Of a stretch of 36,953 nucleotides of DNA, positions 1-36,953 are shown piece by piece. This DNA comes from a virus: IMG/VR virus record IMGVR_UViG_3300044612_000093, positions 1 to 36,953 of that record; one strand, 5' to 3'. A model generated the notes under the pieces. The model saw nothing but the letters and a program-made list of their open reading frames with translations. It did no database searches and was not told where the DNA came from. Position 1 is the stretch's first letter; every line of letters begins with the position of its first letter. A program made the translations under genes and the position numbers.

Positions 1-127
1 CCAGCGCACAGATAGCCAAGACGCTGTTTAGCAAGGCTCAGGGCGGGGATACGACTGCGTTGATCTGGTGGACTAAGGCTCAGATGCGATGGGCTGAGAC
101 GCAGAAGCAAGAGGTTACTGGTGCTAA
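1..127. repeat. Terminal direct repeat, left copy
   Basis: Bases 1-127 are identical to 36827-36953 as far as I can read. The repeat lies inside the small terminase gene and keeps its frame. A repeat of exactly 127 bases equals a k-mer length commonly used by de Bruijn assemblers, so the simplest reading is a circular contig closed on one k-mer rather than a biological terminal repeat. Confidence 0.95.
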
Positions 128-194
128 TGGTGGCGCACAGGAAATGATCGTCCGATGGGGCGGGAAGGCTAAAGATGACGTACAAACAGACTAA
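1..194 (+). CDS. Terminase small subunit, C-terminal part (gene wraps from 36670)
   Basis: This is the 3' end of the small terminase gene. The frame runs in codons from base 3 to a TAA at 192-194 and joins the 5' part that begins at 36670. Across the circular junction the protein is 116 residues. The small subunit recognises phage DNA and hands it to the large terminase for packaging. The part seen here has basic and tryptophan-rich helices (IWWTKAQMRWAE) followed by a short charged tail. Its last codons overlap the start of the tiny zinc-ribbon gene at 175. The assignment rests on the N-terminal helix-turn-helix in the other part and on its place just before the large terminase. Confidence 0.8.
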   Translation, partial: SAQIAKTLFSKAQGGDTTALIWWTKAQMRWAETQKQEVTGANGGAQEMIVRWGGKAKDDVQTD

Positions 195-258
195 CTGCCC
201 TATGTGCAGCGCGTTCCTAGTGAACAACAAGTGCCTGAACTGCGGGTATGTGAAGTGA
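175..258 (+). CDS. 27-residue zinc-ribbon miniprotein
   Basis: An ATG at 175 opens a 27-residue frame that overlaps the end of the small terminase gene by 20 bases and the large terminase GTG by 4 bases (GTGA). The peptide contains CPMC near its start and CLNC near its end, the spacing of a four-cysteine zinc ribbon. Two CxxC knuckles in so few residues are unlikely by chance, and the overlaps on both sides fit a translationally coupled gene. A structural or nucleic-acid-binding role in packaging is a guess. No promoter or strong Shine-Dalgarno site is seen. Confidence 0.55.
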   Translation: MTYKQTNCPMCSAFLVNNKCLNCGYVK

Positions 259-1511
259 CAGAGATAGTCATTCCTTACGAGCCTAGGGTACAGCAGGAGG
301 AAATCCACCATGCCATTGAGCAGCATCGTTTTACTGTGGTGGTTGCCCATCGTCGTATGGGAAAGACTGTTAGCGCAATCAATCACCTTATCAAAGCCGC
401 GATAGAGTGCGACAAGCCTAACCCACGGTTTGCCTACATAGCACCTACCTACAGCCAAGCCAAGAGAGTCGCTTGGGATTACCTACTAGAGTACACAAGG
501 CCACTTAATGCAACTGCAAACATTGCTGAGTTACGGGTTGATTTTTGGGGGCGTAGGGTTAGTCTTTACGGGTCTGATAATCCTGATAGCTTGCGCGGTC
601 AGTATTTCGATGGCGTGGTTATCGACGAAGTTGGCGATCAGAATCCGAGAATTTGGAACGAGATCATCCGACCTGCTCTTTCCGACCGTGGTGGGTGGTG
701 TTCTTTCATTGGCACTCCTAAAGGTGCTAACCATTTCGCTGAACTAGCCGACAGAGCCAAGTCCGAGGAGGGCTGGAAGTATCTAGAGTTCAAGGCTAGT
801 AAGACAGGTGTTCTGCCTGAGTCCGAGCTTAAAGCCGCCTATCGAGAGATGGGAGAGGACAAGTACAACCAAGAGTTCGAGTGTTCCTTTAACGCAGCGG
901 TCGAGGGTAGTTACTATGGGAAACTTATTAACGACCTTGAAAGGGATGCTCACATTAGTGATTTTCCTCGTGACGATCTCTGCCGTAGCTTTGTTGCTTG
1001 GGATTTGGGAATGGGTGACTCGACTGCTCTATGGGTTGCTCAACTGGCTGGAAAGGAAGTTAGACTCCTTGATTGCGTCGAAAACCATGGACAGGGACTA
1101 GATTGGTACGTTCGCTGGCTGAAGGACAATGACTATGCAGGGTTCAGTCAAATCCTGCCCCATGACGTACAGGTAAGGGAGTTAGGCACAGGCAAGAGCC
1201 GTAAGGAAGTCCTAGAGGAAGCAGGGCTGTCCATAACGGTTGCGCCTAGATTGTCTGTGGCAGACGGGATTCAGGCTGTCAGGAGACTGTTGCCTAGGTG
1301 CTGGTTCCATCCAAGGACTAAGCCGGGACTAGATGCCTTACGGAACTACCGTAGGGAACATGACGAGAGACGGCAGATATTCTACGAGAAGCCGCTACAT
1401 GACTGGTCTAGCCATATGAGTGACGCTTTCAGATACCTAGCGATAGGTCTTGACGAGGGCGATAGTTCATGGCAGACATCGTTGCCAATTTCAACGAAAT
1501 GGATTGTATAA
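255..1511 (+). CDS. Terminase large subunit (packaging ATPase-nuclease)
   Basis: This is the motor that pumps DNA into the prohead and cuts it to length. I start it at GTG 255, which overlaps the stop of the zinc-ribbon gene (GTGA), giving 418 residues. The longer frame from 204 only adds residues that read through the zinc-ribbon gene in another frame. The Walker A variant AHRRMGKT lies near residues 31-38, Walker B FDGVVIDE near 117-124, and the coupling motif SFIGTPKG near 149-156. The C-terminal RNase H-like nuclease has its first aspartate in VAWDLGMGDS near residue 249, and conserved HDW and SDAFRY near the end. All expected motifs are present and the length is usual for podoviruses. 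Confidence 0.95.
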   Translation: MTEIVIPYEPRVQQEEIHHAIEQHRFTVVVAHRRMGKTVSAINHLIKAAIECDKPNPRFAYIAPTYSQAKRVAWDYLLEYTRPLNATANIAELRVDFWGRRVSLYGSDNPDSLRGQYFDGVVIDEVGDQNPRIWNEIIRPALSDRGGWCSFIGTPKGANHFAELADRAKSEEGWKYLEFKASKTGVLPESELKAAYREMGEDKYNQEFECSFNAAVEGSYYGKLINDLERDAHISDFPRDDLCRSFVAWDLGMGDSTALWVAQLAGKEVRLLDCVENHGQGLDWYVRWLKDNDYAGFSQILPHDVQVRELGTGKSRKEVLEEAGLSITVAPRLSVADGIQAVRRLLPRCWFHPRTKPGLDALRNYRREHDERRQIFYEKPLHDWSSHMSDAFRYLAIGLDEGDSSWQTSLPISTKWIV

Positions 1512-1512
1512 T
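1479..1512 (+). promoter_or_regulatory. Inverted repeat followed by a consensus -10 box, upstream of the portal gene
   Basis: A 6-bp stem TCGTTG (1479-1484) and CAACGA (1492-1497) with a 7-base loop is followed by a perfect TATAAT at 1507-1512. TTGCCA at 1482-1487 could be a -35 element with a long 19-base spacer. The site overlaps the last codons of the large terminase and lies 25 bases before the portal ATG. The same stem-then-TATAAT order recurs at 4806 and 6787. This is a promoter candidate for host sigma70; activity is inferred. Confidence 0.4.
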
Positions 1513-1536
1513 AAGCAAAACCCATAAGGATTTGCT

Positions 1537-3645
1537 ATGAAGATGGATGAGGGTCAAATCAAGGGAATTATCGAGAACGAGATCGATAACTCCATCGGTT
1601 ATATTGATACCGAGACTACGGATCAGCGATCCAAAGCACTAGAGTATTACCTGCGTTATCCGTATGGTAACGAGGTAGAAGGCCGTAGCCAGATCGTGAC
1701 TGGTGAGGTAGCTGAAGCTATCGACGGTGCATTACCCCAACTTATCCGGGTCTTTACGACCACCGAGGATATTGTCTCCTTTGAGCCTCAGACTCCAGAC
1801 GATGAGGAGTCATCCAAACAGGCCACAGACTACTGTAACTGGGTGTTTTACCGTGAGAATGACGGTCTAATCATCCTGCACAACTGGTTCAAAGACGCGC
1901 TGATGATGAAGGTTGGCGTAGTCAAGGCGTACTGGGAAGCCCAAGAGGACGTTAATAAAGAGTCCTACAAGAACCTGACCGAAGACGAGTTAGCCATGCT
2001 GCTGTCTGATCCTGCCATCGAGGTAGTGAGCCAGAAGGTAGAGATGGTTGACGGTGGTGTGGATATGATGGGTATGCCTATCCAGATTCCTTACTACTCG
2101 GTCAAGGTCAAGAAGGTTAAGAAGTACGGCTGCGTCAAGATTGAGAACGTACCGCCAGAAGAATTCCTAATTAGCAAATCGGCAAGAACTATTGAGGATA
2201 GCCCGTTTGTGGCTCATCGTCGCTTGATGACTCGTTCGGAACTCACAGCGATGGGGTTCGACAAGGACATCGTTGAGGGATTGCCTAGCTACGACGATCT
2301 CCAGTTCACGCCTGAGCGTATTGCTCGATTCAGTCAGGGTGAGCAGCCGGATGAGAACATCAGCCTAGACCCAACGATGCAGGTTGTTGAGGTCTACGAG
2401 TGCTACATCAAGATTGACGTTAATGGTGACGGTATCGCTGAGTTGCGGAAGATTGTCTATTCTGGCAACGAAATCCTAGATGACGAAGAATGTGACCTAG
2501 TACCGTTCCACAGTCTCTGTCCTATCCCGATTCCGCACAAATTTTATGGTCAGTCGCTAGCAGACCGGACAATGGACATCCAGCTAATTAAGTCTACTGT
2601 TACGAGACAGATGCTGGATAACCTGTACCTAACGAACAATGCTCGTCTGGGTGTGGTTGATGGTCAGGTCAACTTGGATGATGCTCTTAATGCAACTCCG
2701 GGCGGTATTATCCGTGTCAAGTCGGCTGGTGCGATTGTGCCTATCGAGGTTCCTGCTGTAACGGCTCAGGCTTTCCCATTGCTTGAGTACATGGATAGCG
2801 TTCAGGCCAAGCGTACAGGCGTTAGCGACCAGCAGCAGGGTCTTGATCCTGACGTAATGAACAACGTCTCGGCTACGGCTATTGCAGCGATGATGAAGTC
2901 GAACTCTGGGAAGCTGGAGTTGATCGCTCGAATCTTTGCTGAGACAGGCGTTAAGAGCTTGTTTAAGGGGATTCTGCACCTATTGGGCAAGTATCAGGAT
3001 CAGGCCAAGATTGTCCGTATGCGTGGCAAGTTTGTGACCTTTGATCCTCGGACATGGACTAATCAATACGATGTGGCGATTAACGTCGGTCTGGGTTCAG
3101 GGGATCGTGAGCAGAAGTTGGCTATGTTGCAGATGATTCTCGGCAAGCAAGAGCAGATTCTGACTCAGTTTGGGCCATCGAATCCGCTGGTATCTGTGTC
3201 TCAGTACCGCGATACCTTGGCTAGACTGATTGAATCGGCTGGTTTCAAGGATGCTAACGCCTTCATTAACGAGATCAGTCCAGAACAGAACGAGGCATTG
3301 TCTCAGCCACAGCCACCTGTTCCAGATGCTCAGGCTGAAGTCGCACAGATGCTAGCTCAGGTAGAGAGAGAAAAGACCGAGGCTAAGGCTCAGATTGAGG
3401 CTGCGAAACTAGGCTTACAGAGAGAGCAACTAGAGGCTGAGTTCACCCGTAAGGGGATTGAATTGTCTATGCAGCAGGAGCGTAGTGCTTCTGAGATGCG
3501 TATCAAAGAGGCTGAGTTGGCTGTTAAACAACTACAGGCTATCTTGGCGATGGACATTGCTGACGAGGACAGCCGTAACAAACAGGCTGATATTGTCCTG
3601 AAGGCGATTAAAGAGCTAGGTAATCTGACCGGGAATCAGATGTAA
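1537..3645 (+). CDS. Portal protein, P22/SU10-like
   Basis: The portal is the dodecameric ring at the capsid vertex through which DNA enters and leaves. This 702-residue protein has the N-terminal pattern of P22-like podovirus portals (a YIDTETTDQR-type helix, then EGRSQIVTGEV and the PQTPDDEESSKQATD region) and an HKFYGQSLADR segment in the middle. The last ~110 residues are a charged, glutamine-rich coiled coil like the barrel of long portals. An AAGGA site at 1526-1530 is spaced well from ATG 1537; a second ATG two codons later is possible. The stop overlaps the next start as TAATG. Position between terminase and scaffold supports the call. Confidence 0.9.
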   Translation: MKMDEGQIKGIIENEIDNSIGYIDTETTDQRSKALEYYLRYPYGNEVEGRSQIVTGEVAEAIDGALPQLIRVFTTTEDIVSFEPQTPDDEESSKQATDYCNWVFYRENDGLIILHNWFKDALMMKVGVVKAYWEAQEDVNKESYKNLTEDELAMLLSDPAIEVVSQKVEMVDGGVDMMGMPIQIPYYSVKVKKVKKYGCVKIENVPPEEFLISKSARTIEDSPFVAHRRLMTRSELTAMGFDKDIVEGLPSYDDLQFTPERIARFSQGEQPDENISLDPTMQVVEVYECYIKIDVNGDGIAELRKIVYSGNEILDDEECDLVPFHSLCPIPIPHKFYGQSLADRTMDIQLIKSTVTRQMLDNLYLTNNARLGVVDGQVNLDDALNATPGGIIRVKSAGAIVPIEVPAVTAQAFPLLEYMDSVQAKRTGVSDQQQGLDPDVMNNVSATAIAAMMKSNSGKLELIARIFAETGVKSLFKGILHLLGKYQDQAKIVRMRGKFVTFDPRTWTNQYDVAINVGLGSGDREQKLAMLQMILGKQEQILTQFGPSNPLVSVSQYRDTLARLIESAGFKDANAFINEISPEQNEALSQPQPPVPDAQAEVAQMLAQVEREKTEAKAQIEAAKLGLQREQLEAEFTRKGIELSMQQERSASEMRIKEAELAVKQLQAILAMDIADEDSRNKQADIVLKAIKELGNLTGNQM

Positions 3646-4217
3646 TGGATGACTATCTGAAAAAGCTGACCAATATGCTTGTTGGCGGTGGCATCAAGGG
3701 CTATGGGGCTGTTGCAGACCGTAGTTCTATGCCATCTAACAAGCGTATATATTTGGAAACTTTTGCAGATGAGCAGAAAACTCCGATTACTGAGAGAAAC
3801 TTTACTGAAGCCGAGCTAAAGACTATTGGTGAGTTGGTCAAGGCTAAACAGGTTGGCGATCCAAAGGCAACCAAGGGTTACGTTAAATACGAGGACTACG
3901 CAAAGTTCCTGTCCCCAAAGGAAACGTCTCAGGCTGCTGGTGTGGCTGCTGGTGAGCGTAATCCGTTTGAGAACATTCGGACAACCTTGGGTCAGTTTAA
4001 CTACCAGATTGATCCAAAGACCGGAAATGTCGTTGTTTCTGACGTTTATGATTTCAACAAGTTGAACCAAAAGTTGATGAATACGATGTCTCGTGGTGAT
4101 TACGTTGTGAATACGCTTGATCCGTATACCATAGCGAGAATCTACGGTGAGGCTAATATGCCAGTTGGTCAGGGTAGACCAGTTACGGTACAGATTCCGG
4201 GGTTGCTAGGGCGATGA
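3645..4217 (+). CDS. Hypothetical head-region protein, 190 residues
   Basis: I do not recognise a named family. The protein starts with a short amphipathic helix (DDYLKKLTNML), then a glycine-rich stretch. Its C-terminal half reads as a compact alternating fold with NYQIDPKTGNVVVSDVYDFN and ends in a glycine- and proline-rich tail. It starts on the last base of the portal stop (TAATG) and overlaps the next gene as ATGA, so it is translated with the head genes. No transmembrane segment or signal peptide is seen. A minor virion protein or an assembly factor is possible, but nothing in the sequence decides it. Confidence 0.7.
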   Translation: MDDYLKKLTNMLVGGGIKGYGAVADRSSMPSNKRIYLETFADEQKTPITERNFTEAELKTIGELVKAKQVGDPKATKGYVKYEDYAKFLSPKETSQAAGVAAGERNPFENIRTTLGQFNYQIDPKTGNVVVSDVYDFNKLNQKLMNTMSRGDYVVNTLDPYTIARIYGEANMPVGQGRPVTVQIPGLLGR

Positions 4218-4570
4218 ACGGGTTACTAAATGACATCATTCAGCAGGGCATAGCGTCGTATGGTGCTAGGTATGCACAAAGCCCGTCTGAGCCGCTAGAA
4301 ATGAAGGGCAAGGGCTATTTCGGGATGTTGCCAGCTAGCGATGGGTTTTCTACGGAAATCTCGATGACGGATGATGCAGGTAGGAGTTTCCCGGCATTGG
4401 TTCCGACCCTAACGCAAGAGGAAGTTAATTACTTGATGAAGGGTAACGAGCCGACTGCTGATATGTACCGTAAGGCTGAGTTGTTTGCTAACTATCGTCA
4501 GTCTCAGGGAATGTCACCGTTTGCGTCCCCGACTGAATTACGGATGCCTGTAGGATTATTGGGGTACTAA
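4214..4570 (+). CDS. Hypothetical phage protein with a LVPTL motif domain, 118 residues
   Basis: The middle of this protein (STEISMTDDAG, then FPALVPTLTQEEVNYLMKG and KAELFANYRQSQGMSPF) matches a pattern I know from many phage proteins, where it occurs alone or fused to larger internal proteins. I know of no established function for it. The N-terminal ~30 residues resemble the start of the preceding gene in composition (NGLLNDIIQQGIASYGA), and both proteins end in a leucine-glycine tail (GLLGR and GLLGY). The two may therefore be related or act together. Both junctions overlap (ATGA, TAATG). Confidence 0.7.
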   Translation: MNGLLNDIIQQGIASYGARYAQSPSEPLEMKGKGYFGMLPASDGFSTEISMTDDAGRSFPALVPTLTQEEVNYLMKGNEPTADMYRKAELFANYRQSQGMSPFASPTELRMPVGLLGY

Positions 4571-4800
4571 TGGACAAAAGCCAATGGGCTGAACACTTAC
4601 TGAGGGATGAGGGCTTTCAGATGATGATGGAAGAACTCCGGTCAGTAGAGGTCAGTAAGTTTGCGATGAGTGCTGCTAGCGAGGCTAACGTAAGAGAAGA
4701 TGCTTACCACCAGCTAAGGGCATTAGAGAAGATTGAGGCCTACCTTGAAGGGCTATCGGCACAGAAGCTGATAGACGAAAAGCGGCTGAAAATTTTGTAA
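4570..4800 (+). CDS. Small helical head-region protein, 76 residues
   Basis: This is an acidic, probably all-helical protein with no cysteine, signal peptide or membrane segment. The sequence is rich in Glu, Leu and Ala (for example REDAYHQLRALEKIEAYLEG). Small helical proteins of this kind often sit between portal and scaffold genes in podoviruses, where their roles are mostly unknown. It starts on the stop of the preceding gene (TAATG). The gene ends just before the inverted repeat and -10 box at 4806-4826, so transcription may restart downstream of it. Confidence 0.7.
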   Translation: MDKSQWAEHLLRDEGFQMMMEELRSVEVSKFAMSAASEANVREDAYHQLRALEKIEAYLEGLSAQKLIDEKRLKIL

Positions 4801-4805
4801 CTGAG

Positions 4806-4826
4806 TCGGGCAGTTCCCGATATAAT
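4806..4826 (+). promoter_or_regulatory. Inverted repeat directly joined to a consensus -10 box, upstream of the scaffold gene
   Basis: TCGGG (4806-4810), a 5-base loop, and CCCGA (4816-4820) abut a perfect TATAAT at 4821-4826. The nearest -35-like hexamer (TTGTAA, 4795-4800) has a 20-base spacer, so the -35 is poor. The site lies 15 bases before the scaffold ATG, with TAGGAAA as its ribosome site. This is one of three such arrangements in the head region. Confidence 0.4.
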
Positions 4827-4840
4827 TTAGGAAACAATAT

Positions 4841-5821
4841 ATGAGCGATACTGGAAGTATGACCCCGGAAGGGAATACTCAGTTAGACGTAGGTGGTGCA
4901 GCTAACGCTATCTTGGGATTGATGGGCAATGAGGAAGGCTCCGAACAGGAACAACCTGAATCACAGTCCGAGTCCAACGATAGCGAGGCCGAATCCGAAT
5001 ACATTGAGGCGCAAGCTGAAGATGAGTCGGAGGTAGAACAAGATGAAGGTGAGGATGAGCAAGAGGAACCCGCTAAATACCGCGTTAAAGCCGCTGGTGA
5101 AGAACGTGAGGTAACCCTTGATGAGCTTATCAAATCTTATCAACTTGGCACAGACTATACGAAGAAATCGCAAGCGGTAGCTGAAGAACGCAAGGTAGTT
5201 GAAGCAGAACGCCAGCGTATCGAGGAAGCTAGGTATCTCCGCGACCAATATGCGGAACGGTTGCAGGTAATTGAGCAGATGCTTAACCAGCAGCCGGAAA
5301 CTGAGAATCTGGACTATCTGAAGGAAACCGATCCAATCGGTTACGCAGTTAAGGTCGCAGAACTGTCTCAGCGGGAGAAGCAACTAGCCCAAGTTCGAGC
5401 AGAACAGGCTAGGATTTACGATCAGCAGCAGAGGGAGCAGCAGGAGCAACTTGGTCAGGTAGTACAGGCTGAGTCTCGTAAGCTAGCAGAGGTTATCCCT
5501 GAGTATGCTGACCCGCAGAAGGGCGAGACATTACGTCGTGAACTCCGTGAATTCGGACTCAAGGCGGGATTCTCAGATCAGGAATTAGCGAATGTTTATG
5601 ATTCGCGGGCAGTTTTAACGCTGTACAAGGCGATGCAGTACGACAAGTTACAGTCTGCAAAGCCGAGCATCACGAAGAAGGTTAATGAGGCTCCGAAGGT
5701 AATGAAGTCGGGAGTTTCACAGCCTCGTGATAGCAGCGACGAGATGAAGAAACTTAAGGCTAGGGCGAAGCAGACCGGAAGGGTCGCTGATGCCGCTAAA
5801 GCATTTGAACGATTTTTATAA
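4841..5821 (+). CDS. Capsid scaffolding protein
   Basis: The 326-residue protein has the layout of phage scaffolds. It has a disordered N terminus, a strongly acidic Glu/Gln/Asp/Ser stretch (about residues 25-80), a short ordered segment (YRVKAAGEEREVTLDELI), a long charged coiled coil (about 95-215), and a basic C-terminal end that would bind the capsid protein. It lies immediately before the major capsid gene, as scaffolds do. No protease motif is visible, so removal of the scaffold is probably not encoded here. The function is inferred from composition and position rather than a catalytic motif. Confidence 0.85.
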   Translation: MSDTGSMTPEGNTQLDVGGAANAILGLMGNEEGSEQEQPESQSESNDSEAESEYIEAQAEDESEVEQDEGEDEQEEPAKYRVKAAGEEREVTLDELIKSYQLGTDYTKKSQAVAEERKVVEAERQRIEEARYLRDQYAERLQVIEQMLNQQPETENLDYLKETDPIGYAVKVAELSQREKQLAQVRAEQARIYDQQQREQQEQLGQVVQAESRKLAEVIPEYADPQKGETLRRELREFGLKAGFSDQELANVYDSRAVLTLYKAMQYDKLQSAKPSITKKVNEAPKVMKSGVSQPRDSSDEMKKLKARAKQTGRVADAAKAFERFL

Positions 5822-5830
5822 GGAATTATC

Positions 5831-6775
5831 ATGCCTACATTTACAGCACATACCGCTATTGGTCAGCGGGAAGATTTGACCGACATCATCTATGACATCT
5901 CGCCAACTGAGACACCATTCATGTCCTCGATTGGCAAGACCAAAGCTACTGCCGTGTATCACGAGTGGCAGACTGACTCGCTGGCTGCTGCTACTACTGC
6001 TAACGCTGCGATTGAAGGTGCTGACGCTACATCGGCAACTCTGGCTCCAACGGTTCGCCTTGGTAACTACACCCAGATCATCCAGAAGACCGTTCAGGTT
6101 TCGGGTACTTTGGACACAGTAAACAAGGCTGGTCGTAAGTCGGAAAAGGCTTATCAGTTGGCTAAGGCTTCTGCTGAACTGAAGCGCGATCTGGAAACCA
6201 TCCTGTTGGCTAACCAAGGTCGTTCGGCTGGGACATCGACAATCGCTCGTAAGCTCGGTTCTATTCTGTCGTGGATCAAGACTAACTCGGACAAGGCTTC
6301 TGACGGTTCCGATCCAGCAACTATCGGTGTATCGACTCGTACTGACGGGACTGTTCGTACCTTCACCGAGGCTCTGCTGAAGACTGTTGTTTCTGAGGTG
6401 TTCGTATCAGGTGGTTCGCCTAAGATTCTGATGGTTGGTGCTGCTGGTAAGCAGAAGGTATCGTCGTTTGCTGGTATCGCTGCACAGCGTTACATGGCTC
6501 CGGGCAATACTCCTACCACCATTATCGGTGCGGCTGACGTTTATATGTCGGACTTTGGCACGATGTCGGTTGTTCCTAACCGCTTCATGCGTACCCGTGA
6601 TGCTCTGATCCTTGATCCTGAGTACGCAGCACTCGCTTATCTCCGTCCATTCCAGACTAATGATCTGGCTAAGACTGGCGATAGCGAGAACACTCAGCTC
6701 TTGGCTGAAGTCACTCTGGAAGTCAAGAACGAGGCTGCTCATGGCATCGTTGCTGACCTAGATATGTCTCTGTAA
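5831..6775 (+). CDS. Major capsid protein, SU10/DUF5309 family
   Basis: The 314-residue protein matches the DUF5309 (SU10-type) capsid family: an N-terminal IGQREDLTDIIYDISPTETPFMSSIG, then an alternating beta region ending in VSGTLDTVNKAGRKSE, and the conserved helix ELKRDLETILLANQ. The family adopts the HK97 fold and forms the icosahedral shell. A good AAGGA site precedes ATG 5831. The codons look enriched for a few synonymous choices (GCT, AAG, CTG), as expected for the most expressed virion gene. It is followed by a GC-rich hairpin at 6787. Confidence 0.93.
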   Translation: MPTFTAHTAIGQREDLTDIIYDISPTETPFMSSIGKTKATAVYHEWQTDSLAAATTANAAIEGADATSATLAPTVRLGNYTQIIQKTVQVSGTLDTVNKAGRKSEKAYQLAKASAELKRDLETILLANQGRSAGTSTIARKLGSILSWIKTNSDKASDGSDPATIGVSTRTDGTVRTFTEALLKTVVSEVFVSGGSPKILMVGAAGKQKVSSFAGIAAQRYMAPGNTPTTIIGAADVYMSDFGTMSVVPNRFMRTRDALILDPEYAALAYLRPFQTNDLAKTGDSENTQLLAEVTLEVKNEAAHGIVADLDMSL

Positions 6776-6786
6776 TAAGTAGCAAA

Positions 6787-6820
6787 TAGCCCCTGCCTAA
6801 CGGTGGGGGCTAACTATAAT
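6787..6820 (+). terminator. GC-rich hairpin after the capsid gene, followed by a consensus -10 box
   Basis: TAGCCCC (6787-6793) pairs with GGGGCTA (6806-6812), extended by two G-T and two G-C pairs to an 11-pair stem with a TAAC loop. There is no U-tract directly after it, so it may be a weak or processing-type terminator, or it may protect the 3' end of the capsid mRNA. A perfect TATAAT follows at 6815-6820, so a new transcript could start before 6870. No convincing -35 is seen. Confidence 0.5.
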
Positions 6821-6869
6821 AAGGAAAGCATTTTTGCTCTTGTTATAGGCACACGAAAACAAGGAATTT

Positions 6870-7172
6870 ATGAGTACTCCGATACGGACTCAAACAGCAT
6901 TTGAAGACGGTGATGGCGGGATTATCATCGAGACTAAGCAGGATGTTACCGAGATCATTGAGGCTAACAAGGCTCAACTTGAATTCGATAAAGAACGCAG
7001 AGGCCACTTAAACGAGCTTCATCACGTTGCCAGAATACCCTTTACGGTGATTGACGTACTGAATCAGCAGGGGGTTATGAAGGGCTTTAACGTGGTGGAT
7101 GAGATCGGGTTTGCTAAATGGCTGAATGATCCTGATAATGCTGTCTGGAAAACGTATCGAGGAACTGTATGA
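6870..7172 (+). CDS. Small structural-region protein, 100 residues
   Basis: I recognise this type of short protein after podovirus capsid genes but know no function. It starts with a polar tail, then a helix rich in Glu/Ile/Lys (TKQDVTEIIEANKAQLEFDKERR), and a compact C-terminal half with IPFTVIDVLNQQG and EIGFAKWLNDPDN. No cysteine or signal sequence is present. An AAGGAA site precedes ATG 6870, and the gene overlaps the glycosyltransferase gene as ATGA, so the two are co-translated. A minor head protein is a reasonable guess from position only. Confidence 0.75.
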   Translation: MSTPIRTQTAFEDGDGGIIIETKQDVTEIIEANKAQLEFDKERRGHLNELHHVARIPFTVIDVLNQQGVMKGFNVVDEIGFAKWLNDPDNAVWKTYRGTV

Positions 7173-7822
7173 GAGTAGGAGTTTGCGTACCGTGTAGGGA
7201 TGAGGTTCATACTGGTTTTGCTTTCGACTTTGCGAGGATGACAGCACACGATGCGTCAGTTCGTTGCAAGGACGGTAAAGGTGGACTAAGCCTTTACACA
7301 ATGCCGGGAACGCTGATTTTCGACCAACGGGAAAAGCTAGCGCAGGTTGCTTTGAGTGAAGGGTGTGAGGCATTGCTGTTTATCGACAGCGATATGCGGT
7401 TCCCACCAGACATCATTGACATCATGTTAAGCCGCGATGTGCCTATTGTTGGGGTAAATGCTACGACCAGAAGGAAGCCTGTCACACCTACGGCAAAGAT
7501 TTTGACTAGGTACATGGAAGGCGAGACTGAGGTTCGTAAGTGGTCGAATGTAGATTCTCGCGGTAAAGAGGGAATCGAGGAAGTTACAGCGGTCGGGTTT
7601 GGTGCTGTAATGATCCGTAAGGAAGTATTTGAGAAGACTGGTAGACCTTGGTTTGATGCTGGATGGGGTTCTAACGGTGTCTGTGGTGAGGATGTATATT
7701 TCTGCGTCAAGGCTGGTTCTGAGGGCTTTCAGACGTATGTAGACCATGAGCTATCGATGCACATCAGGCACATAGGCACATACGAATATGGCTGGAAGGA
7801 CTTTGAGCAGTTAGAGGAATAA
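7169..7822 (+). CDS. GT-A fold glycosyltransferase (family-2-like)
   Basis: The enzyme would move a sugar from a nucleotide donor to an acceptor. The start RVGVCVPCRDEV is typical of GT-A folds. The metal-binding DxD is in LLFIDSDMRFP near residues 70-79, and the acceptor-side acidic motif is CGEDVYFC near 170. At 217 residues it is a compact domain with no membrane segment. Similar enzymes appear within head and tail modules of environmental phages and might decorate a virion protein or alter a host surface sugar; the acceptor cannot be read from sequence. It overlaps the preceding gene (ATGA) and is followed after 2 bases by the adaptor gene. Confidence 0.85.
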   Translation: MRVGVCVPCRDEVHTGFAFDFARMTAHDASVRCKDGKGGLSLYTMPGTLIFDQREKLAQVALSEGCEALLFIDSDMRFPPDIIDIMLSRDVPIVGVNATTRRKPVTPTAKILTRYMEGETEVRKWSNVDSRGKEGIEEVTAVGFGAVMIRKEVFEKTGRPWFDAGWGSNGVCGEDVYFCVKAGSEGFQTYVDHELSMHIRHIGTYEYGWKDFEQLEE

Positions 7823-7824
7823 AT

Positions 7825-8445
7825 ATGCCATTTGCAAGCTATTCGGAACTAAAGACTACGGTAGCGAATTATCTAGCCCGTAGTGATCTAACATCGGTGA
7901 TACCCGACTTTATCCGACTAGCTGAGGAAAGGCTACGTCGAGACATTCGGACTCGGCAGATGTTGATTGTAGCAACGGCATCGACTACAGGTGGTGATTC
8001 TACTGTTGGATTACCTACAGACTTCTTAGAGATGCGCGATATTCACCTGAACACAAATCCGGTGACTACATTGCGCTACAAGGCTCCTAATAGCTTCTAC
8101 GCTGAGTCTAGGGTTACAGAGGGTGGTAAGCCTATCGACTACACGATTCTAGGCTCTGAGATACAGCTAGCCCCATCTCCAGACGGTACTTATGTGCTTC
8201 AGATGCTGTACTACGGCAAGCCTACTCTGTTGTCAGATAGCAATTCTAGCAACATCTTCCTAGCGAACTATCCTGATGCTTTGCTGTATGCGTCTTTGGC
8301 TGAAGCAGAGCCGTACCTAATGAATGATGCCCGTATTCAGACATGGGCAACCTTATACGATCGTGCTGTAACGGCGATTACGAACTCTGACCAGTCGAGT
8401 GAATACAGCGGTCAGCCTATGTCTATGTCTTATAACGTGAGGTAA
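7825..8445 (+). CDS. Head-tail adaptor protein, SU10-adaptor-like
   Basis: This 206-residue protein fits the adaptor that plugs into the bottom of the portal in short-tailed phages. Visible family features are an N-terminal helical part (SYSELKTTVANYLARSDL, DFIRLAEERLRRDIR), a beta segment with STVGLPTDFLEMRDI, a tyrosine-rich YYGKP strand, and a final helical part with YPDALLYASLAEAEPY. The gene lies between the capsid and tail genes, as expected. It starts 2 bases after the glycosyltransferase gene, with GAGGAA as its ribosome site. Confidence 0.85.
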   Translation: MPFASYSELKTTVANYLARSDLTSVIPDFIRLAEERLRRDIRTRQMLIVATASTTGGDSTVGLPTDFLEMRDIHLNTNPVTTLRYKAPNSFYAESRVTEGGKPIDYTILGSEIQLAPSPDGTYVLQMLYYGKPTLLSDSNSSNIFLANYPDALLYASLAEAEPYLMNDARIQTWATLYDRAVTAITNSDQSSEYSGQPMSMSYNVR

Positions 8446-8448
8446 ATC

Positions 8449-8835
8449 ATGGCAGAAATGTCAACATATCTTGAGGATGCGCTTATTAACGCGACTCTGA
8501 GGAACACTAGCTACACAAGCCCGTCAGTTGTCTATCTTGGGCTTTATACGTCTGACCCTACGGATGCGGATACTGGGACTGAGGTTACTGGTGGCTCGTA
8601 TGCTCGTCAGGCTATTACGTTTGGTGCGCCTAGTAACGGCGTGACATCAAATACTGCCGCTATTGAGTTCCCACAGGCTACGGCTAACTGGGGTACGGTT
8701 GGCTGGATTGGCATTGAGGATGCACTAACTGGGGGTAACTTGCTTTATCACTCGCCGTTGGATGCGTCTAAAACGATTCAAAGCGGTGACATTTTCAAGA
8801 TTGCTATCGGTTCGCTGTCTGTGACGCTTGCCTAA
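8449..8835 (+). CDS. Minor virion protein of the YARQ type, 128 residues
   Basis: The sequence has the pattern of a family of small phage structural proteins: VYLGLYTSDPTD, then GSYARQAITF, then NWGTVGWIGIEDA and a C-terminal beta domain ending in SGDIFKIAIGSLSVTLA. I recall this type from siphovirus and podovirus tail regions, including a mycobacteriophage gp80-like family. Its exact position in the virion is not known to me. It is mostly predicted beta strand. It lies between the adaptor and the repeat protein, 3 bases after the adaptor stop. Confidence 0.75.
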   Translation: MAEMSTYLEDALINATLRNTSYTSPSVVYLGLYTSDPTDADTGTEVTGGSYARQAITFGAPSNGVTSNTAAIEFPQATANWGTVGWIGIEDALTGGNLLYHSPLDASKTIQSGDIFKIAIGSLSVTLA

Positions 8836-8838
8836 ATT

Positions 8839-9552
8839 ATGTTCGGCATAAGCGCATACTCGGAGGTTCCATTTTCGTCCCTAGTAGGGGGCGTTACTTT
8901 ATTTGGTTCCGCGAGTATAGATGTTTCTGCCACAGTTACAGCTAGTGCAACAAAAACAACATTTGGCGCAGGTGCAATAAGCTGCGAGGCAACTGTTACT
9001 GCTCTTGGTGGCGTAGTTTACGACGGTCATGCGTCTGTTAATGCCGTAGCCACAGTATCTGCTAGTGCTTTTGCTATTTATGATGGTGTTGGAGTAATAA
9101 GCTGTTCTGCTGACGTAAGTGCTGCGGGAATCGCCATACGATCCGGGGCTGCTGCAATTACTTCTGATGCGTCAGTAACGGCTGATGGCATTAGGATCAG
9201 GACTGCAAGTGCTGCGATTACGGCAGATGCAACGGTTACTGCTATTGGTGGTGTTGTTTATGACGGTCACGCTTCAGTTAATGGTATAGCAACTGTTGTA
9301 TGTGATGGCTTTGGTATCTTCTCTGGCACAGGCAGTGTTAATGTATTAGCAACAATTAGTGCCAATGGTGGGATCATTGGTGAGGAATGGTCTGATGTTG
9401 CTCCTGAATCTAATACATGGACTGAACAGATTGCTGTTGATAACGAATGGACTGAAATAGCTGCTGGCTCTAATGATTGGAGTGTTATTTCTGCAAATAA
9501 CAACAATTGGACTCAGGTAAGTGGGAGTTCTGATAACTGGGCGAGGATGTAA
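8839..9552 (+). CDS. Repeat protein: alanine/valine repeats plus a tryptophan decapeptide repeat
   Basis: The 237-residue protein is almost entirely repeats. After an N-terminal FGISAYSEVPFSSL, about seven repeats of roughly 20-23 residues follow, each reading like GxAxIxxxAxVxAxG and predicted as pairs of beta strands. One block (VVYDGHASVN) is found twice almost unchanged. From W184 to W234 there is a second, perfect period-10 repeat (see 9388-9540). It has no catalytic motif. Beta-repeat proteins of this kind are usually extended fibres or decoration proteins. The last codons overlap the next gene (TAATG). Confidence 0.75.
   Translation: MFGISAYSEVPFSSLVGGVTLFGSASIDVSATVTASATKTTFGAGAISCEATVTALGGVVYDGHASVNAVATVSASAFAIYDGVGVISCSADVSAAGIAIRSGAAAITSDASVTADGIRIRTASAAITADATVTAIGGVVYDGHASVNGIATVVCDGFGIFSGTGSVNVLATISANGGIIGEEWSDVAPESNTWTEQIAVDNEWTEIAAGSNDWSVISANNNNWTQVSGSSDNWARM
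9388..9540 (+). repeat. Six-tryptophan, period-10 peptide repeat
   Basis: Tryptophan codons recur exactly every 30 bases from 9388 to 9538 (residues 184, 194, 204, 214, 224, 234 of the 237-residue protein). The unit reads W-[ST]-x-[IVQ]-x-x-x-[SDN]-[NS]-x, for example WTEIAAGSND and WTQVSGSSDN. At the DNA level the units are diverged, so the period is kept by selection on the protein. Confidence 0.9.
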
Positions 9553-10025
9553 TGCCACTTGTTTTAGCTGATAGAGTAAGGGAAACAACAACTACGTCAG
9601 GCACAGGCACAGTTACGCTTGCTGGTGCGGTATCAGGCTTCCAATCCTTTGCGGTCATTGGTAATGGGAACCAGACGTTTTATACCATTGTGGATAGCGT
9701 TGCTAATACTTGGGAGGTAGGTGTTGGAACCTATACTTCATCTGGTACGACGTTATCAAGAGATGAAGTTCTTTCAAATTCTTCAGGCACAACGAATAAA
9801 ATAAACTTTGCATCAAACAGTAAGGATGTATTTGTTACTTATCCTGCTGGCAGAATTGCAACACATCTCGGCGGCGGTATAGGTGCTTTAGTAGTTAATT
9901 CGGATACCGTTACTGAGAGTTGTACTGTTGAATCTGGAACAAATGCGTTTTCTGTAGGGCCGATAACCACTATAAGCGGTAAATCAGTAACGGTGGCTTC
10001 GGGGCAAAAATGGCTGATCGTTTAG
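9552..10025 (+). CDS. Fibre-type protein with a common phage tail N-terminal domain, 157 residues
   Basis: The first ~100 residues (LADRVRETTTTSGTGTVTL, then GNGNQTFYTIV, WEVGVGTYTSSGTTLSRDEV, and DVFVTYPAGR) match a domain I know from the N termini of many phage tail-fibre and fibre-adaptor proteins. The remaining ~50 residues (VTESCTVESGTNAFSVGPIT then KSVTVASGQKW) resemble short beta tips. It is probably a small fibre or a fibre-base protein. It starts on the stop of the repeat protein (TAATG). Confidence 0.75.
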   Translation: MPLVLADRVRETTTTSGTGTVTLAGAVSGFQSFAVIGNGNQTFYTIVDSVANTWEVGVGTYTSSGTTLSRDEVLSNSSGTTNKINFASNSKDVFVTYPAGRIATHLGGGIGALVVNSDTVTESCTVESGTNAFSVGPITTISGKSVTVASGQKWLIV

Positions 10026-10044
10026 TTTTGGTTAAGGAAAGAAC

Positions 10045-10473
10045 ATGAGCAGCTTAAAAGTTCAAGGCAACGCAAGCGGCACAGCTACACATATTTTGCA
10101 GTCTGCCAATACGAACACCAACTTAACGCAGACATTGCCAAGTGTAGACAATGTCACTCTTGGGTATCTGAACATCCCTCCGGCTGGTACTAAGACAGGT
10201 TCTTACACGTTAGCTACAGGTGACGTTGGTGAGTACGTTCAGGTTAGCACTGGCGGGTCTATTACGATCCCTAACGCCACGTTCTCAGAGGGTGATGCGA
10301 TTGTCATTGCCAACAATACGACAGGGAACATTACGATTACCTGCTCAATTACTACAGCGTACATTGCCGGAACTAATACAGATAAAGACACGATGACACT
10401 AGCTACTAGAGGTGTTGCATCGATTCTGTTTCTTAGCGGTACTGTTTGTATCGTATCGGGGAACGTCTCGTGA
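10045..10473 (+). CDS. Small fibre-like beta protein, 142 residues
   Basis: The N terminus ([23 protein letters not shown] then TQTLPS) is a pattern shared by phage fibre proteins. The rest is Thr/Asn/Gly-rich and predicted to be beta ([35 protein letters not shown]), consistent with a carbohydrate-binding or knob-like tip. It has a GGAAAG ribosome site before ATG 10045. Its stop overlaps the GTG start of the LamG gene (GTGA), which couples the two. Confidence 0.7.
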
Positions 10474-12611
10474 GTGGGATTCTCACAGCGTTTATTGGCA
10501 GGGTTGCTAACGTAGTAACAGATGCTTATTTCAATCTAGTAACGCTCCTGCTGCCCGGAAATGGTACGAACGGCGCACAGAACAATACGTTCCTAGACTC
10601 GTCTACCAACACCTTGACGATTACCCGTAACGGCAACACGACGCAGGGTACGTTCTCGCCGTTTAGTCAGACGGGGTGGAGTAATAACTTTAATGGTTCT
10701 TCAAATTTAAGTGCAGCATCAGGTCCGACACTTTCTGGTGATTTTACAATTGAAGCGTTTGTATATGTAACTACCTTAAACTCCAATAATATGGTGTTTG
10801 GTAATTCTGGTTCGGATAACTATTTTGGTATTGCAACAGCAGGATTGGCTGCTGATTTTGGTGCTAATTCAATACGTTGGAATTTTACGTGGCAGACAAA
10901 TACTTGGTATCACATTGCAATATCAAGGGCATCAAATACGGTAAGAGCTTTTGTTAATGGCTCACAATTAACGCTTACTTCTGGAAGCGCAACAGATTCA
11001 TCTACTTATTTTTCAGGGAATATTCTTGTCGGTAGGTACAGGTTTAGTTCTGCTTTGTACTTTACAGGATTTATATCAAACGCAAGGGTTGTAAGTGGTG
11101 GAGCTATTTATACAGGCTCTTATACTGTTCCTACTTCTAATTTAGGAACAACTGTATCGGCTGGAACTGTTGCGCTTCTTACGTGTCAAAGCAATCGCTT
11201 TGTTGATAACAGTGCATCTCCTTTAGTTGTAAGCGTTGCTAACGGCAACCCATCCGTCCAACCATTCAGCCCATTCGCTCCTACTGCTGAGTATAGCGCG
11301 GCTACAGTAGGTGGAAGTGGGTACTTTGATGGGACGGGAGATACGTTAAGCATCGCGGACAACGCTGCGTTAGAGCCGAGCAATAGTAATTTCTGTATTC
11401 AGTTCTGGGTTTATCCGCGTGTATCCTCCGAGGTGTATCTGTACGGCAAAGGGGATGCCGCTACTGCCGCTGGTTCTACATTTGCGACAACTACGGTCAG
11501 TACAAATTTCTACCAAGGTAGCAACGCCACGTCCCTTACACACAATTCGAGAATCATCCCTAATCAATGGAACTCATATGTGTTCTGTAGATCAGGGCCA
11601 AACTTGTCTGTTTTTATAAATGGGGCGAGACAAGGAACTACTGGCGCGTTGGGTACGCTTGCGCTTAATAACGTAACAAACGCCTTAATTGTTGGTGGAT
11701 ATACGGGGTCTCCATTAAATGGCTACATAGCAGATTTTAGGTATGTGGTTGGTTCTTCAGTATTTGACCCTACGCAGACGACAATTACTGTGCCAACTGA
11801 GCCATCTACAGCCATTGCGAATACTCAGCTTCTTATAGGCTTCACCAACGCTGGCATCACAGACGCTACAGCAAAGAACGATCTTGAAACTGTAGGCAAC
11901 GCGCAGATCAGTACGACGCAGAGTAAGTTTGGTGGGTCGAGTATTGCGTTTGATGGTACTGGGGATTATTTGCAGTTGCCAAGTAGCCAAACATTTGCAA
12001 TGGGCGGGGGTGATTGGACGGTTGAAATGTGGCTATATCCGAACAGCATAGCTAGTCTACAGGGCTTGCTATCTTTTGGATCAAGCGCTTGGAGATTTTT
12101 CTTAAACAATTCTGGTCTTTGGTTCTTAAATGGTTCTGGAAGTATTATTCAAACCGGTCAAAGTATTATAGCCACTGGACAGTGGTATCACGTTGCGGTT
12201 TGTAAAAGTGGATCAAGCGTAAGAATATTTTTGAATGGATCGCAAGTAGGGTCGACCGGAACGGACTCAAATACTTATGCCGCTGCTACTGCATACATTG
12301 GCTCTGAGGCAGCAGGTAGCTATTTAAATGGATATATTGATGATCTGCGAGTTACACGCTTTTCTCGTGCTGCATCTGGGACATCATCATCTATATCTGG
12401 TACTACTTTAACAGTTGGCGGTACTGTGACAGGAACATTTGCAGTCGGAATGGTTATATCTGGAACTAGCGTTACATCAGGAACAAAAATTACTGCATTT
12501 GGTACGGGTACAGGTGGGGCAGGAACTTATACTGTTGACACTAGTCAGACTGTTTCTTCAACGACTATTACAGGATATCCATTACCAACTGCGGCTCTAC
12601 CGCTGCAATAA
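10470..12611 (+). CDS. Large tail protein with three LamG/concanavalin-like domains
   Basis: I start this gene at GTG 10470, overlapping the previous stop (GTGA) with GGGGAA upstream. The ATG at 10446 would need a longer overlap. The protein has 713 residues. Three LamG-type jelly-roll domains lie at about residues 60-205, 285-430 and 490-635, each with the W-Y/N-x-H/Y-V...F-x-NG...I-x-G...NGYIDDLR layout. LamG folds usually bind sugars, so host-surface binding is likely. The start ([20 protein letters not shown]) is typical of environmental phage proteins. Base composition changes sharply inside the gene: the line 10621-10680 is 35/60 GC but 10741-10800 is 17/60 by hand count, suggesting module exchange. 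Confidence 0.85.
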
Positions 12612-12620
12612 GGACTGACC

Positions 12621-12932
12621 ATGCTCTACTCTAAAAACGGTTCTATCCCAAAGCCAGAGACAGATGGTACAGATGGATGGGTTGAGGTTCCTGATGAACC
12701 TGTTGCGCCTGAAGGCAAAGAGGTTGTCTGGTGGTATCCACCGGGATGGGTGATTCGTGATCCTAAACCTGCCGATGAAGATGGCTACAAGTGGTCTTGG
12801 TCGCAGTCTAACGAGGAGTGGGTAAAGTACGCAGAGATGGTGGTTGAACCTGTACTAGAATCATCTCAGATTGAAGCATTAACGAGTAGCCAGATTGAAG
12901 GCCTAACAACGTCACAGATTAGTGCGCTATAG
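12621..12932 (+). CDS. Small tail-region protein with a C-terminal SQI repeat, 103 residues
   Basis: The N-terminal ~75 residues are rich in Trp, Pro and acidic residues (EVVWWYPPGWVI, GYKWSWSQSNEEW). The last ~23 residues contain three near-identical octads (SSQIEALT, SSQIEGLT, TSQISAL). Such SQI/TTQI repeats occur as short trimerising or stalk segments in fibre-like proteins, so it may be a fibre accessory protein. Function not recognised with certainty. AAGGAC upstream of ATG 12621 is a fair ribosome site. Confidence 0.7.
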   Translation: MLYSKNGSIPKPETDGTDGWVEVPDEPVAPEGKEVVWWYPPGWVIRDPKPADEDGYKWSWSQSNEEWVKYAEMVVEPVLESSQIEALTSSQIEGLTTSQISAL

Positions 12933-12941
12933 GGGTAAGAG

Positions 12942-13571
12942 ATGCCAAGTATTATCAACAGTGATGACGGAGTAATTTCAGGATCGTCTGGTTTAGAGAC
13001 CACAGGCGGCAATGACGGTATTACTGTTTTTCAGCAGAATGGCGTTGAGCGTTTTCGCATAGGCACAGCGGGTCAGCTAGGGGTTGGTGGGACTAACTAC
13101 GGTACTTCAGGACAAGTGTTGACATCTCAGGGGTCATCTTCAGCCCCTGTTTGGTCTAGTGCTAATGGCATGACATTGCTCGGCACGTTGACAACGACTA
13201 GCGGCGGTACTCAAACTCTGTCTGGTTTAGACTTGAGTGGATATAAAAATGTTGTCTTATTCTTGAATAACGTGTCACATAATAATGCAACCACCGCACA
13301 ATCTTTGCGGCTTGCTTCAATAATAATGGTCGATAATACTATTGGCAATACCGGCTCTCTTTGGGGGTGTATGACAATTGATCTACAAACAGGTGCGTTT
13401 GGTATTTCTGCGTCAACTGCTACATCGGCTACTGGTACTGCTGCTGCAGGAACTCCTAGAGGTGGTGGTGGTAATGTTGGAATTACTACAGCAAGCACAT
13501 CACTATCGTTTACTTGGGATGCTGGAGCCTCCTTCGATGCTGGTTCAATTAACATCTACGGGGTTAGATAA
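12942..13571 (+). CDS. Tail fibre-like protein, 209 residues
   Basis: The N-terminal third contains segments seen in many phage fibres (TTGGNDGITVFQQNG, FRIGTAGQLGVGG, GTSGQVLTSQGSS then WSS). These typically act as attachment and beta-stalk parts. The C-terminal ~130 residues form a predicted beta-rich tip (GTQTLSGLDLSGYKNVVLFL, ending in SINIYGVR). It is probably a receptor-binding or side fibre. Its last codon overlaps the following gene (TAATG). The receptor cannot be inferred. Confidence 0.75.
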   Translation: MPSIINSDDGVISGSSGLETTGGNDGITVFQQNGVERFRIGTAGQLGVGGTNYGTSGQVLTSQGSSSAPVWSSANGMTLLGTLTTTSGGTQTLSGLDLSGYKNVVLFLNNVSHNNATTAQSLRLASIIMVDNTIGNTGSLWGCMTIDLQTGAFGISASTATSATGTAAAGTPRGGGGNVGITTASTSLSFTWDAGASFDAGSINIYGVR

Positions 13572-13816
13572 TGGACTACTTTCATGTAATAACTAACGCT
13601 CAGACGGGTGAGGTTACACAAGTTCCATTTACTTCCGAAGAAATATTAGAGATTGAAGCCATACAGGCTGAACTTGCAAAGACAGAGTATCAGCGTAAGA
13701 GAGCAATGGAATATCCGTCGTTTGCTGACCAGTTTGATTTGTTGTACCACGGTGGATATGATGCGTGGAAATCGGCTATTGATGTAGTAAAAGCTAAGTA
13801 TCCAAAACCGGAATAA
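13571..13816 (+). CDS. Small tail accessory protein, 81 residues
   Basis: The C-terminal half (RAMEYPSFADQFDLLYHGGYDAWKSAI then KAKYPKPE) follows a pattern I know from small phage proteins encoded beside fibre genes (XkdW-like or fibre-assembly-like). The N-terminal half is a short beta hairpin plus a helix (EEILEIEAIQAELAKTEYQ). It starts on the stop of the fibre gene, so a role in fibre assembly or as a fibre-end protein is plausible. No signal or membrane segment is seen. Confidence 0.7.
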   Translation: MDYFHVITNAQTGEVTQVPFTSEEILEIEAIQAELAKTEYQRKRAMEYPSFADQFDLLYHGGYDAWKSAIDVVKAKYPKPE

Positions 13817-13820
13817 TTTT

Positions 13821-15245
13821 ATGGCTGAGACAAAACTAATCTTTGGTGAATGGCTACCAGATCAGCCCGGAGTAACAGGGGCGATTACTGACGCTAAGAA
13901 CTGTTATCCAGTTGCTAACGGTTATGCGCCTATAAGGTCTGAGGCTGATTATTCTGATGCTGCTGCTCAGAATTTGCTTATTACGTTTGGCGGTAAGTTC
14001 GGCGGTGAGGTGGCTTTATTTGCTGCTGGAGCGACTCAGGTTTACAAGTTTGATTCGTCTGACGCTAGTTTAGATGCAGCGACAACGACGGGCTATTCAA
14101 CAGTTGAGAGTTGGGATGTAACGCAGTACGGGGCAAAGATGATTCTGGCTAACGGTCAGGATAAGCTGCAAGCCTATGAGATTGGTGTATCAACTTACTT
14201 TGCTGACCTAGCTGCTGCTGCACCTACGGCTAGATTTGTCACGGTTGTCCGGGATTTCGTTGTTGCGGCTAATGATGGCTCTGACAACAATAAAGTTTAC
14301 TGGTCTGACATTAACGATGAGACAGACTGGACTCCCGGTGCTGCATCTCAGTCTGACTTCCAGATCATCCCTGACGGTGGTGATATTACAGGTTTAGCGG
14401 GTGGCGAGTATGGTCTGGTCTTCCTAGAACGTGCCATATATCGGATGAGCTACACAGGCTCCCCGTTTTTCTTTCAGTTTGATGCCATCTCTAGGTCTTT
14501 GGGTTGTATTTCAGATGGATCAATCGCTCAGTACGGTGGGCTAACGTATTTCCTAGCTGATGACGGGTTTTACTCTTGCGATGGTCAGTCAGTAAAGCCT
14601 ATCGGTGCTGAGAGGGTTAATCGATGGTTCTTTGAAAATGTTATTCCGAGTGAAATTCCTACTGGGATGAGTGCGACGATTGATCCTATCAGGAAGTTAG
14701 TATTATGGAAATTTAATAACACTTTCGGTGGTAAAAATATGCTGGTTTACTCGATCAACCTAGATCGTTGGTCGTATGCAGACACCACAGCTAACGCTAT
14801 TTCCTTTGTGCTAACACCTTCAGCGACACTAGAGCAGGTAGATAACTATAATTCAGACATTGATGCGCTAGAGATTCCGCTGGATTCGCGAGTATTTGCT
14901 GGTGGGCAGCTACTTTTTGCGGGTGTAGTAGGGGCTAAGATCATTTCTTTCTCTGGTCAGCCTAAGACTGCGAACATTACGACGGGCGATATATCGATTG
15001 GTCGGTCTACGGTGACGTTAGCAAGGCCAACTGTTGACGGTGGAAGTGCGTCTGTAGCGATTTCTAGCCGGGATTTGCTTAATGAGCAGGTAGAATTTGG
15101 CTCTAACGTAGCCGCTGATGCAGAAAACCGTGTTTCTATCCGTTCTAACGGTGAATATCATCGTCTGAGACTGACTCCGACAGGGGATAACTGGAAAACA
15201 GCGGTAGGAATTGACGTAGAAGTAGTCAAGCAGGGTACTCGATGA
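13821..15245 (+). CDS. Tail nozzle/hub protein, P22 gp10-like beta-propeller type
   Basis: The 474-residue protein looks like the DNA-stabilisation or nozzle protein of short-tailed phages, which closes the tail below the adaptor. It starts with a plug-like segment (LPDQPGVTGAITDAKNCYPV) and then has repeated blade-like beta segments (VALFAAGATQVYKFD, GLVFLERAIYRMSYTG, GLTYFLADDGFYSCDG). It also has the SDINDETDWTPG and RVNRWFF segments I associate with this group. The C-terminal ~80 residues form a separate beta domain. It overlaps the next gene as ATGA. Confidence 0.75.
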   Translation: MAETKLIFGEWLPDQPGVTGAITDAKNCYPVANGYAPIRSEADYSDAAAQNLLITFGGKFGGEVALFAAGATQVYKFDSSDASLDAATTTGYSTVESWDVTQYGAKMILANGQDKLQAYEIGVSTYFADLAAAAPTARFVTVVRDFVVAANDGSDNNKVYWSDINDETDWTPGAASQSDFQIIPDGGDITGLAGGEYGLVFLERAIYRMSYTGSPFFFQFDAISRSLGCISDGSIAQYGGLTYFLADDGFYSCDGQSVKPIGAERVNRWFFENVIPSEIPTGMSATIDPIRKLVLWKFNNTFGGKNMLVYSINLDRWSYADTTANAISFVLTPSATLEQVDNYNSDIDALEIPLDSRVFAGGQLLFAGVVGAKIISFSGQPKTANITTGDISIGRSTVTLARPTVDGGSASVAISSRDLLNEQVEFGSNVAADAENRVSIRSNGEYHRLRLTPTGDNWKTAVGIDVEVVKQGTR

Positions 15246-16030
15246 GGCAATTTCGTACATTACCGCCATTTGGAGGGGATCAGAGGGCTGTTGCTGAGGT
15301 CGTTCGTGGCATTATGGACGGAAAGACCAATAACTCAGGCCTGATTACCCTAGCGACTGGTAATGCGGTTACAACGACCCTATTTGATGAGCGTATAGGC
15401 TTTGAGAGCCTTATTTTCTTCGTTCCGGTATCTGCTGCTGCCGAGTCTGATTCGGCTCCCTATGGGGCGTTTCAGGACTCTACAGACCAGACTGCGGCTA
15501 ACACCACAACGGCCTATGCAGTTACGTTTAATACGACAGATTATTCCAATGGAATCTACGTTTCCAATAGTTCTAGGCTAAACGTCAGGAATTATGGGGT
15601 TTACAACATTCAGTTTTCTTTGCAGTACAAAAATACGACTAACGATTCGCAGGACGTAGATATTTGGTTCCGTAAGAACGGCACTAACATAGCTGGTTCC
15701 AATAGCCGGTTCGCATTACCTGCTAGAAAGAGTACAGGCGATCCTAGTCACCTCATTGCTGCGATGAATTACTTTCTGGAGTTAGCCGCAGGTGATTATG
15801 TAGAGCTAATGTGGAGAGTAACGAACACCGGGGTTTCGTTAGAGCATTACGGTACAAGTACAAGTCCTGACCGTCCAGCGGTTCCTAGTGCTATTGTTAC
15901 GATGTCTTACGTTGCACCATCGGCTACAACGAACTTATACGTTTCTACACAACAACAAGGATCAGCAACGATTAGTCATTGGGCTAACGCTACTGCTGAC
16001 AAAACTTACGGATACATAATCGTCGGATGA
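15242..16030 (+). CDS. Fibre/tip protein with a jelly-roll-like domain, 262 residues
   Basis: After an N-terminal segment (PPFGGDQRAVAEVVRGIMDGK) that resembles virion attachment ends, the middle of the protein reads like a C1q/TNF-like jelly roll: YNIQFSLQYKNTT, VDIWFRKNGTNI, then NYFLELAAGDYVELMWRV. Such domains form trimeric tips that contact a receptor. The last ~45 residues (NLYVSTQQQGSATISHWA) may be a further strand exchange or end-cap. The gene overlaps its neighbours by 4 bases on both sides (ATGA), tying it to the nozzle gene. Confidence 0.7.
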   Translation: MRQFRTLPPFGGDQRAVAEVVRGIMDGKTNNSGLITLATGNAVTTTLFDERIGFESLIFFVPVSAAAESDSAPYGAFQDSTDQTAANTTTAYAVTFNTTDYSNGIYVSNSSRLNVRNYGVYNIQFSLQYKNTTNDSQDVDIWFRKNGTNIAGSNSRFALPARKSTGDPSHLIAAMNYFLELAAGDYVELMWRVTNTGVSLEHYGTSTSPDRPAVPSAIVTMSYVAPSATTNLYVSTQQQGSATISHWANATADKTYGYIIVG

Positions 16031-16428
16031 CAGAGTGGAAATATATCGAGCCTGACCAACTCAGAAATTGGTGGATGAGCGTCAAGCCCGGATTAGAGAG
16101 AATCAAGAGTGCCAGTTCTGAGAGTTGGATCGTGGAGGATGTGTACACGGACTGCTGGAATCAGAAATCTGGCTTATGGGTTGGACTAGAAGATAGTCAT
16201 TTCAAAGCGTTTTTTATAGTGCAGCCATTGGGGGAAGAACTCCACATCTGGTGCGCTTGGACGTTAGAAAATGATTATCATATGGTGCAAAAAGGTTTAC
16301 AATTCATCAAAAATATGGCAAGGGAAAGCGGTAACAAATACCTAACTTTCACGAGTCATAGACCGGGGTGGGAACGTAGAGCCAAGGCCTTCGGATTCCG
16401 TCCTAGAAAGTGGATAAGCGAGGTTTGA
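16027..16428 (+). CDS. GNAT-like phage protein, 133 residues
   Basis: The pattern W-x4-GLERIKSASSESW near residue 22, then FFIVQPLGEELHIWCAW, a helix, and LTFTSHRPGWERRAKAFGF is one I know from phage proteins encoded in the tail/ejection region and sometimes annotated as GNAT-like acetyltransferases. The acetyl-CoA loop of real GNATs (Q/RxxGxG/A) is not visible, so it may have kept the fold without activity. It starts in an ATGA overlap with the jelly-roll gene and precedes the internal protein genes, which suggests a virion assembly role. Confidence 0.6.
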   Translation: MTEWKYIEPDQLRNWWMSVKPGLERIKSASSESWIVEDVYTDCWNQKSGLWVGLEDSHFKAFFIVQPLGEELHIWCAWTLENDYHMVQKGLQFIKNMARESGNKYLTFTSHRPGWERRAKAFGFRPRKWISEV

Positions 16429-16429
16429 T

Positions 16430-17125
16430 ATGGGAACGCCAGCTAGTACGCAAACAAGCAAGACGGAAATTGATAAAGAGTTTAAGCCCTTTATAAAATT
16501 CGGTCTAACTGAGGGTAAGCGACTTTATCAAGCGATGCCTGAAGCCCCTGAGACCTTAGCTGTCCCACAGTCAGCGACTACGATTGAGGCTCTAAGAAGG
16601 GCTGAAGAACGGGCTATGGCTGGCTCTCCGCTACTTCGTGCCGGTCAGGAAGAACAACTAGCTACGATTCAAGGTCGTGGCGTTAATCCGTTCCTAAGTG
16701 GTGCTTTGGCACAGGCCAATCGTCTATCTGGTGAAGCATATACCCAGAATATCCAAAACCTACAGTCTCAGGCTTCGTCGGCTGGTCGTTATGGATCGGC
16801 TGCAATGGGTCAACAGGCTGGTAAGGCTCAGGACATCTTTGCTCGTGCTTTAGCGGAACAGGGCGGTCAACTAGCGTACTCCTCGGCTGAAGCTGAGAGA
16901 CAGCGACAGGTGGAAGCAGCGAGAAATGCTCCAACAATGTCGGCTGCTGACTATGCTGATATTCAGCGGCTCCTACAGGTTGGTCAGGGTCGAGAGGCTT
17001 ACGATCTCAATGAAATTATGGGTAGGTTGAAGGCGCAAAACATACCGTTAGAAAGATTGCAACAGTATGCAAACATTGCTTATGGTGCGCCTTTGGAAAC
17101 AACCTCCACTACTACACAGGGATAA
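16430..17125 (+). CDS. Alanine/glutamine-rich internal or ejection protein, 231 residues
   Basis: This is the first of four consecutive Ala-rich genes in the place where podoviruses encode proteins ejected with the DNA. The protein is mostly predicted helix (TIEALRRAEERAMAGSP, RAGQEEQLATIQGRG, then a coiled coil around RALAEQGGQLAYSSAEAERQRQ), with a flexible C terminus. No enzyme motif is seen. It starts 1 base after the GNAT-like gene. Assignment as ejection protein is from position, composition and the absence of a tape measure gene. Confidence 0.65.
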   Translation: MGTPASTQTSKTEIDKEFKPFIKFGLTEGKRLYQAMPEAPETLAVPQSATTIEALRRAEERAMAGSPLLRAGQEEQLATIQGRGVNPFLSGALAQANRLSGEAYTQNIQNLQSQASSAGRYGSAAMGQQAGKAQDIFARALAEQGGQLAYSSAEAERQRQVEAARNAPTMSAADYADIQRLLQVGQGREAYDLNEIMGRLKAQNIPLERLQQYANIAYGAPLETTSTTTQG

Positions 17126-17128
17126 ATC

Positions 17129-17722
17129 ATGGGTGCTGCTGCTGCTCCAATGTTAATCGGCTCTGCTCTAGGAGCTATTACGAACCGGCGTAATCCGCTA
17201 CAAGGTGCGCTACTAGGTGGTGTGCTAGGTGGTGTAGGTGGTTCGTTTATGGGTGGTGCTATGAACGCTGGTAACGCTGCTGCTACGGCTACGATGACTG
17301 GTGCTAATCCTGCTGTAATGGGTACTGCTGGCATGGGGAGTACTGCAGTACCCGCTGCTGCTACATCAGCAAAGGCATTGGCTCCGGGGGCTAGTACAGT
17401 ATTTTCGACTCCTTATATGCCTACTTATGCGGCTACAGGTGGCACTACAGGGCTTATCGGCTCATCGACTGCGCCTTTAACGATGGCAGAGCGTTTCTCA
17501 GGTGGTGTGAACGCATTAAAGAGCGACATTGGTTCATTAAATACATTTGCGAACCAGAATCCTGTAGCTACTCAAGTTGGTCTTAGTACTGCTAGAGACA
17601 TCATGGCTCCTAAGCCTCCTCCTCCTGTTCAGCCTCCGGGTTTGATGAGAGGCAATCCAATTCAACAACAACAAAATTCAGAATTGGCAATGGCTATGCC
17701 ACAAATTAACCTGTTAGGGTGA
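17129..17722 (+). CDS. Glycine-zipper internal protein, 197 residues
   Basis: The N-terminal ~60 residues are hydrophobic and glycine-rich, with LLGGVLGGVGGSFMGGAMNAG, a glycine-zipper pattern typical of proteins that insert in or cross membranes. A second part has Ala/Thr-rich flexible sequence, and the C terminus contains PKPPPPVQPPG. In this position it is a good candidate for an ejected protein that helps form the channel for DNA across the cell envelope. That role is inferred. It starts 3 bases after the previous stop. Confidence 0.65.
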   Translation: MGAAAAPMLIGSALGAITNRRNPLQGALLGGVLGGVGGSFMGGAMNAGNAAATATMTGANPAVMGTAGMGSTAVPAAATSAKALAPGASTVFSTPYMPTYAATGGTTGLIGSSTAPLTMAERFSGGVNALKSDIGSLNTFANQNPVATQVGLSTARDIMAPKPPPPVQPPGLMRGNPIQQQQNSELAMAMPQINLLG

Positions 17723-17725
17723 CGT

Positions 17726-19221
<1,496 letters not shown>

Positions 19222-19222
<1 letters not shown>

Positions 19223-20682
19223 TGGCATTTGATCTAGCTACTGCTCGTCCTATAGGACAGAGCGAGTCCATGAGTGGCAAGGAGGTTGTTTCTCAGGCTG
19301 TTAAGAACTTTCCAAAGTCACTTAAAAATGTATTTGTTGGCACTTACGAGGCTGTAACTAGCCCAGTTCAAACAGCAAGGACGGTTGTTGATATTGGTGC
19401 TGGTGCTTTACAAAACATTTTGCCTGAAAGTGTTGTTCAGGCTATTGGTGAAGATAAAGCATCTAGGGAAGTTGCTAACAAGGTTGGGCAAATTTATGTT
19501 CAGCGTTATGGTGGTGTAGAAAATGCCAAACGTACAATAGCTAACGACCCTGCTGGATTTTTGTCTGATCTATCCGCTGTTCTAACGGGTGGTGGTACTG
19601 TTGCGCCAAAATTGGGCAAAGCAGCATCTATGGTTGATCCGTTATCCCTATCGGCAAAGACTGTAGGAGCCGTAGGCAAGGTTGCTGCTCCTGTATTAGG
19701 CATGACTACTGGTGCTGGTGCTGAGTCTTTTAGACAGGCTTACAAAGCTGGTAGAGAAGGTGGTACGGCGGCTGAACAGTTCCGGTCAAATATTACTGGT
19801 ACTGCGCCAATGACTGATGTGCTGGATATGGCAAAGCAGAATCTTGCCAACATGAACCAAGCTAAACAGGCTCAGTATCGTTCTGGCATGGTGAATATTA
19901 AAGGTGACAAGACCGTATTAGATTTTAAGGGTATTGATACAGCATTACAAACTGCTGCAAATAAGACGCAATATAAAGGCAAGGTTGTAAACCAACGAGC
20001 AGCAGATGAACTACAGACGGTTCAGGGAATTATTGACGATTGGAAGAATCAAAATCCTGCTGACTTCCATACGCCAGAGGGTCTTGATGCCTTAAAGCAA
20101 AAGATTGGTGACGTACTAGAAAATATTCCATACGAACAAAAACAAGCTAGAGCAGCAGTTGGTGGCGTTTACGATTCTGTTAAATCAGAGATCAATAGAC
20201 AGGCTCCTACCTATTCTAAAGTAATGAAAGAGTATTCAGAGGCTTCTGAACTCATCAAAGAGATTGAAAGATCATTATCGTTAGGTCAAAAAGCTAGTGC
20301 TGAGACTGCTACAAGGAAACTGCAATCTTTAATGCGGAAGAACGTAAACACTAACTTTGGTCAAAGAGTTGCATTAGGAAAGCAGTTAAGCGAGGCTGGT
20401 AGCGATATTTTCCCTGCTCTGGCTGGTCAATCGCTAGCAGAGTTTACGCCTATGGGATTGCAGAGAGCTACATCTTTAGGTACTGCTGCTGGAGCATTTC
20501 AAGCTGGTGGAGTTCCATTGGCTACTGCGTCATTGCTTTCTTCATCTCCTAGATTGATGGGTGAAGCTGCTTACGGTGCTGGATTGCTATCTCGTTTCCC
20601 TGCTGGCGTTGAAATGGTCATTCCGCAAGCATTTGACCCAAGAGCCTATAACTTAATGTATCAAGCTCGTCGAGGACAGTAA
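19222..20682 (+). CDS. Internal/ejection protein, 486 residues
   Basis: The largest part is predicted helical, with an N-terminal amphipathic region (GKEVVSQAVKNFPKSLKNVFVGTY), a helix-rich middle (ELQTVQGIIDDWKNQ, QKIGDVLENIPYEQKQAR, YSEASELIKEIERSLSLG) and an Ala/Gly-rich, weakly hydrophobic C terminus. The YDSVKSEINRQAPTYSKVMKEYSEA segment resembles a motif in other phage internal proteins. I see no enzyme active site. It starts on the previous stop and ends 2 bases before the tail-collar gene, closing the ejection block. Confidence 0.65.
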
Positions 20683-20684
20683 TC

Positions 20685-21410
20685 ATGCCAAAGAACAAAG
20701 TTAGCGAATGGAGTGCTACGGCTTCAAACAATACAGACATCGGTGGGATTAACATTGCTGAAGGATGTGCGCCTAGTGGTATCAATAACGCTATCCGTGA
20801 GCTTATGGCTCAGGTTAAGGATATGCAGTCAGGGACTGATGCAGATACCTTTACCGTAGGTGGCAATTTAACTGTTTCTAGTACATTAACTGCTAACTCG
20901 TCTGTTGGTACTGCTGGTCAAGCATTGGTCTCTAGAGGTTCTGGGGCATCTCCTCAGTGGAGTACAGTATTTGTTACCGGCATGATTATGATGTGGTCTG
21001 GAACCATTGCCACAATCCCTAGCGGTTGGGTGCTTTGTAATGGTTCTAATGGAACCCCAGACTTGCGTAATCGCTTTATTATTGGTGCTAACGCTGACGA
21101 TGGTGGTGCAGCTAAGACTAACGTAACTGGTTCAGCTACTCAGACTGGCGGTACTAAAGATGCGATTGTTGTTAGCCATACGCATACTGCGACTGTTACT
21201 GATCCGGGTCACGTTCACTCTGTAGAAGTTGATTTAGTGTTTGTTAATGGCGCGAGTATTACTGGTGTTAGAACATCAGGAACAACAACTTCATCATATA
21301 TAAATTCAGCAGTTACTGGCATTTCGGTATCTAATAGCACAGAAGGCTCATCCGGCACTAACCAGAACCTTCCTCCGTACTACGCACTCGCGTTTATCAT
21401 GAAGTCATAA
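20685..21410 (+). CDS. Tail-collar domain fibre protein, 241 residues
   Basis: The N terminus (VSEWSATASNNTDIGGINI then INNAIRELMAQVKDM) is the virion attachment pattern of many phage fibres. The C-terminal half is a phage tail-collar domain: IPSGWVLCNGSNGTPDLRN then FIIGA. This is followed by a histidine-rich stretch (HTHTATVTDPGHVHS) that can bind iron, as in T4 gp12-like and long-fibre tips, and ends in NLPPYYALAFIMK. It is a probable receptor-binding fibre. It starts 2 bases after the ejection block and is followed by lysis genes. Confidence 0.85.
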   Translation: MPKNKVSEWSATASNNTDIGGINIAEGCAPSGINNAIRELMAQVKDMQSGTDADTFTVGGNLTVSSTLTANSSVGTAGQALVSRGSGASPQWSTVFVTGMIMMWSGTIATIPSGWVLCNGSNGTPDLRNRFIIGANADDGGAAKTNVTGSATQTGGTKDAIVVSHTHTATVTDPGHVHSVEVDLVFVNGASITGVRTSGTTTSSYINSAVTGISVSNSTEGSSGTNQNLPPYYALAFIMKS

Positions 21411-21411
21411 C

Positions 21412-21690
21412 ATGGAAAACTTATTCTCTCAAATCGTTGTAGGCATTGGTGGTCTAGGTGCAGGAGCTTGGGCTATGTATCAGAAGATTCAGGCCGATAA
21501 CCGGAACAATAAGTCTGCTGAGATAACTGATGCAGCTTGGCAACAGGTTATCGCTACCTTACGAGAAGAAGTCGAACGTATGTCTGTTCGTCTAGCGGCT
21601 GTTGAAGAACAGAACCGTAAATGCGAGGAGCATAACGAGGAACTCCGTAAAGAGTTGAGCGATATAAAGATGCGTCTCCATGTAGAGTGA
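21412..21690 (+). CDS. Membrane-anchored coiled-coil protein, 92 residues
   Basis: One N-terminal hydrophobic segment (about residues 6-24, IVVGIGGLGAGAWAMYQKI) is followed by a charged helix that reads as a continuous coiled coil to the end (REEVERMSVRLAAVEEQ then ELRKELSDIKMRL). This layout occurs in phage proteins near lysis genes, including holin-like and spanin-like proteins. It cannot be assigned to either. It starts just after the tail-collar gene and overlaps the next gene as GTGA. Confidence 0.65.
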   Translation: MENLFSQIVVGIGGLGAGAWAMYQKIQADNRNNKSAEITDAAWQQVIATLREEVERMSVRLAAVEEQNRKCEEHNEELRKELSDIKMRLHVE

Positions 21691-22388
21691 TTGACCCGAT
21701 AACCATTGCTGCGGCTTATAAAGCCTGTACGACAGCAATTGATCTCGCCAAAAAAGGCGTAGACCTTTACAAGCAGATTAAGAGTACTAGCGGAGATGTT
21801 AGCGACGTACTGAAAGACCTGAAAGAACAGTACCACAAGATAGTCGATCCTAGTCCTGAGCAGAAGAAGCAATACAACGAAGAAGTTAAGCGAGTTCAGG
21901 AAGTAGCCAAGGCTGTACCGGATGATGTTCTTAACGATATTTGGTCGAATCTAGGTACGTTTATCGACCAGTACGAGGCTCTAGTAAAGATATATGTCCA
22001 GAGTGAAGCAGCGGCTAAAGAGGTCTATAAAGGTGACTTATCGCTAGGTCGTAGGGCATTAGAGCGTATCCGATTAGAGTCTAAGTTAAACGATATGTTG
22101 GCTCAGGTCAGGGAGCAAATGGTCTATAACACTCCACCAGAACTAGGTTCTGTATGGGCAAGGTTTGAGAAGGCATGGACTGACATCCAGAACGAGCAAG
22201 CAGATGCTCTGGCGATAGAGACTAGAAAGATTCAAGCGGCTCGATGGCAACGAAGGCAACAGATAAATCGGGTAAAAAGTCAGCTGGCATGGATTGGGGC
22301 AGTCGTTCTTACAATTCTATGGGCAATAATGCTAATGGTGCTGATAGTAAGAAGCGAGACGATGAGAACATCCCTTGGACATTATTGA
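21687..22388 (+). CDS. Helical protein with a C-terminal membrane segment, 233 residues
   Basis: The gene starts at GTG 21687, overlapping the previous stop (GTGA). The product is a long helical protein (IDPITIAAAYKACTTAIDLAKKGVDLYKQ at the N terminus, then charged helices) with a single hydrophobic segment near residues 200-222 (IGAVVLTILWAIMLMVLIV), so it is probably tail-anchored in the inner membrane. I recognise the general type beside phage lysis genes but know no established role. Its last 145 bases overlap the next gene in another frame, and each encodes its own membrane segment. Confidence 0.65.
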   Translation: MIDPITIAAAYKACTTAIDLAKKGVDLYKQIKSTSGDVSDVLKDLKEQYHKIVDPSPEQKKQYNEEVKRVQEVAKAVPDDVLNDIWSNLGTFIDQYEALVKIYVQSEAAAKEVYKGDLSLGRRALERIRLESKLNDMLAQVREQMVYNTPPELGSVWARFEKAWTDIQNEQADALAIETRKIQAARWQRRQQINRVKSQLAWIGAVVLTILWAIMLMVLIVRSETMRTSLGHY

Positions 22389-22549
22389 TTACTGTCATGG
22401 CGGTGTTATTAACCTTCTTTATCGTAATGCCTATCATCGGATTTATGCTGTGGGATTTACATATAGCGACTCAGGCTGCTGTCCATGAAGTCAGAAGAAT
22501 GAAAGAGTTACGGCGAGACATACTGATAGAGAGGATGTATCGTGATTGA
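22244..22549 (+). CDS. Single-span membrane protein overlapping its neighbour, up to 101 residues
   Basis: The frame begins at ATG 22244, 145 bases inside the preceding gene. In-frame ATGs at 22289 and 22319 are other possible starts, and none has a strong ribosome site. The N terminus is polar, followed by one membrane segment (WTLLITVMAVLLTFFIVMPIIGFMLW) and a basic C-terminal tail (EVRRMKELRRDILIERM). It lies directly before the endolysin, where holins and antiholins are found, and overlaps that gene by 8 bases. A holin-family role is plausible but unproven. Confidence 0.6.
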   Translation: MATKATDKSGKKSAGMDWGSRSYNSMGNNANGADSKKRDDENIPWTLLITVMAVLLTFFIVMPIIGFMLWDLHIATQAAVHEVRRMKELRRDILIERMYRD

Positions 22550-23180
22550 TCGCAAGGCATTTAAGAAGTTTATCCCTAACTCAAAGTACTCGGATCAATG
22601 GTACGACGCACTATTCAGTTCTCAGACTGAGCTAGGTGGGAAGTCTCTCCTAGAAGAATACGAGATTACGACTCCTAACCGTATAGCGTCCTTTTTAGCC
22701 CAATGCCACCATGAATCAGGTGGATTCGTCTGGCTAACAGAGAACCTGAACTATTCTGCTCAAGGTCTCCTCAAGGTATTCCCTAAGTATTTCGCTACAG
22801 ACTCACAGGCTAAGGCTTATGCTAAACAGCCGGATAAGATCGCTAACTACGTCTATGCGAATCGTATGGGTAACGGTGATGAGGCTAGCCAAGAGGGGAG
22901 CGTCTACAAGGGCAGAGGATTAATCCAGCTGACCGGCAAGGATAACTATTTTTGGTTCGCTGCTAGCCTAGAGATGACTCCGCAAGAAGCTGCTGAATAT
23001 ATGCAGACATTCGAAGGAGCAGCCCAATCTGCTTGCTGGTTTTGGTCGGAAAATAAGCTAAATAGATTCGCTGACGCTGGTGATCTCAGAGGCATGACTA
23101 AGGTCATTAACGGTGGTTACAAAGGTATGGAAGATAGAGAGGCTCAGTATGCGCGCGCTTTGGCTGTTGTTCATTCTTAG
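22542..23180 (+). CDS. Endolysin, GH19 chitinase/lysozyme type
   Basis: The enzyme cleaves the glycan backbone of peptidoglycan at the end of infection. The GH19 fold is shown by AQCHHESGGFVWLTENLNY (about residues 53-71, with catalytic Glu58 and Glu67), VFPKYF, then the conserved YKGRGLIQLTGKDNY (about 122-136), and a C-terminal TKVINGG helix. At 212 residues it is a single catalytic domain without a signal peptide, so it needs a holin to reach the wall. It starts at GTG 22542, overlapping the previous gene, and the lipoprotein gene starts inside its 3' end. Confidence 0.92.
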   Translation: MIDRKAFKKFIPNSKYSDQWYDALFSSQTELGGKSLLEEYEITTPNRIASFLAQCHHESGGFVWLTENLNYSAQGLLKVFPKYFATDSQAKAYAKQPDKIANYVYANRMGNGDEASQEGSVYKGRGLIQLTGKDNYFWFAASLEMTPQEAAEYMQTFEGAAQSACWFWSENKLNRFADAGDLRGMTKVINGGYKGMEDREAQYARALAVVHS

Positions 23181-23331
23181 TCTCGTAGGTTGTGAGGATA
23201 GGTTCCGTTATCCATGTCAAGATAACAAGAACTGGAATAAACCTGAGTGTCAAAGACCTACCTGTGCCATTACGGGTACTTGTCCTGACCAGTTAGTACC
23301 TGCTGCCGACTTTAAGCCGGAGGAAAAATGA
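23149..23331 (+). CDS. Cysteine-containing lipoprotein, 60 residues
   Basis: I choose ATG 23149 because it gives a clean lipoprotein signal: Arg at residue 2, a hydrophobic core, and the lipobox LVGC with Cys15 as the lipidated residue. The ATG at 23113 would put a charged 12-residue extension in front. The mature part has four more cysteines (YPCQD, PEC, RPTCA, GTCP), suggesting two disulfides in the periplasm. I recall the RYPCQ...CPDQ pattern from other phages, including cyanophages, without a known role. It overlaps the endolysin gene by 32 bases and the next gene as ATGA. Confidence 0.75.
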   Translation: MRALWLLFILSLVGCEDRFRYPCQDNKNWNKPECQRPTCAITGTCPDQLVPAADFKPEEK

Positions 23332-23759
23332 AGTGGAATTCTGACCAAATTGATAGCATCATTAAGCTGATTATTGGCACGACGTTCTGCTTAGTCATTT
23401 TGATGATGTCTGGTGTAGCTACATACTCTATCGTTTTCGTCGTTCAACCGATGACAGGGATTGCGCCTGTTGATAAAGCATTATTTGCACTACTTAGCGA
23501 CATCTCAAAATACTGCCTCGGAGCATTGGCTACGTTACTTGCTCTCCGTGGTAAGGATGGAGTTGCTAAGTTGATCGATCCACCGCCGGGAGTCTCTAAG
23601 GCGAGTGATTGGACTGATCCACCTAAGTCACCACCACCATCACCTGTACAACAACCTGTACGCATGGAGCCGACGATAGCTCCTATTAGTTCTGCACCAA
23701 CGGCAGGTTATAACGGTAAAGCAGCCCCTGAACAACCACCACACCCGGAGATCACATGA
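23328..23759 (+). CDS. Two-span membrane protein with proline-rich tail, holin candidate
   Basis: Two hydrophobic segments (about residues 12-38, LIIGTTFCLVILMMSGVATY..., and 48-69 around YCLGALATLLALRG) are followed by a ~70-residue proline-rich cytoplasmic or periplasmic tail (KSPPPSPVQQP, EQPPHPE). Two membrane spans and a position among endolysin and spanin genes fit a class II holin, although the proline-rich tail is unusual. A structural membrane role is the alternative. It overlaps both neighbours as ATGA. Confidence 0.65.
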   Translation: MKWNSDQIDSIIKLIIGTTFCLVILMMSGVATYSIVFVVQPMTGIAPVDKALFALLSDISKYCLGALATLLALRGKDGVAKLIDPPPGVSKASDWTDPPKSPPPSPVQQPVRMEPTIAPISSAPTAGYNGKAAPEQPPHPEIT

Positions 23760-23938
23760 TTGCATTACGCATGGTTGGAACTGTGTTTCTTAGTCTATTT
23801 CTTGTGTTTAACATTCACGCAGGAGAGACTAAAAAAGTCTGCAATGCCCAAAAAGACAAGAAGGGTAAGGAAGTTCAGGTCTGTCGTGAGGTCAAGGTAC
23901 ACAAGAAACTTGATGGCACGAAAGTACCGCCGAAATGA
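23756..23938 (+). CDS. Secreted basic peptide, 60 residues
   Basis: The first ~22 residues form a signal peptide (MIALRM, a hydrophobic core, and NIHA before the likely cleavage site). The mature ~38 residues are strongly basic, with about 12 lysines and two cysteines 14 residues apart (KVCNAQ, QVCREV) that could form one disulfide. No lipobox is present, so it should be free in the periplasm. It is embedded in the lysis cluster with ATGA overlaps on both sides. A charged periplasmic peptide could act on the wall or outer membrane, but that is speculative. Confidence 0.65.
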   Translation: MIALRMVGTVFLSLFLVFNIHAGETKKVCNAQKDKKGKEVQVCREVKVHKKLDGTKVPPK

Positions 23939-24396
23939 ATCCGTATCTCATCCTCGGCGTTGTATTCGCAGTCGGTGTAGCCGGAGCAGGTGGCCTATAC
24001 AAGGGTCACAGGCTAGGCAAGGCTGAGGTTCAGCAACAATGGGATAAGGAGAAAGCCGAGCAATACGCTGCTTATGCTAAGGCTCAGGAAGAAGCCCGTA
24101 AGAAGGAGCAAGAGTTACAGGCTAATGCGGATCAACTAAGGAGGGAGAAGGATGAAGAAATCAGGGATATTGCTGCTAAGTCTGCTGCCCTTGCTAGTAA
24201 GTTGCGCGACAGGAAAGACCGCCCCACCCAAACAGGTTCCGTGTCCAGTACCGCCAGCGTTGGATCAAGCGGCTGTAGCGGAAAAGAGCTTTACCGAGAG
24301 GATGGGGAATTTCTTATCCGGATCGCTAGAGAAGCCGACGAACTCCGTACAGCCCTCAAGCAATGCTACACCCAGTACGAAACCCTAAGAAAGTGA
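23935..24396 (+). CDS. Rz: i-spanin (Rz-like)
   Basis: Spanins link and disrupt the inner and outer membranes in the final step of lysis of Gram-negative cells. This 153-residue protein has one N-terminal membrane anchor (about residues 4-24, LILGVVFAVGVAGAGGLY) followed by a long periplasmic coiled coil (EVQQQWDKEKAEQYAAYAKAQEEARKKEQ) and a C-terminal region with ELYREDGEFLIRIAREADELRTALKQC, typical of Rz. The o-spanin is encoded inside it in the +1 frame. It overlaps the preceding gene as ATGA, and its end overlaps the convergent gene at 24385 by 12 bases. Confidence 0.88.
   Translation: MNPYLILGVVFAVGVAGAGGLYKGHRLGKAEVQQQWDKEKAEQYAAYAKAQEEARKKEQELQANADQLRREKDEEIRDIAAKSAALASKLRDRKDRPTQTGSVSSTASVGSSGCSGKELYREDGEFLIRIAREADELRTALKQCYTQYETLRK
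24152..24388 (+). CDS. Rz1: o-spanin (Rz1-like lipoprotein) embedded in Rz
   Basis: This 78-residue frame lies wholly inside the Rz gene in another frame. It has a lipoprotein signal (KK, then ILLLSLLPLLVSC with Cys18 as the lipidated residue), and a mature part rich in proline (KTAPPKQVPCPVPPALD and PTNSVQPSSNATPS), as known for outer-membrane Rz1 lipoproteins. GGGAGAAGG lies directly before the ATG as ribosome site. The embedded layout is the same as in lambda. Together with Rz it indicates a Gram-negative host. Confidence 0.88.
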   Translation: MKKSGILLLSLLPLLVSCATGKTAPPKQVPCPVPPALDQAAVAEKSFTERMGNFLSGSLEKPTNSVQPSSNATPSTKP

Positions 24397-24591
24397 CTCT
24401 GAGGCTTGCGTAGCGATCTCTGAGGCCGTTTTTATCATCTGGTCATAGGTCTGACCACTCCCTCTAGCAATTAAGCCTCCTAGAGCCGCTGCGAAGAAGA
24501 TACGCCAATCATCGTTGACTGGTACTCCCGTAACTTGTTCTGCCACAGGTTGCCACTTAGGATCATCAGGATTCTTACGAGGTCTGCCCAT
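24385..24591 (-). CDS. Small conserved early protein, 68 residues
   Basis: This is the last gene of the minus-strand operon, ending convergently with Rz (12-base overlap). It starts MGRPRKNPDDPKWQ, an AT-hook-like GRPRK start, and continues with VNDDWRIFFAAALGGLIARG and a C-terminal helix (QMIKTASEIATQASES). I recognise this type in other phages without a known function. The basic GRPRK may bind DNA. It overlaps the zinc-finger gene by 17 bases. Confidence 0.65.
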   Translation of the reverse strand: MGRPRKNPDDPKWQPVAEQVTGVPVNDDWRIFFAAALGGLIARGSGQTYDQMIKTASEIATQASESLS

Positions 24592-24784
24592 TACGTTCCC
24601 TTAATTGTTTGATAATTTTATTAATGTGGTTTACTGGACTAGGTTTGCCAGATAGATTCCTGTAAATACTTGGGGATTTCTTATCAAGGCAAGATTTACA
24701 TATCCAGCGGTTAGTACGTTTACCACGCCTAAATATCCCACCGTCCTCGTCTCTCATGGCTTGGCAACTTGTGCAGAATTTCAT
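24575..24784 (-). CDS. Small zinc-ribbon protein, 69 residues
   Basis: Two CxxC knuckles (CTSC at residues 4-7, CKSC near 29-32) flank a basic loop (RRGKRTNRW) and form a four-cysteine zinc ribbon. The C-terminal half is polar with a basic helix (NHINKIIKQLRERNG). Nucleic-acid binding or binding to a host RNA polymerase or replication protein is possible. It overlaps both neighbours by 4 or more bases in the early operon, so it should be made soon after infection. Confidence 0.7.
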   Translation of the reverse strand: MKFCTSCQAMRDEDGGIFRRGKRTNRWICKSCLDKKSPSIYRNLSGKPSPVNHINKIIKQLRERNGQTS

Positions 24785-24972
24785 AGTCTACGTTGGCAGG
24801 TAAAGGCTTGGATGTCTACGCGAAATGCCCCTGCAAACTTACAATCAGAGGCTATCCGAGATTCTGTTTGAATCCCACCGACGTACCAGCCGATAACGCA
24901 TAACAAGATGGCAACGATAGACTTAGCCCACCAGTCAAGCACCATATCAACTGCTTTAGATAGATCATTCAT
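24781..24972 (-). CDS. Single-span membrane protein, 63 residues
   Basis: A short amphipathic N terminus (NDLSKAVDMVLDWWAK) is followed by one hydrophobic segment (about residues 17-33, SIVAILLCVIGWYVGGI) and a periplasmic or cytoplasmic tail with two cysteines (SDCKFAGAF, FTCQRR) that could form a disulfide. It has no lipobox. Its place in the early operon, not the lysis cluster, suggests a role in takeover or exclusion rather than lysis, but this is only positional. Confidence 0.6.
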   Translation of the reverse strand: MNDLSKAVDMVLDWWAKSIVAILLCVIGWYVGGIQTESRIASDCKFAGAFRVDIQAFTCQRRL

Positions 24973-25270
24973 CTTTAACGAATACCCCTTCTTTGTTTAG
25001 ATAGCCTTTACGATCCTTAATCTGCTCGTAGGCTGACTGGAAGCATTGTTTCAGATCGACATCTTCAATAGCAGCAACCATAGTGAGGCATACAAGAACG
25101 TCCCCAAGTCCATCAATAATTGATTCACGGTCTCGCTTGGTAATCGCATCTGCTAACTCTCCCATCTCAGAAAAAGCCTTCAATAGCTGCGTCTTAGCGT
25201 CAGAGTTCTGAATAATCCCTCTAACCTCACCCCAACGAACTACTACTAATTCTGTAGCCTCGTAGCTCAT
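24965..25270 (-). CDS. MazG-like nucleotide pyrophosphohydrolase
   Basis: MazG-type enzymes hydrolyse nucleoside triphosphates or ppGpp-related compounds, using magnesium held by acidic residues. In this 101-residue protein the metal-binding pattern is EMGELADAI near residues 35-43 followed by IDGLGDVLVCL near 51-61 (ExxE then ExxD-like, with D as the first residue of the second helix). Phage copies are thought to manage nucleotide pools or starvation signals. The gene starts in an ATGA overlap with the XRE gene. Confidence 0.75.
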   Translation of the reverse strand: MSYEATELVVVRWGEVRGIIQNSDAKTQLLKAFSEMGELADAITKRDRESIIDGLGDVLVCLTMVAAIEDVDLKQCFQSAYEQIKDRKGYLNKEGVFVKDE

Positions 25271-25458
25271 AGGAAGCTCTCAATCTCAACGATAGGCATA
25301 TTGAAAGCCTTATGAATGGCAATCTTAGTTTCAGCCGATACCCCATTGTGACCGTTACGAATCTTGCTAATCGTAGGCATGGATACGCCTATCTTTAGGG
25401 CTAGTTGACGGTCGTTCTTGATCTTGTGCGTTTCTTTCAAATAGTCCAACAGTTTCAT
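25267..25458 (-). CDS. XRE/Cro-type DNA-binding regulator, 63 residues
   Basis: I start at ATG 25458 because AGGAGAG lies just upstream; the longer frame from 25509 adds 17 basic residues without a good ribosome site. The helix-turn-helix covers about residues 16-37 (RQLALKIGVSMPTISKIRNG), with an invariant-looking Ser-xx-Thr-Ile-Ser-Lys recognition helix and a final dimer segment (IAIHKAFNMPIVEIESFL). With no integrase here it is more likely to time early genes than to keep lysogeny. Two inverted repeats upstream (25478-25494, 25569-25580) are candidate binding sites. Confidence 0.85.
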   Translation of the reverse strand: MKLLDYLKETHKIKNDRQLALKIGVSMPTISKIRNGHNGVSAETKIAIHKAFNMPIVEIESFL

Positions 25459-25477
25459 TTTCTCTCCTGAGTTAGTA

Positions 25478-25494
25478 GACCGCTTACGGCGGTC
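25478..25494. promoter_or_regulatory. Inverted repeat in the XRE leader
   Basis: GACCGC (25478-25483) and GCGGTC (25489-25494) form a 6-bp stem with a TTACG loop, 20 bases upstream of the XRE start. It could be an operator for autoregulation or an RNA hairpin in the XRE leader. The longer XRE frame would read through it, which is one more reason to prefer ATG 25458. Confidence 0.4.
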
Positions 25495-25568
25495 AGTCGG
25501 CATACTCACATAGAAGGGGAGACAAACGTCCTAAGGAGCTATGCGTATGCTGCGTAGGTTACGCGCCA

Positions 25569-25580
25569 CCTATCGCTAGG
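25569..25580. promoter_or_regulatory. Candidate operator CCTA-n4-TAGG
   Basis: CCTATCGCTAGG is a 4+4 inverted repeat about 110 bases upstream of the XRE start, in the non-coding stretch 25459-25663. A similar element, CTAT-n4-ATAG, lies at 30884-30895 just upstream of the promoter candidate of the other early unit. I infer a shared operator; the rest of this stretch shows no convincing gene or sigma70 promoter. Confidence 0.35.
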
Positions 25581-25663
25581 CTTAAGGGTGAGGTACTCGC
25601 TTCACCAGTTCTATCCTTGACGATTTGTTAATCGAAAAGCTGGCATCCGCTTTCCCTCGTAGA

Positions 25664-25810
25664 TCAATAGCAACTCGTATTACACGAGGCTCCATAACAG
25701 CAAGTTGTACAAGTTACGCATCGACCAGCATCACAGTATGTGTGATAGGTACAAGTAGCGTAAACGAATGGTGCTGTAACGGCTAACCAAAGTGCGAATA
25801 GGTATTTCAT
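25664..25810 (-). CDS. Secreted 8-cysteine miniprotein, 48 residues
   Basis: A frame from ATG 25810 to TGA at 25664, with GGAGGAG as ribosome site, encodes 48 residues. The first 18 form a signal peptide (MKYLFALWLAVTAPFVYA). The mature ~30 residues contain eight cysteines in the order C-x5-C-x4-C-x2-C-x2-CC-x4-C-x3-C, rich in Thr, Tyr and Gly. Eight cysteines after a good signal peptide and ribosome site strongly suggest a disulfide-rich periplasmic or secreted peptide. I do not recognise a family. It lies in the early operon between the SSB-like and XRE genes, so an early role at the cell envelope is inferred. Confidence 0.72.
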   Translation of the reverse strand: MKYLFALWLAVTAPFVYATCTYHTYCDAGRCVTCTTCCYGASCNTSCY

Positions 25811-25819
25811 AGCTCCTCC

Positions 25820-26059
25820 TCAAAATGGCGCGTCACTTAGATCATCGTCCTGAAACTCAACCTTCTTTGCTGGCTTCTTAGTCTCTTTCTCTTTGACTGC
25901 TAGCGAAAAAAACTTGCCGTTCTTGCCTTCTTTAAGCCAGCCAGAGAGCCAGTAATCCTTGCCATCGATGTTGATTGTGCCGCTATAGTCTGGGTGCTTG
26001 TCAGACTGTTTGTTAGTGTTGCGACCCAACATACCGCGATTAGTGTTGTCGTATTCCAT
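25820..26059 (-). CDS. SSB-like protein, 79 residues
   Basis: The central part (SGTINIDGKDYWLSGWLKEGKNGKFFSLAVKEKE) reads as an OB-like beta barrel, and the C terminus is acidic and ends in DDDLSDAPF, close to the acidic Pro-Phe tail with which single-stranded DNA-binding proteins recruit partners. At 79 residues it is shorter than usual SSBs. It is encoded next to the ERF annealing protein, a common pairing. I therefore call it SSB-like, acting on replication or recombination intermediates; binding is not shown by sequence alone. Confidence 0.65.
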   Translation of the reverse strand: MEYDNTNRGMLGRNTNKQSDKHPDYSGTINIDGKDYWLSGWLKEGKNGKFFSLAVKEKETKKPAKKVEFQDDDLSDAPF

Positions 26060-26061
26060 GT

Positions 26062-26715
26062 TTATCCTTTAGTAAATTTCTTGATTGCACTACGTTGCTT
26101 GCTATCCAATAGACTCCAGAGTGCAGTCTTCCAATCTGCATCTAGTCCTAAAGAATTGATGTACTCCACAGCGTCCGCTACCTGATCCTTGTGAATCATT
26201 AGGATGATGTCTGCTGCGTAGCTACGAATCTCGTCTTGAGATTCTGCGTCCAGATCGTCAAACACGGACTTAGTAATCGGCTTGGCTGACTTAGGTTCGT
26301 CTGAGCCTGTAGTAGCGTCTAGTGCGTCATGCTCACAGATTGCCAGAGCCATTACCAGCAGATACCGAGTAATGTAGGTAATCGATGCACCTAGATTCTG
26401 GACATCGTGACAGCCTTTCAACTGAGCAGAAGCCATAGGACAGGTGAACTTAGTGCAGCCACCGTTGACCGTATCAATGACTCGCATAGTCGCTAGTTCG
26501 CTGGTGAACTCTAGCGTATGGCACAGTCCTAGTTCAGCGAATATCGAGTTGACTGTAGGCAGGAAGTCGGTCAGTTCAAAGTACCGATAGCCAGCAAACT
26601 TGTTATGCCCTGACTTCTTGAGTTCTACGTTCTGGAGCTTAACTCTGGCTTCCTGTAGCTTTTGGTAGACGAGCCATTGCTGCTGTTCTTCTTGTTCCTG
26701 TTGACGGTTATCCAT
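26062..26715 (-). CDS. ERF-family single-strand annealing protein
   Basis: ERF proteins pair complementary single strands during phage recombination and circularisation. The 217-residue protein has the family features: a helical start (VYQKLQEARVKLQNV), KSGHNKFAGYRYFELTDFLP then IFAELGL near residues 37-65, and VQNLGASITYITRYLLVMALAI near 105-127, with a less conserved acidic C-terminal part. No exonuclease partner of the lambda Exo type is present, but VRR-NUC and the SSB-like protein are. The ribosome site is GGATAA-like and weak, so coupling to the upstream 56-residue gene is likely. Confidence 0.88.
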   Translation of the reverse strand: MDNRQQEQEEQQQWLVYQKLQEARVKLQNVELKKSGHNKFAGYRYFELTDFLPTVNSIFAELGLCHTLEFTSELATMRVIDTVNGGCTKFTCPMASAQLKGCHDVQNLGASITYITRYLLVMALAICEHDALDATTGSDEPKSAKPITKSVFDDLDAESQDEIRSYAADIILMIHKDQVADAVEYINSLGLDADWKTALWSLLDSKQRSAIKKFTKG

Positions 26716-26718
26716 TAT

Positions 26719-26889
26719 TTATCCTTTAGCGAATTTCTTATTGAAGATGATATTGTTAGGTTGTGCTTTCTCATTAGTTTGTATCTTTGCAGCCTCCTTT
26801 TGCTCACGACGAACACGTTCAAAAGTTTTACGAATGTTTGTTTTGCCAGACGAGACATATTTAAATGAAGGGTCTAGGATTGATGTCAT
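26719..26889 (-). CDS. Small basic early protein, 56 residues
   Basis: The frame from ATG 26889 to TAA at 26719 gives a 56-residue basic protein. It starts TSILDPSFKYVSSGKTNIRK, then a charged helix (TFERVRREQKEAAKI) and a C-terminal NNIIFNKKF. I recall similar short proteins beside phage recombination genes, without a known function. It overlaps the membrane peptide gene upstream as ATGA and ends 3 bases before the ERF start, so the three are coupled. Too short for default gene-calling cut-offs, but the coupling on both sides supports it. Confidence 0.7.
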   Translation of the reverse strand: MTSILDPSFKYVSSGKTNIRKTFERVRREQKEAAKIQTNEKAQPNNIIFNKKFAKG

Positions 26890-26996
26890 AGGCTGTCCAA
26901 GAGTAACGATAGGAGAAGCAACAGAAAGATGACTTTACCAGAATGACGGTCAATGAAGTCAGCTAGCTTATCGTCTGCTCTGAATAGTTTGTTCAT
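26886..26996 (-). CDS. Single-span membrane peptide, 36 residues
   Basis: The frame from ATG 26996 encodes a polar, charged start (NKLFRADDKLADFIDRHSGK) and one C-terminal hydrophobic segment made almost only of leucine (VIFLLLLLSLLL), ending DSL. It would sit in the inner membrane with most of its length in the cytoplasm. It overlaps the 109-residue gene upstream and the 56-residue gene downstream, both as ATGA, so it is part of the operon. Function unknown. Confidence 0.6.
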   Translation of the reverse strand: MNKLFRADDKLADFIDRHSGKVIFLLLLLSLLLDSL

Positions 26997-27322
26997 GCTT
27001 CTTTCCCCTTAAAGTAGTTTTCTGCTTCCCGGTCTTTGTGTTCCTGATACAACCTGTCCTGATGCTCAAAATACCTATCATCGTCAGTCTCATCGTACTC
27101 CGGTAAGTTTTTAGCCTTAACGGTACGGTTAATCATTCCGATAATGAACCGTTGCAGATTGTCACGGAGTTGGATAGGATTTTGATGATGCTGCGACCAA
27201 ACCCATAACATCTGCGAGAATTCTTCACCAATATCAGCGGCTGTCATGTGGCACAGTACATCGTCAGGATGTCCATCCAGTAGCTCATAAAGTAGAAACT
27301 GCTCGAATTCTTGTGCGTTCAT
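26993..27322 (-). CDS. Hypothetical early protein, 109 residues
   Basis: First gene of the minus-strand early operon. It is acidic and helical (MNAQEFEQFLLYELLDG, then EEFSQMLWVWSQHHQNPIQLRDNLQRF, and a very acidic end with EYDETDDDRYFEHQDR). No cysteine pairs or membrane segment. Acidic early proteins sometimes mimic DNA or bind host enzymes, but nothing specific supports that here. It ends in an ATGA overlap with the membrane peptide gene. Confidence 0.65.
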   Translation of the reverse strand: MNAQEFEQFLLYELLDGHPDDVLCHMTAADIGEEFSQMLWVWSQHHQNPIQLRDNLQRFIIGMINRTVKAKNLPEYDETDDDRYFEHQDRLYQEHKDREAENYFKGKEA

Positions 27323-27450
27323 ATTTATCCCCTAGTCAGTTACCGCCACGAAATAATGCCATAGATCAATAGGTGAGTGTAAAATAATTTCTATAAAGAA
27401 ATAGGAATCTATAGGAACATTCTATTACCAACCATCAACATTCTGCGATA
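27323..27450. promoter_or_regulatory. AT-rich divergent early control region
   Basis: These 128 bases separate the minus-strand and plus-strand early units. They are AT-rich, with TATAAA at 27392-27397 and a direct repeat ATAGGAA at 27401-27407 and 27411-27417 (period 10, one helix turn). CTATAGG at 27409-27415 recurs in reverse complement at 30883-30889. No perfect -35/-10 pair is seen on either strand, so promoters are inferred from the gene layout. Candidate regulator binding region. Confidence 0.5.
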
Positions 27451-27609
27451 ATGAAATACGAGAAAACATTGCAAAAACTGAAAGAAACTCAGCCTAAGCT
27501 CGATAAGTACCCAGAGCCTAGAAAGACAACACCTAGAGGACAGCCAGTTGAAAGAAGAACCTTCAAAATCCTTAGCAGCAACGTCAAGCGACAAAACTGG
27601 AACGATTAA
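27451..27609 (+). CDS. Small basic protein, 52 residues
   Basis: The frame from ATG 27451 gives a 52-residue, strongly basic protein: a helical charged start (KYEKTLQKLKETQPKLDKY) and an Arg/Pro-rich middle (RKTTPRGQPVERRTF). It is the first possible gene of the plus-strand replication unit. The ribosome site is weak, and its 3' third is overlapped in another frame by the zinc-ribbon frame at 27548. If only one of the two is real, the zinc-ribbon frame has the better features, but both can be read as coupled genes. Confidence 0.5.
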   Translation: MKYEKTLQKLKETQPKLDKYPEPRKTTPRGQPVERRTFKILSSNVKRQNWND

Positions 27610-27724
27610 GAAATACCATCACGGCCTACGTTATTGCGCTGGATGTAAGAAGTCTAGGTCATCAATCCAATTCGGAGACCTAGAGGTTTGCAAGATTTGC
27701 CAGTTGCGAAACGTAAAGGTATAG
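27548..27724 (+). CDS. Zinc-ribbon protein with TTG start, 58 residues
   Basis: TTG 27548 is preceded by AGAGGA with 7-base spacing. The 58-residue product has CAGC near residues 30-33 and CKIC near 48-51, a four-cysteine zinc ribbon separated by a polar beta hairpin, with a basic KKYHHGLRY start before it. It overlaps the preceding 52-residue frame by 62 bases in another frame. Two CxxC pairs with ribbon spacing favour a real gene despite the rare start. Likely a nucleic-acid or protein adaptor expressed with the replication genes. Confidence 0.6.
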   Translation: MKEEPSKSLAATSSDKTGTIKKYHHGLRYCAGCKKSRSSIQFGDLEVCKICQLRNVKV

Positions 27725-27798
27725 TTCACCGGGAATGGCTAGGTTCGCTACCGAAAAGACGATTTCTCACCGTCCTGCCTGACCCACCTAATTTGTGA
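27697..27798 (+). CDS. Possible basic peptide, 33 residues (weak)
   Basis: A third, offset frame could start at TTG 27697 and run to TGA 27796-27798. The product is basic and Pro/Leu-rich (PVAKRKGIVHREWLG, then LPKRRFLTVLPDPP). GAGG lies about 10 bases upstream. It overlaps the zinc-ribbon gene by 28 bases. Reads like protein but has no motif; the same bases may instead be leader RNA for the initiator gene. Confidence 0.25.
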   Translation: MPVAKRKGIVHREWLGSLPKRRFLTVLPDPPNL

Positions 27799-27805
27799 GA
27801 TTGCC

Positions 27806-27820
27806 GAGGCTAACTGCCTC
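27806..27820 (+). promoter_or_regulatory. Leader hairpin upstream of the initiator gene
   Basis: GAGGC (27806-27810) and GCCTC (27816-27820) form a 5-bp stem with a TAACT loop, 17 bases upstream of the DUF1376 start. GTGAG at 27795-27799 could pair alternatively with CTCAC at 27818-27822. Competing pairings near a ribosome site may affect translation; speculative. Confidence 0.3.
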
Positions 27821-27837
27821 ACGAGAAAGGCAAAGAT

Positions 27838-28485
27838 ATGCACTACTACCAATTCAATATTGGCGATTACGCCAGTCATACCCGTCATCTTTCCCCGATA
27901 GAAGATATTGCCTACCGTAGGCTGCTTGATCTCTACTATCTCCATGAACGTCCGTTGAACTCCGGTTTAACGTCCGTTGCACGTCAGATCAACCTGCGTG
28001 AGTACGAATCCGAGATTAAATCTGTCTTAGAAGAATTCTTTACGTTGACGGATGACGGTTGGATTAACGTCAGAGCCGATAAAGAAATTGCTCATTTCAG
28101 AGGGAAAATTGAGCAAGCATCTAGGGCTGGTAGGGCATCTGCTGAACGTCGGTTTAACGCCCGTTCAACGGACGTGCAACCAACCAATAACCATAAACCA
28201 ATAACCAATAACCAAATAAAGGAAAGGAACCCCATCGTTCCTGCGGAACTCCCTGACTGGTTGAATAAAACTGACTGGAACGACTTTGTTGAAATGCGGA
28301 AAAAGTTAAAGAAGCCGATGACAGATCGAGCCGTTAAGTTGATGCTTTCTAAATTGGAAACAATGAAGAACAAGGGTATCGATACTTCTGAGGTATTGCA
28401 AAAGAGCATCCTTGCTAACTGGTCTGACGTTTACGAACCTAAAGTTCAGACTCAACAAAATTCTATGGGGAGACGAGTTCTATGA
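27838..28485 (+). CDS. DUF1376 replication initiator-like protein
   Basis: DUF1376 (YdaU-like) proteins start phage and prophage replication cassettes. The N-terminal domain is clear: MHYYQFNIGDYASHTRHLSPIEDIAYRRLLDLYY, then RPLNSGL and a winged-helix-like DGWINVRADKEI near residue 80. A low-complexity Asn/Pro linker (NNHKPITNNQ) follows near residues 119-128, then a C-terminal helical domain. The linker is coded by AT-rich tandem repeats flanked by iteron-like repeats, as in the O gene of lambda, so the protein probably binds inside its own gene. It overlaps the primase finger gene as ATGA. Confidence 0.88.
   Translation: MHYYQFNIGDYASHTRHLSPIEDIAYRRLLDLYYLHERPLNSGLTSVARQINLREYESEIKSVLEEFFTLTDDGWINVRADKEIAHFRGKIEQASRAGRASAERRFNARSTDVQPTNNHKPITNNQIKERNPIVPAELPDWLNKTDWNDFVEMRKKLKKPMTDRAVKLMLSKLETMKNKGIDTSEVLQKSILANWSDVYEPKVQTQQNSMGRRVL
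27946..28217. other. Probable replication origin inside the initiator gene (iterons plus AT-rich repeats)
   Basis: AACGTCCGTTG[A/C]AC occurs at 27947-27960 and 27969-27982 (22 bases apart). Related copies AACGTCGGTTTAAC (28145-28158) and AACGCCCGTTCAAC (28156-28169) follow, and an exact inverted 12-mer GTTCAACGGACG is at 28163-28174. Directly beside them are five tandem 7-mers of the ACCAATA type (28183-28217), an easily melted A/T-rich run. Iterons next to an AT-rich element within an initiator gene are the layout of lambdoid origins. Confidence 0.6.
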
Positions 28486-28910
28486 TTGGCGATTTACTAA
28501 ACAAGCTGGAAAAGGTTAAAGGTTCAAAGGGTCGTTGGGTAGCTTGCTGTCCTGCTCACGTTGATAGGTCACCAAGCCTTGCCATAACGGAAACTGATGA
28601 TGGTCGAATCCTGCTCAAGTGCTTTGCCGGATGTTCAGCACAACAAGTCGTTGAAGCAGTAGGAATGGACTTGACAGACCTGTTTCCTAACGACAACAAT
28701 TTAGACCGATTAAAGGCAAACCATATCAACAAACCAGTACGCAGACCGTTTTACGCATCAGACCTGCTGAAAATAATCCAATTTGAGGCACTTCTAACGT
28801 CCGTAGCGGCGTTTGATTTGAGTGAGGGTAGGCAGGTATCGGAAGTAGACAGAAAACGGCTTAAAACGGCTGTATCCAGAATCAACGAAGCCGTTAGTTA
28901 TATTAACTAG
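28482..28910 (+). CDS. Primase-type CHC2 zinc-finger protein, 142 residues
   Basis: The first ~75 residues match the zinc-binding domain of phage primases: GRWVACCPAHVDRSPSLAI, then RILLKCFAGCSAQQVVEAVG, giving Cys23, His26, Cys47 and Cys51 as likely zinc ligands. There is no TOPRIM catalytic domain; the remaining part is helical (SEVDRKRLKTAVSRINEAV). A finger without a polymerising domain could only recognise the template, so host primase may be recruited. It follows the initiator gene with ATGA overlap. Confidence 0.85.
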   Translation: MIGDLLNKLEKVKGSKGRWVACCPAHVDRSPSLAITETDDGRILLKCFAGCSAQQVVEAVGMDLTDLFPNDNNLDRLKANHINKPVRRPFYASDLLKIIQFEALLTSVAAFDLSEGRQVSEVDRKRLKTAVSRINEAVSYIN

Positions 28911-28918
28911 GTGAAACA

Positions 28919-29200
28919 GTGACGATTGAACTAGCGAGAGGAGAGGCTGAGGAACTGCTGAATATTTTACGGATGGTGTACTCAAATCATGAGCTAACGA
29001 AGATCATCAGTAATCGGCTAGCCGGAGATGTGCTGATTGAGTTGCCACCTGAACCTGTAGAGGAAAAGCCTGTTGCAGAGTGGAAAGAACTGTCTACGGC
29101 AGAGATTAAGGCACTCTGGAACGTAACGAAGAAACCTAGGGAATTCGCCAGTTTACTGCTGGCTAAAGTTAAGGAGAAGAATTATGAGTGGAGACCATAA
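28919..29200 (+). CDS. Hypothetical replication-region protein, 93 residues
   Basis: Starts at GTG 28919 with AGGTGA upstream. The protein has an N-terminal helix (RGEAEELLNILRMVYSNHELTKIISNRL), a Pro/Glu linker (ELPPEPVEEKPVAEW), and a C-terminal helix (IKALWNVTKKPREFASLLLAKVKEKN). No cysteines or active-site motif. It lies between the primase finger and the helicase, so it may help load the helicase, but there is no direct sign of this. Overlaps the next gene by 17 bases. Confidence 0.65.
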   Translation: MTIELARGEAEELLNILRMVYSNHELTKIISNRLAGDVLIELPPEPVEEKPVAEWKELSTAEIKALWNVTKKPREFASLLLAKVKEKNYEWRP

Positions 29201-29447
29201 TCGGTATCAGAAAGGCTCTGTATCACAGCAGCCTGAACAGGAATGGAAGTACAACCCAATGACAGGTGAGCCGTTAATTGATGGTTGGCCTTTGTATTCA
29301 GGATTGCCACAGCGCGAATGGCAGGGGCTGACGGATGAGGATGTTGGGATGCTGACGGTGTTTGATGGGCTGCATCACGTTGAAGTGCCGTTGCTTGCTG
29401 AGTTTGTCCGCGCCATCGAAGCCAAGCTGAAGGAGAAGAACACATGA
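29184..29447 (+). CDS. Hypothetical replication-region protein, 87 residues
   Basis: AAGGAG lies before ATG 29184. The protein starts with a polar tail, then EQEWKYNPMTGEPLIDGWPLY, a GLTDEDVGML helix start, and a final charged helix (VPLLAEFVRAIEAKLKEKN). LTDEDV followed by EFVRAIEAKLKEKN is a short pattern I have seen in phage proteins next to helicases. No enzyme motif. It overlaps the preceding gene by 17 bases and the helicase gene as ATGA. Confidence 0.65.
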   Translation: MSGDHNRYQKGSVSQQPEQEWKYNPMTGEPLIDGWPLYSGLPQREWQGLTDEDVGMLTVFDGLHHVEVPLLAEFVRAIEAKLKEKNT

Positions 29448-30442
29448 GTCTTGAGGCAAGAGCGATAGAACTAGACGAGGCTAGGAAGGCTCGAATCCTA
29501 AAGTCAGAGAGTATTGACGTAGAGAAGTATCTACATTCCAACGACGTAACGATACGGGTCAAGAAGGCATCTGACTGGCTGGATTCTATCAAAGAGGCTT
29601 ACCTATCGGAAACGGTAGAGAAGAAAGTCGTTATGCCTTGGACTAAGACGCATGATTCTTTTGCCTATCGTGAGGGTGAGGTAACTGTTTACGCTGGTTC
29701 TAACGGTGGTGGTAAGTCGCTTATCACGGGTCAGATAGCGTTGAGTCTGGTCAAGCAGGGTCAGTCGGTCTGCATAGCATCGTTTGAGATGAAACCTGAA
29801 CGGACGCTACAGAGGATGCTTAGACAGTTCTCCGGGGAATCCTTGGATGATCCGTTGACCCACGACAGGGCAGGATTTATCACGAAGATGGTTGATCGGA
29901 TGGACAAGTTTCTATCCGACAAGATGTATCTTTACGACCAGCAGGGGACTACGTCACCGGAGAAGGTGATTGCTATGTCGAGATACTGCGCTGTTGAGCT
30001 AAAGGTCAAGCACATCGTTATCGACAGCCTGATGAAGTGCGTCAAGAATGAGGATGACTTTAACGGTCAGAAGTCTTTTATCGACGAGCTAACGGCATTG
30101 GCTAGGGATCACAATGTACACATCCATCTAGTCCACCATATCAGGAAGCAGCAGACGGATGAGACACAGCCGAACAAGAACGACCTGAAAGGGTCAGGGA
30201 GCATATCGGATCAGGTGGATAACGTCTTTTTGGTTTGGAGAAACAAGAAAAAAGAAAACCAGAAGAACCGGGGTGAACAGATAGACGAGACTCAGCCAGA
30301 TACCTACCTTATGTGCGAAAAGCAAAGAAATGGTGATGGCACTGAGTGGTACGGTTTATGGTACGACAGTCTAAGTCAGCAGTTTGTGGAGAGGATAGGA
30401 GCGAGAATTGACTTTGATAACCGAGGAAGTTTTAAGGCATAG
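29444..30442 (+). CDS. RecA-fold replicative helicase (DnaB-like)
   Basis: The 332-residue protein has a short N-terminal region and a RecA-fold ATPase domain. Walker A is GSNGGGKS near residues 85-92, followed by CIASFEMKPERTLQRML (a DnaB-type H1a region) and the Walker B HIVIDSLMKC near 189-198. A HIHLVHHIRKQ segment near 220 and DLKGSGSISDQVDNVFLVWR near 245 are characteristic of this family. DNA polymerase is absent, so host replication proteins must be loaded by it. Its end overlaps the TTG-started gene at 30408. Confidence 0.9.
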   Translation: MSLEARAIELDEARKARILKSESIDVEKYLHSNDVTIRVKKASDWLDSIKEAYLSETVEKKVVMPWTKTHDSFAYREGEVTVYAGSNGGGKSLITGQIALSLVKQGQSVCIASFEMKPERTLQRMLRQFSGESLDDPLTHDRAGFITKMVDRMDKFLSDKMYLYDQQGTTSPEKVIAMSRYCAVELKVKHIVIDSLMKCVKNEDDFNGQKSFIDELTALARDHNVHIHLVHHIRKQQTDETQPNKNDLKGSGSISDQVDNVFLVWRNKKKENQKNRGEQIDETQPDTYLMCEKQRNGDGTEWYGLWYDSLSQQFVERIGARIDFDNRGSFKA

Positions 30443-30608
30443 GGCTGAAGTCCGTCAAGTTCTGGCTTGGCGTACTGAGGACAGGGGCAAGGCGATGGAC
30501 TATTTGGCTAGGGTCAAGGGTGACAGGCGGGAGAAGCTAGAGAAGGATTGCCGAGACCAATGGGAACGTGGGAACCGTGGCAAATGGGGGGATTGGCGTG
30601 GTCTATAA
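30408..30608 (+). CDS. Small basic conserved phage protein, 66 residues
   Basis: Starts at TTG 30408 with AGGAG seven bases upstream, inside the end of the helicase gene. The product (TLITEEVLRHRAEVRQVLAWRTEDRGKAMDYLARVKGDR, then EQW-like DQWERGNRGKWGDWRG) matches a short protein pattern frequent in phage replication clusters. It is helical and basic. I know no function for it. The 35-base overlap with the helicase suggests coupled expression. Confidence 0.75.
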   Translation: MTLITEEVLRHRAEVRQVLAWRTEDRGKAMDYLARVKGDRREKLEKDCRDQWERGNRGKWGDWRGL

Positions 30609-30876
30609 ACGGGTTGATTCTAATCAAGTCCAGATTGTTAAAGAGCTAAGACGCTTGGGGATGGAAGTCGAGCATCTTCACGGGGTAGGCAAAGGATGCC
30701 CGGATATTTTGGTGGGATACAAGGGCAAGAACGTCCTGCTGGAGATAAAGCGGGACGATAAGGCCAAGCTGACCCCGGATCAGGTGCTATGGCATCACTC
30801 ATGGAAAGGTCAGGTTGCGGTGGTTACTAACGTAATTGAGGCGGTCAAGGCGGTTAAAGAGGTTTGCCGGGAATAG
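30598..30876 (+). CDS. VRR-NUC domain nuclease
   Basis: VRR-NUC proteins are PD-(D/E)xK nucleases of phage recombination and replication modules. I start at GTG 30598, giving 92 residues, since the frame from 30568 only adds residues overlapping the previous gene. The catalytic pattern is CPDILVGYKGKNVLLEIKRDD (Asp, then Glu-x-Lys), followed by LTPDQVLWHHSW and a final helix. The short length matches stand-alone phage VRR-NUC proteins, which may cut branched DNA. It overlaps the previous gene by 11 bases. Confidence 0.85.
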   Translation: MVYKRVDSNQVQIVKELRRLGMEVEHLHGVGKGCPDILVGYKGKNVLLEIKRDDKAKLTPDQVLWHHSWKGQVAVVTNVIEAVKAVKEVCRE

Positions 30877-30878
30877 GA

Positions 30879-30948
30879 TTTACCTATAGCAATAGTGTTT
30901 ACCGATAGAAATAAATGTGTTGACGCTCCGAAACAGTTTTGAGAAGAT
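30879..30948 (+). promoter_or_regulatory. Promoter candidate with tandem upstream repeats
   Basis: TTGACG (30920-30925) and GAAGAT (30943-30948) are spaced by 17 bases; the -35 differs from consensus by one base, while the -10 is weak. Just upstream are two 19-base repeats starting TTTACC at 30879 and 30898 (TTTACC[T/G]ATAG[C/A]AATA). The first contains a CTAT-n4-ATAG palindrome at 30884-30895. A weak -10 beside repeated operator-like sites suggests a regulated promoter for the 30993 unit. Confidence 0.55.
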
Positions 30949-30992
30949 ACGTCCATACCGCAGCACACAGCGGGATTTCTAAGGGGAACAAA

Positions 30993-31301
30993 ATGCAATA
31001 CGCAAATCACTATATGTACAGCGATGTTGAGCCGTATGAAGTTGTTCGCATCGTCAGCGAAAAGACCATCGAAATCCGTGCCATGAAAGCAGAACGCGAC
31101 GAGTCAGTAAAGTTGGAGTTCCACGTTGGCGGTTTTAGCGCACATTGCTCAAATCAAGACCAGCAGAAGTGGATCATCACCAGCGACGAAACAGCGCCTA
31201 TCAAGCGTATCCGTCTTGGGAAGCGTGGCTGGAAAGATGCTCACGGTGGTCGTTACGGCCTGTCTGACAAACCGCATAAAAAATACGACTACAACTTTTA
31301 A
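30993..31301 (+). CDS. Conserved phage protein of unknown function, 102 residues
   Basis: I start at ATG 30993 because AAGGGGAACA lies just upstream; the frame from 30939 starts inside the promoter region. The sequence (YSDVEPYEVVRIVSEKTIEIRAM, HVGGFSAHCSNQDQQKW, and GWKDAHGGRYGLSDKP then YDYNF) follows a pattern common in phages, without a known function. It is a single predicted beta-rich domain. It has its own promoter candidate and is followed by a strong hairpin, so it may be expressed as a short early transcript. Confidence 0.75.
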   Translation: MQYANHYMYSDVEPYEVVRIVSEKTIEIRAMKAERDESVKLEFHVGGFSAHCSNQDQQKWIITSDETAPIKRIRLGKRGWKDAHGGRYGLSDKPHKKYDYNF

Positions 31302-31308
31302 TTAATCA

Positions 31309-31326
31309 GCCGGGGGAAACCCCGGC
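31309..31326 (+). terminator. GC-rich hairpin with GAAA tetraloop
   Basis: GCCGGGG (31309-31315) pairs with CCCCGGC (31320-31326) around a GAAA loop, 8 bases after the preceding stop. Stem and GNRA loop are very stable. Only a short GTTCT follows, so termination may be partial. It separates the 30993 gene from the next operon and could balance expression of the two. Confidence 0.6.
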
Positions 31327-31342
31327 GTTCTAGGGGAACAAC

Positions 31343-31531
31343 ATGGAATCAATCAAGATCGAAGGTGTAACACGGCACACAGGAATCTATGTCGATACGA
31401 TAGGTAAAGACGTATGGATTAACGTGATGTTGAGCAACGGTAGCGCAAACCTGTCCATTACGCCTGGGAACGCAGAGAAGCTGATTGAGGCAATCCGAGT
31501 CGCTATCGTAGAGGCATCTAATGAAGGTTGA
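31343..31531 (+). CDS. Small conserved protein, 62 residues
   Basis: The ribosome site TAGGGGAACA before ATG 31343 is nearly identical to that of the 30993 gene. The protein has a beta N-terminal half (ESIKIEGVTRHTGIYVD, DVWINVMLSNGSANLSI) and a C-terminal helix (NAEKLIEAIRVAIVEA). Function not recognised. It overlaps the next gene by 11 bases. Confidence 0.65.
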   Translation: MESIKIEGVTRHTGIYVDTIGKDVWINVMLSNGSANLSITPGNAEKLIEAIRVAIVEASNEG

Positions 31532-31847
31532 TCCTCACGAGGCAATCGACTTTATCTACCGAAACTCTACGGCTTACGCCAAGGCTAAGGCTGAAGTCAC
31601 TTATCTTGAGGAGTTTCGCAAAAGCAAGAAAGCAATCCTGTTCAGTCAGGCTATCGGTAATACGGTAGCTGACAGGGAGAATCAGGCTTACGCTCATCCA
31701 GAGTATCAAGCCTTACTAAAGGGGCTTCAGGCGGCTGTAGAGGCTGCTGAAGAACTTAGATGGCAGTTGATAGCGGCACAGGCTCGGATCGACGTATGGC
31801 GGTCTCAGGAGGCTTCTAATCGGACTATGGATAGGGTGACACAATGA
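31521..31847 (+). CDS. Conserved coiled-coil phage protein, 108 residues
   Basis: A helical, charged protein with AYAKAKAEVTYLEEFRKSKKAIL, then YAHPEYQALLKGLQAAVEAAEELRWQL and IDVWRSQEASNR. I know this pattern from many phages, often near nucleases and ERF genes, without an established role. A coiled-coil accessory factor for replication or recombination is possible. Overlaps the next gene as ATGA. Confidence 0.75.
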   Translation: MKVDPHEAIDFIYRNSTAYAKAKAEVTYLEEFRKSKKAILFSQAIGNTVADRENQAYAHPEYQALLKGLQAAVEAAEELRWQLIAAQARIDVWRSQEASNRTMDRVTQ

Positions 31848-31972
31848 CCAGAGATGACATTATCCGCATGGCGGGGGGGACAGGTGCGTCGTACATCATC
31901 GGCATATGTCACGGTGCTTGCTTTGGTTTGCTTACGGGTGAAGTTCTGGCTTTATTGGAGTGGTGCAAATGA
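31844..31972 (+). CDS. Small hydrophobic protein, 42 residues
   Basis: The frame from ATG 31844 to TGA 31970-31972 gives a 42-residue peptide. It starts TRDDIIRMAGG, a start I have seen in short proteins of other phages, and continues with ASYIIGICHGACFGLLTG, a weakly hydrophobic glycine-rich stretch with two cysteines. It overlaps both neighbours as ATGA. Function unknown. Confidence 0.55.
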   Translation: MTRDDIIRMAGGTGASYIIGICHGACFGLLTGEVLALLEWCK

Positions 31973-32172
31973 CTGACATACAAGATAACGTACCAGACGA
32001 TAGCAATTTGGCACAATGTGAGTGGTGTGGATGGGTAGTAGATTGGGATGAGGTTCCGAGGGCTAGGGACTTATCCGGGGAAATCGTTACCTGCTGCGAG
32101 GAATGTAACGAGGGTGAGTCGTTTGTAAATTATCCGTCTAAGAGGTTTGCGCTTGCGGAAAAAAGAACGTGA
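31969..32172 (+). CDS. Zinc-ribbon protein, 67 residues
   Basis: I start at ATG 31969, which overlaps the previous stop (ATGA). The protein has CEWC near residues 17-20 and CCEEC near 45-49, the layout of a four-cysteine zinc ribbon with acidic loops (DWDEVPRARDLSGE). A nucleic-acid or partner-protein binding role is likely but unspecified. It overlaps the HNH gene by 26 bases. Confidence 0.7.
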   Translation: MTDIQDNVPDDSNLAQCEWCGWVVDWDEVPRARDLSGEIVTCCEECNEGESFVNYPSKRFALAEKRT

Positions 32173-32446
32173 ATTCTTATCCGAGATTGCTGACATAGGT
32201 TGCATATTATGTTACAAACTTGGATACGCAGGGACTCCTGCTGAGATACATCACATTAGGGGGGTAGGGTTAGGACTGGGAGTCAGGAATTCTCATTCTA
32301 ACGCTATCCCCCTTTGTCCTGAGCATCATAGGGGTAATACTGGGTATCACGGTTTGGGTCGTAAGGCATTTGAACGACGGTATTCCGTGACTGAATCTGA
32401 ACTGCAAGACTTAGTTATGGAGTTGCTAAATGAAAAAGATGTCTAA
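32147..32446 (+). CDS. Ref/HNH-type nuclease, 99 residues
   Basis: Starts at TTG 32147 inside the zinc-ribbon gene. The fold is HNH-like: a zinc-binding CILC near residues 19-22, the HNH strand EIHHIRGVGLG near 33-43, and IPLCPEHHRGNTGYHGLG near 54-71, then KAFERRY. The pattern is that of Ref-type phage nucleases (in P1, RecA-dependent), so this protein could cut DNA during recombination. Overlaps the next gene by 17 bases. Confidence 0.85.
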   Translation: MRLRKKEREFLSEIADIGCILCYKLGYAGTPAEIHHIRGVGLGLGVRNSHSNAIPLCPEHHRGNTGYHGLGRKAFERRYSVTESELQDLVMELLNEKDV

Positions 32447-32597
32447 GGCTCAAAAGAAGGTAGGCAAGGTCATGGGTGAGTACAAAGAGGGAACTCTGCA
32501 CTCAGGCAAAGGTGGCAAGGTCGTAACGAACCCTAAGCAAGCCGTAGCTATTGCTCTAAATGAGGCAGGTATGGCTAAGAAGGGCAAGAAGAAATGA
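32430..32597 (+). CDS. Small basic protein, DUF6496-like, 55 residues
   Basis: A lysine-rich protein (MKKMSKAQKKVGKVMGEYKEGTLHSGKGGKVVTNPKQAVAIALNEAG then K-rich end) that matches the DUF6496 pattern of small basic phage proteins. Function unknown; nucleic-acid binding is plausible from charge. It overlaps the Ref-type gene by 17 bases and the HNH gene as ATGA. Confidence 0.75.
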   Translation: MKKMSKAQKKVGKVMGEYKEGTLHSGKGGKVVTNPKQAVAIALNEAGMAKKGKKK

Positions 32598-33091
32598 AAG
32601 TTTGTTTTAGATGCAAGGAAGAAAAGTCTTATGATTTTTTCTTTAAGCATCATCAAACTTCAGATGGTTTCCATAGTTGGTGCAAGGCGTGTTGCACAGA
32701 AGGCAACATTAAATCTAGGGCTAAACAAAATTCGACCATTGAGGGTCGGGCTAAAATATTTTTAAGAAATGCAAAAAATGCAGCCACAAGTAGAAACCAA
32801 GAATTTGCCTTAGAAATAAAAGATATTGTTGCTTGCTGGCAAGATCAGGATGGCGTTTGTGCATATAGCGGTAGAAAAATGACGCTAGATGCTGGGAAGT
32901 TAGAAACTGTTTCTATTGAACGAATTGATAGCTCAATAGGTTATACAAAAGACAACACAATTCTTGTTTGCCAAGCAATAAACAGAATGAAGTCGGATTT
33001 TGGCTATGATGATTTCTATGAATTATGCCGAGATGTGGCTGAGTTTTTAGGCGATGAAAATCTTAATTTAGCGGTTGGAGGGTACAAATGA
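32594..33091 (+). CDS. HNH endonuclease with N-terminal zinc finger (mobile-gene-like)
   Basis: The N-terminal ~45 residues form a zinc ribbon (CFRC near 4-7, CKACC near 30-34) with an FFFKH strand between. The C-terminal part resembles an HNH-type fold: CAYSGRKM near 88, then VSIERIDSSIGYTKDNTILVC near 105-126 and NRMKSDFGYDDF. Base composition differs from the neighbours: 32761-32820 is 18/60 GC by hand count against 32/60 at 33481-33540. It is a free-standing homing-type nuclease that appears to be a recent arrival between coupled genes, although it keeps ATGA overlaps on both sides. Confidence 0.8.
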   Translation: MKVCFRCKEEKSYDFFFKHHQTSDGFHSWCKACCTEGNIKSRAKQNSTIEGRAKIFLRNAKNAATSRNQEFALEIKDIVACWQDQDGVCAYSGRKMTLDAGKLETVSIERIDSSIGYTKDNTILVCQAINRMKSDFGYDDFYELCRDVAEFLGDENLNLAVGGYK

Positions 33092-33252
33092 AGAAAAAGG
33101 GTGATCCGGGTTTGTACGATGCAATTCATGCCAAGCGTAAACGTATCGCTGAAGGTTCAGGCGAGAAGATGCGTAAGGTCGGTTCAAAAGGTGCGCCAAC
33201 TGCTGCGGCGTTTAAGGAATCAGCTAAGACAGCCAAGCCGAGGAAAAAATGA
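33088..33252 (+). CDS. Small lysine-rich protein, 54 residues
   Basis: A basic protein with PGLYDAIHAKRKRIAEGSGEKMRKVGSKGAPTAAAFKESA. I have seen this pattern in small proteins of many phages, next to DUF6496-like genes, but cannot name the family. It overlaps the HNH and the following gene as ATGA. Probably binds nucleic acid; function unknown. Confidence 0.7.
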   Translation: MKKKGDPGLYDAIHAKRKRIAEGSGEKMRKVGSKGAPTAAAFKESAKTAKPRKK

Positions 33253-33407
33253 AGAACGGTCAAAAGAAATCTGACAAAGAGTTGCTAAAAGAGTATCTCG
33301 ACGAAGAAAAAGAGAAGAAAAAGAACGGTGTTAATGAGATAGAAATCGAGATCAAGATTCCTATGGGTAAGCAGAAGCGGGGTAAAAATGGCCGCAGCAT
33401 GGACTAA
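33249..33407 (+). CDS. Small charged protein, 52 residues
   Basis: A highly charged protein, with a lysine/glutamate-rich helix (ELLKEYLDEEKEKKK) and a short beta segment (NEIEIEIKIPMG) before a basic end. No named family. It overlaps its upstream neighbour as ATGA and the next gene by 20 bases. Real because of the coupling and conservation of the cassette context; function unknown. Confidence 0.55.
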   Translation: MKNGQKKSDKELLKEYLDEEKEKKKNGVNEIEIEIKIPMGKQKRGKNGRSMD

Positions 33408-33684
33408 GAAAGCCGGGAAGAATCCAAAAGGCGGCCTGAACGAAAAGGGTCGAAAGTCCTACGAGGCTGAGAATCCCGGTTCTAACCTGAAGGCTCCGGT
33501 CAAATCGGGTGACAACCCAAGAAGGGCATCGTTCCTAGCAAGGATGGGTAATATGCCGGGGGCAGAGTATAAAAATGGTGAGCCTACTCGTTTGCTACTA
33601 TCTTTACGGGCATGGGGAGCCAGTTCAAAGGCCGATGCTAAGTCTAAAGCAGCCGCAATATCCGCAAGAAACAAGAAGAAATGA
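33388..33684 (+). CDS. DUF6321-like protein, 98 residues
   Basis: The sequence AAWTKKAGKNPKGGLNEKGRKSYEAENPGSNLKAPV, then RRASFLARMG and LRAWGASSKADAKSKAAA matches the DUF6321-type pattern of phage proteins. It is basic and Gly/Lys-rich, and may be partly disordered. Function unknown. It overlaps the previous gene by 20 bases and the acetyltransferase gene as ATGA, closing the lysine-rich cassette. Confidence 0.75.
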   Translation: MAAAWTKKAGKNPKGGLNEKGRKSYEAENPGSNLKAPVKSGDNPRRASFLARMGNMPGAEYKNGEPTRLLLSLRAWGASSKADAKSKAAAISARNKKK

Positions 33685-34190
33685 GATATACCTACGGGCT
33701 GGAGAACGTCCGGGTTCGTCACTGGGGCGAGAAGGCAGACATTCAGATCGGGTCTTTCTGCTCGATTGGCGATAACGTCGAGATATTTCTAGGTGGGAAT
33801 CATCGGACAGACTGGGTAACGACCTACCCTTTCGGGCATATCAACGAAAACGTATTTCCTTGGCATGGTGAGGGACATCCAGCGACTAAAGGCGGTGTTG
33901 TCATTGGTAACGATGTCTGGATAGGGTCGGGATGTACGATTATGTCTGGGGTAACGATAGGTGATGGTGCTGTCCTAGCGGCTAAGTCTGTGGTGGTTAA
34001 GGATGTTCCGGCCTATGCGGTAGTCGGTGGGAATCCTGCTCAACTCCTAAAGTACCGCTTTGAGTGGGATCAGATAGAGAAGCTGCTAGAGAACCCTTGG
34101 TGGGAGCTACCAGAAGCCCGTATAAACGATTTAATCCCGTTACTGTGTTCAGACAAGGTAGAGGACTTAATTGCAGCCCTTAACGCTTAA
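33681..34190 (+). CDS. Hexapeptide-repeat acetyltransferase (CatB/XAT-like)
   Basis: The left-handed beta-helix enzyme would acetylate a sugar or related hydroxyl using acetyl-CoA. The 169-residue protein shows hexapeptide repeats (IGSFCSIGDNVEI, then VVIGNDVWIGSGCTIMSGVTIGDGAVLAAKSVVVKDV), the catalytic-type histidine in GGNHRTDWVTTYPF, and the C-terminal AYAVVGGNPAQLL. It resembles xenobiotic (CatB) and sugar O-acetyltransferases. With a methyltransferase and glycosyltransferase next to it, modification of host surface sugar is more likely than antibiotic resistance. Overlaps the methyltransferase gene by 20 bases. Confidence 0.85.
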   Translation: MRYTYGLENVRVRHWGEKADIQIGSFCSIGDNVEIFLGGNHRTDWVTTYPFGHINENVFPWHGEGHPATKGGVVIGNDVWIGSGCTIMSGVTIGDGAVLAAKSVVVKDVPAYAVVGGNPAQLLKYRFEWDQIEKLLENPWWELPEARINDLIPLLCSDKVEDLIAALNA

Positions 34191-34704
34191 TTTAGGCTCT
34201 GGCAAAGATTGGCGGGATGACTGCTTGAACGCAGACATTCAGGCTAGGGTAAAGCCGGACTGGGTGGCAGACATTTCTCGGGTGAACTTTGGCGAGGTCA
34301 TTGCTACTCGGTTTGGGGAAATTCAGATCACGCCTTATATGTTCGATAAGATCATTGCTAACGATGTTTTGGAGCATATCCCGGACTTGGTAGCCGCGAT
34401 GACGAACTGCAAGAATCTGCTGAAGCCTAAAGGTGAGTTCCATATTCATGTGCCGTATGAGTTAAGTCTAGGGGCATGGCAAGACCCGACTCATGTAAGG
34501 GCGTTCAATGAGAATAGCTGGCTGTACTACACCGACTGGCATTGGTACTTAGGTTGGGAAGACCGTTTTTACATGAAGCAGATGGCGTTTAACCTGTCCG
34601 AGTACGGCAATGAGTTAGCAGAAAAAAAAGTATCAGACGCAGAAATACTGAGAACTCCGAGGGCTGTCGATTCGATGAGTGTTATTTTATGCAAGCAATC
34701 GTAA
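34171..34704 (+). CDS. SAM-dependent methyltransferase
   Basis: Starts at TTG 34171, overlapping the acetyltransferase gene. Motif I is LNLGSGKDWRDDCLNADI near residues 6-23, motif II-like VADIS, and FDKIIANDVLEHIPDLVAAM near 58-77 followed by LLKPKGEFHIHVPY, all typical of class I methyltransferases acting on small molecules or sugars. The substrate is unknown; the neighbourhood (acetyltransferase, glycosyltransferase) suggests saccharide modification. Overlaps the next gene by 16 bases. Confidence 0.85.
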   Translation: MQPLTLNLGSGKDWRDDCLNADIQARVKPDWVADISRVNFGEVIATRFGEIQITPYMFDKIIANDVLEHIPDLVAAMTNCKNLLKPKGEFHIHVPYELSLGAWQDPTHVRAFNENSWLYYTDWHWYLGWEDRFYMKQMAFNLSEYGNELAEKKVSDAEILRTPRAVDSMSVILCKQS

Positions 34705-35396
34705 TCTGTACGGTGAACAACCCCGGCATTACTGTGCTTCTGGAGTCTATTCGTTGCTATGGTGACAAGTTACCCGTGTACTTATGTAGTAATAATCTTG
34801 GACTCTGGGCAAGAGCAAGAGAGATCACAGAAAACCTTATCTACCGACCCAATCCTGCTACCAATTTCGGAGATGCTTATAACGCAGCCGTTGACTACGC
34901 CTTCGAGCATGGCAAGTTTGACTCATTGATTTTAGCTAACGATGATGTGGTTCTTAATCCAGATACGCTATCGTTAATGCGGGAAGATGCGGGGATTCTG
35001 GAGTCTCGTGGCGTGAAATACGGATTCTTAGGTGCTAGGTCGGACTATGTATTGCCGGATCAGAACATCAGGTTTCCGGTAGACGGGGACAGAAGGGCAG
35101 GATTGAAGTGGGAAAGTGAGCATCAGATCAAGCTGACTCCGGTAATTGCGCCTATCTGGGCAAGTATCAGCCGGGAAGCATGGGAAGTCGCTAAGTTTCC
35201 AAGTACTAATTGGTATTCAGATAATATAATATGCCATGACTTGAATGTGGCGGGTTATCAACATTTCGTCAGCAGGGCTTATGTGCATCATGCAGGAAGC
35301 CAGACGGTAGGTGTTGATTTCAAGAAATGTCACGAAGAACCGAGGGCGTGGATATTGAAACATCGTCCCGATATGTACGAAGCGATATACGCATGA
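34689..35396 (+). CDS. Family-2 glycosyltransferase
   Basis: A GT-A fold enzyme with an N-terminal VICTVNNPGITVLLESIRCYG, a conserved NFGDAYNAAVDYAF (Asn and Asp binding the nucleotide) near residues 58-72, and the metal-binding NDDVVLNPDT near 83-92. A WYSDNIICHDLN segment near 178 is the acidic acceptor region. At 235 residues it is a single soluble domain. It completes the acetyltransferase-methyltransferase-glycosyltransferase cassette, and the short MTPER frame that follows (35394-35411) may couple it to the methylase gene. Confidence 0.88.
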   Translation: MQAIVICTVNNPGITVLLESIRCYGDKLPVYLCSNNLGLWARAREITENLIYRPNPATNFGDAYNAAVDYAFEHGKFDSLILANDDVVLNPDTLSLMREDAGILESRGVKYGFLGARSDYVLPDQNIRFPVDGDRRAGLKWESEHQIKLTPVIAPIWASISREAWEVAKFPSTNWYSDNIICHDLNVAGYQHFVSRAYVHHAGSQTVGVDFKKCHEEPRAWILKHRPDMYEAIYA

Positions 35397-35416
35397 CACC
35401 GGAAAGGTAATGCAAA

Positions 35417-36652
35417 GTGCAGATAAAGACAGTCTCAGTAGAGAAACTCATCCCTTACGTCAAGAACAGTAGGACACATTCTGACGGTCAAGTAGCCCAA
35501 ATCGCGGCAAGTATCAAAGAATTCGGATGGACTAACCCTATCCTTGTGGACGGGGAAAGCGGCGTTATAGCTGGTCATGGGCGGCTATTGGCTGCAAGAA
35601 AGCTAGGCCAGAAAGAAGTTCCGGTTATTGAGTTAGCGCATATGACGGAGAGCCAGAAGCGGGCTTACGTTATTGCCGACAATCAACTAGCCATGAACGC
35701 AGGTTGGGACACGACCTTGTTATCGTTGGAACTAGCCGACCTAAAGGAACAAGGGTTCGAGATGGACGTACTCGGATTCGACCCTAAAGAGCTAGATAAG
35801 CTGCTGGAGCCTGAGCAGGTAGATGGATTAACGGACGAGGATTCTGTACCTGAAGTGCCAGAGGAACCTAAGACTAAGCTAGGTGATATATATCAGCTAG
35901 GCAATCATCGGTTAATGTGTGGCGATAGTACGAGTATTGATGCGGTTGAATTGCTTTTAGATGGTGAAGAAGCGGATTTTATGTTTACTTCTCCTCCTTA
36001 TAATGCTGGAAAATCTGAATCTTTATCTGGAAATACGCATACAACAGATAACAAATATACAACTTATAGGGATGACAAATCACAAGATGATTATTTAGAT
36101 TTTCTTTGTGGTTTTACTAATGCTTGGATGTTAAACACAAAATGTATGGCTATAAACATTCAACAATTAGCTGGAAATAAAGTGGCTTTTATTGAATATC
36201 TGCATAAATATAAAGATCATTTTATAGATATGGCAATATGGAACAAAGGACACGCCGCTCCAGCAATGGCTTCGAATGTAATGAATTCTTGTTTTGAATA
36301 TATTATTTTTCTTGCACAAACAGAAAATCCAAGTAGAGCAATTCCTATTTCAGATTTTAGAGGCACGGTTAAAAATGTCTATGAAGGTAAACCAAATCGT
36401 AATAATGAATTCTCAAAAGTTCATGCGGCTACATTCCCAATTGATTTTCCTGAGTGGGCAATAACTAACTTTACAAAAACAAAATCAATAGTCGCTGATT
36501 GTTTTGGTGGAACAGGAACAACATTGATTGCGTGTGAAAAACACAATAGAAAAGCTAGACTAATGGAATTAGATCCTAAATACTGTGATGTAATAGTAAA
36601 GAGATGGGAAGATTTCACCGGCAAGAAAGCCGTATTATTAACAGATGAGTAA
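35417..36652 (+). CDS. ParB-like domain fused to a DNA methyltransferase
   Basis: Starts at GTG 35417 with GGAAAGG upstream. The first ~100 residues are ParB-like (RTHSDGQVAQIAASIKEFGW, GESGVIAGHGRLLAARKLG near 45-63), and the rest is an amino-methyltransferase with motif IV FTSPPYNAG near residue 190 and motif I ADCFGGTGTTLIACEKHNRKARLMELDPKYC near 357-388, an order known as beta/gamma type. TSPPY is common in N4-cytosine or N6-adenine enzymes. It may protect phage DNA from host restriction. Base composition changes inside the gene: 53% GC at 35521-35580 but 30% at 36001-36060 by hand count. Confidence 0.92.
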   Translation: MQIKTVSVEKLIPYVKNSRTHSDGQVAQIAASIKEFGWTNPILVDGESGVIAGHGRLLAARKLGQKEVPVIELAHMTESQKRAYVIADNQLAMNAGWDTTLLSLELADLKEQGFEMDVLGFDPKELDKLLEPEQVDGLTDEDSVPEVPEEPKTKLGDIYQLGNHRLMCGDSTSIDAVELLLDGEEADFMFTSPPYNAGKSESLSGNTHTTDNKYTTYRDDKSQDDYLDFLCGFTNAWMLNTKCMAINIQQLAGNKVAFIEYLHKYKDHFIDMAIWNKGHAAPAMASNVMNSCFEYIIFLAQTENPSRAIPISDFRGTVKNVYEGKPNRNNEFSKVHAATFPIDFPEWAITNFTKTKSIVADCFGGTGTTLIACEKHNRKARLMELDPKYCDVIVKRWEDFTGKKAVLLTDE

Positions 36653-36669
36653 CATTTCCCCTTAAGAAA

Positions 36670-36953
36670 ATGGTAGAGCATATTCCTAGTGAAGAAAACA
36701 AGCGGATAGTCGAGACATCGGCAGGACTAGGCTTGCCCCATGAGCAGATAGGCGCATTGATTGGCATTGATGATAAGACGCTGCGGAAACATTATCGGAC
36801 TGAGCTAGACGTAGGTAAGGCTAAAGCCAGCGCACAGATAGCCAAGACGCTGTTTAGCAAGGCTCAGGGCGGGGATACGACTGCGTTGATCTGGTGGACT
36901 AAGGCTCAGATGCGATGGGCTGAGACGCAGAAGCAAGAGGTTACTGGTGCTAA
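36670..36953 (+). CDS. Terminase small subunit, N-terminal part (continues at base 1)
   Basis: ATG 36670 opens the small terminase gene. The DNA-binding helix-turn-helix is visible near residues 14-38 (AGLGLPHEQIGALIGIDDKTLRKHYRTEL), followed by the oligomerisation helix that continues over the junction into 3-194. The full protein is 116 residues, short but normal for small terminases. The ribosome site is weak (CTTAAGAAA). It lies 17 bases after the methylase gene, so a recognition role for methylated packaging sites is possible but unsupported. Confidence 0.82.
   Translation, partial: MVEHIPSEENKRIVETSAGLGLPHEQIGALIGIDDKTLRKHYRTELDVGKAKASAQIAKTLFSKAQGGDTTALIWWTKAQMRWAETQKQEVTGA
36827..36953. 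repeat. Terminal direct repeat, right copy
   Basis: Identical to bases 1-127. It shows the contig ends overlap and that the genome is circular or circularly permuted; the unique length is 36,826 bases. Its length equals a common assembler k-mer, so it should be trimmed once rather than read as a true terminal repeat. Confidence 0.95.

What the first reader, a model, noticed from the sequence alone, without database searches (positions are those of the whole stretch)
25664..25810. Unlisted secreted peptide with eight cysteines in ~30 mature residues
A 48-codon frame with an optimal GGAGGAG site, a clean signal peptide ending VYA, and a mature part with eight cysteines (C-x5-C-x4-C-x2-C-x2-CC-x4-C-x3-C) lies in the early operon between the SSB-like and XRE genes. 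I know no described phage family with this pattern. An early periplasmic disulfide-rich peptide could alter the envelope, block superinfection or act outside the cell.
Basis: partly seen in the sequence, partly recalled or inferred. Interest (0 to 1): 0.75.

Follow-up and report, generated by a model that had tools for sequence, protein, structure and literature searches.

The report
Widespread secreted eight-cysteine phage mini-protein
A tiny gene in this lake-type phage makes a 30-residue exported peptide held flat by four predicted disulfide bridges; at least several hundred uncultured phages carry relatives of it, no catalogue searched here describes it, and it probably protects or remodels the envelope of the infected cell.

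Summary
It encodes 48 residues: an 18-residue signal peptide ending in VYA and a 30-residue mature part with exactly the stated eight-cysteine spacing. It is a real, strongly conserved family. Of 133 distinct mature forms, 89 have six cysteines, 44 have eight and none has seven. pN/pS is about 0.15. Pfam, PHROGs, NCBIfam, PADLOC and the PDB know nothing like it. Among 50,697 phage records only two Manatee Spring metagenomic phages carry it. AlphaFold2 gives a confident three-stranded β-meander (pLDDT 92.6). Of 121 strand registers, only the predicted one puts all eight cysteines opposite each other (C2–C19, C8–C13, C16–C29, C20–C25). The gene usually sits in recombination/replication operons, often directly after SSB, in phages with four different major-capsid families and no detected tyrosine integrase. 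Best explanation: an early, non-lipidated periplasmic binding peptide acting on the host envelope, most likely superinfection exclusion or envelope protection. Architecture is well supported; function is inferred.

The parts
25664..25810 (-). CDS of the 48-aa eight-cysteine exported peptide (stop at 25664-25666)
   Evidence: 528 tblastn-confirmed relatives; pN/pS about 0.15 over 69 distinct CDS
25757..25810 (-). Signal peptide MKYLFALWLAVTAPFVYA (Lys2, hydrophobic core, V-Y-A signal peptidase I site)
   Evidence: -3/-1 A-x-A type ending conserved as VWA/VYA/AWA/TWA/AYA and similar; signal-peptide scan
25667..25756 (-). Mature 30-aa peptide: three-stranded beta-meander with predicted cross-strand disulfides C2-C19, C8-C13, C16-C29, C20-C25 (mature numbering)
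   Evidence: AlphaFold2 pLDDT 92.6, strands 2-9, 12-21, 24-29; the only register of 121 that pairs all eight cysteines; covariation
25813..25821 (-). Shine-Dalgarno GAGGAGGAG overlapping the SSB stop codon (translational coupling likely)
   Evidence: sequence; SD-like motif upstream in 146 of 155 distinct family members
25820..26059 (-). SSB-like gene immediately upstream
   Evidence: phrog_7364 E 2.5e-18; one SSB-like cluster lies directly upstream in 75 of 226 evaluable loci, median gap 10 nt
26062..26715 (-). ERF ssDNA-annealing protein of the same operon
   Evidence: PF04404 E 7.3e-14
25267..25509 (-). HTH/XRE (Cro-like) gene downstream; true start probably the ATG at 25458
   Evidence: HTH_3 E 2.2e-7; homologues start MKLLDYL
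24965..25270 (-). MazG-like pyrophosphohydrolase, downstream in the same direction
   Evidence: PF03819 E 1.3e-9; same order ERF-SSB-peptide-MazG in the pond alphaproteobacterial MAG contig L083

Best explanation
The gene encodes a small accessory phage effector. It is translated with SSB from the recombination/replication operon (the early timing is inferred from position), exported by Sec, cut after VYA and oxidised in the periplasm into a rigid flat three-stranded beta-sheet locked by cross-strand disulfides. It has no evident catalytic residues and no lipid anchor, so it most likely acts by binding. The invariant Cys-Thr-Cys ladder on strands 2 and 3 (C16/T18/C20 facing C29/T27/C25) is the likely structural or binding signature. 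The most likely role is envelope protection of the infected cell: superinfection exclusion or blocking of an envelope step, by binding a conserved host envelope component from the periplasmic side. Shown by computation: gene reality, constraint, export signal, fold prediction, operon position, spread over unrelated phages. Inferred: timing, disulfide pairing, target and role.
For: Large conserved family with signal peptide and cysteines kept. AlphaFold2 predicts the same strands for eight-Cys and six-Cys members (pLDDT 92.6 and 92.4). Only register (21,45) of 121 pairs all eight cysteines, and it is the predicted one. Recombination/replication operon: upstream gene on the same strand in 204 of 226 loci, most often SSB-like. 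At least four unrelated major-capsid families among carriers, which points to a host target rather than a virion part. No tyrosine integrase in 38 long phage records, as for largely virulent phages. The gene is accessory: the related phage MW202481 has ERF, exonuclease and SSB but no such peptide. Precedents for small exported phage proteins doing exclusion from the periplasm: T4 Spackle (PMC7677548), T5 Llp (PMC9586334), Rtp45 with a disulfide and beta-hairpin (PMC12685063).
Against: No functional or expression data. Known exclusion proteins are often receptor-specific, whereas this core is nearly invariant across phages with different virions. It lacks the lipid anchor of Llp, Cor and Rtp45. 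Localisation rests on sequence features only. AlphaFold2 is unproven for such a small peptide, and its prediction of Llp was inaccurate (PMC9586334). Host identity is unknown.
Confidence: 0.45

Rival explanations
1. Host take-over or anti-defence effector: it binds a conserved periplasmic host protein (protease, oxidoreductase, secretion or stress sensor) to favour replication rather than to exclude other phages.
For: Near-invariant core across phages with four capsid families suggests a conserved host target; sits with replication genes.
Against: No target evidence; no PADLOC match; accessory rather than universal.
Confidence: 0.25
2. Lysis-timing control: the peptide is a periplasmic inhibitor (antiholin-like, as T4 RI, or an inhibitor of a muralytic enzyme) that delays lysis while the phage replicates.
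For: Periplasmic, early-operon, binding-only protein; Spackle itself inhibits a lysozyme and its mutants show early collapse of lysis inhibition (PMC7677548). The window phage has its own lysozyme-like and spanin-like genes.
Against: Encoded far from the lysis cassette, on the other strand. Carriers have unrelated virion modules, and their lysis genes were not compared.
Confidence: 0.15
3. Extracellular peptide: released signal or inhibitor acting on neighbouring cells or grazers.
For: Compact, predicted disulfide-stabilised, exported.
Against: Hosts are probably Gram-negative, so Sec export alone leaves it in the periplasm; no receptor or regulator gene partner is constant next to it.
Confidence: 0.1
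4. Not a functional protein: chance ORF.
For: Public annotation of the Manatee Spring phage calls an antisense ORF here instead.
Against: Hundreds of homologues in one frame, pN/pS about 0.15, invariant cysteines using both codons, SD motif in 146 of 155.
Confidence: 0.01

Closest known systems
T4 Spackle (gp61.3), periplasmic superinfection-exclusion protein (PMC7677548)
   Same: Small early phage protein with cleaved export signal, disulfide-containing, periplasmic, not lipidated.
   Different: Spackle is a 75-aa alpha-helical bundle with one disulfide and binds the tail lysozyme; this is a 30-aa all-beta peptide with three or four predicted disulfides, shared by phages with unrelated virions; no sequence relation.
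Superinfection-exclusion lipoproteins T5 Llp, Cor and Rtp45 (PMC9586334, PMC12685063)
   Same: Small exported phage proteins with disulfides; Rtp45 has a disulfide and a long beta-hairpin.
   Different: Those are lipid-anchored; the window peptide has no lipobox (residue +1 is Thr).
Cystine-knot and other cysteine-rich mini-proteins
   Same: Six-cysteine order C-C-CC-C-C; very short and cysteine-rich.
   Different: Predicted pairing is 1-3, 2-6, 4-5 in the six-cysteine form (a ladder), not 1-4, 2-5, 3-6; no sequence match in the PDB and no convincing fold match.

Membership tests
Spackle-type superinfection-exclusion protein | Cleavable Sec signal, not lipidated | tested here: met
   Signal peptide and A-x-A type site conserved family-wide; sequence-based only, periplasmic location not measured
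Spackle-type superinfection-exclusion protein | Alpha-helical bundle | tested here: not met
   AlphaFold2 all-beta, pLDDT 92.6
Spackle-type superinfection-exclusion protein | Binds and inhibits the incoming phage's tail lysozyme | not testable with these tools
   needs a binding assay
Superinfection-exclusion lipoprotein (Llp/Cor/Rtp45) | Lipobox with Cys at +1 | tested here: not met
   VYA|TC in the window; most members [VAT][WY]A|[AST]C; the few WA|C members lack a Leu-Ala-Gly type lipobox
Superinfection-exclusion lipoprotein (Llp/Cor/Rtp45) | Blocks receptor binding of the phage | not testable with these tools
   needs an infection assay
Inhibitor cystine knot | 1-4, 2-5, 3-6 disulfide connectivity | tested here: inconclusive
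   Predicted cross-strand register gives 1-3, 2-6, 4-5 for the six-cysteine form, but disulfides were not measured
Any Pfam, PHROGs, NCBIfam or PADLOC family | Profile match | tested here: not met
   No match for the window peptide; a six-Cys member gave one stray PHROGs match, E 0.25; 111 members scanned against Pfam gave only stray E > 0.03 matches in 1-3 members

The most novel reading that the evidence does not exclude
A hitherto undescribed, very widespread family of exported phage mini-proteins with its own disulfide-ladder beta-meander, which binds one conserved component of the bacterial envelope and works across phages with unrelated virions: a general, shared exclusion or take-over device rather than a receptor-specific one.
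Probability: 0.3. Interest if true: 0.8.

Novelty: new variant of a known kind. Interest (0 to 1): 0.62.

Why it matters
A gene carried by at least several hundred environmental phages is missing from the curated family libraries, probably because it is under 50 codons; the public record of the nearest annotated phage calls an antisense ORF over it. Its sequence makes sharp, cheap predictions (signal cleavage, four named disulfides, periplasmic location, exclusion phenotype) that can be tested with a synthetic gene in a laboratory strain. A target conserved enough to be shared by phages with unrelated virions would be of interest for phage-host biology and for envelope biology.

Tried and rejected
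Chance ORF or annotation artefact: rejected by conservation. Lipoprotein: no lipobox. Host gene picked up by phages: 1 of 385 genomes of the same class and 1 of 398 of the phylum, both the same MAG contig, which carries phage genes. Plasmid gene: none. Known fold: Foldseek on the PDB gave no match below E 2 and VIA-align nothing above Z 3.3; only generic three-stranded sheets, which does not show that the fold is new. Repeated independent gain of the C8/C13 pair: the tree supports only one or two changes, so '0 of 133 with seven cysteines' is consistent with a disulfide pair but is not many independent events. Covariation has low statistical power (effective number about 20) and, for hairpin 1, register 19 scores at least as high as 21 within the six-cysteine clade. 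Host assignment: closest cultured phage by terminase is Methylophilales phage Venkman (64%), but that is only a lead. The Fremin et al. 2022 catalogue of small phage genes is not held, so presence there could not be checked. Literature searches found no description.

Full report
OBSERVATION. The ORF at 25664-25810 exists, on the minus strand: MKYLFALWLAVTAPFVYA|TCTYHTYCDAGRCVTCTTCCYGASCNTSCY. The Shine-Dalgarno GAGGAGGAG overlaps the stop codon of the SSB-like gene, so the peptide is probably translated coupled to SSB. The minus-strand genes read 109-aa ORF, 56-aa ORF, ERF, SSB, peptide, HTH, MazG, small membrane ORF, zinc-ribbon-like ORF; ERF, SSB, HTH and MazG are confirmed by profiles. The five-cysteine DNA pattern occurs once in the window and never in 100 shuffles.

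REAL FAMILY. A scan of IMG/VR with this peptide gave 528 tblastn-confirmed stretches. Together the fetched loci give 259 members (some contigs fetched twice) with 133 distinct mature sequences and 155 distinct full-length ones. Of the 133, 89 have six cysteines and 44 have eight; none has seven. The core is x-C-x13-C-x-T-C-C-x4-C-x-T-x-C; C2, C16, T18, C19, C20, C25, T27 and C29 (mature numbering) are invariant in 111 aligned members; the motif used to collect them already required most of these, so the free evidence is the first cysteine, the signal peptide and the earlier unguided scan. Signal peptides end almost always in VWA, VYA, AWA, TWA, AYA or similar, and 146 of 155 members have an SD-like motif. 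pN/pS is 0.15 in 69 distinct eight-cysteine CDS and 0.32 in 80 six-cysteine CDS (0.24 in their mature part), with synonymous sites near saturation.

NOT IN CATALOGUES. No Pfam, PHROGs, NCBIfam, PADLOC or PDB sequence match. Among 50,697 phage records only two Manatee Spring metagenomic phages carry it; in the one examined the gene is not annotated and an antisense ORF is called instead. No plasmid carries it. In bacterial genomes one scan found only a pond alphaproteobacterial MAG contig, in the order ERF, SSB, peptide, MazG; sampling 385 genomes of that class and 398 of the phylum gave only that one. It is a phage gene, not a host gene.

ARCHITECTURE. AlphaFold2 with 111 relatives gives three antiparallel strands, residues 2-9, 12-21 and 24-29, pLDDT 92.6; a six-cysteine member gives the same strands at pLDDT 92.4. 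With two-residue turns at 10-11 and 22-23 the registers are i+j=21 and i+j=45. Among 121 register pairs this is the only one that sets all eight cysteines opposite one another: C2-C19, C8-C13, C16-C29, C20-C25. By ordinary hairpin geometry (own knowledge) all four fall at non-hydrogen-bonded positions, where cross-strand disulfides are favoured. The pair missing from six-cysteine members, C8/C13, is one predicted bridge. Mutual information over 120 ungapped members peaks at registers 21 and 45. Limits: the six/eight change happened only once or twice on the tree, power is low, and within the six-cysteine clade register 19 scores at least as high as 21 for the first hairpin. The tool gave no coordinates, so sulfur distances were not measured, and AlphaFold2 saw the same alignment. 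Fold searches found only generic sheets.

CONTEXT. In 226 evaluable loci the upstream gene is on the same strand in 204; one SSB-like cluster is directly upstream in 75 with a median gap of 10 nt, and two further SSB-like clusters add 13. The window's own SSB-like gene was named by profile; the chosen representative of the large cluster has no PHROGs match, so its SSB label rests on position and its SSB-like tail ending in PF. Profile-named neighbours of other carriers include primosomal/replication-initiation proteins, RecE-like exonuclease, RusA-like resolvases and Cro-like regulators. Carrier phages examined have four different major-capsid families: phrog_1328 (window), phrog_9953, phrog_10 and phrog_267; only 12 of 39 records carry a capsid protein of the window's type, some records being fragments. 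None of 38 long virus records has a tyrosine integrase; the only hits were on other contigs of the MAG. A related phage, MW202481, keeps ERF, exonuclease and SSB but lacks the peptide, so the gene is accessory. Closest cultured relative by terminase is Methylophilales phage Venkman, 64%.

MECHANISM. An accessory gene of replication operons that encodes an exported, rigid, binding-only peptide, shared by phages with unrelated virions, most simply acts on the envelope of the infected cell. Superinfection exclusion has clear precedents among small exported phage proteins: T4 Spackle (PMC7677548), T5 Llp (PMC9586334) and Rtp45 (PMC12685063). The near-invariant core argues for a conserved target, which fits receptor-specific exclusion less well; host take-over (0.25) and lysis timing (0.15) remain open. 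It works like these proteins at most by analogy; it is not a member of the Spackle or Llp families: the fold and the lipid anchor, respectively, are not met.

VERDICT. Observation confirmed; family new to the libraries searched, very widespread, structure well predicted; function unproven.

Noticed in passing
window 23149-23331 (+): 60-aa lipoprotein-like ORF with four cysteines after the putative lipid Cys (MRALWLLFILSLVG|CEDRFRYPCQ...), with a similar ORF in Manatee Spring phage MW202462 (5749-5952, -), in the late/lysis region; another candidate envelope protein.
   Followed up: partly
window 23935-24396 and 24152-24388 (+): Embedded ORF pair resembling inner and outer spanins: the outer one a lipoprotein-like frame inside the inner one.
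   Followed up: no
L001:2856-3002, L019:1406-1552 and further contigs (L291-L304): A second, tandem eight-cysteine copy about 84 nt upstream with identical spacing but few Thr and an atypical N-terminus, identical in protein sequence in all 14 contigs.
   Followed up: partly
L082:755-898: Public record MW202462 leaves the peptide unannotated and calls an antisense ORF (817-1059) over it.
   Followed up: yes
L196:8767-8937 and L216 (- strand): Outlying six-cysteine members with a longer N-terminus and a KQP tail; L216 lies in a phage with a phrog_10 capsid protein.
   Followed up: partly
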